A stretch of DNA of 64,000 nucleotides, taken from contig JAENYP010000001.1 of the NCBI GenBank assembly GCA_016841725.1, forward strand, positions 1-64,000, written 5' to 3'. Positions 1 to 64,000 of the stretch are shown piece by piece (the stretch's first letter is position 1; every line of letters begins with the position of its first letter). This DNA is from Thermincola carboxydiphila (GTDB taxonomy: Bacteria > Bacillota > Thermincolia > Thermincolales > UBA2595). The notes below the pieces were generated by a model. The model did no database searches, had not been told where the DNA came from, and worked only from the letters and a program-made list of their open reading frames with translations. The position numbers and the translations under genes are program-made.

Positions 1-162
1 CACCCTGTGGCCTGCCTTCCGGACGAGCACCCTGTGGCCTGCCTTCCGGACGAGCGCCCTGTGGTCTGCCTTCCGGACGAGCACCCTGTGGTCTGCCTTC
101 CGGACGAGCGCCCTGCGGCCTGCCTTCCGGATGTGCACCTTGCGGCCTGCCCTCCGGACGAG
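1..162 (-). repeat. 27-bp tandem repeat, six copies, inside infB
   Basis: Six adjoining 27-bp units run from base 1 to 162 and probably continue past the window edge. They differ at a few positions (for example CAC/CGC at the unit start and TGTGG/TGCGG). Each is exactly nine codons, so copy number can change without shifting the infB frame. The encoded unit is ARPEGRPQG, one unit reading AHPEGRPQG. The plus-strand reading frame across the repeat is an antisense shadow. Confidence 0.95.
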
Positions 163-337
163 ATTCAGGAGCTTTCTTTTCCTGTCCCATCAGATTTCGG
201 GCTTTAACCACTTCTCCATCTTCCAGTGTACTCATATGGTTCTTAACATCTATTCCTATACCGGTAAGTCTCCGTAATAATTCTTTACTTTCAATATGAA
301 GGTCTTTTGCTAATTCATATACACGGACTTTACCCAT
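1..337 (-). CDS. infB: Translation initiation factor IF-2, N-terminal part (cut by window edge)
   Basis: Only the first 112 codons are in the window; the GTPase core lies beyond base 1. Translation from the ATG at 337, preceded by a purine-rich GGGGGTGAAAGG, gives [13 protein letters not shown], then a short helical IF2_N domain ([20 protein letters not shown]). This is the usual start of bacterial IF-2, which brings fMet-tRNA to the 30S subunit. After about residue 58 the chain becomes six in-frame copies of a nine-residue Arg/Pro/Gly/Gln unit (ARPEGRPQG), a low-complexity linker. It follows ylxQ in the nusA-ylxR-ylxQ-infB operon, as in B. subtilis. The identification rests on the N-domain and the gene order. 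Confidence 0.9.
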
Positions 338-381
338 CCTTTCACCCCCGTTTTATTGAATTTCTAACCGGGTTAGAAATC

Positions 382-687
382 CTACTCTTCCCCTCCGAAG
401 AGTTGATGCAATCTACTGGCAAAATTATCATCGGTAATAACCACCACTGACCTGGGAGACCTGCCCAAAGCTGTGCCAAGGAGCAGTTTCTCACCAGCCT
501 CGATCCATTTAGTTTTATGAGAACTTGCCATGGTAGTAAAGTTTCGTTTTGTTTTTTCCGATGCATCCTTAGCCACAATCACTAGTCTGGCTTTATCTTT
601 TTTAATCATTGCCTCAGCCGCAGTTTCTCCTGACTGAGCCTTGCCGGCCCGCTGGGCCAGCCCAAGAAGGTCATATCCTTTTGACAC
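382..687 (-). CDS. ylxQ: YlxQ, L7Ae-family RNA-binding protein
   Basis: A 101-residue protein of the ribosomal L7Ae/L30e/YbxF fold; the family binds kink-turn RNA. The start LLGLAQRAGKAQSGETAAEAMIK and the VIVAKDASEKTKRN segment are typical. It starts at a GTG and overlaps the end of ylxR by 17 bp, which implies translational coupling. It lies between ylxR and infB, the fixed position of this gene in Firmicutes. Its precise cellular role is not established from sequence. Confidence 0.88.
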   Translation of the reverse strand: MSKGYDLLGLAQRAGKAQSGETAAEAMIKKDKARLVIVAKDASEKTKRNFTTMASSHKTKWIEAGEKLLLGTALGRSPRSVVVITDDNFASRLHQLFGGEE

Positions 688-955
688 CGGAGTTCACCAA
701 CCGTTCTTTTAATGTTTCGACTACTTCCGGCGGTACTGCCTGACCAAAGGCCTTTTCCAGTCGTTTTCCCTTAACCGCCTTAAGCAGGCACTCTTCTGTG
801 GGACATATATAAGCCCCCCGCCCGGAACGTTTGCCTCCGGTATCTATTTCAATAAGATTATCAGGGGTCCTAACAACCCTGATTAACTCCTTTTTGGGCC
901 TCATTTCCTGGCAACCGAGACACATTCTCATGGGAATCTTCTTTTTCTTCACCAT
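671..955 (-). CDS. ylxR: YlxR/RnpM, DUF448 RNA-binding protein
   Basis: 94 residues with the DUF448 signature: MRMCLGCQEMRPKKELIRVVR near the N terminus, then GGKRSGRGAYIC, then the helix LLKAVKGKRLEKAF. The paired cysteines (CLGC) and the GRGAYIC motif are diagnostic. In B. subtilis the homologue binds RNase P RNA and modulates it (family knowledge). It sits 26 bp after nusA and overlaps ylxQ, in the standard nusA operon. Confidence 0.93.
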   Translation of the reverse strand: MVKKKKIPMRMCLGCQEMRPKKELIRVVRTPDNLIEIDTGGKRSGRGAYICPTEECLLKAVKGKRLEKAFGQAVPPEVVETLKERLVNSGVKRI

Positions 956-981
956 GCAACCTCCGATTTATCTAAAAGGTT

Positions 982-2652
982 TTATTTTTCGCTCTCGTCT
1001 TCAAGTTCGTCCAGGTATTCACTCAGTTCCTCCAGTGACAGTTTCTTACGCTTACCCCTGGGTTGCTGCGGCTGAGGTTTGGCCTTTTTCTTGGTTTTCT
1101 TCTTCTTTTTGTCGTCTTTATCCGGCGCTCCCTCAGGACTATCCCCTTCAGGTTCGATGCCATACTCTTCGGCATCATCCCCCATACCTTCGTTTTCAGT
1201 TTCCGGTTCGTTTCCAGGATCATATTCTTCAGATTCAGCATTATCCCTGTAATCATTCTCACCGGCGCCGGTGGCATCAAACTCTTCGCCGCTGCCTTCA
1301 GTACTGTCTTCCCAGTCATCACTTACTGTATCGTCATCGCAGCCGGCTTCATTTTCATTACTGTCCTGTGGACTGTCCTGCTCAGCATCATTGTCGGCAG
1401 CATATCCTTCATCATACCCTTCATCATACTCTTCATCATACTCTTCATCATATTCCTCAGAGTATTCCACATCTTCATCATCATACTCTTCTTCGTATTC
1501 CTCAGACTCATCCCAGTCCCCATCATCTCCGGCATCGGAATAATCACCCTCGACCCATTCCTCTTCCTCTATGTACTCAGCATCCTGCTCTTCAAAGTAT
1601 TCTTCAGACTGCATAAGTTCTTCCATCTGAGTTTCATTTTTAATGTCAATTTTCCAGCCTGTCAGTTTTGCAGCCAGCCTGGCATTTTGACCCTCTTTAC
1701 CTATTGCAAGGGAAAGCTGGTAATCCGGTACTACCACCCTGGCAATTTTATCTTCCTCAAAGATTCGCACATCAACCACTTTGGCCGGACTGAGCGAATT
1801 AGCAACATACTTGGAATGATCCTGATTCCATTTTACGATATCAATTTTCTCACCTTTGAGTTCGCTGACAATAGTCTGAACCCGCATCCCCTTAGGCCCG
1901 ACACAGGCACCAACAGGGTCAACGTTTTCATCCCTTGAAAAAACCGCAATTTTTGAGCGGGCACCGGCTTCCCGGGCAACAGATTTCAGTTCAACAATAC
2001 CATCATGTATTTCCGGGACCTCAAGCTCGAAGAGTCTTTTCAATAATCCCGGATGAGTTCTGGAAACCATAATCTGTGGCCCTTTTGTTGTCTTCTTGAC
2101 TTCAACAATATAGGTTTTGATCCGATCGCCATACCGGTATTCTTCTCCGGGTATCTGTTCAGACGGGCCAAGTGTGGCTTCCGTTTTTCCAAGGTCTATA
2201 TAGACATTCTTCTGGTCCTGACGCTGTACAATACCGGTAACAATATCCCCTTCCCGGCTGGAGAATTCCTCAAAAATAATTCCCCTTTCAGCTTCCCGAA
2301 TCCTCTGAACAACTACCTGTTTGGCAGTCTGTGCCGCTATTCGGCCGAAGTCTCTTGGAGTGACCTCAACTTCCACTATATCATCCAGTTCATACCTGGG
2401 ATCTTTTTGTCTTGCCTCCCCTATGGATATTTCGGTTCTATCATCTTCAACTTCCTCTACAACCGTTTTCCTGGCATATACCTTGATTGCCCCGGTCTCC
2501 CGGTTAATATCCACTGAGACATTCTGCAGGGAACCGAAGTTCCTCTTATATGCAGAAATTAATGCTGCTTCCAGCGCCTCCAGAAGGACATCCATACTGA
2601 TACCCTTTTCTTTTTCCAGTTCCGCTAAGGCCTCCATAAACTCAGTATTCAT
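982..2652 (-). CDS. nusA: Transcription termination/antitermination factor NusA with long acidic tail
   Basis: 556 residues when started at the ATG giving MNTEFMEALAELEKEKG; a GAGGGGG box lies upstream at long spacing, and an in-frame ATG ten codons earlier has poorer support. Order: N-terminal RNA polymerase-binding domain (about 1-125), S1 domain (about 134-198), then KH1 (GPKG near 252) and KH2 (GKEG near 318). The core ends near residue 348, where a B. subtilis-type NusA would stop. The remaining roughly 205 residues are an Asp/Glu/Tyr-rich tail with EEYDEEYDE repeats, a short Lys-rich stretch and a final LSLEELSEYLDEL helix. NusA controls pausing, termination and antitermination. It follows rimP and leads ylxR-ylxQ-infB. 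Confidence 0.96.
   Translation of the reverse strand: MNTEFMEALAELEKEKGISMDVLLEALEAALISAYKRNFGSLQNVSVDINRETGAIKVYARKTVVEEVEDDRTEISIGEARQKDPRYELDDIVEVEVTPRDFGRIAAQTAKQVVVQRIREAERGIIFEEFSSREGDIVTGIVQRQDQKNVYIDLGKTEATLGPSEQIPGEEYRYGDRIKTYIVEVKKTTKGPQIMVSRTHPGLLKRLFELEVPEIHDGIVELKSVAREAGARSKIAVFSRDENVDPVGACVGPKGMRVQTIVSELKGEKIDIVKWNQDHSKYVANSLSPAKVVDVRIFEEDKIARVVVPDYQLSLAIGKEGQNARLAAKLTGWKIDIKNETQMEELMQSEEYFEEQDAEYIEEEEWVEGDYSDAGDDGDWDESEEYEEEYDDEDVEYSEEYDEEYDEEYDEGYDEGYAADNDAEQDSPQDSNENEAGCDDDTVSDDWEDSTEGSGEEFDATGAGENDYRDNAESEEYDPGNEPETENEGMGDDAEEYGIEPEGDSPEGAPDKDDKKKKKTKKKAKPQPQQPRGKRKKLSLEELSEYLDELEDESEK
1405..1510 (-). repeat. Short tandem repeat region in the NusA acidic tail
   Basis: A 12-bp unit (about TCTTCATCATAC on the plus strand) recurs several times, intact or degenerate, in this stretch. 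On the coding strand it gives runs of EEYDEEYDEGYDEGY. The unit is a whole number of codons, so slippage keeps the nusA frame. Confidence 0.8.
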
Positions 2653-2736
2653 TTTTTTTAAACAAACCCCCTCAATTTTCAATTGTCAGCAGCCTGCCAC
2701 CGTTGCCGCAAGTAATATCCACCAATAGACTACATG

Positions 2737-3198
2737 TTAAAAGCCGGCCTCAAGCCTAACCTTAGCCACTGATTCCCTGGGCAGTGTTACCTGCCTGTTG
2801 TCAATACTTATCAGAATATTGCCGCCCTCAAGACCTTCCAACAGGCCTACGAACTCCTTCTGACCGTCAACAGGCGCAAAAGTCGTGGCACATACCATGT
2901 GTCCCCTGAACCTCACAAAGTCTGCCGGTTTCTTTAACGGCCTCTCAATACCGGGAGATGATACCTCAAGGACGTAGGATTGGGTAATAGGATCCTTTTT
3001 GTCAAGAAGTTCCCCCAGGCGTTCTGAAATAGCCTTGCAGTCATCATGGGTTATGCCTTCGGGTTTATCTATATAAATCCTGAGAAACCAGGTAGCTCCT
3101 TCCTTTACATACTCAACATCCACAAGTTCAAGACCAATGGAATCGATAACCGGTCCGGATAATTCCGAAACAATATCTTCAATTCTCTGTTTACTCAT
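2737..3198 (-). CDS. rimP: Ribosome maturation factor RimP
   Basis: 153 residues, the normal length for the family. The N-terminal alpha/beta domain contains GLELVDVEYVKEG and LRIYIDKPEGITHDDC, followed by VLEVSSPGIERPLKKP, the RimP signature. A C-terminal SH3-like barrel ends in LPRESVAKVRLEAGF. RimP assists late 30S subunit maturation. It is first in the rimP-nusA-ylxR-ylxQ-infB operon; an intergenic stretch of about 225 bp with a hairpin separates it from the upstream STAS gene. Confidence 0.96.
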   Translation of the reverse strand: MSKQRIEDIVSELSGPVIDSIGLELVDVEYVKEGATWFLRIYIDKPEGITHDDCKAISERLGELLDKKDPITQSYVLEVSSPGIERPLKKPADFVRFRGHMVCATTFAPVDGQKEFVGLLEGLEGGNILISIDNRQVTLPRESVAKVRLEAGF

Positions 3199-3309
3199 AG
3201 GTCTTCACTCCTCTACAGGAAGTTATCCATATTTCGACCATTTGATATTACGTATTGTACCAACTAAATATTAGGGTTATACTCTTCAATCTTCCAGAGT
3301 AATATGAAA

Positions 3310-3327
3310 GAGTGGGTTGCCCCACTC
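3310..3327 (-). terminator. Weak rho-independent terminator after the STAS gene
   Basis: A perfect 7-bp stem, GAGTGGG/CCCACTC, with a 4-nt loop lies about 100 bp beyond the STAS stop codon. On the minus strand it is followed by TTTCATATTACT, a poor U-tract. It sits between the phosphatase-kinase-STAS cluster and rimP, so it probably ends the former transcript. The weak tail lowers confidence. Confidence 0.5.
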
Positions 3328-3423
3328 CCTCAGAATATCTTTGGGTTAATACATTGCCTAAATCAGACATGAATAGTATATCATACCTAAAAATTATTGG
3401 CAAGTAAAGAAAGAATCTGGCGA

Positions 3424-3744
3424 TTATTCAGCCCTCAAAAAAATATCGTTTCCCAAAAGCATGGGGAGGCCAAGAAGGTCAAAAACCTCATATACTTCAT
3501 CTGTAACATTGATTACTTTGACATCCATATCATCATACTTCAGGCTTTTAATTACGTTTAACAGACCGCCAACACCGGTTGAATCAACGAAGCTAAGCTC
3601 AGCCAAATTAAATACCATGCCAGACACCCCGTCACGGACTTCTTCCACAGCCATCTTAAATTGATCAACTGTGGCAATATCCATTTCCCCGACCAGGTCA
3701 ATGACGGTTTGGCCGCTTTCCTTTGATGTTTTTACTTCTAACAT
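3424..3744 (-). CDS. STAS-domain anti-sigma factor antagonist
   Basis: 106 residues forming a single STAS domain, like SpoIIAA or RsbV. The SFVDSTGVGGLL segment contains the conserved Asp-Ser-Thr-Gly; Ser55 is the expected phosphorylation site. Such proteins, when dephosphorylated, bind and neutralise an anti-sigma kinase. The two genes transcribed just before it encode the matching ATPase/kinase and PP2C phosphatase, giving a complete partner-switching set. No sigma factor gene lies beside it, so the output is unknown. Confidence 0.88.
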   Translation of the reverse strand: MLEVKTSKESGQTVIDLVGEMDIATVDQFKMAVEEVRDGVSGMVFNLAELSFVDSTGVGGLLNVIKSLKYDDMDVKVINVTDEVYEVFDLLGLPMLLGNDIFLRAE

Positions 3745-3775
3745 ATTTCAACCCCCCAAAATGTTTTTGCATTAA

Positions 3776-4705
3776 TCATCCAACCTGTACCCTGGCAAAT
3801 CCTTCACCCTCAGAATTCTGGCATTCTTGATACCCCTTTTCATCATCTGCAGAGCAGTTCATTTCCATTACCAGGGTGGTGCCTTTGCTTGTTGACATGA
3901 TTAAATGGTCTAGAAAATCAAGCATTATATTAAACCCATAGCCGAGGGATATCTTTGTTGAAAAGCCTTTCATCAGGGTCAGCTGCGGAAGCCTGGAAAC
4001 ATCTATACCGGGCCCTTCATCACTGATAACCGTTCTAATATTGTTGTTTCCAATATATATCCTTACTTCTCCCTCTCCTACGTGTTTGATTACATTAGTG
4101 GCAGCCTCTGATACACAAAGGACCATCCTGTCCTTACGCTGCTTGGACATTGATAAACCCTCCAGCGCCTTCCTGACCAAATGACGTACTTTGGATACAT
4201 CATGAGGCCGCGATATTTCCATCCCACTGTGAAAGGCTCTCTCATCCAGGTATTGCCCAATCTCATTATGCCTGGCCAGCAAAAGCTTGCCCTGAGTAAC
4301 TGCCCGGATAACATCCCTGTATATTTGGGTCTCACGTTCTTCACAAAGCCTTTCTGCTTTTAAAACTTCAGTCAAGTCAAAAACAGTAACCAGACAGGTG
4401 CTGTTGTTGATACTAATGAAGTATATATCAAATACCCTGGCAGTTTCAGCATCCACTATAATTTCTTTATGACCCGTTTCTATTTCGGAGTCACTCGAAA
4501 AACAATCATTAAGATATTTGAATATTTGGTCCGGTACTGCCTCTTTACCGATACTCCTGATTTCATTGTTTTCCCAGATACAGACATAACTCATCCGGAG
4601 TGTACCCAGGACCCACGATTTATCCAGGTAGCACCTTATCTTTTCGATATTGTCTGCCACAGTTTTCACGCAACCACCTTCATTAATTATTTCTATGAAA
4701 TGCAA
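3776..4705 (-). CDS. Anti-sigma-type serine kinase (HATPase_c_2) with N-terminal sensor-like region
   Basis: 309 residues from a TTG start; AGAAGGGA lies five bases upstream, and a GTG twelve codons later is an alternative. The C-terminal half is an RsbW/SpoIIAB-like GHKL ATPase: N box EAATN at 200-204, G1 DEGPG at 229-233, G2 GYGF at 255-258. The first 125 residues look like a PAS-type fold (FDIYFISINNSTCLVTVFDLTEV), linked by a helix. In this family the ATPase phosphorylates a STAS partner. The phosphatase gene is upstream and the STAS gene is 31 bp downstream. The fused N-terminal region suggests the kinase itself senses a signal (inference). Confidence 0.82.
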   Translation of the reverse strand: MHFIEIINEGGCVKTVADNIEKIRCYLDKSWVLGTLRMSYVCIWENNEIRSIGKEAVPDQIFKYLNDCFSSDSEIETGHKEIIVDAETARVFDIYFISINNSTCLVTVFDLTEVLKAERLCEERETQIYRDVIRAVTQGKLLLARHNEIGQYLDERAFHSGMEISRPHDVSKVRHLVRKALEGLSMSKQRKDRMVLCVSEAATNVIKHVGEGEVRIYIGNNNIRTVISDEGPGIDVSRLPQLTLMKGFSTKISLGYGFNIMLDFLDHLIMSTSKGTTLVMEMNCSADDEKGYQECQNSEGEGFARVQVG

Positions 4706-4752
4706 AATATTCCCTTCTATATATCGGAAATATCAATTCAGATGTTTAGCAT

Positions 4753-5556
4753 TTATTGTTTAATCTTAATGACAATCATGGTGACATCATCACTCTGAGG
4801 TTCTTCCCCCAGGAAATCCACAAAGCTGCACGAAATTATCTCCTGAATGCTGGCAGGATCATAAATGTGGTTTTTTATTAACAGGTTTATTATCCTCTCC
4901 AGGCCGAACTGCTCTTTTTGTTTGTTTTTTCCTTCTTTGATCCCGTCTGTATAAAACAGTACAATGTCTCCCGGATTCAGCACAGTTCTGCCTTCTCTGT
5001 ACACAGCATCCAACCGGCCTCCGATAAAGAAATCCCTTACCGGCAGAACTTCACATTCTTTTGTGGCTGCCCGGTATAGCAGAGGAGGGTTATGACCGGC
5101 GTTTGCATAGATAAGTTCTCTGTTCTCGGGGTTATATGTACAGTAAAAGAAAGTTAAAAACTGCTGTGCAAACTCCAACTGGGGAAAAAGACTGCGGTTT
5201 AACCTGTTTAAAATTTGGGCGGGAGAGTCAATATCAAAAGCATAATTCCTGACAAAGGCATAAGTCATGGCCACAAGGAGCGCCGCCGGGACGCCCTTAC
5301 CCATAACATCACCTATGGTTATGGCCAGCCTATTGTTTTTATTGATAAGGAGGTCACAATAGTCACCTCCCACCTCGTTTGCCGATACGGCGGTAGCAGC
5401 AAGGGTTGCCCCCTTAACCTGAGGCAGCCTGATGGGAAACAGGCTGGCCTGGATGGTATTAGCCAGCTGCAGTTCCCTATGAGACCTTTCAATAACCCTG
5501 CGCATTAATGCAAGTTCCTCCAAAAGCTGTTCTCTCGTTTTTTTATCATCATCCAT
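4753..5556 (-). CDS. PP2C-type (SpoIIE/RsbU) serine phosphatase
   Basis: 267 residues: a short N-terminal coiled coil (about 1-35) followed by an SpoIIE/RsbU phosphatase domain. Metal-binding aspartates are visible in EVGGDYCD (61-68), GDVMGKG (82-88), FYTDGI (201-206) and SDDVTM (255-260), with ANAGHNPP at 151-158. The enzyme should dephosphorylate the STAS protein encoded two genes downstream. There is no transmembrane or GAF/PAS sensor domain, so the stimulus may reach it by binding at the N-terminal helix. It lies directly after polC. Confidence 0.9.
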   Translation of the reverse strand: MDDDKKTREQLLEELALMRRVIERSHRELQLANTIQASLFPIRLPQVKGATLAATAVSANEVGGDYCDLLINKNNRLAITIGDVMGKGVPAALLVAMTYAFVRNYAFDIDSPAQILNRLNRSLFPQLEFAQQFLTFFYCTYNPENRELIYANAGHNPPLLYRAATKECEVLPVRDFFIGGRLDAVYREGRTVLNPGDIVLFYTDGIKEGKNKQKEQFGLERIINLLIKNHIYDPASIQEIISCSFVDFLGEEPQSDDVTMIVIKIKQ

Positions 5557-5609
5557 TTTATTGCCTCCAAACCAGGGTGCTGCCTGAAGGTAAAAAAACC
5601 CAACTCTTT

Positions 5610-8600
5610 TTAGAACAGCGCCATTTGGTCAGTTTCCGGCAGTTCTTGAAGACAGCCATGATTATGCATTATTTCTATTACCGTCTTACTGAGCTTGGAC
5701 CTGACCCTCAGATCCTCCACAGATGTAAAGGATTTGTCACTGCGCGCTTTGACAATATTCCGGGCTGCAGTTTCACCCAAACCCTGCAGGGCAGCAAAAG
5801 GCGGCAGGATTCCTTCATCCGTAATCAGAAACCTGGCAGCCTGGGACTCCCCTAGACTGACCCGCAGCATCTTAATGCCGCGTTCGTACATCTCCAGGGC
5901 AACTTCAAGTATTGTCAGCATGTTCTTTTCCTTGGTACTGGCATCATTACCCTTGCTTTCTATCTCGTGAATTTTCTGTCTGATCACAAAAGACCCCTGA
6001 ACCACGATATCTGCGTCAAATTCATCTGCCCTGACAGTGAAATAAGTTGCATAAAAGGCTTCCGGATAGTGGACCTTAAAGTATGCAATCCGGTAGGCCA
6101 TCATCACATAGGCAACAGCATGGGCTTTGGGGAACATGTACTTGATTTTTTTACAGGACTCGATATACCACTCGGGGACATCAAATTCCCGCATGTACTG
6201 TTCGTCTTCAGGCTTAACACCCTTGCCTTTCCGGACCGCTTCCATTATCTTAAAGGCCCTTCTGGGTTCCAGACCCCGGTGAATAAGGTATATCATGATA
6301 TCATCCCGGGCGGAAATGGCCTCAGATAATTTGCAGATACCTTCTCTGATCAAGTCCTGGGCATTGTTAAGCCATACATCTGTCCCGTGAGAAAAACCGG
6401 AAATCCTGACCAGTTCGGAAAATGTTTTGGGCTCGGTATCCTCCAGCATCTGCCTGACAAACTTGGTGCCAAACTCAGGGATGGCAAAACTCCCTACATT
6501 TGATCCTATCTGCTCAGGGGTAACCCCCAGGACTGCCACATCGGAGAATATCTTCATGGTTTCAGGCTCATCCAGGGGAACAGTTTTGGCATCTATCCCG
6601 GTAAGGTCTTCCAGCATCTTGATTACTGTGGGATCGTCATGACCCAGGATATCCAGCTTAACTATCCTTCCGGAAATAGAATGATAATCAAAGTGTGTTG
6701 TCAGCACACCCGATTTTTTATCATCTGCCGGGTATTGCAGGGGGGTAAAATCGTGAATATTCATATCCCCGGGAATAACCATGATACCTCCGGGATGCTG
6801 CCCTGTAGTTCTCTTGACCCCGCTGCACCCGATCACCAGGCGGTCCGTCTCAGCTTTTCTCTTGGTCATTCCCCGTTCTTCAAGGTACTTCCGAATAAAT
6901 CCGTAGGCGGTCTTTTCCGCAATGGTGCCTATGGTACCGGCACGGAAGGCATGTCCCTCACCGAAGAGTTCTTCAGTATATTTAAAGGCAACCGGCTGGT
7001 ATTCACCCGAAAAGTTGAGATCTATATCAGGCACCTTATCTCCCTCAAAACCGAGGAACACCTCAAAGGGTATGTCGAATCCGTCTTTTTTATATTTTGT
7101 CCCACAGCCGGGACAATTCTTGTCCGGAAGGTCGGCCCCACTGCCATAGGAACCGTCGGTGATAAACTCACTGTTCCTGCAGACCGGGCAGATATAGTGG
7201 GGTGGGAGGGGATTGACCTCGGTAATTCCGGTCATGGTTGCCACAAAAGATGACCCTACAGAACCCCGGGAACCTACCAGATAGCCGTCTGTATTGGATT
7301 TTTTGACCAGCTTATGGGCAATCAGGTACAATACTGCAAAACCGTTATTTATAATAGAATTAAGTTCTTTCTCCACCCGCTTCTGCACTATATCAGGAAG
7401 GGGTTCCCCATAAACTGACTTCACCCTGTCCCAGGTCATTCCTTTTATCTGTTCTTCTGCGCCATCAATCTTGGGCGGGAAAAAGTCATCAGGCATCGGT
7501 TTTATTTCTTCAATCAGGTCTGCTATCTTCCGGGGATTTGTAATCACAACTTCCCTGGCTGTCTCTGCATCCAGATAAGAAAACTCCTCCATCATCTCAT
7601 CAGTAGTCCTGAAGTATAACGGAGCCTGGTTATCGGCATCTTCAAATCCCTGGCCGGCCATCAGTACCCTCCGGTACAGGCTGTCGGCAGGGTCAAGAAA
7701 ATGGACATCACAGGTGGCCACAACCGGCCTGTCAATCCTGGACCCAATTTCTATAATCTTCCTGTTCATGTCCTGCAGGAATTCATTCCCACTGACACGT
7801 CCCTGGCGAATCAAAAATTCATTGTTTCCAGTTGGCTGTATCTCAAGAAAATCATAAAAAGAAGCTATTCGTTCAAGTTTTGCCCTGTCAGCCCCATCGA
7901 GGTAAGAACTGATGAGTTCCCCAGCCTCACAGGCGGAACCGATTAGAAGCCCTTCCCTTCTCTTCATAAGTTCACTGCGCGGCATCCGCGGATGCCTGTA
8001 ATAGTGCTTTGTATGGGAAAGAGTTACAAGTTCATAAAGGTTGCGCAGTCCGGTTTCATTTTTGACCAGGATCAGGATATGGTTTGTCCGCAGTTTATCC
8101 AGGTTAATATGTTTGACCAGCCTGTTTACTTCATCCAGCCGGTTGATATCCCGGGGTTTTAACTGTTCCCTCAGCCTGAGGAAAATAGCTGCTGTGGCTT
8201 CAGCATCATCAACTGCCCGGTGGTGGTTTTCAAGAGGTACACCGAATTCGGCAGCCAGGTTTTTTAATTTATGTTTCTTCAGTTTCGGAACCAGCGCCCT
8301 GGCAAGACCCAGGGTATCCAGAACAGGGTTGGTCAGGGTGCCGCCGTTCAGATGTGCCAGGCTGACCGACAAAAACCCGGTATCAAACCCGGCATTATGG
8401 GCCACTAAGACGGCATCCCCGACAAACTCCATAAACTCGGGTAAAACTGCATCTATTCCGGCAGCATCGGCAACCATTTCCGGCAGGATCCCCGTAAGGC
8501 GCTGAATCTCAACAGGGATTCCTTTCCGGGGCCTGACAAACCTGGCAAACCGGTCGGTAATCCGGCCATTTTTGAGCTTAACCGCCCCTATTTCAATAAT

Positions 8601-9971
8601 CTCATTCACATTTGGAGAAAAACCCGTTGTCTCCAGGTCAAAAACCACAAATTCCTTTTCCTGCAGGTTTCCCGGTTGAGGCCTGACCACTATCGGTTCA
8701 CCGTCATCCACCAGGTAGCCCTCAATACCGTAGATTATCTTAATACCATGCTTTTTCCCGGCCTCATAAGCATCGGGATAGGCCTGAACAACTCCATGGT
8801 CAGTTATGGCCACAGCCGGATGTCCCCATGCCGCTGCCGTGGCCACAGCTTCACCGATACCGGTAAAGCCGTCCATAGCGCTCATTTTGGTATGCAGATG
8901 AAGTTCGACCCTCTTTTCCGGCGCCTGGTCAGACCGGGGTTCTTGTTGGGTGAGGTTGATATCCCATGCCATAATGGTAAGCTCCTGGGAAAATTTATCT
9001 TGCTGAAGCGGGCCCCTTACTTTGACCCAAGCTCCCTTCCCCAGAGCTCCGGAAACCCTGCCGGCATCCTTTTCATCTTCAAAAAACTTTACCGTAATGC
9101 TATCAGTAAGGTCGGTAACATCAAAACTGACCAGAGTCCGGCCGCTCTTCAACAGGCGGATATCCAGACTGGTTATCTTCCCCCTGACAACAATGCTTTT
9201 TTCTTCCTCGGTTATCAGTTCCATGGGTACAGGGTCATCCTTGATAACCCTTCCCACCAAAGCACCCGCTTCGGGTTCGCCGGACCTTTTTCTGCGAAAA
9301 CCGGTCCCGGCAGGTTTCTGCCTGCCGGGTCCCTCCTTTGGTGGAAGTACAGAGTTCCCCGTGTTTTGCGAAATAAGTTCCTTAACATATTCGGCCTCCT
9401 TGCGGGAAACCCACTCCTCCTGTTCACACCGGTCTTCCTCCAAAACATGGACACTCACCCTGACCTCAAAGCCAAATTCATCTTTGAGCAGTTCTGAGAT
9501 CAAACCGGGGACCCTGCGCTGGTCGAGTAATTCTGCCCCGACCTGACTCTTAACAAACAATTGGAGTGTCTGCTCGTGATACTTTTTGGAAACCTGTGCC
9601 AGCACCCCTGACAATACCGGGTGTTTGCAGACCAGGTAATATACAATGTCATCCCAGTAAGCCTTTAGCAGATCTCCCGGGGTTAACTCCGGGATGCAGT
9701 ACCTCAGCGAAAAACCGATACCCTTAACTTCCGGTATTTCCTTGATTATTTCTCCGGCCAGAATCTCCAGGTGGCTTTTTTTAACCAGCCTGTCCAGAAG
9801 CAGATGAATCTGCCATGCCCTGGCGGACTTTTTTATTTCCACCCTGAGGACCTGGGCCTTATTCATGGCCTGCTTCAAGTCTTCAGGTATGATTAAGTGT
9901 TCTATGTAACTGCAAAAATGTAGAACGGCCGGAAGCCGTTCTTTATTTGGTTCAGGTGATACTGCCAACAA
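5610..9971 (-). CDS. polC: DNA polymerase III alpha subunit, Gram-positive PolC type
   Basis: 1453 residues, full length. Order: N-terminal domains (about 1-240), OB fold (about 255-345), PHP domain starting at VELHLHTKMSAMDG (about 355), a 3'-5' exonuclease inserted in it (FDLETTGF near 445, then VAHNAGFD and HRAVDDA), then the polymerase core with a CxxC...CxxC zinc site and the PDIDLNFSGEYQ catalytic motif. Fusion of proofreading and polymerase is the hallmark of PolC, restricted mainly to Firmicutes and relatives. The start is one of two adjacent TTG codons behind AGGAGGGG. It lies in the usual place between proS and rimP, here with extra genes on both sides. Confidence 0.98.
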   Translation of the reverse strand: MLAVSPEPNKERLPAVLHFCSYIEHLIIPEDLKQAMNKAQVLRVEIKKSARAWQIHLLLDRLVKKSHLEILAGEIIKEIPEVKGIGFSLRYCIPELTPGDLLKAYWDDIVYYLVCKHPVLSGVLAQVSKKYHEQTLQLFVKSQVGAELLDQRRVPGLISELLKDEFGFEVRVSVHVLEEDRCEQEEWVSRKEAEYVKELISQNTGNSVLPPKEGPGRQKPAGTGFRRKRSGEPEAGALVGRVIKDDPVPMELITEEEKSIVVRGKITSLDIRLLKSGRTLVSFDVTDLTDSITVKFFEDEKDAGRVSGALGKGAWVKVRGPLQQDKFSQELTIMAWDINLTQQEPRSDQAPEKRVELHLHTKMSAMDGFTGIGEAVATAAAWGHPAVAITDHGVVQAYPDAYEAGKKHGIKIIYGIEGYLVDDGEPIVVRPQPGNLQEKEFVVFDLETTGFSPNVNEIIEIGAVKLKNGRITDRFARFVRPRKGIPVEIQRLTGILPEMVADAAGIDAVLPEFMEFVGDAVLVAHNAGFDTGFLSVSLAHLNGGTLTNPVLDTLGLARALVPKLKKHKLKNLAAEFGVPLENHHRAVDDAEATAAIFLRLREQLKPRDINRLDEVNRLVKHINLDKLRTNHILILVKNETGLRNLYELVTLSHTKHYYRHPRMPRSELMKRREGLLIGSACEAGELISSYLDGADRAKLERIASFYDFLEIQPTGNNEFLIRQGRVSGNEFLQDMNRKIIEIGSRIDRPVVATCDVHFLDPADSLYRRVLMAGQGFEDADNQAPLYFRTTDEMMEEFSYLDAETAREVVITNPRKIADLIEEIKPMPDDFFPPKIDGAEEQIKGMTWDRVKSVYGEPLPDIVQKRVEKELNSIINNGFAVLYLIAHKLVKKSNTDGYLVGSRGSVGSSFVATMTGITEVNPLPPHYICPVCRNSEFITDGSYGSGADLPDKNCPGCGTKYKKDGFDIPFEVFLGFEGDKVPDIDLNFSGEYQPVAFKYTEELFGEGHAFRAGTIGTIAEKTAYGFIRKYLEERGMTKRKAETDRLVIGCSGVKRTTGQHPGGIMVIPGDMNIHDFTPLQYPADDKKSGVLTTHFDYHSISGRIVKLDILGHDDPTVIKMLEDLTGIDAKTVPLDEPETMKIFSDVAVLGVTPEQIGSNVGSFAIPEFGTKFVRQMLEDTEPKTFSELVRISGFSHGTDVWLNNAQDLIREGICKLSEAISARDDIMIYLIHRGLEPRRAFKIMEAVRKGKGVKPEDEQYMREFDVPEWYIESCKKIKYMFPKAHAVAYVMMAYRIAYFKVHYPEAFYATYFTVRADEFDADIVVQGSFVIRQKIHEIESKGNDASTKEKNMLTILEVALEMYERGIKMLRVSLGESQAARFLITDEGILPPFAALQGLGETAARNIVKARSDKSFTSVEDLRVRSKLSKTVIEIMHNHGCLQELPETDQMALF

Positions 9972-9995
9972 TTTCCCCTCCTGAATCCGGTCCTG

Positions 9996-10670
9996 TTATT
10001 CACCCTGCTCCACCTGATATACACCCGGTATATCACCAAGTTCATACATTATTTCATTAAGGTCGGTTTTAGGTGGCAGCTTGGTATCAATTTCAAACAA
10101 TACTTTCTTGTCATCACTCAGCTGTTTCATCTGTAAATTAAGAATAAGGATACCGCGTTCACCGAGATATGAACCAACCCGTCCCAACTGCCCCGGCCTG
10201 TTCTCCGCAGTAACCATAAACACCACAACATGTGCCAGTCCGGCAATAAGTTTCTCAACTTTGCCAAGATAAATGAGGGTCAAAAAAACAACCCCTGTTG
10301 TTACCAGTGCAGGAAAATAGAACCCGGCTCCAAGAGCAAGGCCAACCCCGGCAACAACCCACAGGCTGGCAGCAGTAGTCAGGCCCTTAACAGTAGCCCC
10401 TTCACGCATAATCGTACCTGCTCCTAGAAAACCGATACCACTGACGACCTGTGCCGCAATTCTCCCCGGGTCGATATTGGTTGCACCCTGGTACAATTGA
10501 TATAAATCCTGGGATACCAGCATAATCAGGGCAGACCCAACACAAACCAGGATGTGTGTCCTAAAACCTGCCGATTTGTTCAGGCTTTCACGCTCAAGAC
10601 CGATTAATCCTCCCAATATGCCTGCCATTATAATTCGGATGATAACCTGTATTTCATCGGTACCCGGCAA
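9996..10670 (-). CDS. MgtC/SapB family membrane protein
   Basis: 224 residues from a TTG start. Four or five hydrophobic segments span about residues 8-140 with the family motif GGLIGLERESLNKSAGFRTH and a Gly-rich GIGFLGAGTIM. A C-terminal cytoplasmic domain of about 80 residues resembles an ACT fold (GQLGRVGSYLGERGI). MgtC proteins are linked to Mg2+ limitation and F-type ATPase control in other bacteria; the role here is unknown. It sits between the glycosyltransferase and polC genes. Confidence 0.85.
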   Translation of the reverse strand: MPGTDEIQVIIRIIMAGILGGLIGLERESLNKSAGFRTHILVCVGSALIMLVSQDLYQLYQGATNIDPGRIAAQVVSGIGFLGAGTIMREGATVKGLTTAASLWVVAGVGLALGAGFYFPALVTTGVVFLTLIYLGKVEKLIAGLAHVVVFMVTAENRPGQLGRVGSYLGERGILILNLQMKQLSDDKKVLFEIDTKLPPKTDLNEIMYELGDIPGVYQVEQGE

Positions 10671-10694
10671 CAGCTTTCCCCCCTCGGCTCCTGT

Positions 10695-11324
10695 TTAACC
10701 CCGCCTGACACACCTGGCAATATCCCAGTACATTCTAAGCCTGGCCATAAATCCCCGGACAACTCCCATTTTTTCTTCTTTCATAACATGTGTCATATCT
10801 CTTAATTCGACTTCAACTACGGAAATTCCTGCCGTTTTGGCAAATCTCGTCAATGCTACTTCTACCCCATACCTGGTCAGTTCCAGGTTGGATATCTGCC
10901 GGAACAGTTGGCTTTTTACAGCACGCTGTCCTGACAAATATGGCGCGATAAACTGGGCCAGGTCTGTAGCCAGCCGGCCGTGATCAAATATTCCCACTGT
11001 CATTTCAGCCCGTCCCTCAAGGACAGGCAGCAGCAGGTCAACTACATGCAGAGGCTGAAGTCCGATCAGGTCGGCATCCAGAAACAAGACCACATCAGCA
11101 TCTGTGTTGTTGATCCCTACCATCATGGCGCCACCCTTGCCAAGGTTCTGTTCCAGGGTAACTACTTTAGCACCCAGCGCCCTGGCAATTTCTGCAGTAT
11201 TATCTGTGGAACCGTCACTGACAACTATAGTTTCAGCAATAAAGGGCACCTGTTTCACGGCCTCAATAACTTTTCCTATTGTCTGCTCCTCATTGTATGC
11301 CGGAATTATAACTGCTGATTTCAT
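10695..11324 (-). CDS. Family 2 glycosyltransferase
   Basis: 209 residues with a GT-A nucleotide-sugar fold: VIIPAYNEEQTIGKVI at the N terminus, VVSDGSTDNT, and the metal-binding FLDADLIG. It is short and soluble, with no membrane segments, resembling the polyprenyl-phosphate or glucosyl-3-phosphoglycerate synthase branch. The acceptor cannot be told from sequence. The ATG follows a strong GGGGGGAGGAG box. It lies between proS and mgtC. Confidence 0.85.
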   Translation of the reverse strand: MKSAVIIPAYNEEQTIGKVIEAVKQVPFIAETIVVSDGSTDNTAEIARALGAKVVTLEQNLGKGGAMMVGINNTDADVVLFLDADLIGLQPLHVVDLLLPVLEGRAEMTVGIFDHGRLATDLAQFIAPYLSGQRAVKSQLFRQISNLELTRYGVEVALTRFAKTAGISVVEVELRDMTHVMKEEKMGVVRGFMARLRMYWDIARCVRRG

Positions 11325-11410
11325 AACAGCTCCTCCCCCCGGTAGTGCACTGATTAATAATTATTCGTATGCTTGATAGATATGCCTGCATATTGCCCCA
11401 GACCGTTTTC

Positions 11411-13144
11411 CTAAGACATAGGCATTGATTCCGCAAGCTCGTCGGAGACAATCTTCCGGATAACTGAAACTGCATTGGTGACAGGAACAGTGCGGACATC
11501 TCCCGTTCTGCGGTGTTTAATCTCAACTGTGCCCTCATCAACTGCCTTTGTCCCCACTATAACCCTTAATGGGAAACCGATCAGATCGGCATCCTTGAAC
11601 TTGACACCTGGCCGCTCATTCCTGTCATCAATAATTGCTTCCACCCCACTGTCATTAAGGGAGTAATAGATTTGCTGCGCCAGTTCAAGCTGCTTTTCGT
11701 CTTTAGAACTGACAGGCACCACCACAGCATGAAAAGGTGCAATAGGCATAGGCCATATAATTCCGTCCTGATCATGGTTTTGTTCTATGGAGGCTGCCAC
11801 CGTGCGGCTTACCCCTACGCCATAGCAACCCATGACCATCAGTTTTTCCCTGCCGTTTTCATCAAGATACTTTGCTCCCAAGGCTTCACTGTATTTGGTC
11901 CCCAGTTTAAAGACCTGGCCAACCTCGATACCCCTGGCTTCCAGAAGTATGCCCTCACACCTGGGGCACTTTTCTCCTGCCCTGACCATCCTGATGTCGG
12001 CAGTCTGCTCAGGTTCAAAATCCCTGCCCGGGTTAACATTTATCATGTGTGTATCAGTCTTGTTAGCTCCGGTGATGATATTTCTCATCTGCATAACCTC
12101 ATTGTCGGCAATGACACGTATACCCTTTAAGCCTGCAGGACCGGCAAACCCCGTGGCAGCGCCGGTAATTTCCTGTACTGTGCGTTCATCCGCCATTTCC
12201 AGCTGCAGGGACCCCAACAGGTTCTGGAGTTTGATTTCATTAATTTCCCGGTCCCCCCGAACCATGGCCGCAATCGTTTCTGCCTCGGTCCGGTATATAA
12301 GTGTCTTCACCAGTTTTTCCGGGCCGGTATTCAGGAATCCGGTTACTTCATCAATGGTCCTGGCTCCAGGTGTGCTTATCTCCTGCATTTCCTTCATTTC
12401 TTCAGCTGTGTTCCCGGAGTCCGGGACTGCCTCGGCCTTTTCCACATTGGCCGCATAATTACAGGTGTCACAATACACAATTGCCGCTTCCCCGGAATCA
12501 GCGACAACCATAAATTCATGGGTACCCCCGCTGCCGCCGATAGCCCCTGGGTCTGCCTCCACCGGTCTGAACTGCAGGCCGCAGCGGGTAAAAATCCTTG
12601 AATAAGCATCATACATTTTTTGGTAGCTTATATTAAGGCCTTCATTATCCCTGTCAAATGAATAGAGGTCCTTCATGATAAATTCCCTGCCGCGCATCAG
12701 ACCAAATCGCGGCCGCCGTTCATCCCGGTACTTGTTCTGAATTTGATAGAGCAGCAGTGGCAGCTGTTTATAGCTTCTGACATCCCCCTTCACCAGGTCA
12801 GTGATAATTTCCTCATGAGTCGGACCCAGAGCAAAATCCCTGCCGTGACGGTCTTTCAGCCTAAACAATTCGTCACCGTAAACATGCCACCTGCCTGATT
12901 GCATCCAGAGTTCGGCCGGCTGTATTATGGGCAGCATCAATTCCTGCCCACCCTTTTTATCCATTTCTTCCCTGACAATCTGAATTACCTTTTTAATGAC
13001 ACGGTATCCCAAAGGAAGAAATGTATATACTCCGGAAGCGGCTTTTCTAATCATGCCTGCCCTTAACATTAGAATATGGCTGATTACCTCCGCCTCAGCA
13101 GGTACTTCCCTGAGGGTTGGAGCAAAAATCTCAGATATCTTCAT
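11411..13144 (-). CDS. proS: Prolyl-tRNA synthetase
   Basis: 577 residues from the ATG giving [15 protein letters not shown], preceded by GAGGGAGG at eight bases; an earlier in-frame ATG lacks such a site. It is a class II synthetase of the bacterial type: motif 2 [20 protein letters not shown], an inserted YbaK-like editing domain (about 225-405), motif 3 [13 protein letters not shown], and a C-terminal anticodon-binding domain ([14 protein letters not shown]). It charges tRNA-Pro. The position after ispG and rseP matches B. subtilis. Confidence 0.97.
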
Positions 13145-13220
13145 AAAACAAACCTCCCTCTGTATTATTCCATTTTTTGGATGCATTTTATTCCAAAAAA
13201 AATAATTCGTTTCTCAGTAC

Positions 13221-14279
13221 TTATTCCAAGGACATTTTACCGATTTCTTTTAACAACTCCTCAACCAAATGTTCTTCGGGAATTTTCCTGATTACCTGTC
13301 CTTTCTTAAACAACAGTCCCACACCCCGGCCTCCGGCAATCCCTATATCCGCATCCCTGGCTTCCCCGGGACCGTTAACTACACATCCCATGATTGCTAC
13401 CTTCAAAGGCTTTGTAAGGTACTGTATCTTTTGCTCAACCTCCTGGGCAATCCCAATCAAATTGATTTCTGTCCGGCCACAGGTGGGGCAGGATACGATA
13501 ACAGGCCCCCTTTGCCGCAGTTCAAGGGATTTCAGTATCTCAAACCCCACCCTTACTTCTTCCACAGGGTCACCTGTCAGGGAAACTCTTAGAGTATCCC
13601 CAATCCCCTGGCTGAGCAAGCTGCCAATCCCCACAGCAGACCTTATTGTACCGGCCCAGGGAGTTCCTGCTTCAGTTACTCCAATATGTAACGGGTAGTC
13701 CACTTCTTTTGTTATTCTTTGGTATGCTTCAACCATTAAGGGAATATCAAAAGCCTTTAGAGAAATTTTGATGTCGAAAAAGTTGTTTTCCTCTAAAAGC
13801 CTCACATGCTGCAGAGCGCTTTCAACAAGCCCGGCAGGTGTTATCTTACCGTATTTCTCCAGGAGGGACTTGTCCAATGAACCAGCATTAACCCCAATCC
13901 TGATAGGAATCCGGCGTTCCCTGGCTGCACTGACAACTTCCCTGACAGGATTAGGGCCGCCAATATTCCCGGGATTCAGCCTCAGCCCGCTGACTCCATT
14001 GGCAATTGATTTTAAGGCCAGCTTGTGGTCAAAATGAATATCTGCTATCACCGGCACTGGACTCAACCGGGTTATTTCCTTTAATGTATCGGCAGCAGCA
14101 CCATCCGGTACTGCCACCCTGACCAGCTCACAGCCGGCTTCCGCCAGCCTTGAAATTTGATTAACTGTCGCCCCGATATCTCTGGTGTCCGTATTGGTCA
14201 TCGACTGGACCACAACAGGGGCATTGCCTCCTACAGGCACATTGCCGATCATTATTTTTCTGGTTGACCTTCTCTGCAA
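13221..14279 (-). CDS. ispG: 4-hydroxy-3-methylbut-2-enyl diphosphate synthase (flavodoxin)
   Basis: 352 residues from a TTG start with AGGAGG seven bases upstream. IspG makes HMBPP from MEcPP, the penultimate MEP-pathway step. A TIM-barrel N-terminal part (VQSMTNTDTRDIGATV) is followed by the [4Fe-4S] domain with cysteines in SCPTCGRTE and MGCVVNGPGEA. It sits between rseP and proS, close to dxr, so two MEP enzymes share this operon. Confidence 0.97.
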   Translation of the reverse strand: MQRRSTRKIMIGNVPVGGNAPVVVQSMTNTDTRDIGATVNQISRLAEAGCELVRVAVPDGAAADTLKEITRLSPVPVIADIHFDHKLALKSIANGVSGLRLNPGNIGGPNPVREVVSAARERRIPIRIGVNAGSLDKSLLEKYGKITPAGLVESALQHVRLLEENNFFDIKISLKAFDIPLMVEAYQRITKEVDYPLHIGVTEAGTPWAGTIRSAVGIGSLLSQGIGDTLRVSLTGDPVEEVRVGFEILKSLELRQRGPVIVSCPTCGRTEINLIGIAQEVEQKIQYLTKPLKVAIMGCVVNGPGEARDADIGIAGGRGVGLLFKKGQVIRKIPEEHLVEELLKEIGKMSLE

Positions 14280-14290
14280 GCTTCTGCCTC

Positions 14291-15388
14291 CTAACTGAAC
14301 ATCTGGACTATGTCCTGATAAGTAATAACAACCATTATAAAGAGCAGGAACATTAATCCCACCATATGGATGAAGTTCTCTTTGGCTTGGTCAACCGGAG
14401 TCCCCCTGATTCCTTCCCAGCCCAGGAATACCAGTCTGCTGCCATCCAGGGCAGGTATTGGGAGAAGGTTAAATAATCCTATCTGCAGGCTCAGGAATCC
14501 AGCAATATTTACTAAGAAAATAAATCCCATCTCGGCTGCCTTGCCCAGTTCATATGTGATTCTGACCGGTCCGCTCAACTCAACAGGCATTTCCTTGGAA
14601 ATCATTTTGCCAATAAACACAAATGTTAAACTAAGCATCTCATATGTCTTCACAGAACCCTGCTTTAGTGACTCAAAAACCCCCGGTTTTCTGGTCTGTG
14701 GTGTAATTCCTATCAAGCCCCACTGGGTCTCCGGGTCTTTTTCCGGTTTGACCTCAAATACCCTTGTCTCCTGATCCCTTTGAACTTCAATCTGCAATTC
14801 CTTTTCCGGACTGGCATGGATAATCTGCAGGATATCTTCCCATGTATTCACCCTCTGAGTATCAATTCTGGTAATAGTATCTCCCGGTTTTATACCTACC
14901 TCTGCGGCCGGTCTGTCAGGAATAACCTGGTTTATCTTATTTACCGGAACCCCGGAAACCCAGATAATTACTGCAAAGAGCACTACAGCCAGGGCAAAAT
15001 TCATCACAGGCCCGGCCGCGATTATGGCCATTCTCTGAAGAACGGTCTTGTTGGCAAAACTTCTCTCAGGGGCCACCGCAACAGCAGCATAGTCAGCTGG
15101 GTTATTTTCCTTGATATCTTTGGTATCCTTGGTTTCCCCTGACTCCCGCCGGTCCTCTTCAGGGTCCATTCCGGCCATGCGCACAAAGCCACCCAACGGG
15201 AAAACCCTGAGGTTATAAGCTGTTTCACCTCTGCGAAACCCAACCAGCCTTGGTCCGAAACCGATACTGAATTCATACACCAGAACCCCGACAAGTTTGG
15301 CCACCGCAAAATGGCCCATTTCATGCACCAGCACGAGCACTCCAAAAACCAAAATCGCATAAGCAATATATATTAACCAGTCTGGCAT
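14291..15388 (-). CDS. rseP: RIP metalloprotease RseP/RasP
   Basis: 365 residues from the ATG at 15388 behind GAGGG; a GTG three codons earlier overlaps that site. It is a site-2 intramembrane zinc protease: HEMGH in the first membrane segment (about residue 22), a PDZ domain (about 175-250, GIKPGDTITRID), and the NLLPIPALDG motif in a late membrane segment that completes the zinc site. The family cleaves anti-sigma factors and signal peptides in the membrane. Its place after dxr matches B. subtilis rasP. Confidence 0.96.
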   Translation of the reverse strand: MPDWLIYIAYAILVFGVLVLVHEMGHFAVAKLVGVLVYEFSIGFGPRLVGFRRGETAYNLRVFPLGGFVRMAGMDPEEDRRESGETKDTKDIKENNPADYAAVAVAPERSFANKTVLQRMAIIAAGPVMNFALAVVLFAVIIWVSGVPVNKINQVIPDRPAAEVGIKPGDTITRIDTQRVNTWEDILQIIHASPEKELQIEVQRDQETRVFEVKPEKDPETQWGLIGITPQTRKPGVFESLKQGSVKTYEMLSLTFVFIGKMISKEMPVELSGPVRITYELGKAAEMGFIFLVNIAGFLSLQIGLFNLLPIPALDGSRLVFLGWEGIRGTPVDQAKENFIHMVGLMFLLFIMVVITYQDIVQMFS

Positions 15389-15440
15389 TTTTTTCACCCT
15401 CTAATCGTATTTTTTTTTTCATATTACCATGTATTTATTC

Positions 15441-16598
15441 TTATATTATCGTTTTACCGACTGCAGACTCAGCTTCTTCGCGGGCCCACATGTCACTCCC
15501 GAGAATGTCATCCAGTCCGGGACTCTGTACAGGAGTATGATTGGCCATCACCTTTTCAATCAATAACGGGATATCCAAAAATTCGATTTGCCCATTTAAA
15601 AACATTTCTACTGCCTTTTCATTGGCAGCATTCAACACTGCAGGCATTGTCCCCCCCTGCCTCCCGGCCTCATATGCCAAGCCCAGACAAGTAAATATCT
15701 CGGGACGCGGCGCTGCAAAAGACAAGTGCCCAGAGGCCGCCAGGTTAAGCCTGGGAAAATCATTTCCCAGCCTTTCGGGATATGTGAGTGCATATTGTAT
15801 CGGCAGCTTCATATCAGGCAAACCCATTTGGGCCAGTACCGATCCATCTGTGAACTCCACCATGGAATGGACAATGCTCTGGGGATGTATGAGCACATCT
15901 ATTTCCTGCAGTTCCACATCAAAAAGCCACCGGGCCTCGATTACCTCAAGCCCCTTATTCATCATTGTTGCCGAATCAACAGTTATCTTGCGTCCCATGG
16001 ACCAGTTTGGATGCTTCAGGGCATCAGCAACGGTAACACTCTGCAGCTGGCTGTGAGACCAGTCTCTAAACGGCCCGCCTGAGGCAGTAAGTATAATCCT
16101 GCTAACCCGGGAACGTTCCTCGCCATTGAGACACTGAAAAATTGCCGAGTGTTCACTGTCTACAGGTAATATACTGACACCTTTTTCATGTGCCAGTTTC
16201 ATTACAATTTCCCCTGCGGCAACCAGAGTCTCCTTATTGGCCAGGGCAATATCCTTCCCGGCATTGATTGCCTCTAAAGTCGGCAGCAGCCCCAGTGTGC
16301 CCGTAATTGATGTCACCACGACATCCACCTCTGCCATTCGGGCAATCTCCGCCATCCCCTGAACACCTGAAACAATTTCAACATCAGGCGGTATTAAGCT
16401 TTTAAGACGCGGAATATCATCCTCTGTCCCTACACTCACGATTTTAGGGCAATACTTGTTAACCTGTGTGGCCAGCTTTTGCAGATTGCTGCCTGCAGCA
16501 AGCCCTGTCACCTGAAAAATATCGGGAAACATGTCTAATACTTCAAGAGTCTGGGTCCCTATGGATCCGGTGCTGCCAAGTACAACGATGTTTTTCAT
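15441..16598 (-). CDS. dxr: 1-deoxy-D-xylulose 5-phosphate reductoisomerase
   Basis: 385 residues. The N-terminal Rossmann motif VLGSTGSIGTQTLEVL binds NADPH. The catalytic region has PVDSEHSAIFQCLNG and TASGGPFRDW, and the substrate/metal loop KITVDSATMMNKGLEVIEA. It commits DXP to the MEP pathway for isopentenyl diphosphate. It lies between a YtvI-like membrane protein gene and rseP. Confidence 0.98.
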   Translation of the reverse strand: MKNIVVLGSTGSIGTQTLEVLDMFPDIFQVTGLAAGSNLQKLATQVNKYCPKIVSVGTEDDIPRLKSLIPPDVEIVSGVQGMAEIARMAEVDVVVTSITGTLGLLPTLEAINAGKDIALANKETLVAAGEIVMKLAHEKGVSILPVDSEHSAIFQCLNGEERSRVSRIILTASGGPFRDWSHSQLQSVTVADALKHPNWSMGRKITVDSATMMNKGLEVIEARWLFDVELQEIDVLIHPQSIVHSMVEFTDGSVLAQMGLPDMKLPIQYALTYPERLGNDFPRLNLAASGHLSFAAPRPEIFTCLGLAYEAGRQGGTMPAVLNAANEKAVEMFLNGQIEFLDIPLLIEKVMANHTPVQSPGLDDILGSDMWAREEAESAVGKTII

Positions 16599-16657
16599 TA
16601 TATCTTCTCCTATATGATACTATACTATAATGTCAATTTAAACCCAAAATGATTCCG

Positions 16658-16670
16658 GGTTCCGCGAACC
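16658..16670 (-). terminator. Small hairpin just after the YtvI-like gene
   Basis: GGTTC-CGC-GAACC forms a 5-bp stem 11 bp past the stop codon. On the minus strand it is followed by CGGAATCATTTTGGG, which has only a short T run. It may attenuate between this gene and dxr, but a full stop is unlikely because the cluster looks like one operon. Confidence 0.3.
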
Positions 16671-16680
16671 ACCCCGCCAC

Positions 16681-17745
16681 TCAACTTTTCCACCGCAGCA
16701 AACCGGCAGAACCACAGGCCTTCAGAGCAATCACAAACAGAGGACCGGCGATTACCCCAATGGCCCCCATAAGCTGAAGACCTACATACATGCTGACAAG
16801 GGTCGCCAGTGGGTGCAGGCCAATAGAATTGGAAACAATTTTGGTCTCCAGCACCTGCCTGACAATGATGACAATGGCATAAAGGACAGTTAACTTGATG
16901 GCAAAAACAGTGTCCCCGGTAATAAACTCCCATATAATCCAGGGCAGATATATAGCGCTCGGCCCCAGGACCGGAATAATATCGGCAACTCCAATAACAA
17001 GCGCCATAATCAGGGCATATGGAGCGCCAATCAGGTGCAGGCCGATAAGTGTCTGCAGAAAAGTGAGCGTAACAAGTACCAGGATTGCCCTGATGTAGCT
17101 GATTACGGCATAAAAAATATCCCTAACCACTTCAAGGACCTTACGGCCATATGGCTCCGGTATCACCTTCAGCCAGAAATCAATCAAAATACCTTTGTCT
17201 TTGGCCATAAAATATGTGGCAATACCACTTATAATTATCAGCAGAATAAACGTAGGGACCGATGAAATCAGGTTCAGCAGGGCATTGAGTAATGTACCCG
17301 TTACTTTTTCGGCCCTGCCCAGTATAGAATCCAGGCTGTAATCAGCGCCGGTTACTTTCTCATTTATGAATTCCGTAACATCACCCGGTAAGGCCAGGTA
17401 ATAGGCTTCGGCCTTACTCTGGAGAGATAAAATCACTGATTTAATATTATGAATATAATCAGGTAAAAATGCCGTTAAATGAACAAGTTCTACAATTAAC
17501 CTGGTGATGACGGCAGTAACCACCAGACCGGTGCCGCCAAATACCACCAGCATTGCTGTGCTAACAGCGGCTGTTCTGGGGAACCGCAGCCTATTCTGAA
17601 AGAAATCTACCAAAGGGTCCATGAAAAACGTAAGGAACAGCGCTAAAATAAATGGCGCCAGTATGGGGGCGACGAAGCGTCCCAAGAGGTATGCCACTGC
17701 TGTTCCCAACAATATAATAACCAGAGTTTTTGCAAAGTCCTTCAA
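16681..17745 (-). CDS. AI-2E family (YtvI-like) integral membrane protein
   Basis: 354 residues, mostly hydrophobic: two helices at each terminus and a central amphipathic region (about 80-150), the layout of the PF01594 family. The VADIIPVLGPSAIYLPW segment and the C-terminal GLHPLATLVSMYVGLQL are family hallmarks. It starts at TTG with AAGGTGG seven bases upstream. Substrate and role are unknown; some members are named sporulation protein YtvI. It is inserted between cdsA and dxr, which are adjacent in B. subtilis. Confidence 0.85.
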   Translation of the reverse strand: MKDFAKTLVIILLGTAVAYLLGRFVAPILAPFILALFLTFFMDPLVDFFQNRLRFPRTAAVSTAMLVVFGGTGLVVTAVITRLIVELVHLTAFLPDYIHNIKSVILSLQSKAEAYYLALPGDVTEFINEKVTGADYSLDSILGRAEKVTGTLLNALLNLISSVPTFILLIIISGIATYFMAKDKGILIDFWLKVIPEPYGRKVLEVVRDIFYAVISYIRAILVLVTLTFLQTLIGLHLIGAPYALIMALVIGVADIIPVLGPSAIYLPWIIWEFITGDTVFAIKLTVLYAIVIIVRQVLETKIVSNSIGLHPLATLVSMYVGLQLMGAIGVIAGPLFVIALKACGSAGLLRWKS

Positions 17746-17761
17746 GGTAAGGCCACCTTTA

Positions 17762-18550
17762 TTAAAAAATAAAGATTTTCAGATAAAAATAAACAACAGG
17801 CGCTGTTATCAGCATACTGTCAAACCTGTCAAGAACGCCGCCGTGACCGGGAATTATTCTCCCGGAATCCTTTTGCCCGGCCAATCGTTTTAGAGCTGAT
17901 TCCACCATGTCTCCCACCTGACCCAGGACCCCAACAAGGAGTCCGATAAGGATATAGTGTATGACTGTAAAATGCGCAGAGACTGCCCAGACAGCGGCAG
18001 CTACCGCCACACTCCCTGCAATACCGCCAATTGATCCTTCAACTGTCTTGTTAGGACTCAAACCCGGGGCCAGCTTTGTTTTGCCCACAGCGCTGCCGGT
18101 AAAATATGCAAAAGTATCGGTACTCCAGGTTGTCAGCATCATCAGAAGCACTAAATGGAAGCCGCCCGGAAGCTCTCTGAGTGCAATTATATGTGTTAAA
18201 AGCCAACCGGCATATAAAGAAACAAATACCGTTACAGCCAGTTCAGTCGTATTAAAGCGGGGATATAACCAAACAAGGCGAATAAATCCGGCCACCATCA
18301 GCAGCAGCAGGCTGATACCCAGCAAATCATCACTCATAAAATTGGCATTAATTACAAATATAAATCCTCCCAAAAAAGCGCCTGGCATCCAGACACTTAT
18401 TCCGGTCTTTTTCAGAAGACAGCCTGTTTCATGGATGCCCAGCAATGCAAGAAATAAAACAGCCAATGACAAAGGCACACCGCCATACCATACAAGGTAG
18501 ACAGCAACAGGGATACCAACTGCAGCGCTTAAAACTCTATATAATAGCAT
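17762..18550 (-). CDS. cdsA: Phosphatidate cytidylyltransferase CdsA
   Basis: 262 residues from the ATG giving MLLYRVLSAAVGIPVA, 20 bp after the uppS stop. It has about eight membrane segments. The CDP-diglyceride synthase signature is visible near the C terminus: STDTFAYFTGSAVGKTKLAP, then SPNKTVEGSIGG, then HGGVLDRFDSML. It makes CDP-diacylglycerol for phospholipid synthesis. uppS-cdsA-dxr is a standard Firmicute arrangement. Confidence 0.96.
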   Translation of the reverse strand: MLLYRVLSAAVGIPVAVYLVWYGGVPLSLAVLFLALLGIHETGCLLKKTGISVWMPGAFLGGFIFVINANFMSDDLLGISLLLLMVAGFIRLVWLYPRFNTTELAVTVFVSLYAGWLLTHIIALRELPGGFHLVLLMMLTTWSTDTFAYFTGSAVGKTKLAPGLSPNKTVEGSIGGIAGSVAVAAAVWAVSAHFTVIHYILIGLLVGVLGQVGDMVESALKRLAGQKDSGRIIPGHGGVLDRFDSMLITAPVVYFYLKIFIF

Positions 18551-18569
18551 GTTTTCAAGATCACCGGCC

Positions 18570-19373
18570 TCATTTTTTACTTTGATGCAGTCCGCCAAAC
18601 CTTCTCTGGCGGTTTTGGTAATCAATTACAGCTTCCAGCAAATGCTTTTTTCGAAAGTCCGGCCAGAGGACAGGAGAATACCAAAATTCCGCATAAGCAG
18701 CCTGCCATAGCAGAAAGTTACTTATCCGCTTCTCTCCTGAAGGCCGGATCAGCAGGTCAGGGTCTGGCATACCGGCAGTGTAAAGATATTTGGAAATTAT
18801 GTTCTCATCAATATCATCGGGGTTTAATATCCCGGCTGAAGCATCTCTGCCCATCTGTTTCACTGCTTCAGTTATCTCATTCCGGCCCCCGTAATTCAGG
18901 GCCAGGTTCAGAGTAAGTCCGCTATTCCGCGAGGTTTCTACTGCGGCTATTTCCAACGCTTCCCGTGCCTTAGCCGGAAGTTCATCAATTCTCCCGATAG
19001 TCTTCACCCTGACATTGTTTTGATGCAGTTCCTTAAGCTCCTTATGGAGGTATTCTACCAAAAGATCCATCAGGGTAGTGACTTCCTCAGCCGGCCTCTT
19101 CCAGTTTTCCGTAGAAAAGGCGTATACAGTCAGAAAACCCACCCCAAGAGACGAGCATGTTTTCACAATTTCTCTTAATGATTCGACACCGGCCCGGTGT
19201 CCCAATGCCCTTGGCAGCCCGCGCCGGGTAGCCCAGCGCCCGTTTCCATCCATAATGACAGCAATATGTACAGGCATTTTATCGGAATCCAGTGACTTAT
19301 ATAAATCCTCCACTTCTGGGGAATTATTTTTATTTTTGCCCAATCTCAACACGCTCAGCCATTCGCGCACCAT
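18570..19373 (-). CDS. uppS: Undecaprenyl diphosphate synthase (isoprenyl transferase)
   Basis: 267 residues. The catalytic Asp and diphosphate loop are in HIAVIMDGNGRWATRRG, followed by GHRAGVESLREIV, YAFSTENWKRP and, near the C terminus, DLLIRPSGEKRISNFLLWQ plus AEFWYSPVLWPDF. It makes the C55 lipid carrier for cell-wall synthesis. The ATG has GGGAGG seven bases upstream. It is first in the uppS-cdsA-ytvI-dxr-rseP-ispG-proS run, with a promoter-like element just before it. Confidence 0.98.
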   Translation of the reverse strand: MVREWLSVLRLGKNKNNSPEVEDLYKSLDSDKMPVHIAVIMDGNGRWATRRGLPRALGHRAGVESLREIVKTCSSLGVGFLTVYAFSTENWKRPAEEVTTLMDLLVEYLHKELKELHQNNVRVKTIGRIDELPAKAREALEIAAVETSRNSGLTLNLALNYGGRNEITEAVKQMGRDASAGILNPDDIDENIISKYLYTAGMPDPDLLIRPSGEKRISNFLLWQAAYAEFWYSPVLWPDFRKKHLLEAVIDYQNRQRRFGGLHQSKK

Positions 19374-19412
19374 CTGGCAGCCTCCCCGGCTTTACAGGAA
19401 TTATTAAGATAT

Positions 19413-19418
19413 ATTATA
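19413..19418 (-). promoter_or_regulatory. Extended -10 promoter for the uppS operon
   Basis: On the minus strand TGGTATAAT gives a consensus -10 (TATAAT) with the extended TG dinucleotide, about 40 bp before the uppS ATG and just after the ferredoxin terminator. No good -35 box is seen; the upstream stretch is simply AT-rich, which suits an extended -10 promoter. Confidence 0.6.
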
Positions 19419-19469
19419 CCATTAATTACTACTATTTTATATTTATATTACTTATTTTTTGTTATTAAT

Positions 19470-19505
19470 ACCAGAAAAACAAACCCCCTCTTAATCGAGG
19501 GGGTT
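19470..19505 (-). terminator. Rho-independent terminator after ferredoxin
   Basis: A 9-bp stem AACCCCCTC/GAGGGGGTT with a 6-nt loop begins 7 bp past the ferredoxin stop codon and is followed on the minus strand by TGTTTTTCTGG. It is strong and well placed to end the pyrH-frr-small protein-ferredoxin transcript before uppS. Confidence 0.9.
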
Positions 19506-19511
19506 AACTGA

Positions 19512-19679
19512 CTAACCTTCAATGATTGCTCCTGTGGGACAAGCCTCGGCACAAGCGCCGCAGTCAACGCACTCGTCAGCATTAATTACATAAATATCAC
19601 CTTCAGAAATGGCGCCATTGGGGCATGTATCCATGCATGTACCGCAAGCTACACATTCATCAGTAATTTTGTAGGCCAT
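19512..19679 (-). CDS. 2[4Fe-4S] ferredoxin
   Basis: 55 residues, a typical clostridial ferredoxin. Two CxxCxxC...CP motifs are visible: [12 protein letters not shown] and [12 protein letters not shown], each holding one [4Fe-4S] cluster with the fourth cysteine crossing over. The start [15 protein letters not shown] is canonical. An SD-like AGGTG lies just upstream of the ATG, and the gene is followed by a strong terminator. It is a low-potential electron carrier; a link to the iron-sulfur enzyme IspG downstream is possible but only inferred. Confidence 0.97.
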
Positions 19680-19682
19680 GTG

Positions 19683-19895
19683 TTACACCTCCTTTCCATA
19701 ATCCTGATATGTAATGATAACCTGTAGTCCACCTCTCTCAGCAGGAGAAAGGCGTACTACTCGGGCTATTCCAACAGGTTCGGCTGATTTCTCCGGCGGT
19801 TTTAATACTACTATTTCGCCAACTTCATAGCCGCAGCCGGTTATCACATCCAATGCCTCATCCAGCACAAAACCTATCACATCAGGCAGCTCCAT
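19683..19895 (-). CDS. Small PASTA-like protein of unknown function
   Basis: 70 residues with no signal peptide or membrane segment. The start LPDVIGFVLDEALDVITGCGYEVGEIV fits the pattern of a single PASTA repeat (Pro-Asp-Val-x-Gly, then Ala at the helix, then Gly before a strand), normally found in tandem outside PknB-type kinases or PBPs. Here it is a stand-alone cytoplasmic version ending three bases before the ferredoxin start codon. The similarity is by eye only and no function is assigned. Confidence 0.6.
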   Translation of the reverse strand: MELPDVIGFVLDEALDVITGCGYEVGEIVVLKPPEKSAEPVGIARVVRLSPAERGGLQVIITYQDYGKEV

Positions 19896-19919
19896 ATATA
19901 TCCCTCAGTCCTGTTATAT

Positions 19920-21332
<1,413 letters not shown>

Positions 21333-21354
21333 ATAGCCTCAAGCCTTTCCCGGG

Positions 21355-22242
21355 CTAGGATTTTTTCTGCATGGCAGCAACCTCTGCCGCCAGATCATTT
21401 TCTCTCTTTTCCAGTCCTTCACCCATTTCAAAACGAATAAAACGAGATACCTTAACCTGTTTTTGGTTAAGCATCTGCTGCACACTCATATCAGTATCCT
21501 TGATAAAAGGTTGTTCAACCAGGCAGTTTTCCTTGTAGAATTTGTCTATCCTGCCTGTGACAATTTTCTCAGCGATGTTTTCCGGTTTCCCTTCGTTCAT
21601 AGCCTGAACTTTAAGAATTTCTTTTTCTTTTTCTATTATATCTGCAGGGACCTGGTCACGGGTGGCATATTCAGGCTTGGATGCAGCAACCTGCATAGCC
21701 ACATCTTTGGCAACTTCTCCGACGTTATCCGGATTACCTGAAAGCTCGACCAGGACCCCAATACGTCCCGCACCGTGAATATAAGCCTCTACAAAACCAT
21801 CCGGCGCCTCAAATGATGCGAAACGGCGAATAGATATATTTTCTCCAATTTTAGCAACTTTTTCCGTAAGCATTTCACTAACTGTACCTGTGCCGGCCTT
21901 AACCTGAAGAAGCCCATCTACATCTGCCGGATTATTACGTAAAATCACATCAGCTACTTCATCAACAAATGCTTTAAATTCATCTGTTTTGGCTACAAAA
22001 TCTGTTTCACAGTTTACTTCAAGAAGAACAGCCTTTTTGTTGCCTGAAGCCACTTTTGCCAAAACCAGACCCTCTGCGGCAATACGCCCTGATTTCTTGG
22101 CTGCAGCGGCAAGGCCCTTTTCACGCAAAAATTCAATTGCCTTTTCCATGTCACCCCCGGTCTCAGCCAAGGCTTTTTTACAGTCCATCATTCCTGCCCC
22201 GGTGCGTTCCCGCAATTCTTTAACCATCGCAGCAGTAACCAT
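21355..22242 (-). CDS. tsf: Translation elongation factor Ts
   Basis: 295 residues, the full-length form. It has a UBA-like N terminus ([21 protein letters not shown]), the [14 protein letters not shown] and AAEGLV segments, and the core [16 protein letters not shown] that inserts into EF-Tu. It catalyses GDP release from EF-Tu. AAGGAGG precedes the ATG. It follows rpsB after a gap of about 68 bp that contains a terminator-like hairpin. Confidence 0.97.
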
Positions 22243-22261
22243 TTTACTTAATCCTCCTTAA

Positions 22262-22303
22262 AAATAAGGGTGACTAGGGCTCCTCAAAAACCCTGGTCAC
22301 CCT
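22262..22303 (-). terminator. Intercistronic terminator-like hairpin between rpsB and tsf
   Basis: A 13-bp stem AGGGTGACCAGGG/CCCTAGTCACCCT (one wobble) with an 11-nt loop is followed on the minus strand by TTATTTTTAAGGAGG, which runs straight into the tsf ribosome-binding site. It looks like a partial terminator or RNA-processing/stability hairpin that would lower tsf transcript relative to rpsB. Confidence 0.7.
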
Positions 22304-22310
22304 GATTTGT

Positions 22311-23045
22311 TTATGCTTCCATTACTTCTGCCTCAGCTTCAGCTTCAGCTTCATTATCCTTACTAAGGTTAATCCCTTCGTTAACTGCATCTGCCATCTT
22401 GGAAGTCAGTAATCTGACTGCCCTGATTGCGTCATCATTCCCGGGGATTACCAGGTCAATCTCATCGGGGTCACAGTTAGTATCAACTATTGCAATGATA
22501 GGAATACCAAGTTTCCTTGCTTCCGCCACAGCTATACGCTCTTTACGCGGGTCAATAATAAACAGGGCGCTGGGAAGTTTTTTCATTTCCTTAATACCGC
22601 CAAGAAACTTTTCCAGTTTCTCTTTTTCATGCATTAAAACAGCTACTTCTTTCTTAGGAAGTACTGTAAATGTCCCGTCAGCTTCCATCTTTTCCAGTTC
22701 ATGAAGGCGGTCAATCCGCCTCTTGATGGTCTGGAAATTGGTCAGGGTTCCGCCAAGCCAGCGCTGGTTTACGAAGAACATGCCACAACGGGTTGCTTCT
22801 TCTCTGACAGCTTCCTGAGCCTGTTTCTTGGTTCCCACAAACATGATGGTTCTGCCTTCTGAAGCCAGCTGCCTGACAAAATTATATGCTTCGTCAACTT
22901 TCTTAACAGTACGCTGCAGGTCAATAATATAAATCCCGTTCCGGTCGGTAAAAATATACTCCGCCATTTTCGGGTTCCACCTGCGGGTCTGGTGTCCAAA
23001 GTGAACTCCGGCTTCCAGAAGTTGTTTCATGGAAATAACAGCCAT
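22311..23045 (-). CDS. rpsB: 30S ribosomal protein S2
   Basis: 244 residues from the ATG giving [20 protein letters not shown], preceded by a near-perfect GGAGGTGA. Signature segments are [44 protein letters not shown] and [19 protein letters not shown]. The C terminus is a short Glu/Ala tail. It starts the rpsB-tsf pair with its own promoter and leader hairpin. The reading frame is open far upstream but that part is untranslated leader. Confidence 0.98.
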
Positions 23046-23097
23046 TGGAGTCACCTCCTCTCTCATCGGTTTTTTTCCTCCGTTCCTTTCATCTTCC

Positions 23098-23129
23098 TGC
23101 AGAGCCGGAATTAACCCGGCACCCCTGCA
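23098..23129 (-). promoter_or_regulatory. Hairpin in the rpsB leader
   Basis: In the roughly 110-nt leader between the predicted promoter and rpsB, TGCAG-GGGT-GCCGG-GTTAATT-CCGGC-TC-TGCA forms a two-part stem with an asymmetric internal loop. Ribosomal protein leaders often hold such autoregulatory structures; that this one binds S2 is inference. Confidence 0.5.
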
Positions 23130-23165
23130 AAAATCCGGAAACGTGTGTATTTTACACCGTTTGAT

Positions 23166-23194
23166 ATTGTAGCATAAATTTGGGCCAAGTGCAA
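23166..23194 (-). promoter_or_regulatory. Sigma-A type promoter of rpsB-tsf
   Basis: Minus strand: TTGCAC, 17 bp, TACAAT, with an extended TGC before the -10. The predicted start point is about 115 bp before the rpsB ATG. Spacing and the extended -10 fit a housekeeping promoter. Confidence 0.7.
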
Positions 23195-23293
23195 CTATAT
23201 TATTGCATTCAATGGAAATTTTTATACAGGAAGCATTAATTTCCTCAGACTGCTGATAAAAGTATTGGCTTTGTATTATAAAAATATTATTGA

Positions 23294-23464
23294 GACAGGG
23301 GTAGATGTGTTCCGGCAGGCGGAGTCTGTCGTCCGTCCGGCCCACCATGGCAGCTCTTAGCGCTTTAGCGTTTAGAGATGGCGGTACCCTTGGGGTAAAC
23401 CCGCGAAGCGGGAGTGGAAGCCGGCGGAGACGTAGCCCGCCAGAGGAACATATCTGCCCCTGTC
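23294..23464. repeat. 171-bp GC-rich foldback element between the fla/che operon and rpsB
   Basis: The ends are 20-bp inverted repeats, GACAGGGGTAGATGTGTTCC (23294-23313) and the complement at 23445-23464, with two mismatches. The interior is GC-rich, unlike its AT-rich flanks, and holds several short hairpins: CCCGC-TTC-GCGGG, CGCT-AA-AGCG, and GGCGG...CCGCC. No convincing gene is present. On the minus strand the right arm is followed by TCAATAATATTTTTAT, so the whole may also terminate the upstream operon. It resembles a MITE-type element or a structured RNA; the family is not recognised. Confidence 0.75.
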
Positions 23465-23522
23465 TAAAATATAGTTTGATATATTCAAAATCAGTGCCCT
23501 TTATCAGCAGCCTAAGGAATTG

Positions 23523-24020
23523 TTACCTCCCTGTTAAAATTTTCAGGATCTCCTCCATATCTCCATCACAGGGCAGGTCAAAGGTTCCGGTTCTGAACCT
23601 GCGATGAGCGCCCTTTTCGGTTACCAGTTGGTAAAACTGATTTCTATCTATAACTACATCCTGTTCTTCCAGCATCCGGGCAATCTCTTCCGACCCGGTT
23701 CCCGACCTTATCTCAAACTTCACAAATTGTTTGTTTTCAGGCGGCTTTGACTCTCCGGTTTTAACAGGATTTTTCTCAGCATCATTAACAGGTTCTTTCT
23801 CAGCATCATTAACAGGGCTATTTAAAGGAAGTCCCGGCGCCTTATCTGTTTCTTGATTTGTTTCTTTATCAGTGGCTTGTACCATGCCAAGTCTAATTGC
23901 TCTTTCCACAATCTCACTGTCGGTTAATTTATCCGCACTGGTAAAATTAACTATAAGTGCACTTAGTAAAAACCCCAGCCCTATTCCAAGCAGGAAATCC
24001 TTCCTGAATATATTAAGCAT
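23523..24020 (-). CDS. MltG-like membrane-anchored small protein, end of fla/che operon
   Basis: 165 residues: a single N-terminal membrane helix (about 9-27, DFLLGIGLGFLLSALIVNF), a disordered linker, and a C-terminal domain (about 100-165) with FEIRSGTGSEEIARMLEEQDVVID and RFRTGTFDLPCDGDMEEILKIL. The latter resembles the LysM-like N-terminal part of MltG/YceG lytic transglycosylases, but the catalytic domain is missing. The linker holds a duplicated VNDAEK(E/N)PV unit. It overlaps the preceding SwrB-like gene by eight bases. Function is unknown; wall binding near flagella is a guess. Confidence 0.6.
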   Translation of the reverse strand: MLNIFRKDFLLGIGLGFLLSALIVNFTSADKLTDSEIVERAIRLGMVQATDKETNQETDKAPGLPLNSPVNDAEKEPVNDAEKNPVKTGESKPPENKQFVKFEIRSGTGSEEIARMLEEQDVVIDRNQFYQLVTEKGAHRRFRTGTFDLPCDGDMEEILKILTGR

Positions 24021-24645
24021 TTAATTCTTCACCTTTTCTTTTTATCTGGAGAATCAGGCTTACTTCACCTTTTCCTATACTCATCTGTCTGGCAATCTCG
24101 TCCTCAGGATAACCTAGCCGTTCCATGGCATAAACCATCTGGTGTTTTGCAGGTAATTCCGGTTTGACAACCGGTCTGGCAGTACCAACTGCATCATCTG
24201 CAGGGGATGCGGAAATCCGCGGAAACATAATAGTATTGTTTGTTTTTTTTGTCATGGCAGAAGGGGGTCCGGAGTTCACTTCAAGAGGCCTTGGTTTTGC
24301 CTCAATAGGGTCACCTTTATCTGCCTCAATAGCGTCACCTCTAATAGCGTCACCTCTATCTGCCTCAATGGTTTCACCTTTTTGTGTCTCAGTGACTTCA
24401 CCTGTATTTAAATCCTTGAAGATCTCGGCTTCCTCAATACCGGCTGAGATATCTGTAACAACTTTTTCAGAGACATTTTCCAACTGTTCCAAAAGCGTTT
24501 CCACATCACTCCTGGCCAGTCGCAGATCTTCCTTTAACTGTCTGTATTCCTGAATTTCCTGCTGCCTGATGACATCAGAAACACGCCCCCTCCAAACAGC
24601 GAGCCCAATAAATATTACTCCCAAAAATATGAACAGGTAAACCAA
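24013..24645 (-). CDS. SwrB-like (DUF6115) membrane protein
   Basis: 210 residues from a TTG start. An N-terminal membrane helix (about 2-18) is followed by a coiled coil (about 25-70), a variable linker with repeated GD-IEAD units, and a C-terminal helix-turn-helix-like segment HQMVYAMERLGYPEDEIARQMSIGKGEVSLILQIKRK. This layout and the position after sigD match B. subtilis SwrB (YlxL), which promotes flagellar basal body assembly. The assignment is by architecture and place. Confidence 0.65.
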   Translation of the reverse strand: MVYLFIFLGVIFIGLAVWRGRVSDVIRQQEIQEYRQLKEDLRLARSDVETLLEQLENVSEKVVTDISAGIEEAEIFKDLNTGEVTETQKGETIEADRGDAIRGDAIEADKGDPIEAKPRPLEVNSGPPSAMTKKTNNTIMFPRISASPADDAVGTARPVVKPELPAKHQMVYAMERLGYPEDEIARQMSIGKGEVSLILQIKRKGEELNA

Positions 24646-24682
24646 AACCTCACACCCTTAATAACTATTCACCCAATACAAA

Positions 24683-25003
24683 TTATACCTTGATATCAAA
24701 AAGTTTGCCTCTATCAGGGTCTTTTAACTCTTCCTGCTTTTCCTGTTCCTGTCCGCCCTGGCTGCGTTTTTTGCCTTCCCCATCGTGACTGGCAGCCTTT
24801 TCCTCAGTATCTTGTTCGATTTTCTTACCATCAGGTTTCTCGGAGTTGTGAACCTTTTGCTTCTGTATCTCCATTTGTTTCTGGAACTGTGCGGCCAATT
24901 GCTGCTGCTGAGTATGGTCCTGCTGATTCTGGATAGGCTGATTTCGGTTAACTTCGGAAACCTTCGGCAGAAGAACCTGCATGTCGACCGGACGTAGAGT
25001 CAT
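24683..25003 (-). CDS. Hypothetical Gln/Lys-rich protein in the fla/che operon
   Basis: 106 residues, strongly hydrophilic, with no membrane segment. Residues 20-50 are Gln-rich (QNQQDHTQQQQLAAQFQKQ) and the rest is a Lys/Glu-rich, probably helical or disordered chain. It starts 20 bp after fapA and ends 38 bp before the SwrB-like gene. No family is recognised; its place suggests a flagellar or chemotaxis-related role. Confidence 0.55.
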   Translation of the reverse strand: MTLRPVDMQVLLPKVSEVNRNQPIQNQQDHTQQQQLAAQFQKQMEIQKQKVHNSEKPDGKKIEQDTEEKAASHDGEGKKRSQGGQEQEKQEELKDPDRGKLFDIKV

Positions 25004-25022
25004 AGTCTTCCACCACCTGTCT

Positions 25023-26705
25023 CTATTTATATGGGTTAATTTTTATCTCTCCCATAACATTTGTCAGGGTCACAAACGGAAGGTCATCATATACCTGCAT
25101 CGTTGCCGAGCCAATGGTAACTCTTACTCCCGGATGCATAACCCCATGGACCTTGATACGTCCGCGCTCAGACTGCTGCATCTGTGCTTCAATATCTATA
25201 AGGCAGCTTTTAAGTTCTTCAAGTTCCCGGCTGAGCTCCCCCTGAACTTTGGTCACCCTGGCAAGTATCGCTCGTTTATCCTCAGGAAGAGTCCCCTGGG
25301 TCTGCTCCAGGTACTTTAACAATTTAACGGCCTTTTCTGCCTTATCAAAATCAGCCTCCTTACCCTGCTTCTCTTTTACGAGAAATGAATATCTACGCCT
25401 CAGGTCAGGATTTACCCCTGTTTCCAGCTCAGTTGCTGTGGCCATGGGAGAGCCTACGTTTTTGCAGTTTATTTCCTCACCGGCTCTGATAAGCCCACCA
25501 ACTATTACCCCCTTGCCTGCAACCACAACAGACTTCCGAGCATGAACCTTGCTGTGCATAATGGCTTCTCCGATCATTACATCCATTCCCGAGTCAAGTA
25601 CAGTGTTTTCAATAAATCTGGTAAAAACACTCCCTCCGGCCTTTATCCTGGACTTGCTTCTGCCAACTATGCCGTTTTTTACCTTAAGAGCGCCTGTACA
25701 TTCAACAATCCCGTCACTTATGTTGCCCATTACCTCGACATCACCGTCAGCTACAACTTTGAATCCTTCCCTGATGCTGCCTTTAACAACTACGGTACCG
25801 CTAAACTCAACGTTTCCGGTATTAAAATCCACATCACCGTTAATTTCGTATATTCCGGAAACACTTATCTTATTTCCGGCTATTACCACATGACCCTTTG
25901 CAGCAGCTACAGCAGTATTATTGTCACCGGTGAGTTCCACATTCTTCCCGATGGCTAGTTGGACATCCTTACCGGGTTTCGGGGGGAGTTCTTCCCCGGT
26001 AACGGTATACCCTGGGGTGCCAGGCTGGGCAGGTATTTTAACAGCAAGTACCTCCCCTGGTTCAACATTCTGAATCAGGTGCAGGTTATAAAAATCGACC
26101 CTGCCATCCATAAGTTCCTCCGGTTTGCCAGGATTTACAGGATTAACCTTATACTCAATTTCGGCATTTTCCCCGTCAACGGGTTCCGAGCCTACTGCAA
26201 CTGTCAAGATTTCTCCCATCTGACTGGATCTGAGGGCAGAATCAATTACATTTTCCAATACCCCGGAAACCACATTGTGGTCTTTAAGGGCTTTTTGAAT
26301 ATCGTCTCTGGTAACCGGTTTACCCTTCCCCCTGTGAGGGTAAACCGTTAGGTTGGCCTCCATTTTGTTCTTACTTATTTCGATAACAACATATCCATTC
26401 TCTTCCATTTCCGTCTGGGGAGGCGCAATTAAGTCTGGAATTCCACTCATTTCCATGACTATTTGCTGCACCTTTCTGGAGTCGATGTTTTGGATAGCAC
26501 GCAGTTCCAGTTCCCTGAGAACCTGTTCTAAATTTATTGCCAAACCATTGTCGCCGGGTGGGGTAACAGAAAGGCAGACACCCTCAGGCTTAAATTGCAG
26601 GTGCATTTTACCGTTCTCCAGTAAATCATTAGCTACATCTTCAGCCTTTTCAAGGATCTTCGCCATCTCCTGCTGGGTCAGATTTTTTACGGAATCGTCA
26701 GTCAT
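25023..26705 (-). CDS. fapA: FapA family (DUF342) flagellar assembly protein A
   Basis: 560 residues. An N-terminal region (about 1-190) leads into the FapA core with KIPAQPGTPGYTVTGEELPPKPGKD, then a right-handed beta-helix-like series of Gly/Val repeats (about 260-420, for example NGDVDFNTGNVEFSGTVVVKG), and a C-terminal coiled coil (about 445-510). FapA-type proteins affect polar flagellum assembly in Vibrio; in Firmicutes they sit beside sigD. GGAGG precedes the ATG. It lies 15 bp after sigD. Confidence 0.88.
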   Translation of the reverse strand: MTDDSVKNLTQQEMAKILEKAEDVANDLLENGKMHLQFKPEGVCLSVTPPGDNGLAINLEQVLRELELRAIQNIDSRKVQQIVMEMSGIPDLIAPPQTEMEENGYVVIEISKNKMEANLTVYPHRGKGKPVTRDDIQKALKDHNVVSGVLENVIDSALRSSQMGEILTVAVGSEPVDGENAEIEYKVNPVNPGKPEELMDGRVDFYNLHLIQNVEPGEVLAVKIPAQPGTPGYTVTGEELPPKPGKDVQLAIGKNVELTGDNNTAVAAAKGHVVIAGNKISVSGIYEINGDVDFNTGNVEFSGTVVVKGSIREGFKVVADGDVEVMGNISDGIVECTGALKVKNGIVGRSKSRIKAGGSVFTRFIENTVLDSGMDVMIGEAIMHSKVHARKSVVVAGKGVIVGGLIRAGEEINCKNVGSPMATATELETGVNPDLRRRYSFLVKEKQGKEADFDKAEKAVKLLKYLEQTQGTLPEDKRAILARVTKVQGELSRELEELKSCLIDIEAQMQQSERGRIKVHGVMHPGVRVTIGSATMQVYDDLPFVTLTNVMGEIKINPYK

Positions 26706-26720
26706 ATGGTTTCCTCCATT

Positions 26721-27512
26721 TTAATCAAAGATCTTTTTTTTCACCCTGCTTAATCGGCCGCGAAGCCGCAGAACAGCCTTTGTATGTAACTGTGATATTC
26801 TGGATTCGGTGACACCCAGCACCTTACCAATTTCTTTGAGTGTCAGCCCCTCATAATAATAGAGTGCAATAACAAGCTTTTCGCGTTCAGGAAGTTTATT
26901 AATAGCATCAGTCAGAGCCAGTTTTCTTTCTTCAAACATAACCATTGAAACAGGGTCAATTGCATTCTCATCCTCAATAGTTTCGATAACCCTGACAGAA
27001 TTACCTCCATCCCTATCGAATTTCCATATCTCGTCAAGTGATAAGAAGGAAGTGAAACTGGTTTCCATCAGTAACTGGACAAATTGCTGTTTAGTTATAC
27101 TGAGTGTATCACAAATTTCCTCATCTGTTGCTGCCCTGCCAAACTTGCCTTCAAGCCGGGCATAGGCATATTCAAGTTCTTTAGCCTTCTGACGGACCGA
27201 ATAGGGGACCCAATCCATTGACCTTAAACCGTCCCAGACAGATCCCCGAATCCGGGCTATAGCATAGGTCTCGAACTTAATGTTGCGTTCAGGTTCAAAT
27301 TTTTCAATTGCATCAATCAGCCCGAATATCCCGTAGCTTATCAGATCATCCTGCTGCACACTTGGCGGAAGGGAAATTGCCATCCGACCGGCCACATACT
27401 TAACCAGTCCAACATAATTCAAAATTAGCTGCTCCCGGGCAGAAAAATCGTTATGATTCTTATAGCGCTCCCATAACAGGCCTGTCTCATTTGCAGCAAC
27501 AGAAGGGTTCAT
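26721..27512 (-). CDS. sigD: Flagellar sigma factor SigD/FliA (sigma-28)
   Basis: 263 residues. Region 2 (LILNYVGLVKYVAGRM ... DDLISYGIFGLIDAIEKFEPERNIKFETYA), region 3 (IRGSVWDGLRSMDWVPYSVRQKA) and region 4 (LPEREKLVIALYYYEGLTLKEIGKVLGVTESRISQLHTKAVLRLR) are complete. The MDWVPYSVR segment is typical of sigma-28. It directs late flagellar and chemotaxis genes. Its position near the end of the operon resembles B. subtilis, where distance from the promoter affects SigD level. Confidence 0.97.
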   Translation of the reverse strand: MNPSVAANETGLLWERYKNHNDFSAREQLILNYVGLVKYVAGRMAISLPPSVQQDDLISYGIFGLIDAIEKFEPERNIKFETYAIARIRGSVWDGLRSMDWVPYSVRQKAKELEYAYARLEGKFGRAATDEEICDTLSITKQQFVQLLMETSFTSFLSLDEIWKFDRDGGNSVRVIETIEDENAIDPVSMVMFEERKLALTDAINKLPEREKLVIALYYYEGLTLKEIGKVLGVTESRISQLHTKAVLRLRGRLSRVKKKIFD

Positions 27513-27531
27513 AAAAACCTCCTACCGGGTT

Positions 27532-27912
27532 TTAATCATCATAACCCATTTTCTTAACTATTTCTGCCATTCTCTCAGGGTCGTCGTTGATAACTCTCTC
27601 CAAATCAGGGTCAATCTGTTTCGCGGCAATCGGGGAAAAATCGTTGGGAGGATCTGAAACCATGAAGTCCAACTGCCTGCCCACATTAGGGTTCTGTGGT
27701 GAAACACTTTCTGCCTGGTCCGGCAGGGGCAAGGCATACCTGCCTATCACCCTGTAAAGGATCCAGAGCAGTACCGAAAACAACAAGCCTGCCAAAAATG
27801 CCCGGCTCAAACCGGCTTTAAGAGTAACGCCGGATAGTAATCCAATAAACAGTATTACGAAAAAAACTCCGGTAAAAACCAATACAAAAACCCTGTTATT
27901 TCCCGAAAACAC
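27532..27912 (-). CDS. Small membrane protein between cheD and sigD, unknown
   Basis: 126 residues from a GTG behind GGAGG. Two hydrophobic segments (about 7-27 and 35-56) are followed by a soluble C-terminal tail of about 65 residues ending in DPERMAEIVKKMGYDD. It lies 12 bp after cheD and 19 bp before sigD, clearly within the operon. No family is recognised. Confidence 0.65.
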   Translation of the reverse strand: MFSGNNRVFVLVFTGVFFVILFIGLLSGVTLKAGLSRAFLAGLLFSVLLWILYRVIGRYALPLPDQAESVSPQNPNVGRQLDFMVSDPPNDFSPIAAKQIDPDLERVINDDPERMAEIVKKMGYDD

Positions 27913-27924
27913 TTAAGGTCCTCC

Positions 27925-28407
27925 TTAAATAAACTTTTCCCCCAGATTTATGGTCCTGACATACAGTTTGCCGTTTTCAGAGTAAAATTCAATGGTCCTG
28001 CCATAACTTCCGCCGGTATCTTCAGAAAGCAGGCGTATCCTGACTGACTGCAAGGCGGCCTTAACTGCTTCTACATTTCGTTCGCCAATTTTCATGATGT
28101 CATTGGAACTGTAGAACGAAAACATCTGGGCGCCGCCGGCAATCTTGGCAACCAGGCGAGACACATCTGCACCGTTTTTTCGCATTTCGTTAATCAGCAG
28201 GGGAACAGCTGTATCAGCGAATTTTGCATCATTTGCAGTCTTACCCAAAGAACTGGAAGGAAGCATAATGTGTGCCATACCGGAAATCTTTTTAACCGGG
28301 TCCCATAAGCAAATACCCACACATGAGCCAAGGCCGCAAGTCTGTAGAATATCCGGAAATACTGCAACATTAAGGTCTGCCATTCCTATTTTAATAATAT
28401 TTGCCAC
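27925..28407 (-). CDS. cheD: Chemoreceptor glutamine deamidase CheD
   Basis: 160 residues. The catalytic Cys/His/Thr motif is visible as TCGLGSCVGICLWDP followed by GMAHIMLPSS, with IAGGAQMF later. CheD deamidates receptors and activates the CheC phosphatase. The GTG start shares one base with the cheC stop (TAGTG), implying coupled synthesis of the two partners. Confidence 0.95.
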   Translation of the reverse strand: MANIIKIGMADLNVAVFPDILQTCGLGSCVGICLWDPVKKISGMAHIMLPSSSLGKTANDAKFADTAVPLLINEMRKNGADVSRLVAKIAGGAQMFSFYSSNDIMKIGERNVEAVKAALQSVRIRLLSEDTGGSYGRTIEFYSENGKLYVRTINLGEKFI

Positions 28408-29024
28408 TAGCCCTTCACCCCTATCGCCTCCATGATTTTTTCAAGCGAATCGGCCTCAGGCAGCAAAAAGAAGTGACCGGTAACATTTCCTTCGATTTCA
28501 CTGAAAACCGTTTCCATCAGGAGGGCATGATCCCCGGCAATACCAATCCTGGCCAGCACTGTGTTCAATATAGCGCCTGCCATATCTATCGCCAAAGCGG
28601 GCACAGAAGGCACAAACTCCAGATTAGTAAAACTTGACAGGGAATTTAAGTATGCCCCTGAAACAATATTACCTACCTCGGAAAGGGCAGACATTCCGAA
28701 TTCATCCAGATCTTCATCCTGGCAGTATTTTCTGTTCATAAGGTAACCTGCCAAGGTCTTGGCACAATCAACCGGAAACATAAACAGGATATTGCATGGG
28801 GCCGGTCCGCCAATAGTAGTAAATACTCCGGCGACAAGTCTTTCAGCGCCTCCGACCGCATCAGGCACCTGGGAAAATGGCAGTACACTAATTGCCGGAA
28901 CAGACATTCCTATTTTGCGCCCCATAAGCTGAGACAGTGCGGTAGCGCCGTTTCCGGCACCAATTGTGCCAATTTCCCTGAAAGCGTCTAACTGTGTTTC
29001 GCTAAGGTTCTCATATAGAGACAT
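28407..29024 (-). CDS. cheC: CheY-P phosphatase CheC
   Basis: 205 residues with two copies of the CheC/FliY active-site helix: FREIGTIGAGNGATALSQL and LSEVGNIVSGAYLNSL, each with the Glu and Asn used for CheY-P hydrolysis. It is encoded between cheW and cheD, overlapping cheW by one base. Since FliY upstream carries the same fold, two CheY-P phosphatases are present. Confidence 0.94.
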   Translation of the reverse strand: MSLYENLSETQLDAFREIGTIGAGNGATALSQLMGRKIGMSVPAISVLPFSQVPDAVGGAERLVAGVFTTIGGPAPCNILFMFPVDCAKTLAGYLMNRKYCQDEDLDEFGMSALSEVGNIVSGAYLNSLSSFTNLEFVPSVPALAIDMAGAILNTVLARIGIAGDHALLMETVFSEIEGNVTGHFFLLPEADSLEKIMEAIGVKG

Positions 29025-29482
29025 CAGAATAGCCCCCTTCCTGAGGAAACAGAATCACTGATCTCAAAAATCCTTTCCAGATTGAGCATTATCAGCAGCC
29101 GGCTGCCTAGCTTGCCAATACCAGAAAAAAACTCAGTATTAGCTCCGCTTACACCGGAAGGAGGAGTTTCCACCGATTGCGCGGGAAGCCAAATTACCTC
29201 AGAAACACTGTCCACCAAAACGCCAACCATTTCATTGTTCCGGTTGATGACAATTATTCTGGCAGTTTCTCCAGGAGCCTTGGATGGTAAACCAAACCTT
29301 TTCCGCAGGTCCATTACCGGAATAACCATCCCCCGGAGATTAATTACCCCGGAGATATAAGGAGATGAACTAGGCACCCTGGTAGTCTCAAGTACCCTGA
29401 TTATCTCCTGAACTCTCTTGATTTCGATTGCATATTCCTCGCCTTCAACTGTGCAGGCAACTACCTGTATTCCAGTTTCCAT
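29024..29482 (-). CDS. cheW: Chemotaxis coupling protein CheW
   Basis: 152 residues, a single CheW domain: VACTVEGEEYAIEIKRVQEIIR, SPYISGVINLRGMVIPVMDLRKRFG and VDSVSEVIWLP are typical. It links receptors to CheA. The stop codon overlaps the cheC start; cheA lies 15 bp upstream. Confidence 0.96.
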   Translation of the reverse strand: METGIQVVACTVEGEEYAIEIKRVQEIIRVLETTRVPSSSPYISGVINLRGMVIPVMDLRKRFGLPSKAPGETARIIVINRNNEMVGVLVDSVSEVIWLPAQSVETPPSGVSGANTEFFSGIGKLGSRLLIMLNLERIFEISDSVSSGRGLF

Positions 29483-29497
29483 AACCTGTTCCCCCTT

Positions 29498-31615
29498 TTA
29501 AAACAGCCCTGCCACATCGATTATCAGTGACACCTGCCCATTTCCAAGGATAGTTGCACCGGCCACAACAGGAATATTGCCCAATAGTTTGCCCAGGGGC
29601 TTAATCACTATTTCCTGCTGTCCAATCAGGGTATCGACCAGAAGCCCTACTCTTTTCTCACCATTTTTGACAACAACGATATTAATCTCCTCATCCTTGG
29701 GTAAATCTGTGGGCTGAACCTGCAGGACTTCGTTAAGCCTGATCAGAGGCAGAACACCACCCCTCAGGAGAATAACCTCCTGGTCCTGTATTTTATTTAC
29801 CTGTTCAGGCATAACACTGGTCGTCTCAGCTATAAAACTCAGGGGGATGGCATAAGTCTCATCTTCAATCAACACCAGCAGCGCCTGGATTATAGCCAGT
29901 GTAAGGGGCAGCTGGATTTTAAATTTGGTCCCGCGTCCAAAACTACTCTCAATATTAATACTACCACTCAATGCCTCAATCTTGTTTTTCACAACATCCA
30001 TGCCCACGCCGCGTCCGGAGATATCGGTTATTTTTTCGGCGGTACTGAATCCAGGCCATAAAACAAGCCTGACAGCCTCGGCATCACTGATTTCAGCGGC
30101 GCCATCAGCATCAAGGATGCCCTTTTCAACAGCTTTTTGTTTAATGGCTTCAGGATTAAGCCCCTTCCCGTCATCTTCCACCTCGATAACTACATTATTG
30201 CCTTCATGGCGGGCTGACAACAGGACCCTGCCCTGTTCCGGCTTTTGGGCAGCAGCTCTTAATTCGGGTTCCTCTATTCCATGGTCGACAGCATTCCTCA
30301 GCAGGTGCACCAGCGGATCACCTACTTCGTCTATAACAGTACGGTCGAGTTCTGTCTCTTTTCCTTCAATTACCAGTTCTATATCCTTTCCCAGTTCTTT
30401 GGCCAAATCTCTTACCATTCTGGGAAAACGGCTGAATACTGTATCGATTGGCACCATTCTGACCTTCATGACCACATTCTGCAGATCGGTGGTTATTCTG
30501 TCCATCTGTTCAAGTGTTTCAGCCAGGTCCGGAAGCTGGTTCATCTTACCTATCTGTTCTATCCTGGTTTTGTTTATTACCAGCTCGCCAACCAGATTAA
30601 TTAAATTATCAAGCTTTGTAGTATCAACCCGCACAGTTTGGCTGGCTTTCGCCTTTGCGGGAGTGTAACCCTGTTCACTTTTGGTTTTTTCCAGGTTTTG
30701 GGCCCGAGCCGCTCCCAAATCCCGGTTGTCGGTACTGTCCGTGGAATCGACCTGCCGCAGGGGCGGTGACACTATAGCCTGGGGGTCCGCCCGGTCTGCC
30801 GGTAAACTTGAAGAAAACACCCGGGAAATGACCGTAATGTCTGGCTCCATAACCTCAGTTATGGAAACCAGCCCCTTTCTCACAGTCTCCTGTGGTTCTA
30901 TGGATATCAGTATAATTTCAAAACTCGTGTCAAACTTTTCTTCCTCAATTTCCTGGACAGGCGGAATACTCTTTATAATTTCGCCAATAGCCTCCATGTT
31001 CTTGAATATCATAAAGGCTCTGGCAGACTTCATCACACAGCGCGGGTCAATGGGCACAACAATGTGATAACAGTGAAACCCCTGGTCAATTGCCTGTTTA
31101 ATCAGGTTCTTTTCGTATTCATTAAACTCTATTGATGTTACAATGTGCTGTCCAATGACAGCGCTCCCTGCAGGATTACCCGGTGAAGGCCTCTTCTCGG
31201 GGCTCATGCTCCCAGACGGCTTGCCGGCCTGACTTTCCGTATCATTAAGGTTTTTTAATTCTAACAGGAGGTTCTCAACGGCTAAGTCACCTTCTCCTCC
31301 TGCAGCTATGTCATTAATCATACTGTCAAGTGAATCAACACACTTAAAAAGCAGGTCCACAATTCCGGAAGCGGAGCGCAGCTCACCGTTCCTGAGTTTA
31401 TGTAAAACGTTCTCCATGTTGTGGGTAAGCTCTGCAACCTGGTTAAACCCCATTGTTGCAGACATGCCCTTTAATGTATGTGCAGACCTGAAAATCTCGT
31501 CCAGAATTGCCCGGTTTTCAGGCGAGCCTTCCAAAGCAAGGAGAGCTTCATTAAGTTTTTGCAGATGCTCCTGTGCTTCTTCCAGAAACATGCCCCTGTA
31601 TTGAGTCATGTCCAT
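29498..31615 (-). CDS. cheA: Chemotaxis histidine kinase CheA
   Basis: 705 residues from the ATG giving MDMTQYRGMFLEEAQ, with GGAGG eight bases upstream; an ATG nine codons earlier is less well placed. HPt domain with phospho-acceptor His46 (FRSAHTLKGMSATMG), P2 region around 180-260, a Pro/Gln-rich linker, dimerisation helices (about 325-390), GHKL ATPase (HLLRNAVDHGIE; VEDDGKGL; GRGVGMDVVK) and C-terminal CheW-like domain (LPLTLAIIQALLV onward). It phosphorylates CheY and CheB. cheB is immediately upstream. Confidence 0.97.
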   Translation of the reverse strand: MDMTQYRGMFLEEAQEHLQKLNEALLALEGSPENRAILDEIFRSAHTLKGMSATMGFNQVAELTHNMENVLHKLRNGELRSASGIVDLLFKCVDSLDSMINDIAAGGEGDLAVENLLLELKNLNDTESQAGKPSGSMSPEKRPSPGNPAGSAVIGQHIVTSIEFNEYEKNLIKQAIDQGFHCYHIVVPIDPRCVMKSARAFMIFKNMEAIGEIIKSIPPVQEIEEEKFDTSFEIILISIEPQETVRKGLVSITEVMEPDITVISRVFSSSLPADRADPQAIVSPPLRQVDSTDSTDNRDLGAARAQNLEKTKSEQGYTPAKAKASQTVRVDTTKLDNLINLVGELVINKTRIEQIGKMNQLPDLAETLEQMDRITTDLQNVVMKVRMVPIDTVFSRFPRMVRDLAKELGKDIELVIEGKETELDRTVIDEVGDPLVHLLRNAVDHGIEEPELRAAAQKPEQGRVLLSARHEGNNVVIEVEDDGKGLNPEAIKQKAVEKGILDADGAAEISDAEAVRLVLWPGFSTAEKITDISGRGVGMDVVKNKIEALSGSINIESSFGRGTKFKIQLPLTLAIIQALLVLIEDETYAIPLSFIAETTSVMPEQVNKIQDQEVILLRGGVLPLIRLNEVLQVQPTDLPKDEEINIVVVKNGEKRVGLLVDTLIGQQEIVIKPLGKLLGNIPVVAGATILGNGQVSLIIDVAGLF

Positions 31616-31645
31616 TGCCTTCACCTCCAGCATGTCAGTCACTAT

Positions 31646-32704
31646 TTAAATATTATTCATAATCTCCTGTGCAATCCGGTATATTGGCGCTACAATATCA
31701 GCACACCTGTTCTCAATTGCAGCCCTCGGCATCCCGTATATCACACAGGTTGACTCATCTTCTACAATGGTCAGTCCGTTTCCTTCCCGGATCCTTTTTA
31801 ACCCGGTCACCCCATCCTGTCCCATACCGGTAAGCAGCACCCCCAGGAGAGGCACACTGCACCTGACCAGTGAGTCCATCATCATATCAATGGAAGGTCT
31901 TAGTCCATCCACGGGTGGTTCATCACTCAGGGTTATATAAAAGCGGTCATCAAGCCGCCTGATTTTCATATGCCGGTCACCGGGAGCGATTAAAGCCCTC
32001 CCGGCAATTAATTCATCGCCATCCCTGGCCTCTGAAACCTCAAGCTCTGAAATACTGTTAAGGCGCTGTGCCAACGATTCCGTAAAACCCGCTGACATAT
32101 GCTGAACCACAGCTATTGCAGTCGGAAAATTCCGGGGCAGCTTTGAGAAAATATCCTGGAGCGCCCTTGGCCCTCCTGTAGAGGACCCAATGGCGACTAT
32201 TCGCGGTGGCATCTTCCCGGCAGCAGATTGGCTTTCAACTTTAAGCTTTCTGCCATAATCTGCTGTCCAGTGCGACGCTGCGCTGCGGATTGACCTTATA
32301 TCGGCCCGGGCTGCGGCTTTAACCTTCAGGACCAGTTCATCTTTGACCTTGTCCAGGTCAAGGGAGATATTACCCGAAGGTTTAGCCACAAAATCCAGAG
32401 CCCCAAGTTCAAGGGCCTTTAATGTGGCCTCTGCCCCAACCCCGGTCCTGTTGCTCAGCATAATTACCGGAACAGGGCATTTTACCATAATTTCATTCAG
32501 CGCTGTAAGGCCGTCCATTTCAGGCATCTCAATATCCAGAGTAACAACATCAGGTCTCAATTCCAATACCTTTTTCAGGGCTTCAATGCCATTGACTGCT
32601 GTTGCTATTACCTCAAGGTTGTCATCGCTATGGAGAATGTCAGTGATAAATCTCCGCATAAATGATGAATCATCTACAACAAGAACCCGATGTCGTCCAC
32701 TCAT
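31646..32704 (-). CDS. cheB: Chemotaxis methylesterase CheB
   Basis: 352 residues from ATG (a TTG one codon earlier is possible; GAGGTGG lies upstream). Receiver domain with DD at 11-12 and phospho-acceptor Asp57 (VVTLDIEMPEMDG), then the methylesterase domain with Ser in IGSSTGGPRALQ, His in VVQHMSAGFT and Asp in TGMGQDGVTGL. It demethylates or deamidates receptors. No cheR is in this window, so the methyltransferase must be elsewhere. Confidence 0.96.
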   Translation of the reverse strand: MSGRHRVLVVDDSSFMRRFITDILHSDDNLEVIATAVNGIEALKKVLELRPDVVTLDIEMPEMDGLTALNEIMVKCPVPVIMLSNRTGVGAEATLKALELGALDFVAKPSGNISLDLDKVKDELVLKVKAAARADIRSIRSAASHWTADYGRKLKVESQSAAGKMPPRIVAIGSSTGGPRALQDIFSKLPRNFPTAIAVVQHMSAGFTESLAQRLNSISELEVSEARDGDELIAGRALIAPGDRHMKIRRLDDRFYITLSDEPPVDGLRPSIDMMMDSLVRCSVPLLGVLLTGMGQDGVTGLKRIREGNGLTIVEDESTCVIYGMPRAAIENRCADIVAPIYRIAQEIMNNI

Positions 32705-32719
32705 CAAGCTGTACCACCT

Positions 32720-33376
32720 CTATAGAAGTCCCTTTCTTCTCAATTCCCTCTGCTGGTTAAAGATGAACCTGATTATTTTATCTCTCTCTGATTCCTCAAT
32801 TACCGTAAACTCAAACCCAACTGAGTATTTCATCTTGGTTTTCGGTGGGTTTTCCGTGAACCTGACAACCCGGCCGATAGCTCTAACCTTCTCGCTTTGT
32901 CCCAGGAACACTTCTGCATCCAGGACATCTCCGGAACTGAGCACCTCATCACACATAAACATCATCCCACCACCGCTGATATCTACGGAAACACCTTCAC
33001 CCGGGCTGCCCTTACGCTCAAACCTGTTGTCAAGCCTGCAAAACAAGACCTTTACCCGTGTGTCAAGCCTGACAAAGTTCCTTCTCTGGATTTTTTTCAT
33101 ATCATACGGTTTACCCAAGGTTACCGTTTCGGCATCATCATTATCCAGAGAAACAACCGTGGTAAAAAACACGTATACTGCGCTACTGTCAGTATAAATA
33201 ACCTTTACTTTTTGGCCATGATCCATTGCCACCCGGGAACTGCCCTTAACCGGCACAATCACTACCATTCTCTCCTCAGACAAGCTCTTTGCCCTGCTCC
33301 GGTACTGTTTCAAGGCATCATTGGGCAGTTCCAGTTCAATGGGCTGGTTTATTTTTATGGGGTCAAACGAGCCCAA
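32720..33376 (-). CDS. PilZ domain (YcgR-like) c-di-GMP-binding flagellar brake protein
   Basis: 218 residues from a TTG behind GGGAG at eight bases; a GTG three codons earlier is possible, and the frame is open further back into flhG. N-terminal YcgR-type domain (IKINQPIELELPND), then a PilZ domain with the RRNFVRLDTRVKV motif (RxxxR) and VSVDISGGGMMF (D/NxSxxG), the residues that bind c-di-GMP. YcgR-type proteins slow the motor when c-di-GMP is high. Its presence in an operon headed by a c-di-GMP riboswitch is notable. Confidence 0.88.
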   Translation of the reverse strand: MGSFDPIKINQPIELELPNDALKQYRSRAKSLSEERMVVIVPVKGSSRVAMDHGQKVKVIYTDSSAVYVFFTTVVSLDNDDAETVTLGKPYDMKKIQRRNFVRLDTRVKVLFCRLDNRFERKGSPGEGVSVDISGGGMMFMCDEVLSSGDVLDAEVFLGQSEKVRAIGRVVRFTENPPKTKMKYSVGFEFTVIEESERDKIIRFIFNQQRELRRKGLL

Positions 33377-33408
33377 TTCCTTCACTCCCTTCCACAATTT
33401 GTCATTTT

Positions 33409-34293
33409 CTAACCAAAAAGTTTGGCAATCTTGCCAAAAAAGGCCTTCACACCCACGGGTTCCGGCTGCAACTCCTGTTCCAGCATCTGAGCTGCCAGGC
33501 GCAAAATACATTCTGTTGCAGACGACTTGGGGTATTTCAGGAGAAATGGTTCCTGGCTCTTTACTGCCTTGGAGACACTGGGGTCATCCAAAATAAATCC
33601 CAGATGACCGATGTTGAGCTTGAGAAATTTTTCAGCAACAATCTTGAGCTTACTCGCAGTAATATCTGCCTCCTGAGCATCTTCCACCTTATTAACTACC
33701 AGGTGAACCACCCCGTGCTTCCTTTTGGAAGTCATAGCTTTTACCAGGCCGTAAGCATCGGTGATGGCTGTCGGCTCAGGGGTCGTTATCACAATTACCT
33801 CATCTGCGGCAAGCACAAAACTCATTACATTTCTGGAAAGTCCCGCAGCAGTATCAATTATCAATATGTCTGCAATTCCTTCCAGTTCCTCAAGTTTAGC
33901 AATAAACTGTTCTACCTGCCATCTTCTCAGATTGGCCAGTTCCTGCATCCCCGAGCCCCCGGCAATAATCTGGAGTCCCTGGGGTCCTGGCAGGATAATG
34001 TCCTGAATATTCTTTTCACCTTTTAAAACATTATAGAGAGTGTACTTGGGATTGATCCCCAGCACAACATCAATATTGGCTAAACCCAGATCTGCATCAA
34101 GAATTAAAACCCTCTGCCCGTAAGACATCAGAGCCAGGGCAAAGTTGATGGTGAAATTAGTCTTACCAACCCCGCCTTTACCGCTTGTCACTGTGATAAT
34201 CCGGGTTTTTTTCTGGGTCCCCTTAATTTCACACTCAACCTGATTCTTAAGGTTTCTGGCCAATACGCGAAGTTTTTCTGCTTGGTCACGCAT
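33409..34293 (-). CDS. flhG: FlhG (YlxH/FleN), MinD-like ATPase
   Basis: 294 residues. A deviant Walker A GKGGVGKTNFTINFA (about 37-51), LILDADLGLANIDVVLGI and IIDTAAGLSRNVM place it in the ParA/MinD group. The N-terminal helix DQAEKLRVLARNLKNQ is the FlhF-activating segment. It sets flagellar number and position with FlhF, encoded 2 bp upstream. A C-terminal amphipathic stretch may bind membrane. Confidence 0.95.
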   Translation of the reverse strand: MRDQAEKLRVLARNLKNQVECEIKGTQKKTRIITVTSGKGGVGKTNFTINFALALMSYGQRVLILDADLGLANIDVVLGINPKYTLYNVLKGEKNIQDIILPGPQGLQIIAGGSGMQELANLRRWQVEQFIAKLEELEGIADILIIDTAAGLSRNVMSFVLAADEVIVITTPEPTAITDAYGLVKAMTSKRKHGVVHLVVNKVEDAQEADITASKLKIVAEKFLKLNIGHLGFILDDPSVSKAVKSQEPFLLKYPKSSATECILRLAAQMLEQELQPEPVGVKAFFGKIAKLFG

Positions 34294-34295
34294 GG

Positions 34296-35477
34296 CTATC
34301 TCTCCCTCATAATCATATTGGCTATTTTGCTGGGATCCGCTATTTCTATGTCATCAGGAACGTTTTGCCCTACCGTTACGTAAGACAGGTGCTTCTGAGT
34401 GCTGCTGACAACATTCAGAATAGGTCCATAGGTTGATGTCTCATCCAGTTTGGTGAACACCAATCTGGTAACAGGTATATCACAATAGCTGTTAACAATA
34501 TCCATCATGTCCTTGTAACGGGTGGTAGCGCTTAAGACCAAAAAAACATCAGATGGTTCCGCTATCTCCAGAAATGTTTTCAACTCCTTCATTTGTTCAC
34601 TGTTTTTATGACTGCGCCCTGCTGTATCAATCAGGACCAGGTCTTTATTTGTATGTTTGACAATTGCTTTCTGGAGCTCCTGAGGAGTATAAACTACATC
34701 AACAGGGATACCGATTATCTCACCATAAGTCTTTAATTGCTCAACAGCCGCTACCCGGTAAGTGTCAGCAGTTATCAAAGCAACCTTTTTCTGATCGATG
34801 ATGGAAAAAGTCGCTGCCAGTTTGGCAATGGTAGTTGTTTTCCCTACCCCGGTTGGTCCTACCAGTACAATCGACTGTTGACCGAGAGCCTGTTTCTTGA
34901 AGGAAACCGGTCTGGGCTTTTTCAACAGGCGAAGGACCTGTTTCTCCAGTGACTTCCTGATGATTTCACTATTGCCAATTTCTTCCTGAGGAATCTGTTT
35001 CAGGATATTCTGCAGCATTTTTTTGGTCAACCTGTCATCAACATCATTATCGGTCAATATCTGGTGGAATCTCTGCACCGGTTTGGGCAGGTTCCTGATA
35101 TCCTGTGACATATCTATCTGGTTAATAACTTCATTGAGCATATCCTTCATTTCCTGAAGTTCCTCATGGAGGTCATGCTCTTCCTCGCCGGTTTCAGCGG
35201 TTTCTTCCATGGTTATGGCAGTCATCCGGCCCGCTCCCAGTTTCCCCTGCATCACCGGCTTATCCTGAGAAGGTTTACCGGCAGGTGCCGGAGTCTGAAC
35301 AGGTCTGGCTTCTTCCACTGCTGCAGTCACTTCAAACCTTACCTTCCCAAAGAACCCGAAAAATCCTCCCTCCTTGAACTTCCTTGTGTGCAGAATAACA
35401 GCATCCTTGCCCATATCCATTTTCACCTTGAGCATTGCATCCTGCAGTGTTTCGGCAACATACCTCTTTACGCGCAC
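34296..35477 (-). CDS. flhF: FlhF, SRP-type GTPase for flagellar placement
   Basis: 393 residues. A basic N-terminal domain (VKRYVAETLQDAMLKVKMDMGKDAVIL) and linker are followed by the NG domain: helices about 130-200, then G1 [17 protein letters not shown]2/G3 TADTYRVAAVEQLKTYGEI and DTAGRSHKNS, G4 TKLDETSTYGP. It directs the first flagellar components. The GTG start shares a base with the flhA stop (TAGTG). Confidence 0.96.
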   Translation of the reverse strand: MRVKRYVAETLQDAMLKVKMDMGKDAVILHTRKFKEGGFFGFFGKVRFEVTAAVEEARPVQTPAPAGKPSQDKPVMQGKLGAGRMTAITMEETAETGEEEHDLHEELQEMKDMLNEVINQIDMSQDIRNLPKPVQRFHQILTDNDVDDRLTKKMLQNILKQIPQEEIGNSEIIRKSLEKQVLRLLKKPRPVSFKKQALGQQSIVLVGPTGVGKTTTIAKLAATFSIIDQKKVALITADTYRVAAVEQLKTYGEIIGIPVDVVYTPQELQKAIVKHTNKDLVLIDTAGRSHKNSEQMKELKTFLEIAEPSDVFLVLSATTRYKDMMDIVNSYCDIPVTRLVFTKLDETSTYGPILNVVSSTQKHLSYVTVGQNVPDDIEIADPSKIANMIMRER

Positions 35478-37543
35478 TAAATACTCACCACCCCTAGAGA
35501 CTGAACATTTATTCTGCCTTCAAGCTCGTTATATGAGAGCACCACCAGTTCGGGAATCAGCTTTTCAGTCAGTTTTTTAAAGTAGATTCTGACAACCGGG
35601 GCACACAGTATAATTGGCTGGTATCCATTTCGGGACGCGCTTTCCACATTTACCGTAAGGCTGTTAAATATCTGCCTGGCATTATCAGGGTCCAGGGCAA
35701 TATATGACCCATGTTCCGTATTTTGGATGGAATCTCTGACTGTCTGTTCCACACCCGGGTCAAGGGTAATCACATGAAGTGTATCACCCGAATCGGTGTA
35801 CTGTTTTACGATGGTACGCGCCAGCGCCTGTCTTACGTATTCTATGAGCATATCGGTATCTTTAGTTGCCCTGGCATGATCGGCCAGTGTCTCCAGAATT
35901 GTGACCAGATCCCTGATGGGGACCCTTTCAGCAAGCAGTCCTGCCAGTACCTTTTGTATCTCACCAAGAGTCAGCAGTCCTGGAACGATTTCTTCGACAA
36001 CAGCCGGATGTGTTTTCTTTACGTGGTCAAGCAGATTTTGGACATCCTGCCTGCCGAATACCTCGTGGGCATGACTCTTGATAACTTCGGTGAGGTGGGT
36101 GGCGATAACCGAAGATGGGTCGACAACAGTATATCCGGCAAGTTCTGCCTGTTCCCGCAGGTCGGGCGGTATCCATTTGGCCGGCAGTCCAAAGGCAGGT
36201 TCTACAGTGTCGATCCCCTTAATTCCATTCTCGGTAAGTCCGGAACTCATGGCAAGGTATTGGTCAGGCATAATTTCTCCGCCTGCCGCCTCCACACCTT
36301 TTATTTTAAACACATAACTATTGGGCTTTAATTGCATGTTATCCCTCATCCGGATCGGCGGCAGGACAATACCCAATTCAAGCGCACACTGGCGCCTGAT
36401 CATGACCACCCTGTCAAGGAGGTCCCCACCCTGATTGGCATCTACCAGTGGAATGAGGGAATAGCCCATCTCTATTTCAAACACATCAACCTGTAACAGT
36501 GACATGACGTTTTCCGGTTTTTTAATTTCCTCAACTTCTTCTTCCTGTTCCATTTCCTGCAGCTTAACCTTCTGCTCATTCTGAATTTTCTTCATGGAAT
36601 AGGCGCCTGCCGCCATAATTCCCGCAAGGATAAAGAACGGCACCGGAGGCAGCCCCAAAAGGCCCAGGGTGGCAAGGGCGCCTGCTGCTATAGCCAGTAC
36701 CCGGGGGCGGCTCGTCAGCTGTATTGACAATTCCTGACCAAGGCTTATTTCAGAAGATGCGGCCCTGGTTACGGTAATACCGGTCGCTGTAGATATCAGC
36801 AGTGCCGGTATCTGGGAAACCAACCCATCACCCACCGTCAAAATGGTATAAGTGTTCATCGCATCTGTGAGGGGCATTCCCCTCTGTAAAACTCCGATGG
36901 CAAACCCTCCGATTATATTAATGATTACAATAACAATCCCGGCAATGGCATCACCTTTGATAAACTTGGAGGCGCCATCCATGGCTCCATAGAAATCTGC
37001 CTCCTTCTGAATCCTTTCCCTTCTTTCAACAGCCTCCCTGTCAGTAATCAGACCTGCATTAAGGTCGGCATCTATACTCATCTGTTTTCCCGGCATGGCA
37101 TCAAGGGTAAACCGGGCAGCAACTTCAGAGACCCTCTCGGCGCCTTTGGTAATTACAATAAACTGAATGACCACAAGGATCAGAAAAATGACAAAGCCTA
37201 CCACCGGGTTGCCCCCGATAACAAAGAGCCCGAATTTCTCAATAATCTTTCCGGCAAACCCATTGAGCAGAACCAATCTTGTTGAACTGACATTAAGGGA
37301 AAGCCTGAATATCGTCATAATCAGCAAAAGAGACGGAAAAGATGAAAATTGCAGCGGCTCATTATTGTACATGCTGACCAGCAGCACAATCAGGGCCAGT
37401 GTGATATTTACAGTCAGAAAAAGGTCCAACAGTACGGTGGGGATGGGAATTACCATCATAACCACCATGCCAATGACTGCGGCTGCTACAAATATGTCAC
37501 TGTACTTTGTGATTCTGGATAGCGCAACCTGCTGTACTGCCAT
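35477..37543 (-). CDS. flhA: Flagellar export apparatus protein FlhA
   Basis: 688 residues from the ATG giving MAVQQVALSRITKYSDI with AGGAGGAGG upstream. Eight membrane segments in the first 320 residues include the conserved FHIPEP-type loop (RFTLDAMPGKQMSIDADLNAGLI). A large cytoplasmic domain follows (DVFEIEMGYSLIPLVD onward) that docks substrates and chaperones. It is the core of the type III export gate. flhB precedes it and flhF follows. Confidence 0.97.
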   Translation of the reverse strand: MAVQQVALSRITKYSDIFVAAAVIGMVVMMVIPIPTVLLDLFLTVNITLALIVLLVSMYNNEPLQFSSFPSLLLIMTIFRLSLNVSSTRLVLLNGFAGKIIEKFGLFVIGGNPVVGFVIFLILVVIQFIVITKGAERVSEVAARFTLDAMPGKQMSIDADLNAGLITDREAVERRERIQKEADFYGAMDGASKFIKGDAIAGIVIVIINIIGGFAIGVLQRGMPLTDAMNTYTILTVGDGLVSQIPALLISTATGITVTRAASSEISLGQELSIQLTSRPRVLAIAAGALATLGLLGLPPVPFFILAGIMAAGAYSMKKIQNEQKVKLQEMEQEEEVEEIKKPENVMSLLQVDVFEIEMGYSLIPLVDANQGGDLLDRVVMIRRQCALELGIVLPPIRMRDNMQLKPNSYVFKIKGVEAAGGEIMPDQYLAMSSGLTENGIKGIDTVEPAFGLPAKWIPPDLREQAELAGYTVVDPSSVIATHLTEVIKSHAHEVFGRQDVQNLLDHVKKTHPAVVEEIVPGLLTLGEIQKVLAGLLAERVPIRDLVTILETLADHARATKDTDMLIEYVRQALARTIVKQYTDSGDTLHVITLDPGVEQTVRDSIQNTEHGSYIALDPDNARQIFNSLTVNVESASRNGYQPIILCAPVVRIYFKKLTEKLIPELVVLSYNELEGRINVQSLGVVSI

Positions 37544-37556
37544 GACCGTCCTCCTC

Positions 37557-38657
37557 CTAAATTTTCCCCTTAAGCTTATACACAAAAGCCAGAACTTCTG
37601 CAACTGCCTGGTAGAGGTCGGCAGGAACCGAATCCCCTATCTCAGCCCCAAAGTAAAGTGACTGGGCTAATGGCTTGTTTTCCACTATCACAATGTCATG
37701 TTCCCTGGCTGTTTCCCGGATCTTAAGAGCTATCCTGTCCTGACCCTTGGCTATAACCGTGGGGGCAGACATTGTTTCCGGGTCATACTGCAAGGCAACG
37801 GCAAAGTGTGTCGGGTTGGTGATAACCACATCTGCCTTTGGCATGGCCTGCATCATCCGCATCATTGACATCTGTCTCTGCTTTTGCTTGATCTTGCCCT
37901 TAATCTGCGGGTCACCTTCTGCCTGTTTGTGCTCTTCCTTGACCTCATGTTTCTCCATCATCATTTTCTTTTCATTGCGCCACTTCTGAAACATATAATC
38001 AAGTATTGCTATGATTACCAGCCAGATAATTATCTTGAAAACCACTCGCAAAGCCACAGTTCCGATAAATGCTGCCGAAGCCCTGAGACTCATGTCACTC
38101 AGACCGGAGAAATTCATAAACTCTTTCATTATTTCAGTGTAGGCGATATAACCTACCAGCAGTACCTTGAGAATTGATTTCACCAGCTCGGCAAGGGATT
38201 GCAGGGAAAATATCCGCTTAACACCCTGAACCGGGTCAATATTATTCAGGTCGAATTTGACTGAGGTTATATCAAACCGGAACCCGGTCTGGATAACCGA
38301 AGCAGCCGTCCCGGCAACCAGACAGCCACCCACAATGGGGACCAGTATCTTTGCCGAAAAAATCATCACCGTCATCAGGATACTCTGTAAGATCCTGTAG
38401 TCAATCATAAAGTCCTTCTGTCCAAACAACTTGAAGAGGTCTGAGGTTAATACCGCCCACCCGTCGGCAAATTCAGGAGCCAGGAACTTTACACCCAGGA
38501 AACCCACCAATAGGACCAACACAGAGTTTACCTCGGCGCTGTTTGCAATCTGCCCTTTTTTCGCTGCCTCCTGTCTCCTTTTCGCGGTAGGTTTTTCGGT
38601 TTTTTCAGCAAACAGCTGCAGATTAATTGTAAAACGGCGCAAACGCAGTTCTTTCAT
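37557..38657 (-). CDS. flhB: Flagellar export switch protein FlhB
   Basis: 366 residues: four membrane segments (about 40-220), a cytoplasmic linker (EVKEEHKQAEGDPQIKGKIK) and the autocleavage motif NPTHFAVALQYD. Cleavage between Asn and Pro switches export from rod/hook to filament proteins. The N-terminal ELRLRRFTINLQLFAEKTEKPTAKRRQEA is typical. It follows fliR directly. Confidence 0.97.
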   Translation of the reverse strand: MKELRLRRFTINLQLFAEKTEKPTAKRRQEAAKKGQIANSAEVNSVLVLLVGFLGVKFLAPEFADGWAVLTSDLFKLFGQKDFMIDYRILQSILMTVMIFSAKILVPIVGGCLVAGTAASVIQTGFRFDITSVKFDLNNIDPVQGVKRIFSLQSLAELVKSILKVLLVGYIAYTEIMKEFMNFSGLSDMSLRASAAFIGTVALRVVFKIIIWLVIIAILDYMFQKWRNEKKMMMEKHEVKEEHKQAEGDPQIKGKIKQKQRQMSMMRMMQAMPKADVVITNPTHFAVALQYDPETMSAPTVIAKGQDRIALKIRETAREHDIVIVENKPLAQSLYFGAEIGDSVPADLYQAVAEVLAFVYKLKGKI

Positions 38658-38659
38658 CC

Positions 38660-39448
38660 CTAAACCTCTTTACCCAGAATTTGCAGCATTCTGAGAGTAT
38701 CCTGATAGTTGCCCTCAAACAGGAGTTCCAATGCAACGATATATACAGGAAGAATTATTGTAATCATTATTGCTCCTATAAATATTTTTGCAGGTATTCC
38801 GACGAAGAAAACCGGCATCTGAGGCATCATCCTGGCCACCATCCCCAAAGCAACTTCAGTTACAAATATGGCGCCGATTACCGGCATGGCCAGTTTTAAA
38901 CCGGTAACCAGCATTGTTCCGAATAAGTCTATCATGAAATTTGTAGCTTCAGGAGGTACCGTAAGGCCAAATATGGGTATTTTATCGTAGCTCTTATAAA
39001 GAGCAACAATTATATAGTGATGACTATTGGTAGCCAGGAACACCAGGAGTGAAATTATATTTTTGAAGGAGCCTATCAGTGATGCCTGTGTCCCATTAAG
39101 GGGGTCAACAACATTGACAATACTGTAACCCATCATAAAGTCGATATTCTGGCCGGCAAACTGAACGGCCGAGAAGACAAACTGGGCCACAAAACCTATT
39201 ACCAGCCCGATAACGATTTCACTGGCCATATACAGTGCAAATGGTCCTATCTTTACCGGAATAACCGGCGCTGTCAGCTGAAGGCTGGAAAACATGATTA
39301 CCGATAAAATCATTGTCATCAAAGCCCTTGCCTGACCTGGCATTACTCTGTTGCTGAATACGGGAGCCGCTATAAAGATACCGCTGACTCTTGCCAAAAC
39401 CATGAGGAATAAATCTATATTTGAGGCTATTTGTCCCACAATTTCCAC
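38660..39448 (-). CDS. fliR: Flagellar export protein FliR
   Basis: 262 residues, nearly all hydrophobic, about six membrane segments. FliR signatures include ARVSGIFIAAPVFSNRVMPGQARAL near the N terminus and GQNIDFMMGYSIVNVVDPLNG in the middle. It forms the export gate with FliP and FliQ. It starts at a GTG and lies between fliQ and flhB. Confidence 0.95.
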   Translation of the reverse strand: MEIVGQIASNIDLFLMVLARVSGIFIAAPVFSNRVMPGQARALMTMILSVIMFSSLQLTAPVIPVKIGPFALYMASEIVIGLVIGFVAQFVFSAVQFAGQNIDFMMGYSIVNVVDPLNGTQASLIGSFKNIISLLVFLATNSHHYIIVALYKSYDKIPIFGLTVPPEATNFMIDLFGTMLVTGLKLAMPVIGAIFVTEVALGMVARMMPQMPVFFVGIPAKIFIGAIMITIILPVYIVALELLFEGNYQDTLRMLQILGKEV

Positions 39449-39469
39449 AAATATGCCCTACTTTCGGAA

Positions 39470-39745
39470 TTATTTTATAACTATAAAATTATTCAGGTTA
39501 ATAAAGACATTTGACATGTAGGCCAACATTACATTAAGCATCCAGGAACCGAAAAACACTACCACAGCCAGAACTGCAACAATCTTCGGCACAAACGTAA
39601 GGGTCTGTTCCTGAAGGTGGGTTGTGGCCTGGAAGAAACTAATCAGAATGCCAATAATCAAGCTGCTGCCAAGGATTGGTGAGGCCACCAGCAAAACTGT
39701 AAATAACGCCTCTCTTGCCAGATATACTACATTGTCGGCGCTCAT
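39470..39745 (-). CDS. fliQ: Flagellar export protein FliQ
   Basis: 91 residues, two membrane helices (about 15-40 and 50-78) with the family segment FFQATTHLQEQTLTFVPKIVA. It is a small export gate subunit. fliP lies 13 bp upstream and fliR 21 bp downstream. Confidence 0.95.
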   Translation of the reverse strand: MSADNVVYLAREALFTVLLVASPILGSSLIIGILISFFQATTHLQEQTLTFVPKIVAVLAVVVFFGSWMLNVMLAYMSNVFINLNNFIVIK

Positions 39746-39758
39746 TGCTTATCCCCTT

Positions 39759-40535
39759 TCACTGGAAACTTAGAACCAGGGACCGTGTTAACAGGTACCA
39801 TCCGTCCACCATGACAAACAGGAGAATCTTAAACGGCAGTGATATCATCATCGGTGGCAGCATAATCATACCCATTGACATCAGGGAACTGGCCACTATC
39901 ATGTCAATGACGATAAAAGGAATAAATAGCATGAATCCAATCTGGAAAGCTGTTTTCATTTCACTCAAGACAAATGCCGGAATAAGAACCATTGTCGGCA
40001 CATCATCATAGGTTTTGGGGCGGGGATTTTCAGAAAGCTTAACAAATAAGGCCAGGTCCTTTTCCCTCGTCTGGTTAAACATAAACTCTCTAAGGGGTTT
40101 TACCGCATTACCCAAGGCCTGCTCCTGGTTAATTTTTTCCTCCATATAAGGCTGCAGAGCATTCTGGTTTATTTGTGACCAGGTAGGTGCCATTACAAAA
40201 AACGTCAGAAAAAGAGCCATCCCTACAATTACCTGATTGGGTGGAGCCTGCTGGGTAGCCAGAGCGCTCCTCATAAAAGAAAGCACTATGATTATCCGGG
40301 TAAAGGAAGTCATCATTATGAGAATCGACGGCGCCAGTGACAGGACAGTCAACAGGAAGAGTATCTGCAGGCTTGCAGACATCTCTGCAGGGTTATCCGC
40401 ATTCCCCACTCCTATATTAATGTTGGGTACCGGTGCCAGTGCAGCGTTGACGGGTACGGCCCCAAAAATCAGAGCGGCGGTGACTATTATTGCGAAAAAT
40501 ATCATATTCCGCTTGATTTTGCCTGACCTATTCAT
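39759..40535 (-). CDS. fliP: Flagellar export protein FliP
   Basis: 258 residues from the ATG giving [18 protein letters not shown]; an ATG three codons earlier is too close to GGGGGG. A cleavable signal-type N terminus (about 1-30) is followed by [48 protein letters not shown] and three more helices, with the FliP signature at the C terminus. It is the main pore-forming gate subunit. The start overlaps the fliO stop. Confidence 0.95.
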
Positions 40536-41133
40536 CACCGTCATCCCCCCGGGTAATGTTCCCCCGCTTTTCTGTAATCGATTGAAGCCTCTGAATCTGC
40601 TTCTTGATATGCTCATTGAATGATTTCTGTCTGGAACCAGGAAGGTTTAACCTCGAAGGCATAATTTGATCAAGTATGCCTGGCGGAATAACACCTTCCG
40701 CTTCTCTCGCCTTTGCTTTTTCTATCATTTCGCCTATTACTTCCTCATCAGTGATTTCGGAAATGAGACTGATGTTTTGGTCGGTCACCCCCAGAACATA
40801 TACCTTACCGGCTATTTGTGTGATATAAATGCCTTTGTTCATACTAAAAGCATACTGGTCCAGGACACTAATTGTCTCTCCCCTTGATGATACCTTCATG
40901 CTTTTACGCAAAAATCTCATTGTGAGGTACGCCAACCCTACAATAATAAGGAGACTGAGCACCAGTTTGATAAATAAAACAGCCATGCTTGGCATCGGGG
41001 AAGCCTGGGGCTCTTCGATATTGTCCAGATTCAGTTCCCTGGAAGCAGCCAGGACCTTTTCGGCCGATAAAACGGCGTACCAGGTTAGGACAGCAAAAAA
41101 TGGCAGGACGAGCCTGGTAAAAAATTGCTTCAT
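40528..41133 (-). CDS. fliO: Flagellar biogenesis protein FliO
   Basis: 201 residues. An N-terminal signal-like helix (about 9-28), a second membrane helix (about 48-68, [25 protein letters not shown]) and a soluble domain ([36 protein letters not shown]) fit FliO/FliZ, which helps FliP assemble. It is encoded directly upstream of fliP. Confidence 0.9.
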
Positions 41134-41160
41134 TAAGTTGACCTCTCTCTTATAAAAGGG

Positions 41161-41523
41161 TTAGGACAGAGCCTTTCGTACAGCCTCCAGCACCCGGTCC
41201 GGCTGAAAAGGTTTGACAATAAAGTCCTTGGCCCCGGCCTGAATGGCATCAATAACCATTGCCTGCTGACCCATAGCGCTGCACATGATAATATTGGCCT
41301 GGGGGTCAAAGTCCCGTATTTCCTTGACAGCGCTGATCCCATCCATTTCAGGCATGGTAATGTCCATTGTAGTCAGTTCCGGTTTAAGTTCTTTGTATTT
41401 TTCAACTGCAACACTGCCATTCTCAGCTTCCCCGACTATCTGGTAACCGTTTTTGGTCAGAATATCTTTGATCATCATGCGCATAAAGGCGGCATCATCC
41501 ACAATGAGTATACGCGCTCCCAT
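41161..41523 (-). CDS. cheY: Chemotaxis response regulator CheY
   Basis: 120 residues from the ATG giving MGARILIVDDAAFMRM, GGAGG six bases upstream. Single receiver domain: acidic pair Asp9-Asp10, phospho-acceptor Asp54 (TTMDITMPEMDG), Ser/Thr in MCSAMG and Lys in FIVKPF. It carries the signal from CheA to the motor switch. It lies directly after fliY, whose product dephosphorylates it. Confidence 0.96.
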   Translation of the reverse strand: MGARILIVDDAAFMRMMIKDILTKNGYQIVGEAENGSVAVEKYKELKPELTTMDITMPEMDGISAVKEIRDFDPQANIIMCSAMGQQAMVIDAIQAGAKDFIVKPFQPDRVLEAVRKALS

Positions 41524-41544
41524 AACTGTCCTCCTTATCACTGT

Positions 41545-42849
41545 TTATTGTAAATTCGTTACTCTCTCAATTGGCGAAATAATGTCTGTAACCCTAATTC
41601 CAAAATTTTCATCAATAACAACTACTTCCCCCTTGGCAAGTAATTTGCCATTGACCAGCAGGTCGACAGGTTCACCGGCAAGTTTGTCCAGCTCTACAAC
41701 AGACCCTTGCCCCAAAGCCAGTATATCTCGGATAGTCTTACGGGATTTACCCAGTTCAACCGTTATCTGCAGTGGTACATCCATAATCAGGTCAATATTG
41801 GAAATTTCCCTCGATTGGAAACCGGACTGCATAGGAGCAAACTGTGCCGGCTGAACAGAGACTTGGGGAGATTGAACTGCAGACCTTCCGGCAGGCATGG
41901 CCTGCCGGCTGTCAGGCACATAAGTTCCCGGCTGGTGAATTGCGGCTGTTTCAACAGCTGCAGCGGCATATTCAAGACCAACACCGCCCTGTTCAACACC
42001 GGTTATCCCCTGATTAAGCAAATTATCCAGGTCAGATAGGTCCCGATTGGTGCTGCTGATATCGGCAGCATAGTCCGGTGTGGTTTCAGCTGCTGCACTT
42101 TCGTGCAGCTCTGGAGCGGTCATTTCATCCATTAGGTTTCTGACCATATTCCGGGCAAACTCTAAAGGAATTAACTGCATTATTTCACTGTCTATCAATC
42201 CCTCAATAGTCATCCTGAAAGATACCTTTACAAGCGTCTGGCCTTTTTGACCAAGTGTACCTGTGAGCTCATCGGTGGCAAAATTAACTTCCTCAACAGT
42301 TGGAGGGGATATTTCAACCCTATCCTTTATTATTGTTGACATAGCAGTTGATGCCGACCCCATCATCTGATTCATAGCCTCACTGATTGCACTGATATGC
42401 ATCTCATTGAGTCCGGCAGGGGGGGATTGTCCGTCACCACCCATCATCAGGTCCACCATCACACCGGCATCCTGATCACGGATAATCAGAACATTAGCCC
42501 CGCTGAGCCCGGTAACATATTCCACATTAACCAGCACATAGGGTAATGGGTAGTCCTGTCTGAATGTATCAGGGTCTGTCAATTGGACCACCGGAGTGGT
42601 AATCTCGACCTTACTGCCTAAAAGGGTGGACAGCGCAGTTGCTGCAGATCCCATAACAATGTTAGCAACTTCACCGACAGCATCCCGCTCCATGTCTGTA
42701 AGCCCACCCCCGGGCTCCATAGCGCCATGTTCTGACTGCAGGGAAACCGGAGTCCCCTTGGGCCCCTCATCAACGGCATCTTTTGCCAGAGTATCTGATT
42801 TCAATAAGGCATCTATTTCTTCCTGGGACAGAACACCATCACTCATCAT
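41545..42849 (-). CDS. fliY: Flagellar switch protein FliY (FliN/CheC fusion)
   Basis: 434 residues starting at the third in-frame Met behind AAGGAG. N-terminal EIDALL motif (CheY-P-binding type), then a CheC-like phosphatase domain with two active-site helices (AVGEVANIVMGSAATALSTL and AISEAMNQMMGSASTAMSTI), a Pro/Gln/Ala-rich linker (about 255-345), and a C-terminal FliN/SpoA domain (DVPLQITVELGKSRKTIRDIL). It is both C-ring subunit and CheY-P phosphatase. The start overlaps the fliM stop. Confidence 0.95.
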   Translation of the reverse strand: MMSDGVLSQEEIDALLKSDTLAKDAVDEGPKGTPVSLQSEHGAMEPGGGLTDMERDAVGEVANIVMGSAATALSTLLGSKVEITTPVVQLTDPDTFRQDYPLPYVLVNVEYVTGLSGANVLIIRDQDAGVMVDLMMGGDGQSPPAGLNEMHISAISEAMNQMMGSASTAMSTIIKDRVEISPPTVEEVNFATDELTGTLGQKGQTLVKVSFRMTIEGLIDSEIMQLIPLEFARNMVRNLMDEMTAPELHESAAAETTPDYAADISSTNRDLSDLDNLLNQGITGVEQGGVGLEYAAAAVETAAIHQPGTYVPDSRQAMPAGRSAVQSPQVSVQPAQFAPMQSGFQSREISNIDLIMDVPLQITVELGKSRKTIRDILALGQGSVVELDKLAGEPVDLLVNGKLLAKGEVVVIDENFGIRVTDIISPIERVTNLQ

Positions 42850-43840
42850 TGTCATCTCCTTCCTTTAATACTGACGAAATCTGAACAGCCATTTTACTTC
42901 CCATGGTTCCGGGCTTCCCCAGATACTTTTTCCGGGAACCCACCATAATTTCGACAGGGTCATTAACCTTACTATCCAGCATAATCACATCACCCGGCTG
43001 GAGTTCCAGCAGTTCCCCAACATGTATAGAAGCCTTTCCCAGCAATGCCGTAAGGTTCAGGTTCGCTTTCTCTATCTGAGCTTTAATGCGCCCAATGGAT
43101 TCCTGGGTGGACTCCCTTGCTGTGCCGGCAAACCAGAAGTGGGCAGATAACTTGCTAATAATCGGTTCCAGAACAATATAGGGAATACACATATTAATCA
43201 GGCCTTCATTATCCCCAAACCTGGTCTTAAATGAAACCAGGACCACCATTTCGGAAGGAGATACAATTTGGGTGAAAAGCGGATTTGACTCAATCACCTC
43301 AAGCTTTGGTTTTAAGGAGATGATGCTTTCCCAAGCCTCCCGGAATATATCCAGGGTACGGACAACTACTTTTTCAATAACTACGCGTTCAATATCGGTC
43401 AGGTCACGGATACTTTCCGGCGCCTGGCCGGGGCCGCCGAACAATCTGTCAATTATGGTAAACACTATCGAAGGATTAATTTCCAGTATTGCATTCCCTT
43501 CAAGTGGCTCTGCCCGAAATATGTTCAGGATGGAAGGGTTTGGCACTGAATGAATGAACTCATCATAAGTCAGCTGCTCAACTGAATGAACCGTAATCTG
43601 TACAATTGTGCGCAGGTGTGCCGAAAAAAACGTTGCCAGCAGGCGGGCATAATTTTCATTTATGGCCTGAATAGTGTGAATCTGTTCCTTGGAAAACTTG
43701 CTGGGCCTTTTAAAATCATATACCCTGATCTTCTTGTGAGAGGAATCGTCTTTCTTCTTTATCTGGTCCGGTCGAGCCTCATCAGTGGACAAAGCCGATA
43801 ACAGAGCATCTATTTCGTCCTGGGATAGAATTTCACTCAC
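42839..43840 (-). CDS. fliM: Flagellar motor switch protein FliM
   Basis: 333 residues from a GTG behind GGAGGTGA. The first residues SEILSQDEIDALLSAL form the CheY-P docking peptide; the middle domain has YDFKRPSKFSKEQ and the GGPGQAPESIRDLTDIER segment; the C terminus is a FliN-like SpoA domain (GELLELQPGDVIMLDSKVNDPVEIMV). It forms the C-ring. Confidence 0.97.
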   Translation of the reverse strand: MSEILSQDEIDALLSALSTDEARPDQIKKKDDSSHKKIRVYDFKRPSKFSKEQIHTIQAINENYARLLATFFSAHLRTIVQITVHSVEQLTYDEFIHSVPNPSILNIFRAEPLEGNAILEINPSIVFTIIDRLFGGPGQAPESIRDLTDIERVVIEKVVVRTLDIFREAWESIISLKPKLEVIESNPLFTQIVSPSEMVVLVSFKTRFGDNEGLINMCIPYIVLEPIISKLSAHFWFAGTARESTQESIGRIKAQIEKANLNLTALLGKASIHVGELLELQPGDVIMLDSKVNDPVEIMVGSRKKYLGKPGTMGSKMAVQISSVLKEGDDNDE

Positions 43841-43867
43841 TTTGCTCTCACCTCCAGTACCGGCCTT

Positions 43868-44374
43868 TTACTGTACCACAAAACTTGTAAAATAAACACT
43901 GTTCACATTCCCCTTAACCATATGGGTATTGATGTTTTTCTTAAGCAAATCTGCCAGTTTTTCCATCGCCTTTGTCTGTGAAAGGCTGTCGGGACTCTGC
44001 TGGCGAAGTGTACTGTTAATAGTGTGCTGGATTTGGGGCAGCTTGGCAGCTATCTCTTCCTGAACGGTAGGTTCCTGGAAGGCCAGCACAATCTTTACTT
44101 TGATGTACCTATTGTTGTCAGGAGTGTCGAGGTTGGTAATAAACTCTCCGGCATCATAAATTGTGCCAATGGTCTCACTTTTCACCGTGCCATAGCCATC
44201 CCCCTTGGGTGTATCGTCTTTGGAAAATGTATTGGCAGCATACATGGCTACACCGAAGGATAGTCCGGCACAGAGAATAAGAACAGCTACCCCGGCTATG
44301 ACAAGCCTAATTGTCCCGGAACCTGAGGAAGCCTTCTCCTCTGTCTTCTGAACTTCATTGTTTTCATCTGCCAT
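43868..44374 (-). CDS. fliL: Flagellar basal body protein FliL
   Basis: 168 residues: short cytoplasmic N terminus, one membrane helix (about 23-46) and a periplasm-facing/extracellular FliL domain (EFITNLDTPDNNRYIKVKIVLAFQEP) ending in NVNSVYFTSFVVQ. It associates with the stator. It lies between flbD and fliM. Confidence 0.94.
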   Translation of the reverse strand: MADENNEVQKTEEKASSGSGTIRLVIAGVAVLILCAGLSFGVAMYAANTFSKDDTPKGDGYGTVKSETIGTIYDAGEFITNLDTPDNNRYIKVKIVLAFQEPTVQEEIAAKLPQIQHTINSTLRQQSPDSLSQTKAMEKLADLLKKNINTHMVKGNVNSVYFTSFVVQ

Positions 44375-44388
44375 TAAATGTCTACCCC

Positions 44389-44628
44389 CTATTCGTTATG
44401 GGTTTCGCCCAAATTATCAGTCTCAGGAGAAACCCGGCCAATGACCTTTATGCCGATTGACCTGCGGTATTCCATCACCTTATCAATCAATTCCTCGACT
44501 GAATCCTTAAGGACAAATTTCTTCCCGGTGGTCAGGGTAAGCACTGTATCCGGAGTGGCCTCAACGAACTCGATAAGTTCAGGATTTATAACCAGCTCCG
44601 AACCATTCATCCTGATTACTTTAATCAT
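44389..44628 (-). CDS. flbD: FlbD family protein
   Basis: 79 residues from the ATG giving MIKVIRMNGSELVINPELIEFVEATPD, with AAGGGG five bases upstream; an earlier ATG is less likely. This short FlbD (PF06289) domain, also called SwrD, raises motor torque in B. subtilis. It lies between flgE and fliL as in B. subtilis. Confidence 0.93.
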   Translation of the reverse strand: MIKVIRMNGSELVINPELIEFVEATPDTVLTLTTGKKFVLKDSVEELIDKVMEYRRSIGIKVIGRVSPETDNLGETHNE

Positions 44629-44705
44629 ACAAACCCCTTCTTTCAAAATGGGGTCCAGGGATGGATGTTTCCATCCCCGACCTCCCTCTTAATGCCTAAA
44701 CCGGA

Positions 44706-45971
44706 TTAGCGTTTCAGGTTTACAAGCTCCTGAAGCATTTCATCAGAAACAGTGATAATCCGGGAATTGGCCTGAAACCCTCTCTGAGTGACTATCATAT
44801 CGGTGAATTCCTGTGACAGATCCACATTAGACATCTCTATCTTACCGGGAGATATATCCCCCCTGCCCCCTGAGCCTGCTGTACCTATTTGTGCCTGCCC
44901 GGAGTTATTAGACGCAACATAATTATTCTCACCGACCTTCATGAGGCCTGCCGGGTTGTTAAAGTTGGCCAGAGTTACCTGGGCCAGCTGCTTGGTAAGC
45001 CCGTTGGAGAACCTTCCGGTGACAATACCTGTCTTGTCGATGGAGTAACCGTTTAAGACACCTGATGAATAACCGTCCTGGCTGTTCAACTCCACATTGG
45101 ACTCAGATGCAAACTGGGTCAACGCATTGAGGTCAAGGTCTATGGTTACCGGGTCGGCATCGTTGCCTCCAACAGTAGGTGTCCCCGTAATCTGAAGTGG
45201 AGAAGTGAAAGTATCAAGTGTGCCGTCAGGGTTAAAAGTGACAGTGGCAGCCCCCAAGGCGTCAACCCATGCAGGAGCATTTGTCAAGCTGATATCCCAT
45301 TGATGTGCTGTGGTATTTTTAGTAAATTCAACATTCATGGTCCAACTGCGGCCTAAGGAATCATAAACTGTTATACTTGATGGCCAGGTGGTTGCCGCTA
45401 CCGGCGGTGAAGCCAGGGGATCTGCCGGAACACCGTCAGCATCAAGATTTCCCACAAACACAGCCTCTGTGCTGGCCTGTGGCTGGATTGCCTGTCCCTT
45501 GGGAATCTGAATCCCGGATATGGCTCCTGTTGTATCAATGTTTCCGGAACTGTCGGCCATCCAGCCCTTAACCATCAGGCCTGATGGACTGATCAGATTT
45601 CCCACTGAATCAAAATCGAAGTTTCCAGCCCGGGTATAAAAGGTGTTGTCACCATCACCCAATATGAAGAACCCGTCCCCGTCTACCATCATATCGGTAA
45701 CCTTGCCGGTAGTTTCGGAACTGCCCTGGGTATGCAGGATATCAATACTGTTGACGGTCATCCCCAGTCCTATCTGCTGCGGGTTTGTCCCCCCCTTACC
45801 CCCCTGTGGTGAAGAAGCGCCGCGGATATTCTGGCTGAGCATATCCTGGAAGGTGACCCTTGCTCTCTTGTAACCGATTGTGTTAACATTGGCGATGTTA
45901 TTACCAATAACATCCATACGGGTCTGGTGGTTTCTTAAACCAGACACTCCGCTGAACATGGAACGCATCAT
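44706..45971 (-). CDS. flgE: Flagellar hook protein FlgE
   Basis: 421 residues. The N-terminal rod/hook motif SMFSGVSGLRNHQTRMDVIGNNIANVNTIGYKRARVTFQDML and the C-terminal VDLSQEFTDMIVTQRGFQANSRIITVSDEMLQELVNLKR form the coiled-coil D0 domain. The middle contains the FlgE D2 region (SITVYDSLGRSWTMNVEF). GGAGG precedes the ATG. It is exported to build the hook. Confidence 0.96.
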   Translation of the reverse strand: MMRSMFSGVSGLRNHQTRMDVIGNNIANVNTIGYKRARVTFQDMLSQNIRGASSPQGGKGGTNPQQIGLGMTVNSIDILHTQGSSETTGKVTDMMVDGDGFFILGDGDNTFYTRAGNFDFDSVGNLISPSGLMVKGWMADSSGNIDTTGAISGIQIPKGQAIQPQASTEAVFVGNLDADGVPADPLASPPVAATTWPSSITVYDSLGRSWTMNVEFTKNTTAHQWDISLTNAPAWVDALGAATVTFNPDGTLDTFTSPLQITGTPTVGGNDADPVTIDLDLNALTQFASESNVELNSQDGYSSGVLNGYSIDKTGIVTGRFSNGLTKQLAQVTLANFNNPAGLMKVGENNYVASNNSGQAQIGTAGSGGRGDISPGKIEMSNVDLSQEFTDMIVTQRGFQANSRIITVSDEMLQELVNLKR

Positions 45972-46130
45972 AACTAAATCGACCTCCGATTAATATATTT
46001 TTTTCCGGATTCTAAAATCCGGCTGAGATACCGGGCTGATTCAGTCAGTCACAGCCCTGGGGCTCCCTCTCAGAGGTCCGGCCCCAAATTGCCTTGGTCT
46101 GTTTCTTAAATCCCAGCCTGTCAGACAGCC

Positions 46131-46517
46131 TTACACGATAACAGCGCTGTCAATATTGGTAAAGACATGGTCCTTCATACTGGCATTATCCATTGCAGTG
46201 ATTACCGTTTTATTTTTGATACTTACCACAAAAGCAAGGTTATTCATCATAATCAGGGAGTCCCTGGAACCTTTTTGAGCGGCCCTGTCAACAGCGCTGC
46301 TGATTTTCGCCAGGTCATCTCCGGTAAGCCTGATATTTCTTACCTCCAGCCTTTGCCGGGCATGTGACGAGAATTTAATTCCCCCTGAAGTAAGCTGATT
46401 TTCCAGCACGTCCCTAAATGGAACCTGTGACCCCTGTTCCGGCTTTTGCGGCTTGGTTCCTGCTTTGGATGGACCAACCGGTATAATTGGCTGGGGATAC
46501 ATCACCTTATCTACCAT
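46131..46517 (-). CDS. TIGR02530-type flagellar operon protein
   Basis: 128 residues. A Pro-rich N terminus is followed by the conserved core IKFSSHARQRLEVRNIRLTGDDLAKISSAVDRAAQKGSRDSLIM and the NLAFVVSIKNKTVITAMD strand pair seen in the small proteins encoded between flgD and flgE in Firmicutes. GGAGG lies nine bases before the ATG. Biochemical role is unknown. About 150 bp of non-coding sequence follow before flgE. Confidence 0.85.
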   Translation of the reverse strand: MVDKVMYPQPIIPVGPSKAGTKPQKPEQGSQVPFRDVLENQLTSGGIKFSSHARQRLEVRNIRLTGDDLAKISSAVDRAAQKGSRDSLIMMNNLAFVVSIKNKTVITAMDNASMKDHVFTNIDSAVIV

Positions 46518-46585
46518 TAATCTGCACCTCCCTGTGCCATAATGTTTCGAAATCTCCTTTTATCAGTACTCCCATATCCCTGCTA

Positions 46586-47248
46586 TTAACTTTGGGAGTC
46601 TGCCGTATCATCTGCCGGAGCTTCCGCAGCAGCCATTTTTACTTCCTCGACTTGAGTCAGGGGGACATCCTTCCCGTTTATCGTAACATACGGCGCCCCG
46701 TCAATTAGCTTCATTCCTGTGGCGACTCCGGTAATTCTTGGGTTGTCATCAATAGTCAGGGCATCTTCGGCAACATAACCTCTGGAACCGTTTTCCAGGA
46801 GCACCTCATACATCCCACCTTCCAGGGCCAGCACCGTAACCGGGGTATCCTTGGCCAGAGTCTGTAATGTCATCGAGTTTTTGTCTGCCTCCAGATAAAG
46901 CTTGGTCTGCTCAGTATTAATTTTTCCGGTAATCGATTCTACAGGCAGAATTGCGCTTACCGTCTTCCCGATCAGGTTTATGGCCTGGCCTACCGCCGAT
47001 TCCCTGAGTATTGATTCCTGGAATTGAGCCATTGTTTCAAAACCCTTGCTCATGTTAGCCATCTGTTCCAGGGAACTGAACTGGGCCATCTGGGCAATAA
47101 AGTCCTTGTTATCAGTTGGTTCCAGCGGGTCCTGATACCTGAGCTGGGTAATCATCAGTTTCAGAAAATCGTCTTTCCCGAGAACCTTTTTGACCGCATT
47201 GGCTGTACTTTCCTGTGTACTGCCGTCAATTCCGGACACTGAACTCAA
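46586..47248 (-). CDS. flgD: Flagellar hook cap/scaffold protein FlgD
   Basis: 220 residues from a TTG with GGAGG eight bases upstream; the GTG three codons earlier lies inside the ribosome-binding site. The N-terminal FlgD motif is GKDDFLKLMITQLRYQDPLEPTDNKDFIAQMAQFSSLEQM; the rest is an Ig-like cap region, shortened and with an SH3-like insert (DTPVTVLALEGGMYEVLLENGSRGYV). It caps the growing hook. Confidence 0.92.
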   Translation of the reverse strand: MSSVSGIDGSTQESTANAVKKVLGKDDFLKLMITQLRYQDPLEPTDNKDFIAQMAQFSSLEQMANMSKGFETMAQFQESILRESAVGQAINLIGKTVSAILPVESITGKINTEQTKLYLEADKNSMTLQTLAKDTPVTVLALEGGMYEVLLENGSRGYVAEDALTIDDNPRITGVATGMKLIDGAPYVTINGKDVPLTQVEEVKMAAAEAPADDTADSQS

Positions 47249-47260
47249 CCAAATCACCTC

Positions 47261-48985
47261 CTATGCCGTAAAATCAACTGTATTCCCGTAATACCCTGCG
47301 GAACTCAGGCGCTCCGCACCGGTAGAGAACACTGCTTCAATCTGGTCGTCATTCAGCGGCAGCCTGCTGCCCCTGGCTTGATTCCTTCTCTTGAATACAC
47401 CCTCACGTTCCCCCTGCCCGGAATGGTTTTTTTCAGGGGTGACAGTTACTGAAAGCTGGTCTACTTTGATGCCCTGGTCAGCTAAAGTATCCCTTAGGGC
47501 CGCCAGATTCGCCTCAATAACAGCCTTGACCTGTGGGCTGTGAGTATTGAACCTGGCCGTCACCAGACCGTTTTCAGTACTTACGGTCAGTTTTAACCTG
47601 CCCAGGAATTCGGGTTTAAGCTCAATCTGCATTTCAGATGTTCCCGGAGAAGCAGCAACTTTTACCTTCTGGATAATCTGGGTAAATACTGCCCTGTCTC
47701 CCTGGTAGGTTTGTGTGGTGTATGTGGCCTGCGAAACCTGACCAGGTGTATTGCCTCCGTCTGTGGAACCGTTTCCCGAATACTGGTGCTGTGTTCCGAC
47801 CTGAGCCTGGAGCTGCTGTTCAATACGGGGCCCCCCTGCAGGCAGTTCACTATTATTGGCCGGCCTGACATTTTCAGGAACGCTGTTTTGATTTTCTGAA
47901 GCAGTCTTCATTACAACATCACCGGCAGAGGCTTTCTCCATCAACCGCCTTCCCGCTTCAGAACCGCTTTCGCTGTCCGGCATCACTGATGAGCCATTTT
48001 CCTTGACATTTACAACTGCCGCGTCCGGCTTACCCTTAACAACCGCACCGGTATCATTCCCACCGGTAACCGTGGAACCGCCTGGCCTGCCGGCATCCCC
48101 TGAACCGCTGCCTGCTCCTTGAGCCTGCGCTCCTCTGGGGTCTGCCGATATTTGTGCACCTGCAGGCTGAGTTTCCTTGCTGCCGGTCGGCAGTTCCCGG
48201 TTTTGCTGAGAACCGTCCCCGTTTATTCCGGCCAGCTGCCTGACTTTTGCAGCAAGCTGAGCCAGAAATACCTCCCGGGGCAAACTTGTCTCGGAGTTTA
48301 ACTGGTTCTGCAGCAGGAGTTTAAGCTCCTTCAGTCCCGGTGAACCCTCGCCGGCTGCCTCCAGCACTTTCAGGAAATGGCCAAGAACCTTACTGAGCTG
48401 ACTTGCATCCAAATTGTTCATACTGTTTAGGCCCTGCAGCAGGCCGGTCAGTGAGGCAAAACCACCCTGGGATAAGCCGCCTCCCTGTAGACCAATCTGG
48501 CTGCCGCTTGCGGTCTCAATAATGCTCCAACCTGCTTCCGGCTCGATTTCCTGGAGCAGTTCCAACACCTGCATCATTTCATCTGCTTCAGGATGCTGAG
48601 CGTCTTTTACAACTGCGTCATTTACATCTGCATCTTTTACAACTGCATCATTTACAACTGCATCATTCACAACTGCATCATTTACAACTGCATCATTCAC
48701 AACTGCATCATTCACAACTGCATCATTAGCAACTGCCTTTTCGGACCCGGCTTCGTCAGACCGTGTGCTTACTGAATCGTTCTTCACAGTCTTAGCTGTT
48801 TCCTGGCTTTTCTCATTTTCAGCGGTGGTGTGGGAAGCATTTTTCAGTGTCTCAGAAAAGGATGTCTCTTTTGCTCCTTGACTTCCCCGGGCATTACTTC
48901 GGCACTCCCTGCCCTGCCCGGGACCGTTTCCCTGTTTTACTGCCAAATTACCTGCAGAGGCCATAAATGGCATTGTCTGCAACAT
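47261..48985 (-). CDS. fliK: Flagellar hook-length control protein FliK with pentapeptide repeats
   Basis: 574 residues from the ATG giving MLQTMPFMASAGN, five bases after GGAGG. The C-terminal Flg_hook domain (about 450-530) has SEMQIELKPEFLGRLKLTVSTENGLVTARFNTHSPQVKAVIEANLAALRDTL, the type III substrate-switch domain. The rest is a Gly/Ala/Ser/Asn-rich, probably disordered ruler. Residues about 88-130 are pentad repeats of VNDAV. It ends three bases before the widest flgD reading frame. A foldback element separates it from the motE gene upstream. Confidence 0.93.
   Translation of the reverse strand: MLQTMPFMASAGNLAVKQGNGPGQGRECRSNARGSQGAKETSFSETLKNASHTTAENEKSQETAKTVKNDSVSTRSDEAGSEKAVANDAVVNDAVVNDAVVNDAVVNDAVVNDAVVKDADVNDAVVKDAQHPEADEMMQVLELLQEIEPEAGWSIIETASGSQIGLQGGGLSQGGFASLTGLLQGLNSMNNLDASQLSKVLGHFLKVLEAAGEGSPGLKELKLLLQNQLNSETSLPREVFLAQLAAKVRQLAGINGDGSQQNRELPTGSKETQPAGAQISADPRGAQAQGAGSGSGDAGRPGGSTVTGGNDTGAVVKGKPDAAVVNVKENGSSVMPDSESGSEAGRRLMEKASAGDVVMKTASENQNSVPENVRPANNSELPAGGPRIEQQLQAQVGTQHQYSGNGSTDGGNTPGQVSQATYTTQTYQGDRAVFTQIIQKVKVAASPGTSEMQIELKPEFLGRLKLTVSTENGLVTARFNTHSPQVKAVIEANLAALRDTLADQGIKVDQLSVTVTPEKNHSGQGEREGVFKRRNQARGSRLPLNDDQIEAVFSTGAERLSSAGYYGNTVDFTA
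48593..48735 (-). repeat. 15-bp tandem repeat in fliK
   Basis: About nine copies of a 15-bp unit (CATCATTTACAACTG and close variants with TCTTTT or TTCACA) lie head to tail. Each is five codons, giving VNDAV or VKDAV in the FliK ruler region, so changes in copy number would alter FliK length in steps of five residues. Confidence 0.92.
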
Positions 48986-49058
48986 TTTCACCTCCTTTCC
49001 AATATTCTGTTTTTAATCCTGTTTTTCTCTCCAATCACCCCCTTTCAGTAGAACAAGT

Positions 49059-49386
49059 CTCTCGGAAATAGAATTTCCTGTATTTTTAGGGCTCTACGCC
49101 TAGACTTCTTTTTCCCTCCGACATCGGCTTCGGAAATGACTGTGGAATTTGGTGAGGTGTTGTACAAGATTTTCCTTGCACTGACGCCGTGAGAAATGTT
49201 ACCGCAGTTCCGCTAAGCGAAGTCCGGGACGCGGTGCCATGGACGGCCCGCGCCGCCACTGAGCCACGGAAGGCGAATTGGCGGTGTTCCCGGACTTCGC
49301 CAGGAACAAGGTTAGATTTCTCCGGCGACAGTGCGGAAAATCGCTACAACAGCTCACCATATGCCATTCCCGGTCATTTCCGAGAG
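49059..49386. repeat. Foldback repeat element, copy A, between motE and fliK
   Basis: The core (about 49131-49382) is a copy of the element at 61060-61310 in the same orientation, with most positions identical over 250 bp. An outer inverted repeat CTCTCGGAAAT (49059-49069) pairs with ATTTCCGAGAG (49376-49386). Inside are nested inverted repeats, including GCGAAGTCCGGGA against TCCCGGACTTCGC and GAGAAAT against ATTTCTC. It ends one base from the motE stop codon. No gene is present, so the fla/che transcript must cross it. Confidence 0.88.
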
Positions 49387-49387
49387 C

Positions 49388-49966
49388 CTATTGTTTCATC
49401 TGATCTACAATATCTGCTGCTTTCTCCGGGTCCATGGCGCTGAGAATTTTGGCAGCCTGTTCACTGTCAAGGTACTGCAGAATCCCGATGGTGACCTCAT
49501 CAGCAAGACTATTCATTATATTTACTGCAGCTTCGGGTTTCATTTCAGCATAATATTCTGCCAGCTTCTGATAGCTGACCTTGGCTCCCTCCTGCTGCTC
49601 CTGAAGACTCTTTAGCGATTCCAGTGTGCCTTTGAGACTCTCGCGTTCTTCCAGGAGACCCTGTTTTTCGGTATTCACAATCTCCAACTGTTTTGCTATC
49701 TCACCAGACTGTTTTTCAAGCTTTTGCACTTGGTCTTTAAGCTTTTTATTTTCCTCTTCCAAGGGGTTGGGTGGAGCTTTTTTTTCGTCCTTTTTATCAT
49801 CCTTTACTTCTTCCGCGGGTATCATTTTCCCGACGACAGGAATGCTGCCTGCCGTTTTCCGGACATCAAGCACTGCCAGCCAGTCCAGCACCCAGACGGC
49901 TCCTGCAACTATGCCAAGAATCAGTATTATTAATAGAATTCTGGAAAATATCCTTTTCACCCGCAC
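49388..49966 (-). CDS. ylxF: MotE/YlxF family flagellar protein
   Basis: 192 residues from a GTG start. One N-terminal membrane helix (about 9-30), a Lys/Glu linker, a long coiled coil (about 70-125) and a C-terminal MgtE_N-like helical domain (YYAEMKPEAAVNIMNSLADEVTIGILQYLDSEQAAKILSAMDPEKAADIV). This matches YlxF of B. subtilis and MotE, a stator chaperone in other bacteria. It lies between fliJ and fliK. Confidence 0.85.
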   Translation of the reverse strand: MRVKRIFSRILLIILILGIVAGAVWVLDWLAVLDVRKTAGSIPVVGKMIPAEEVKDDKKDEKKAPPNPLEEENKKLKDQVQKLEKQSGEIAKQLEIVNTEKQGLLEERESLKGTLESLKSLQEQQEGAKVSYQKLAEYYAEMKPEAAVNIMNSLADEVTIGILQYLDSEQAAKILSAMDPEKAADIVDQMKQ

Positions 49967-49983
49967 TGATAATTAACCCCCTG

Positions 49984-50436
49984 TTATACTGCCGAATCCC
50001 TGTGTATAAAGCCGGTTGTCGCCATCTCGTCAATCTGTTTCTGTTCCTCCCTGAGGAACTCCCGCATATATTCCTGGTAGTGCCTTGTCCTGAGCTTTTC
50101 CATGATCTTTCTTTCCTTCATTATTTCAACAAGTTCACCCCTGACCTCTTCCATGGCGGCACGGTGCTCTTCAGTTAACAGCGCCTGCTGGCAGATATGG
50201 TCATTGATGACAGGTATGTAGTCCTGGCATCTCTTTATTTCGGTGACATCAAATTGTTCGCCCTGTTTTCCTCTTACCGTATCCTGGATCTCAGCCAATC
50301 TTGTTTTCAGGTCATCCAGAACCCGGCAGCTTTCCTTGTATATATCAGTTACCGTAACCAGTTCTTCTTTTTTCATTTCCTCAGCCTTCAGCTTAAGGTC
50401 CAGGGCTGTCTGGAGCTTGAAGACAAACTTTTTCAT
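49984..50436 (-). CDS. fliJ: Flagellar export chaperone FliJ
   Basis: 150 residues, almost entirely helical coiled coil, beginning MKKFVFKLQTALDLKLKAEEMKKEEL, the usual FliJ start. It sits in the centre of the FliI hexamer and helps escort substrates. It lies 17 bp after fliI. Confidence 0.9.
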   Translation of the reverse strand: MKKFVFKLQTALDLKLKAEEMKKEELVTVTDIYKESCRVLDDLKTRLAEIQDTVRGKQGEQFDVTEIKRCQDYIPVINDHICQQALLTEEHRAAMEEVRGELVEIMKERKIMEKLRTRHYQEYMREFLREEQKQIDEMATTGFIHRDSAV

Positions 50437-50453
50437 ACTGCTTCATCTCCTTA

Positions 50454-51776
50454 TTATGCCGATATCCGGTTTTCGGCGAGAGACCTGAGGATATCAACAG
50501 CATCCTCAAAAGTGTATTTATCATTTACATCCTGTTTTAAAAAGTCAAGCACTTGTTCAATCTTTGATATGGCATAATCGATTTTTGGGTTGCTGCCGAT
50601 GGAATAAGCTCCGATATCTATCAGGTCTTTGGCTTCCCTGTAAATTGCCATTATGCTGCGCACTTCATCAGCAGACTTCCTATGGCCTTCAGGCACAATA
50701 TCATTCATTACCCGGCTGACACTTGCCAGAACATCTATGGCAGGATAATGGGTCTGCATTGCCAGTTCCCTGGTGAGAACAATATGACCGTCCAGAATAC
50801 CCCTTACAGCATCAGCAATAGGCTCGTTGTGGTCATCGCCATCTACAAGTACGGTATACAACCCGGTAATTGTTCCACTGGCTGAGGTCCCGGAACGTTC
50901 CAGGAGCTTTGGCAGCAGTGCAAATACAGATGGAGTATATCCTCTGGTGGCAGGCGGTTCGCCTACTGCCAGCCCAATTTCCCTCTGGGCCATAGCAAAC
51001 CGGGTTACCGAATCCATCATAAACATCACATCAAGCCCCTGGTCCCTGAAGTATTCTGCTATCGTAGTCGCTACCATGGCGCCCTTCAGCCTTACCAGTG
51101 CAGGCTGGTCCGATGTGGCGACAATTACTACCGAACGCCTTAGCCCTTCTTCACCCAGGTCTTTCTCAATAAATTCCCTGACCTCACGGCCCCGTTCGCC
51201 GATCAGGGCTATTACGTTAACATCAGCTGATGTGTTCCGGGCGACCATTCCCAAGAGGGTGCTCTTACCAACCCCGCTTCCGGAAAATATCCCTATCCTC
51301 TGTCCCTTACCGCAGGTCAGCACGCCATCTATTGCCTTAACTCCTATTGACAGAGGCTCTGTAATCCGTTTTCTATCCAGTGGGTTAGGCGGATTATTGT
51401 TCACCGGGTAATCCCCCGTAATCTCCAGGCATCCGCCACGATCGAGGGGATTTCCCAGGCCGTCGATAATCCTTCCCAGAATCCTGTCCCCCACACCAAC
51501 CCTGAAGGTATCTCCGGTTGCCACCACTTCACATCCGGGACCGATACCACTTAGCTCACCAAGGGGCATCAGAAGAATCTTGTTTTCTCTGAACCCTACA
51601 ACTTCTGCCTTTATCTTCAGAGAACCATTATTCGGAAAAACATAGCATAATTCCCCCAGGTTGGCCCCAGGACCCTGGGACTCGATAATAAGACCGATAA
51701 CCTGGGTGACTTTACCATTTGTCTTAATCGGTTCTGTCTTTTCTATTGCCTGAAAATACTTTTCAAACTTCGGCAT
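50454..51776 (-). CDS. fliI: Flagellum-specific ATPase FliI
   Basis: 440 residues, an F1-beta-like ATPase. Walker A GIFSGSGVGKSTLLG (about 164-178), GERGREVREFIEKDL, Walker B VMFMMDSVTRFA, and the ATPase signature PAIDVLASVSRVMNDI are clear. It energises or promotes protein export. The start overlaps the end of fliH by 14 bp. Confidence 0.97.
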   Translation of the reverse strand: MPKFEKYFQAIEKTEPIKTNGKVTQVIGLIIESQGPGANLGELCYVFPNNGSLKIKAEVVGFRENKILLMPLGELSGIGPGCEVVATGDTFRVGVGDRILGRIIDGLGNPLDRGGCLEITGDYPVNNNPPNPLDRKRITEPLSIGVKAIDGVLTCGKGQRIGIFSGSGVGKSTLLGMVARNTSADVNVIALIGERGREVREFIEKDLGEEGLRRSVVIVATSDQPALVRLKGAMVATTIAEYFRDQGLDVMFMMDSVTRFAMAQREIGLAVGEPPATRGYTPSVFALLPKLLERSGTSASGTITGLYTVLVDGDDHNEPIADAVRGILDGHIVLTRELAMQTHYPAIDVLASVSRVMNDIVPEGHRKSADEVRSIMAIYREAKDLIDIGAYSIGSNPKIDYAISKIEQVLDFLKQDVNDKYTFEDAVDILRSLAENRISA

Positions 51777-52545
51777 TTGGATTCACTTCCATCAAAGCCT
51801 GTTCTATTTCATTCATCTGTCTCTCAATCCTTGCGTCAACAGTACCGTTGTGACTTTCAACAACACAGCCCCCGGGAGCAATGGTCGGGTCGGCCAGAAC
51901 CTTTAATTTGCGGATTCCCTTCACTTCCCTTGAAATATCATCTCTGGCATTTATGGTGACATCCAGGTTGTCGGGATTGACTCTTACGGTCAGTTCCTCC
52001 CTGTCGGTAGCCTTCTGAATGGCCCTTTTTACCATGTCGACCACAATTTCAGGGCTGGTCTCCATGTTCTGGTTAATAACTTTCCTGGCAACTGCCACAG
52101 CCAGCCTGATAATCTCTTCCTCAGAACCTGCCACTATTTGCCATTTTTCTTCACTGGCCTTTTCCAGTATGGTATCTGCTTCCCTAAGCTTCGCCTCATA
52201 TTCCTCTCTGGCAGCCTTAGTGCCTTCCTGCCAGCCCTTTGCATATGCCTCTTCTTCTATTTCCCTGAGGTTTTCGCGGGCTCCTTCAATTAAGGCCTGG
52301 GCCTCTTCCCTGGAATTCCTGAGTATCTTCTCAGCTTCCTGCCTGGCAGTTCCGAGAAGTTCCTTAACCATCTGCTCTGTTTCACTGAGGATCTGTGCTG
52401 CCTGGTCCTTTAGCTGTCCTACATCCTGTTCGGATATGGGCCCAGGGTAATCATCCGGAGGTTTTTCCGGTCCCGTATCACTGCTATGTCGTATAATCAT
52501 AGGGGATTGCAGCTTAACGGACAAACCTTTTATAACCTTAGACAA
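51763..52545 (-). CDS. fliH: Flagellar assembly protein FliH
   Basis: 260 residues from a TTG that overlaps the fliG stop region. A Glu/Ala/Arg-rich helical stretch (about 40-130) is followed by the C-terminal domain that binds FliI (EEIIRLAVAVARKVINQNMETSPEIVVDMVKRAIQKA, then LKVLADPTIAPGGCVVES). It is the peripheral stalk-like regulator of FliI. Confidence 0.92.
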   Translation of the reverse strand: MSKVIKGLSVKLQSPMIIRHSSDTGPEKPPDDYPGPISEQDVGQLKDQAAQILSETEQMVKELLGTARQEAEKILRNSREEAQALIEGARENLREIEEEAYAKGWQEGTKAAREEYEAKLREADTILEKASEEKWQIVAGSEEEIIRLAVAVARKVINQNMETSPEIVVDMVKRAIQKATDREELTVRVNPDNLDVTINARDDISREVKGIRKLKVLADPTIAPGGCVVESHNGTVDARIERQMNEIEQALMEVNPNAEV

Positions 52546-53542
52546 TTACTTCATCTCCTCCGCCACGAGCAATGACAATCTCCCCAGCCTCTTCCAGTTT
52601 CCTGATAATGTTAACTATGCGCTGTTGAGCATCTTCAACATCACGCAGCCTGACAGGACCCATATATTCCATATCTTCTTTCAGCATATCTGACGCGCGT
52701 TTTGACATGTTGCGCTGGACCTTGGCACCCACTTCCTCATTGGACCCCTTAAGTGCAAGAGCAAGGTCTTTGCTGTCCACGTCGCGGAGTATTTGCTGGA
52801 TTGCCCTATCATCAAGCTGTACAATATCTTCGAAAACAAACATTCTTTTCTTGATTTCCTCGGCCATTTCCGGGTCCTGAATTTCCATGCTCTCCATAAT
52901 TGTTTTTTCTGTAGTGCGGTCAACCCGGTTAAGAATATCAACAACAGACTGAACTCCTCCCGCACTGGTGAAATCCGTAGAAACCACTGTTGAAAGTTTT
53001 CGTTCCAGCAGCCGTTCAACATCCCTGATTACATCCGGAGAGGTGCTGTCCATCATGGCAATCCTCCTGGCTACATCAGCCTGGCGGTCAGGCGGCAGCG
53101 CCGAAAGTATTGTAGCCGCCTGGTCAGGAGCCAGGTATGCAATAATCAGGGCAATGGTTTGGGGGTGTTCTGACTGGATAAAGTTAAGCAGCTGCGCAGG
53201 GTCTGTTTTCCTGACAAAATCAAATGGCTTGACCTGCAGGGTAGCTGTGAGTCTCTGGATGATATCCAGGGCTTTCTGGTTGCCCAAAGCCTTTTCCAGG
53301 ACTTCCCTGGCATATTCGATACCCCCGGAGGATATGACATCTTTGGCCACCAGCAAATCATGGAATTCAGACAAGATACTAGCCTTATCATCAGCGCTGA
53401 CCTTACGTATATTGGCTATTTCAATAGTAAGTTCTTCGATTTCCTCATCTCTGAGGTGTTTAAATATCTCTGCAGAAACCTCCGGACCCAGGGAAATGAG
53501 TAAAATTGCTGCTTTTTGTTTTCCCGTTAAGGCTCTGGTCAT
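52538..53542 (-). CDS. fliG: Flagellar motor switch protein FliG
   Basis: 334 residues from the ATG giving MTRALTGKQKAAILLISLG, eight bases after GAGG. It has the N-terminal FliF-binding domain, the middle armadillo region (LLNFIQSEHPQTIALIIAYL with the EHPQTIA motif) and the C-terminal torque domain with MFVFEDIVQLDDRAIQQILRDVD. It links rotor to C-ring and generates torque with the stator. Confidence 0.97.
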   Translation of the reverse strand: MTRALTGKQKAAILLISLGPEVSAEIFKHLRDEEIEELTIEIANIRKVSADDKASILSEFHDLLVAKDVISSGGIEYAREVLEKALGNQKALDIIQRLTATLQVKPFDFVRKTDPAQLLNFIQSEHPQTIALIIAYLAPDQAATILSALPPDRQADVARRIAMMDSTSPDVIRDVERLLERKLSTVVSTDFTSAGGVQSVVDILNRVDRTTEKTIMESMEIQDPEMAEEIKKRMFVFEDIVQLDDRAIQQILRDVDSKDLALALKGSNEEVGAKVQRNMSKRASDMLKEDMEYMGPVRLRDVEDAQQRIVNIIRKLEEAGEIVIARGGGDEVIV

Positions 53543-53553
53543 TACGGTCACCT

Positions 53554-55131
53554 CTATTCTTCAATCAACCAGGTGCGGAGCAATTGAGCAATATCGTCAG
53601 GCTGCTCTTTGGCAACGTTTTCCACACGTTCCTTAATCCTTTTCTGCTCTTGTTCTTCAGGTGTCATGTCTTTTTCGGAAAAGCCCGCTTCCTCCAGTTC
53701 GTCTATGGATAAAGGCCTGTTAACCACAAATTGTTCTTCCAGGGGTACTGTATCTTGTTTTCTGCGCCTCATAACCACTATACTGCCAACAATGACCCCA
53801 ATCAGGACAACTGCAGCCAAAGCGGCTGCCCCGCCGTAAATATACATCTGTCTCTGCTCTGCCTCTGCGATCTGCTTGCTAAGCTCATCCTGATACTCGG
53901 TATTAAACGGCATTCCGGCAACCGACAACTGGTCGCCGCGGTCAGTGTCGAATCCTGCCGCACTCTTTACAATGTCTTCGACAACCTTTTGCTGATTAGC
54001 GTCAATCTCCCTGTCGATAACAACCGCCACAGACATTCTTTTTACACCGCCCGGGGCGACCTCCCTGAATTCTTCATATGTATTAATCTCATTATTTCTA
54101 ATTTCATGCGTTTCTGTGGTCTCACTGGTTCCGGTTTCCGCGGCAGTTTCATAGCCCGGGATATTGGCGTCAGTACCGGGAGCCCCTATTCCTGCAGTAT
54201 TGCTGGTGGTCGTGCCGGTCTTTTCTGACTCTTCGGTGCTTCTTGGTACTGCATCCCCATACTCCTGCTTCTTCTGCTCAATCTTATCAAAATCAATATT
54301 CAGGCTAACCCTGCAGACAACCTTCCCAGGCCCCCAGATCTTCTCCAGCATACTCTCAACTGAGTCCTGAAGCTCGCTCTGGTATTGTTTCTGGTACTGC
54401 TGCCTGATTTCGACCTGTTTTCCGGAAATGGCGCCGTTTTCTGAACCGCTGGTGTTTTCGGAAAGGACATTTCCGTTAATATCGACAATAGTAATATTAT
54501 CTTCCGTTAATCCCTCAACACTGTTGGTCACCAGTTTGGCAATACCTGCAACCTGGCTTTCCTCAAGGGTCTTATTGGGTTTAAGCTTTAACATCACTGC
54601 TGCGGTAGCATTTTTTTGGTCTTCAGAAAAAAGAGAAGGTTCGGGTTGGACAATATGCACTCTGGCCCTATCGACCTCGGACATCCCCTCAATGGTGCGG
54701 GTAAGTTCGCCCTGCAGTGCACGGAGGTATCTGGCCCGGCGATCGGTATCTGTCTCCCCGAACTTAGTGTTATCAAAACTCTCAAATCCGACAACTCCGC
54801 CTGTGGGCATTCCTTCACCGGCTAATTCCAACCGTGTTTGGGTTATATCCTTGTTAGGAATCATAATGGTAACGGCACCATCGGCTCCATTGTCGGCAAA
54901 CCTGAAAGGTATTTTTTTCTCGTTAAGCTTTTCTACTATCTGCCCTGCCTGCTGTTCGTCTTTTAGAGTGAATAAGGCCCCATAATCCGGCATAGTCGCG
55001 CTTCTGGTAAGCAGAATTAAAACCACAATCAGAAGAGCCGCCGAACCTACAATGACTGATTTCTGTATGTTGTTCATTTTTTGCCACAACTCAATTGACT
55101 GCGTTTTCAGTTGCAACAAATACTCTTTCAT
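53554..55131 (-). CDS. fliF: Flagellar MS-ring protein FliF
   Basis: 525 residues: N-terminal membrane helix (about 23-45), ring-building motifs (LFTLKDEQQAGQIVEKLNEKKIPFRF; TRTIEGMSEVDRARVHIVQPEPSLF), a Ser/Thr/Gly-rich linker, a second helix (about 432-455) and the FliG-binding tail (EQPDDIAQLLRTWLIEE). It nucleates basal body assembly. Confidence 0.97.
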   Translation of the reverse strand: MKEYLLQLKTQSIELWQKMNNIQKSVIVGSAALLIVVLILLTRSATMPDYGALFTLKDEQQAGQIVEKLNEKKIPFRFADNGADGAVTIMIPNKDITQTRLELAGEGMPTGGVVGFESFDNTKFGETDTDRRARYLRALQGELTRTIEGMSEVDRARVHIVQPEPSLFSEDQKNATAAVMLKLKPNKTLEESQVAGIAKLVTNSVEGLTEDNITIVDINGNVLSENTSGSENGAISGKQVEIRQQYQKQYQSELQDSVESMLEKIWGPGKVVCRVSLNIDFDKIEQKKQEYGDAVPRSTEESEKTGTTTSNTAGIGAPGTDANIPGYETAAETGTSETTETHEIRNNEINTYEEFREVAPGGVKRMSVAVVIDREIDANQQKVVEDIVKSAAGFDTDRGDQLSVAGMPFNTEYQDELSKQIAEAEQRQMYIYGGAAALAAVVLIGVIVGSIVVMRRRKQDTVPLEEQFVVNRPLSIDELEEAGFSEKDMTPEEQEQKRIKERVENVAKEQPDDIAQLLRTWLIEE

Positions 55132-55172
55132 TAAGACAAGTCACCTCATTCCACTCTTTAAGAAAAAAACTA

Positions 55173-55484
55173 TTATACCTGCATCCTCATAATTTCTTGA
55201 TATGCTTCAACAACTTTATTGCGAATCTGGAGTGTTAACTGAAAAGCAAGACTTGATTTTTCTGCTGAAATCATTACCTGGTGCAGCTCATTTACTTCAC
55301 CTGTAACCAATGAACTTTTCATTTCAGCTGACTGCTGCTGGAGAGAATTTATTTCATTAATGGAGTTTTTCAGCATATCAGCAAACCCCATACTCTTGTC
55401 ATTGTCAGTGTTTTGTGCCTGTGACAGTCCTCCGAGCTTACGACCGGCCTGCAGCACATCAACCGGTGTGTTCAGGATATTCAC
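55173..55484 (-). CDS. fliE: Flagellar hook-basal body protein FliE
   Basis: 103 residues from a GTG start. The C-terminal half SSLVTGEVNELHQVMISAEKSSLAFQLTLQIRNKVVEAYQEIMRMQV is the FliE signature. It joins MS ring and rod. It lies between flgC and fliF. Confidence 0.95.
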   Translation of the reverse strand: MNILNTPVDVLQAGRKLGGLSQAQNTDNDKSMGFADMLKNSINEINSLQQQSAEMKSSLVTGEVNELHQVMISAEKSSLAFQLTLQIRNKVVEAYQEIMRMQV

Positions 55485-55499
55485 TTGTCAATTCCCCCT

Positions 55500-55943
55500 T
55501 TATTTCCCAATTTCCAAAGCTCTTAGTGCAATGTCCTTGGAAGCTTTTGTGGCCGTTACATTTGCTTCATATGACCTGGTGGCTGAAATCATATTTACCA
55601 TTTCAGTTACAATGTTGACATTGGGCATGCTTACATATCCCGCTTCATTGGCATCAGGGTGATTGGGGTCATAAACCATTTTAAAAGGGCTCCTGTCTTC
55701 ATTTATCCCTGCTACCCTTACCCCGTCCCCCGTCTTTTGCTGTTCAAGGGTTCTGCCCAATATCCCCGCAAAACCGCTTTCCGGTCCCCTGGCCTCGAAA
55801 ATAGCCATTTTGCGACGGTAAGGTCCTCCTGCCTCAGTCCTGGTAGTATTAATATTAGCTATATTTTCAGAAATGAGGTCCATCCTCAGCCTCTGTGCCG
55901 TCAATCCGGATGCGCTGACATCTAACGCCTTAAAGAGATTCAT
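55500..55943 (-). CDS. flgC: Flagellar rod protein FlgC
   Basis: 147 residues. N-terminal rod motif FKALDVSASGLTAQRLRMDLISENIANINTTRTEAGGPYRRK, and C-terminal VNIVTEMVNMISATRSYEANVTATKASKDIALRALEIGK. It is a proximal rod subunit exported through the flagellar gate. Confidence 0.96.
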   Translation of the reverse strand: MNLFKALDVSASGLTAQRLRMDLISENIANINTTRTEAGGPYRRKMAIFEARGPESGFAGILGRTLEQQKTGDGVRVAGINEDRSPFKMVYDPNHPDANEAGYVSMPNVNIVTEMVNMISATRSYEANVTATKASKDIALRALEIGK

Positions 55944-55966
55944 GGTTGCCCCCCTCTGTCCTGAAT

Positions 55967-56380
55967 TTATCTCCCGTTAATAGCCATCTTTATTTTCTGG
56001 AATTCACCGTTTAATTCCTGGGCCAATGCGGTGTACATAATTGAATTTTTTGCCAAGGCCGCCATTTCCCTGTCAATATCCACATTATTACCGTCATTTC
56101 TCATAGATGTGTCTTCACTTCTGACAACCTCAGGCGCAACATTAAATGCAGTTTTTCTGCCAATGGGAATGTGCCTTTCATGGGTAAGTTTCCCTGCCAA
56201 CCCAGACTCCCTTCCCATGGCCTTCCGCAGTTCTTCCTCAAATAGTACCTCTGACCTTTTATATCCCGGGGTATCCACATTGGCAAGGTTGTCTGCGATT
56301 ACCTTATTCCTCAGGGCTGATGCATCAAGGCCCTTTTCAAGCATATGCATCGTCCTGGTAATTAACAGATTTTCGATCAA
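55967..56380 (-). CDS. flgB: Flagellar rod protein FlgB
   Basis: 137 residues when begun at the TTG giving (M)IENLLITRTMHMLEKGLDASALR, with GGGAG eight bases upstream. Upstream in-frame Met codons fall in the riboswitch terminator region and are rejected. The NKVIADNLANVDTPGYKRSEVLFEEEL motif identifies FlgB. It is the first gene of the fla/che operon, about 25 bp downstream of a terminator hairpin. Confidence 0.93.
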   Translation of the reverse strand: MIENLLITRTMHMLEKGLDASALRNKVIADNLANVDTPGYKRSEVLFEEELRKAMGRESGLAGKLTHERHIPIGRKTAFNVAPEVVRSEDTSMRNDGNNVDIDREMAALAKNSIMYTALAQELNGEFQKIKMAINGR

Positions 56381-56400
56381 AACTATCACTCCCATAACGT

Positions 56401-56431
56401 AAAAATCCAAACCACAGCTACCGTAGTTTGG
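56401..56431 (-). terminator. Riboswitch-controlled terminator hairpin before flgB
   Basis: On the minus strand CCAAACTAC-GGTAGCT-GTGGTTTGG makes a 9-bp stem (one U-G) with a 7-nt loop, followed by ATTTTTACG. It lies between the aptamer and flgB. Its 5' arm and loop (ACTACGGTAGCT) can instead pair with the aptamer 3' strand AGCTATGGT over eight of nine positions, which would make the two folds mutually exclusive. Confidence 0.72.
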
Positions 56432-56454
56432 CATAATGATGCTAACCTCCCTTC

Positions 56455-56632
56455 GGCAGCCCGGCAACCATAGCTCTGAATAAATAGACCATGTAATACA
56501 ATATAATGGAAGTTACCAGCATCAAAATATATAATGATCGCTTGTCCGATAACTGCAAAATTGATATGGTATCATAACCAAGCCTCTAGGTCCGTAGCTT
56601 TGCGCCTTTACCTTTCGATAAATTTGCCATTA
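56455..56632 (-). promoter_or_regulatory. Cyclic di-GMP-I (GEMM) riboswitch aptamer upstream of the flagellar operon
   Basis: Read on the minus strand: GGCAAA, then stem TTTATC-GAAA-GGTAAA with its GAAA tetraloop (56607-56622), then GCGCAAAGC (56597-56605) and CTACGGACCTA, the order of conserved blocks of the GEMM-I motif. The 3' part, AGCTATGGTTGCCGGGCTGCC (56455-56475), supplies the second P3 strand (CTACGG/CTATGG) and the receptor and P1 end. About 110 nt lie between the halves, an unusually long P3 extension. In Clostridioides difficile a riboswitch of this class precedes flgB and turns flagellar genes off when c-di-GMP binds. A covariance-model scan would settle the call. Confidence 0.78.
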
Positions 56633-56749
56633 AACAAAGTTTGGTATTTATTTTTCGTTTCCCCAGGAATAAAATGTAACCCGGGATAAAATATGTAAAC
56701 CTTTGAGGAGTATTCGTCATTCGTTCGCAAAATTCCTACCTTTTCTTAC

Positions 56750-56779
56750 ATATTTTTATATTTTTTTACCGTTTGTCAA
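56750..56779 (-). promoter_or_regulatory. Possible promoter of the fla/che operon
   Basis: A perfect TTGACA (56774-56779 on the minus strand) is followed by an AT-rich stretch; the best -10 at 17-18 bp is only AAAATA or AAATAT. It is placed about 120 bp before the riboswitch, as expected, but the -10 is weak. Confidence 0.4.
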
Positions 56780-56934
56780 CCTACAATTTTACCCTGTATT
56801 GTATAATGGTTTCCAATGTAACAATATTTCGCCATTGTTACCCAAAATCCTTTTTTTAGTATCTAATTTTCTTTGAATTTACTTGGTTTATCGACAAATC
56901 TCGCACCCTTTCCCCGGCAGTCATTTTTACCTGC

Positions 56935-57198
56935 ATGCATAAAGACACCAGCCCCTCCCGGTGGCATTTTCCCCAGCATGCACAAATGTATTTTTATGCA
57001 TTCATCTGTCCCGCGGGTGGGAAAATGGCTCCTGACAAGGCGTACGGATGCCTCCAACCACAGGCGTACCAGACGAAGCCCCCATTTTGTTACCGGAACC
57101 CCGGCTCCTGCGGAGACCGCCGTCCCGACAAAACGGGGGGACCCCCGACGTCGAGGATTGGAGGCATCCGCACAACGCAGTCAGGAGCCATTTTCACC
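56935..57198. repeat. Foldback element between codY and the fla/che promoter
   Basis: The main element (57016-57198, 183 bp) has inverted ends, GGTGGGAAAATGGCTCCTGAC against GTCAGGAGCCATTTTCACC. A second pair lies inside (CGGATGCCTCCAA at 57045 against TTGGAGGCATCCG at 57158), then a third (CCCCCATTTTGT against ACAAAACGGGGG). A short flanking inverted repeat ATGCATAAA/TTTATGCAT lies at 56935-57001, and ATTTTC-CCAGCATGCACAA recurs as a degenerate direct repeat at both sides. No gene is visible. It differs in sequence from the other foldback elements. Confidence 0.82.
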
Positions 57199-57211
57199 AA
57201 CATGCACAATT

Positions 57212-57255
57212 AAAAAAGAACCTACAGTGTCATAACACTGTAGGTTCTTTTTTAA
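57212..57255 (-). terminator. Strong terminator at the end of codY
   Basis: A 15-bp perfect stem AAGAACCTACAGTGT/ACACTGTAGGTTCTT with a 4-nt loop, flanked by A and T runs, begins at the codY stop codon. On the minus strand it is followed by TTTTTTAATTG. It insulates codY from the flagellar operon; by symmetry it could also work on the plus strand. Confidence 0.95.
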
Positions 57256-58034
57256 TGTTTCAGCTTATGCAGCTCATCCAACAACCGCTCATTCAAAATC
57301 CTAATATAAGTCCCTTTCATACCCAGCGATTTGGACTCAATAACACCGGCGCTTTCAAACTTTCTTAAGGCATTAACGATAACAGAGCGGGTAATTCCAA
57401 CCCTGTCGGCAATCTTGCTGGCTACCAGCAGACCTTCATTACCTTCAAGCTCCTCGAAAATATGTTCAATTGCTTCAAGTTCGGAATAAGACAGGGTTCC
57501 CAGAGCAATCTGCACAGCAGCCTTTTTACGGGCTTCTTCTTCGACACGTTCTGCTTTTATCCTGAGAACCTCCATGCCGACTACTGTTGCCCCATATTCG
57601 GCCAAAACCAGGTCCTCGTTGGTGAACTGCCGGTTAAATTTTGCCAGTACCAGCGTACCCAGCCTTTCCCCACCGCCTGCTATAGGCACTACTGTCATTA
57701 CCTTTTCCTGGAAAACGCACTCATCTTCAATATGAAAAACACAAGTGTTTGATTTCTCATTAAAGTTAGCTTTTGTTTCAATAATCCTTAGCAGGGACTC
57801 ATTATAACTCTCAGGAAAACGTTCTGCATTTTCAATGATATCCCTTATAACATCACAATCAAACTTGTCCACAAAAGCAAACCCCAGAATTTTTCCTCTT
57901 CTGCCAACAATATAAGTATTTGATTCAATATTTGCAGTCAAAACATCGGCCATTTCCTGAAAATCGACCGGGTTTCCGGCAGCTTTCTGAAGCAGTTTAT
58001 TAATTTCCCGGGTTCGTTCCAGTAAATCCTTCAT
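57252..58034 (-). CDS. codY: GTP- and branched-chain amino acid-sensing repressor CodY
   Basis: 260 residues, full length. N-terminal GAF domain (about 1-150, with [12 protein letters not shown] and [20 protein letters not shown]) and C-terminal winged helix whose recognition segment [42 protein letters not shown] is nearly invariant in the family. It controls nutrient-response genes. It follows hslU by 25 bp, as in B. subtilis. Confidence 0.98.
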
Positions 58035-58059
58035 AACTTTCCTCCCTTAGCTCAAGGCT

Positions 58060-59460
58060 TTATAAGATATAACGGCTTAGGTCCTGGTTTTGAACAACAT
58101 CCTGAAGTTTATTGCGAACATATTCACTATCAACCGCAATATCTTTTACCTCGATATCAGGCGCTTCAAACGCAATATCCTCCAATAATTTCTCTAAAAT
58201 TGTATGTAAACGTCGAGCGCCGATATTTTCTGTCTGTTCATTAACAGTATAAGCTATTTTAGCTATTTCATCAAGAGAATTTTCAGTAAATTTTAAGCTG
58301 ACCCCTTCTGTTTCCAGCAAAGCTGTATATTGTTTAATCAGGGCATTCTGAGGTTCAGTAAGAATCTGCTTAAAATCAGCCTCGGTAAGACTTTCCAGTT
58401 CAACACGGATTGGAAAACGACCCTGCAGTTCGGGAATCAGGTCTGATGGTTTGGAAACATGAAAAGCCCCGGCTGCAATAAATAGGATATAATCCGTTTT
58501 TACCGGCCCATATTTTGTCATTACTGTAGAGCCTTCCACAATAGGCAGGATATCCCGCTGCACCCCGCCCCTGGATACATCAGGACCGGACCCGCTTTCC
58601 TGTCCCGCTATTTTATCTATTTCATCAAGGAAAATAATCCCAGACTGTTCAGCACGTTCTACTGCTATGGAAACAACTTCATCCATATCGATAAGCTTTT
58701 GTGCCTCCTGCTGGACCAGTATTTTACGCGCTTCCCCGACAGTAAGCTTGCGGCGCTTCTTCTTTTTAGGAAACATTCCGCCCAGCATATCCTGGATATT
58801 TATCCCCATTTCTTCGACACCGGCGCCTGTAAAGACCTCAACCATGGAGGTCCCTGCATCCTCAACCTCTATCTCTAGATACTCATCCTCCAGTTTGCCT
58901 GCAGCCAGCTTTTCCTTAATGGTACCCCGTTCGAACTGCAGCCTCTTGATGTGCTGGCTGTGTTCATCATCCGTGGTCTGATCCTGCTGCTGGCCGCCCC
59001 CGAAAAAAACCTCAAAAGGGTTTTTGACCGCGCCATCCTTCTCCGGCAGCGGCGCCAAAAGCTCAATTATCCTGAGTTCCGCCAGTTCTTCAGCCTTTTC
59101 TTCAACAGCAGAAATCTTTTCATTTTTCACCACCCTGATGGCGGTCTCCACCAGGTCCCTGATTATGGACTCCACATCTCTGCCCACATACCCGACCTCA
59201 GTAAATTTGCTTGCCTCAACTTTGACAAAAGGAGCATTGACAAGCTTCGCCAAGCGCCGGGCAATCTCTGTTTTGCCAACACCGGTAGGTCCAATCATAA
59301 TAATATTCTTTGGTACAACTTCATCCCGCAATTCGGGAGTCAGTTTTTTTCTTCTGAACCTATTTCGCAAAGCAATAGCTACAGATCTTTTTGCTTTGTG
59401 TTGGCCAACTATGTATTTATCCAATTCTGAAACTATTTTTTTGGGGGTTAAGTCTTGCAT
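58060..59460 (-). CDS. hslU: HslU (ClpY) ATPase subunit
   Basis: 466 residues. Walker [18 protein letters not shown] (about 53-69), Walker [13 protein letters not shown], the inserted I domain (about 105-240) and C-terminal AAA lid with [22 protein letters not shown]. It unfolds substrates for HslV. AGGAGG lies before the ATG. Its normal partner hslV is 1.9 kb away because of the inserted nuclease gene and repeat. Confidence 0.97.
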
Positions 59461-59536
59461 TAAGAATCATTCCTCCTAAGATTTACATCCGTATTTAGCA
59501 AAACGAACTATTTATCGAAGGTTACTCTTTTGAACT

Positions 59537-60976
59537 TTAACTTACCTTGTTGCTCTCTTCAGTCATTTTTAAAGATAATTGATATTCGATGGCTTCGGGC
59601 ATTTTTATGAATTTCACAGTAGGGTCTTTGCTCAGCACATACTTTTCGATTTCATCAATAGGAATTTTAAAAAACTCTTTATACCTGTTAGTTTTGTTCA
59701 AACGATTCTTCTCAAAAAACCTATGTAAATCCCTTTCCCTTTCATAACAATTCTCACTAAAAATCAGGGCATGAGCATCAAATCTAAATGGTACAGAAGC
59801 GTTACAAAGTTCATCTATTCTTTCATAAGGGTTAAGCCTTCTAGTAGTACCTATTTTATAAACATCTTCTCCAAATGCCCCAATGTTTGAAATTATATAA
59901 ACATAACCTGCTTTGTTTTCAAATAGTCTTGTAAATGTTTGTTTTTCTTCCTCTAACCTCTCAATCTTTTTCGTTAACTCAGAAATTTTCCTTTCGTATT
60001 TTTCCCTTTCTTTTTCAGTTGATTTAAGCAGTTCTGCTCTTATTTTGCTCATTTCATTTTGAAAATGCGTTTGCTCCTTAAGAATTCTTTTCATTTCTCG
60101 TTCATACTCTTTTTTCGCTAATTCTTCATCTTTTTCAATTTCTCTTTGTTTTGCTAAAGCCTGACGTTCATCCCGTAATTTTACTTCATAATCAAAAACC
60201 AAGTCAAGCTCTTGATATTTCAATGTGAGGTAATAATTTGAAATTCCCATATTTAAAATGCTTACCATCTCATTAATTGATTCATAAGATTTCAAGATTC
60301 TATCTTTTCTTGCAGAATACTTAGAGTAGTACTTAACACTTGCAATTATGGCTTCACATTCACCATTAAAAGCCCTGAGAGCCATTTTACGAACTCTATT
60401 TACAAGTTTGTTGCCTTCTCTTTTGCTCCCGTCAACAGTCCAATTACCATTGACCACTAGTGCTTGTTTGTTTTTTATCGCTTCTTTTTGCCCGTCACGG
60501 ACAGCCTCAAGTCGTTCTTTATATAATGTAGAATTAGTAAGATTATATTTGGGCTCATAAAGTCCGTATGCGCTAGGTATTTCTGGTCCTTCTTCTAAAG
60601 CGTTTTCATATTGTTCTTCAAATCTTTTTAATTTTTTCTCTAGTTCAATTAATTGGTTCTGATATCTCAGTTCTTCTTTCTTCTGTTTGTCTATCTTTAA
60701 AGTTAAGCTTTCAAGTTCCTCTAAATCATGTATTCTTGATTCTATTTTAATAACTTCTTTTTTCTTTTGTTCTAACTCTATTTCTTTATTTTTGATTTGA
60801 CTTTCTTTAGTTAAAATATAATTGCTCTTCTCAACAATTATAGATTCTTTTTCTTTAATTTCATTCTTTTTAGTTTTAATCTCTTCTTGTACCAGTTCCA
60901 ACTGTTTTTCCAACTCTGTAAGAGCCATGGACTTTGTCTTATCAAATATTCTCGCGATAAATGTTTTAATAGACAT
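59537..60976 (-). CDS. DUF4041 / GIY-YIG nuclease protein, candidate anti-phage gene
   Basis: 479 residues. Order: long coiled coil (about 18-128), DUF4041-like region (about 135-265, with LYEPKYNLTNSTLYKERLEAV and NGECEAIIASVKYYSKYS), second coiled coil (about 266-352), and a T5orf172/Mug113-type GIY-YIG domain (about 357-440). Catalytic candidates are Tyr358/Tyr360 in GYVYIIS, Arg379-Arg380 and Glu413/Glu415. DUF4041-GIY-YIG proteins include the membrane-associated phage-entry nuclease SNIPE; here no clear membrane helix is seen. The gene is visibly AT-rich compared with its neighbours, has its own GGTGGGGG ribosome site, and splits hslV from hslU, all signs of transfer. Confidence 0.8.
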   Translation of the reverse strand: MSIKTFIARIFDKTKSMALTELEKQLELVQEEIKTKKNEIKEKESIIVEKSNYILTKESQIKNKEIELEQKKKEVIKIESRIHDLEELESLTLKIDKQKKEELRYQNQLIELEKKLKRFEEQYENALEEGPEIPSAYGLYEPKYNLTNSTLYKERLEAVRDGQKEAIKNKQALVVNGNWTVDGSKREGNKLVNRVRKMALRAFNGECEAIIASVKYYSKYSARKDRILKSYESINEMVSILNMGISNYYLTLKYQELDLVFDYEVKLRDERQALAKQREIEKDEELAKKEYEREMKRILKEQTHFQNEMSKIRAELLKSTEKEREKYERKISELTKKIERLEEEKQTFTRLFENKAGYVYIISNIGAFGEDVYKIGTTRRLNPYERIDELCNASVPFRFDAHALIFSENCYERERDLHRFFEKNRLNKTNRYKEFFKIPIDEIEKYVLSKDPTVKFIKMPEAIEYQLSLKMTEESNKVS

Positions 60977-61059
60977 TTTGAACCCCCACCAATTCAGTTC
61001 TCAGTAGAGTACTTTACTCAATGGTAAATTCTAGCTCTTTATTTTCATTCATTAGGTTC

Positions 61060-61310
61060 TGGAAATGACCGCGGAATCTGGTGAGATATTGTACAAGATT
61101 TCCCTTGGACTGACGCCGTGAGAAATCCACCGCAGTTCCGCTAAGCGAAGTCCGGGACGCGGGCCACGGATGGCCCGCGCCGCCACTGAGCCACGGACGG
61201 CGAATTGGCGGTGTTCCCAGACTTCGCCAGGAACAAGGTTAGATTTCTCCGGCAGCAGTCCGGAAAATCGGTACAATATCTCACCAGATTTCATTCCCGG
61301 TTATTTCCGA
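61060..61310. repeat. Foldback repeat element, copy B, downstream of hslV
   Basis: 251 bp, same orientation as copy A. The ends are inverted repeats: GGAAATGACC...ATCTGGTGAGATATTGTAC (61061-61094) against GTACAATATCTCACCAGAT...TTATTTCC (61271-61308), 19 bp of which match perfectly. Internal pairs include GCGGGCC-ACGGAT-GGCCCGC, GAGAAATC/GATTTCTC and GCGAAGTC/GACTTCGC. It lies between hslV and the nuclease gene. Short reading frames inside are shared by both copies but lack ribosome sites. Confidence 0.9.
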
Positions 61311-61352
61311 AAGCCCAGTCCTTGGAGTCAGGTTCTCCACAAAATTACCCCC

Positions 61353-61883
61353 CTAAAGTTCTTCGATTGATATATTGGAATTGGTATATATGCAGATTGA
61401 TGCAGCAATTTCCAGGGCCTCCCTGGCTATATCCGAAGCGCTCAACTGTGTATGGCTGACCAAAGCCCTGGCTGCAGCAAGGGCATAAGCCCCCCCGGAA
61501 CCGATAGCTGTTACATTATCATCTGGTTCGATAACCTCACCGTTACCCGATATAATCAGCAGGTGTTCCGCATCAGCAACTATCAGCAGGGCTTCAAGCT
61601 TACGCAGGAACTTATCCAGACGCCATTCCTTGGCAAGTTCCACTGCCGCTCTGGGGAGGTTGCCCCGGAACTCTTCCAGCTTCTTCTCAAACTTTTCAAA
61701 CAGGGTAAAGGCATCAGCCACTGAACCGGCAAAGCCGGCAACCACCTTATTATTATACAAACGCCGGACTTTTTTGGCCTTTTGCTTTAAAACCATATTC
61801 CCGCCAAAAGTAACCTGTCCATCACCGGCTACAGCTACTTTATCATTCAACCTGACAGCAACGATGGTTGTTCCCTGAAACAT
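61353..61883 (-). CDS. hslV: HslV (ClpQ) protease subunit
   Basis: 176 residues. The N terminus [11 protein letters not shown] gives the catalytic Thr after removal of four residues, followed by [26 protein letters not shown] and [17 protein letters not shown], the proteasome-like core with the conserved Lys. The C terminus has [14 protein letters not shown] and ends in NISIEEL. It forms the peptidase of HslUV. xerC is just upstream. Confidence 0.97.
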
Positions 61884-61903
61884 AACAATACCTCCTGTCC
61901 CCG

Positions 61904-62806
61904 TTAAGCCCGGGGATGGCTTTTTTCATAAACAGACCTCAATTTTTGTTTGGTCACATGTGTATATATCTGAGTTGTTGACATTTTAACATGCCCCAGC
62001 AGTTCCTGAACAGCCCTGAGGTCAGCTCCCCCGTCCAACAGGTGTGTGGCAAAAGAATGCCTTAATGTATGCGGGCTGATACGGCGCTGGATACTTACCT
62101 GTTTTACATATTTGTCTACGATATTGCGGACACTTCTTGCCGTCAGCCGTCCCCCGCTCCTGTTTAAGAATAGCGCTCCAGTCATCTGTTTGCCGGTAAG
62201 CTGGGGCCTTCCGTCCGCCAGATACCCGGTCAGGGCCTTGATGGCATAAGACCCCATGGGAACAATCCTTTCCTTGGCGCCTTTGCCCATAACCCTCACA
62301 TATTCAAGCTCCAGGTCAGAGTCTCCGGTATCCATCCCCACAAGCTCACTGACCCGCAAGCCGCTGGAATACAGTACTTCAAGAATAGCCCTGTCCCTTA
62401 GCCCTGATGCCTTCTTGGTATCAGGCGCTTCCATAAGGCTCCTGATTTCATCTTCATACAGGAATTCGGGCAGCCTTTTTTCAAGTTTTGGAGTTGAAAC
62501 CCTTAACATAGGGTTACCGGATACAACCTCTTCCCGGGAAAGAAAGCGGTAAAATGATCTTAAGGCTGCCAGTTTCCTGGCAATCGTAGACCTGTGCAGC
62601 CCCTTTTTCTGTAGCTCAGCCAGGTATCTCCGGACCGACAGGTGGTCAACCTGATCCGGTGTCACCTGTTCACCGGACACTTTAAATTCATCAGCCATGA
62701 AATCTACAAACTGCCAGATGTCTCTCTGGTAACTTTCCTGAGTCCTTGGCGAAGCATTTTTCTCCACTTTTAAATAAACTATGAAGCTATCAATAAATGT
62801 ATACAT
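61904..62806 (-). CDS. xerC: Tyrosine recombinase XerC (CodV)
   Basis: 300 residues from the ATG giving [19 protein letters not shown], with AAGGTGAT upstream; an earlier ATG is possible. SAM-like N-terminal domain (about 1-90) and a catalytic domain with Arg151 (SGLRVSEL), Lys175, His246 and Arg249 ([12 protein letters not shown]), His272 (LGH) and Tyr281 (IYTHV). It resolves chromosome dimers at dif with XerD. The trmFO-xerC-hslV order is conserved, which favours the housekeeping role over a mobile integrase. Confidence 0.96.
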
Positions 62807-62876
62807 AGAATCACCTTGCTTCATGGGCTCATCGGTGCAGCGCTCTTTTAACAGCCCTTGAGCTGCCCGTTGATGA

Positions 62877-63527
62877 TTAAGATTTTAAAGGCAGTACATA
62901 TAAAAGCACTGCCAAAAAATGGCACACACTGCCGGCCATGACAAACATATGCCAGACAGCATGGGTAAAGGCCTTCTTTTTCCTGATATAAAAAACCGTT
63001 CCGGAACTATACATTAATCCCCCGGCAACAAGCCAGGCAAGACCCGGGCCAGGTATACCTGCAACCAGAGGCTTAACTACTGAAATTACCAACCAACCCA
63101 TTAAAAGATAAAGAATTGTTGACAGGATGCGAAACCTTTTTACAAAAAAGATCTTAAATACAATTCCGGCAGCTGCCAGCCCCCAAACCACCCCGAATAA
63201 GGTCCAGCCCAACCGGCCGTGAAGGGTGATGAGGGTAAACGGAGTGTATGTTCCCGCTATCAGTAAATATATCGCCGAATGATCCAAAACCTTTAGGATA
63301 TCTTTGGCCTTTCTGTTCCGTAGTGTATGGTACAGGGTTGAGACCAGGTACATTAAAACAAGTGTCGAGCCATAGATGCTAAAACTGACAACATGCCAGA
63401 TGTCACCATACATCACCGCAAATACAATAAGTAAAACAAGGCCTGTCACAGCAAGGGCAGTACCTATGCCGTGAGTCAGGGCATTAATTCTCTCTTCAGC
63501 AAGAGAATACTCACCCGTATTTACCAT
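62877..63527 (-). CDS. Hemolysin III/PAQR family membrane protein (TrhA/YqfA-like)
   Basis: 216 residues with seven hydrophobic segments. Typical motifs are EERINALTHGIGTALAV at the N terminus, STLYHTLRNRKAKDILKVLDHSAIYLLIAGTYTPF in the middle and HAVWHMFVMAGSVCHFLAVLLYV at the end; the His and Asp residues are the expected metal site. Function in bacteria is uncertain, with proposed roles in membrane energetics. It is inserted between trmFO and xerC. Confidence 0.92.
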   Translation of the reverse strand: MVNTGEYSLAEERINALTHGIGTALAVTGLVLLIVFAVMYGDIWHVVSFSIYGSTLVLMYLVSTLYHTLRNRKAKDILKVLDHSAIYLLIAGTYTPFTLITLHGRLGWTLFGVVWGLAAAGIVFKIFFVKRFRILSTILYLLMGWLVISVVKPLVAGIPGPGLAWLVAGGLMYSSGTVFYIRKKKAFTHAVWHMFVMAGSVCHFLAVLLYVLPLKS

Positions 63528-63545
63528 AGCTTCTCCCCACCAATC

Positions 63546-64000
63546 TTATACTTTTGCGGCCGCTAAACCTGGCTTAAATTCCTCAAGCCTGTTGAGCGCC
63601 CTTTCTGATATTTTACCATATCTCAGCCGCTTATCCCGGATTTTTTCATCGAGTTTTGGTAAAATTCCGAAATTAATATTCATGGGTTGAAAATTTTTGG
63701 TCACCGGTGTGGTAATATATTTGCATAATGCCCCATGGGCTGTTTCCTCCGGAAAAATAACCGGCATCCCACCGGCGGTCATCCTGGCTGCGTTAATCCC
63801 GGCAACAAGACCCATTGCCGCCGATTCCACATAGCCTTCAACCCCGGTAATCTGTCCGGCAAAATAGATATTTTCGTCGTTCTTCAACTGAAGAGTCGGC
63901 CTCAGTATTTCGGGAGAATTAATAAAAGTATTCCGGTGCATTACGCCATAACGTACGAACTCGGCATTTTCGAGTCCCGGGATCATTCTGAAAACCCGAT
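63546..64000 (-). CDS. trmFO: tRNA m5U54 methyltransferase TrmFO, C-terminal part (cut by window edge)
   Basis: The last 151 codons are in the window; the FAD-binding N-terminal part lies beyond base 64000. [32 protein letters not shown], then [27 protein letters not shown] and the C-terminal [12 protein letters not shown] are characteristic. It methylates U54 of tRNA using folate. The reading frame continues past the Met at 63986, which is internal. Confidence 0.96.

Follow-up and report, generated by a model that had tools for sequence, protein, structure and literature searches.

A nuclease gene separates hslV from hslU in the 64,000-nucleotide stretch of Thermincola carboxydiphila DNA analyzed here (the window). 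Its product is probably a SNIPE-family anti-phage nuclease that lacks a transmembrane (TM) helix and lies on the membrane through its N-terminal helix, the gene having been acquired by a crossover inside hslU. Sequence, architecture, and the catalytic residue place the protein in the SNIPE family, and comparison with related genomes establishes the gene as a recent acquisition of a single lineage that came with a foreign hslU 5' end. By analogy with the family, the protein would defend its host by cutting phage DNA as it enters the cell.

A SNIPE-family protein by sequence and architecture

The gene is a 479-residue open reading frame with an ATG start, six bases downstream of a G-rich ribosome-binding stretch, GGTGGGGG. 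The initial annotation had described a coiled-coil/DUF4041/GIY-YIG protein at this position, and a profile search bears this out, as DUF4041 (PF13250; 2.2e-15, 56.7 bits, cut-off 27) and the GIY-YIG-type family MUG113 (PF13455, residues 373–446; 1.6e-15, 57.8 bits, cut-off 22.3) were both matched above their Pfam cut-offs. The PADLOC PD-Lambda-1 model PDLC03976 spans residues 19–477 (8e-118), and phrog_1847 (PHROG 1847) spans residues 29–477 (2.9e-119). PD-Lambda-1 has since been renamed SNIPE (PMC13190303). In phage record PV340555, the E. coli SNIPE copy has E223, N250, L253, W257, E264, and E414, exactly as that paper names them, and Glu414 of the window protein aligns with the catalytic Glu414 of this copy at 31% identity. 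The SNIPE-type architecture proposed on first reading was therefore confirmed by a full-length profile match, a DUF4041 domain, and a C-terminal GIY-YIG domain with its catalytic glutamate.

E. coli SNIPE (from a PhiR26_1-type prophage, XSB42081.1; PMC13190303) shares the order of parts, namely an N-terminal region, coiled coil, DUF4041, helix, and GIY-YIG, and can be aligned with the window protein over the full core. However, it has a TM helix at residues ~5–24 (hydropathy 3.37) where the window protein has none, and the window protein differs at two positions whose mutation broadened the range of the E. coli protein, with K in place of E223 and D in place of W257. A stand-alone, TM-less SNIPE gene among housekeeping genes, as in the window, is also found in S. 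agalactiae (37% identity), although at a different site; this Streptococcus homolog, in a record listed as a plasmid (L031:2770–4014), has purK on one side and, on the other, a hypothetical gene that precedes purB. Elsewhere, on a Sinorhizobium plasmid (L034:2764–4997), a DUF4041 gene is followed on the same strand by a thermonuclease-family gene. The Streptococcus thermophilus PD-Lambda-1 confers more than 3 logs of protection on a Gram-positive host (PMC12322248).

An AlphaFold2 model built on a 30-sequence alignment (mean pLDDT 84, pTM 0.53) gave the anatomy listed in the table below. Its first helix begins at residue 3, with low confidence over residues 1–10; DUF4041 and its surroundings occupy residues 149–245, and in this confident model a long helix separates DUF4041 from the nuclease. 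The GIY-YIG residues Y360, Y373, K374-I-G376, R386, E414, N427, and N430 are all kept. In a Foldseek search, the best viral match was a siphovirus 'helicase' (369 columns aligned, 4e-19), while no solved structure matched below 0.001, Slx1 GIY-YIG nucleases being among the weak matches; the sequence search for solved relatives returned none.

Table. Features of the hslV–hslU locus, in window coordinates
Feature	Position	Strand	Basis
hslU (flank)	58060..59460	-	Pfam AAA_2; G002 ortholog 94% identical
Foreign hslU 5' end, about 150 nt, co-acquired with the nuclease	59311..59460	-	Identity and GC shift
Spacer containing AGGAGG, the ribosome-binding site of the current hslU start	59461..59536	-	Sequence
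TM-less SNIPE / PD-Lambda-1 nuclease gene	59537..60976	-	479-aa ORF, PADLOC, PHROG, Pfam
GIY-YIG nuclease domain, about residues 357–446	59639..59908	-	MUG113, invariant columns, Glu414 alignment
Second long helix / coiled coil, between DUF4041 and the nuclease domain, residues 247–353	59918..60238	-	AlphaFold2
DUF4041 domain, residues 197–253	60218..60388	-	PF13250 2.2e-15; K164, K197, R201 conserved
First coiled coil, a single helix, residues 3–129	60590..60970	-	AlphaFold2, pLDDT about 80–89 at residues 20–120
Candidate amphipathic membrane anchor, residues 1–20, MSIKTFIARIFDKTKSMALT	60917..60976	-	Discriminant score, AlphaFold2 helix
Copy of the dispersed ~263-bp repeat with terminal inverted repeats, outside the nuclease gene	61053..61315	.	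Genome comparison
Relic of the native hslU start (GTGGAGAACCTGACTCCAAGG, VENLTPR)	61320..61340	-	G001 junction match in sequence and spacing
hslV (flank)	61353..61883	-	Pfam Proteasome 1.4e-31

The N-terminus, membrane anchoring, and the state of the nuclease

The early observation that the protein has no evident membrane helix held, since the best 19-residue hydropathy in its first ~130 residues is 0.40, compared with 1.9–3.4 for TM-bearing members on the same measure. The structure prediction places a helix from residue 3 onward. The accompanying suggestion that it might anchor differently is supported to the extent that an alternative anchor at the N-terminus is plausible, but the absence of a TM helix is not in itself new. 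It has already been described for 34% of SNIPE homologs, against 66% with a predicted TM helix, and some homologs carry DivIVA-like, type III ATPase-like, PH, or DUF4428 regions; amphipathic helices are not mentioned in that paper (PMC13190303). Given that E. coli SNIPE without its TM helix (delta-TM) is toxic because its nuclease cuts host DNA (PMC13190303), a natural TM-less SNIPE should need some other restraint.

Hydrophobic moment alone was rejected as an anchor test because it was too weak for the window N-terminus (shuffle p about 0.08), the value being reached by 57 of the 457 stretches of the protein. A standard lipid-helix measure is the discriminant D = 0.944 x moment + 0.33 x charge. 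On this scale, windows starting at residues 1–3 of MSIKTFIARIFDKTKSMALT score 1.36–1.39, and no other windows of the protein combine D>1.34 with hydrophobicity H>0.3. The known membrane-binding starts of MinE and PspA score below the threshold of 1.34, so the discriminant lacks sensitivity and is not conclusive. The start of E. coli MinE resembles that of the window protein in having a short hydrophobic N-terminal stretch followed by basic residues, a likeness in physical character for which no homology is claimed. The role of the MinE membrane-targeting sequence has been described (PMC5473585). The odds that the N-terminal helix of ~20 residues serves as a membrane anchor are about even, and the helix may be nothing more than the place where the coiled coil begins.

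The family as a whole offers a wider view of this region. Of 91 homologs that could be read over their whole length, 38 contain a TM-like stretch, and the majority of the remainder open with a short patch, MGILDIFK, MSFSDYLK, and MGLFGLSKK being examples; TM helices were called by a plain hydropathy threshold and starts were chosen by rule, so that single cases can err. A strict M[GSA]hxDhxK-type start occurs in 18 of 35 nonredundant TM-less homologs, whereas among the controls, TM-less proteins encoded at the same loci, it occurs in 1 of 141; the Fisher value of this contrast overstates independence because the members are related. On the core-domain tree, the TM/no-TM label changes 17 times, with at least 11 of these changes forced by well-supported branches; one six-member clade, for instance, contains three TM proteins (L038, L043, L112) and three with the patch (L050, L051, L064). 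Two properties of the family and one of the window protein are new: TM-less homologs often begin with a short hydrophobic and basic patch resembling M[GS]hhDhhK, TM and TM-less N-termini alternate repeatedly on the SNIPE tree, and the window protein has its only lipid-binding-like helix in its first ~20 residues.

The DUF4041 proteins with an MG[IF]xDIFK-type start (among them L050, L064, L055 from Trichococcus, and L077, L088, and L095 from Pseudomonas) have the same core as the window protein, no TM helix, and likewise a short hydrophobic start with basic residues. The window start, MSIKTFIARIFDKTKSM, is longer and helical-amphipathic and falls outside their strict motif; the strict N-terminal motif profile does not recognize it, and 31% of controls score as high. 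Tentatively, and at somewhat less than even probability, TM-less SNIPE proteins might constitute a peripheral-membrane class whose anchor is a swappable module: a short N-terminal patch, amphipathic or hydrophobic and basic, would have traded places with a TM helix many times on one DUF4041-GIY-YIG core, and the window protein would be a divergent member that spread between species by recombination inside hslU.

Alternatively, the protein may be unanchored. It would then either stay inactive in the cytoplasm until phage protein or DNA is bound by DUF4041, or be recruited to the membrane through its coiled coil by a partner (DivIVA-like or a host entry protein). The missing TM helix, which it shares with about a third of the family, fits this explanation, as do the auto-inhibition of membrane-located E. 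coli SNIPE towards host DNA (PMC13190303) and the continuity of the N-terminal helix with the coiled coil in the AlphaFold2 model. We nevertheless regard it as rather doubtful, given the toxicity of the delta-TM E. coli protein through host-DNA cutting and the lipid-binding-like combination of charge and hydrophobicity, which is confined to the N-terminal 18–20 residues of the protein.

The protein may also have lost its activity. It forms a long branch on the family tree and departs from 4 of 48 near-invariant columns, a number that almost no other member exceeds or equals, and two of these departures (A410C and L413R) lie beside Glu414. For these reasons, loss of activity is possible; a PD-Lambda-1 homolog 98.5% identical to an active one is known to be inactive (PMC12322248). 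That the gene is a decaying, inactive SNIPE copy still awaiting loss is nonetheless improbable, as its frame is open over 479 codons and every catalytic column is kept, the invariant columns of a 30-member alignment including the GIY-YIG set.

Recent acquisition, probably by recombination inside hslU

The surroundings of the nuclease gene are conserved. The nuclease gene follows hslV and precedes hslU on the same strand, with codY downstream of the hslVU locus and a tyrosine recombinase gene upstream. The initial annotation regarded the separation of hslV and hslU as unusual, and the comparison agrees: the hslV–hslU gap is 1,895 bp here, whereas 54 other genomes of the phylum have gaps of 11–220 bp (median 21), and in eight relatives of the same family it is 14–31 bp, but 220 bp in the congener G002. 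These 54 genomes, with no insertion in the gap, rule out the site as an insertion hot spot. The nuclease gene is absent from all 9 other genomes of the class, and true family members (E below 1e-100) occur in 7 genomes of a 398-genome phylum sample. It is also AT-rich, as had been pointed out, with a GC content of 31.2% against a window mean of 46.4% (sd 2.9%, 1,440-bp stretches); none of the 1,440-bp stretches sampled from the window falls below it.

The inserted DNA was initially placed at 59537–61310, a range that correctly contains the nuclease gene but stops short at one side, since the foreign DNA reaches about 59311, within hslU. Over its first 150 nt, hslU is 71% identical to its counterpart in G002, the nearest relative, whereas the remainder is 88–98% identical in a sliding comparison, and the switch falls near nt 142–150. 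Composition changes at the same point: the first ~150 nt have 37% GC, compared with 48–50% for the same stretch in two congeners, while beyond them the gene shows about 90% identity to the nearest relative and 46% GC. Directly after hslV, TAGGGGGGTAATTTTGTGGAGAACCTGACTCCAAGG corresponds to the hslV–hslU junction of the congener G001, including its hslU start. In G002, hslU starts with MQDLTP, in contrast to VENLTP in G001, and its 220-bp gap (L017:1281–1500) contains a rearranged piece of a dispersed repeat.

Because hslU is mosaic and a relic of its native start persists after hslV, recombination with foreign DNA carrying the nuclease gene and then an hslU 5' end is indicated. The simplest reading would be one crossover inside hslU and another at or near the hslV side, leaving the old start as a relic. 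With the crossover inside the gene, hslU stayed whole and the direction of the operon was kept. On this reading, there should be a donor in which the nuclease directly precedes hslU; the best match to the hslU 5' end among 398 genomes reaches 76%, so that no donor was found there, and none of about 90 nuclease homologs has hslU or hslV in its neighborhood, with relatives located in prophages, on plasmids, and within a pur operon. Alternatively, the protein could be a GIY-YIG homing endonuclease whose gene invaded the start of hslU, converting the adjacent stretch of that gene. This would explain why a conserved gene pair is interrupted by one nuclease gene accompanied by a co-converted hslU tract, but it is highly improbable in view of the full-length PD-Lambda-1 match including DUF4041, the settings of these homologs, and a site reoccupied in none of the 54 other hslV–hslU gaps.

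The foldback repeat reported alongside the nuclease is real, with 29-nt arms at 61075–61103 and 61262–61290 (86% complementary), but a tie to the nuclease is not supported: the foldback belongs to a separate genome-wide repeat at about 61053–61315. Whole or partial copies of this repeat occupy about 60 places in the present genome, compared with 58 in G002 and 41 in G001. A 52-bp piece (94%) lies in the nuclease-free hslV–hslU gap of G002, and the repeat therefore predates the nuclease. That piece, and the presence of 40–60 pieces per genome in three congeners, led us to reject the foldback as part of a nuclease-carrying mobile element. As a TwoAYGGAY riboregulator (Rfam RF01731) it is marginal: the match is borderline in this copy (43.1 bits, gathering cut-off 43), and none of eight further copies reaches the cut-off. 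The repeat may be MITE-like or REP-like. Another copy of this ~263-bp imperfect palindrome lies at 49132–49388 of the window and has an equally similar (90%) match in G002 (C20:29160), on the same contig as hslVU and perhaps at the same position. The repeat family, which includes many half copies, is rare elsewhere in the bacterial family outside this genome and the two congeners.

Proposed working and significance

SNIPE function requires DUF4041 and Glu414 (PMC13190303), and a comparable mode of action can be proposed for the window protein. Its first ~20 residues would fold into an amphipathic helix that carries positive charge and rests against the cytoplasmic side of the cell membrane, from which the long coiled coil would extend DUF4041 into the cytoplasm. 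As shown for E. coli SNIPE, DUF4041 may bind DNA and the tape-measure or entry machinery of a siphophage as it injects, whereupon the GIY-YIG domain would cut the incoming phage DNA; tethering would keep this nuclease away from the chromosome. The gene itself would have arrived on DNA carrying the first ~150 nt of a foreign hslU, via the crossover inside hslU.

SNIPE, described in 2026, is a defense that distinguishes phage from host DNA by place, with a nuclease waiting at the membrane. The locus provides an example of a lone defense gene entering a conserved operon without breaking it and bringing a copy of its neighbor's 5' end. Given that a third of homologs have no membrane helix, and that some carry DivIVA-like, type III ATPase-like, PH, or DUF4428 regions, the question of how such proteins are anchored would become directly testable by point mutations if the N-terminal patch is common to many TM-less homologs.
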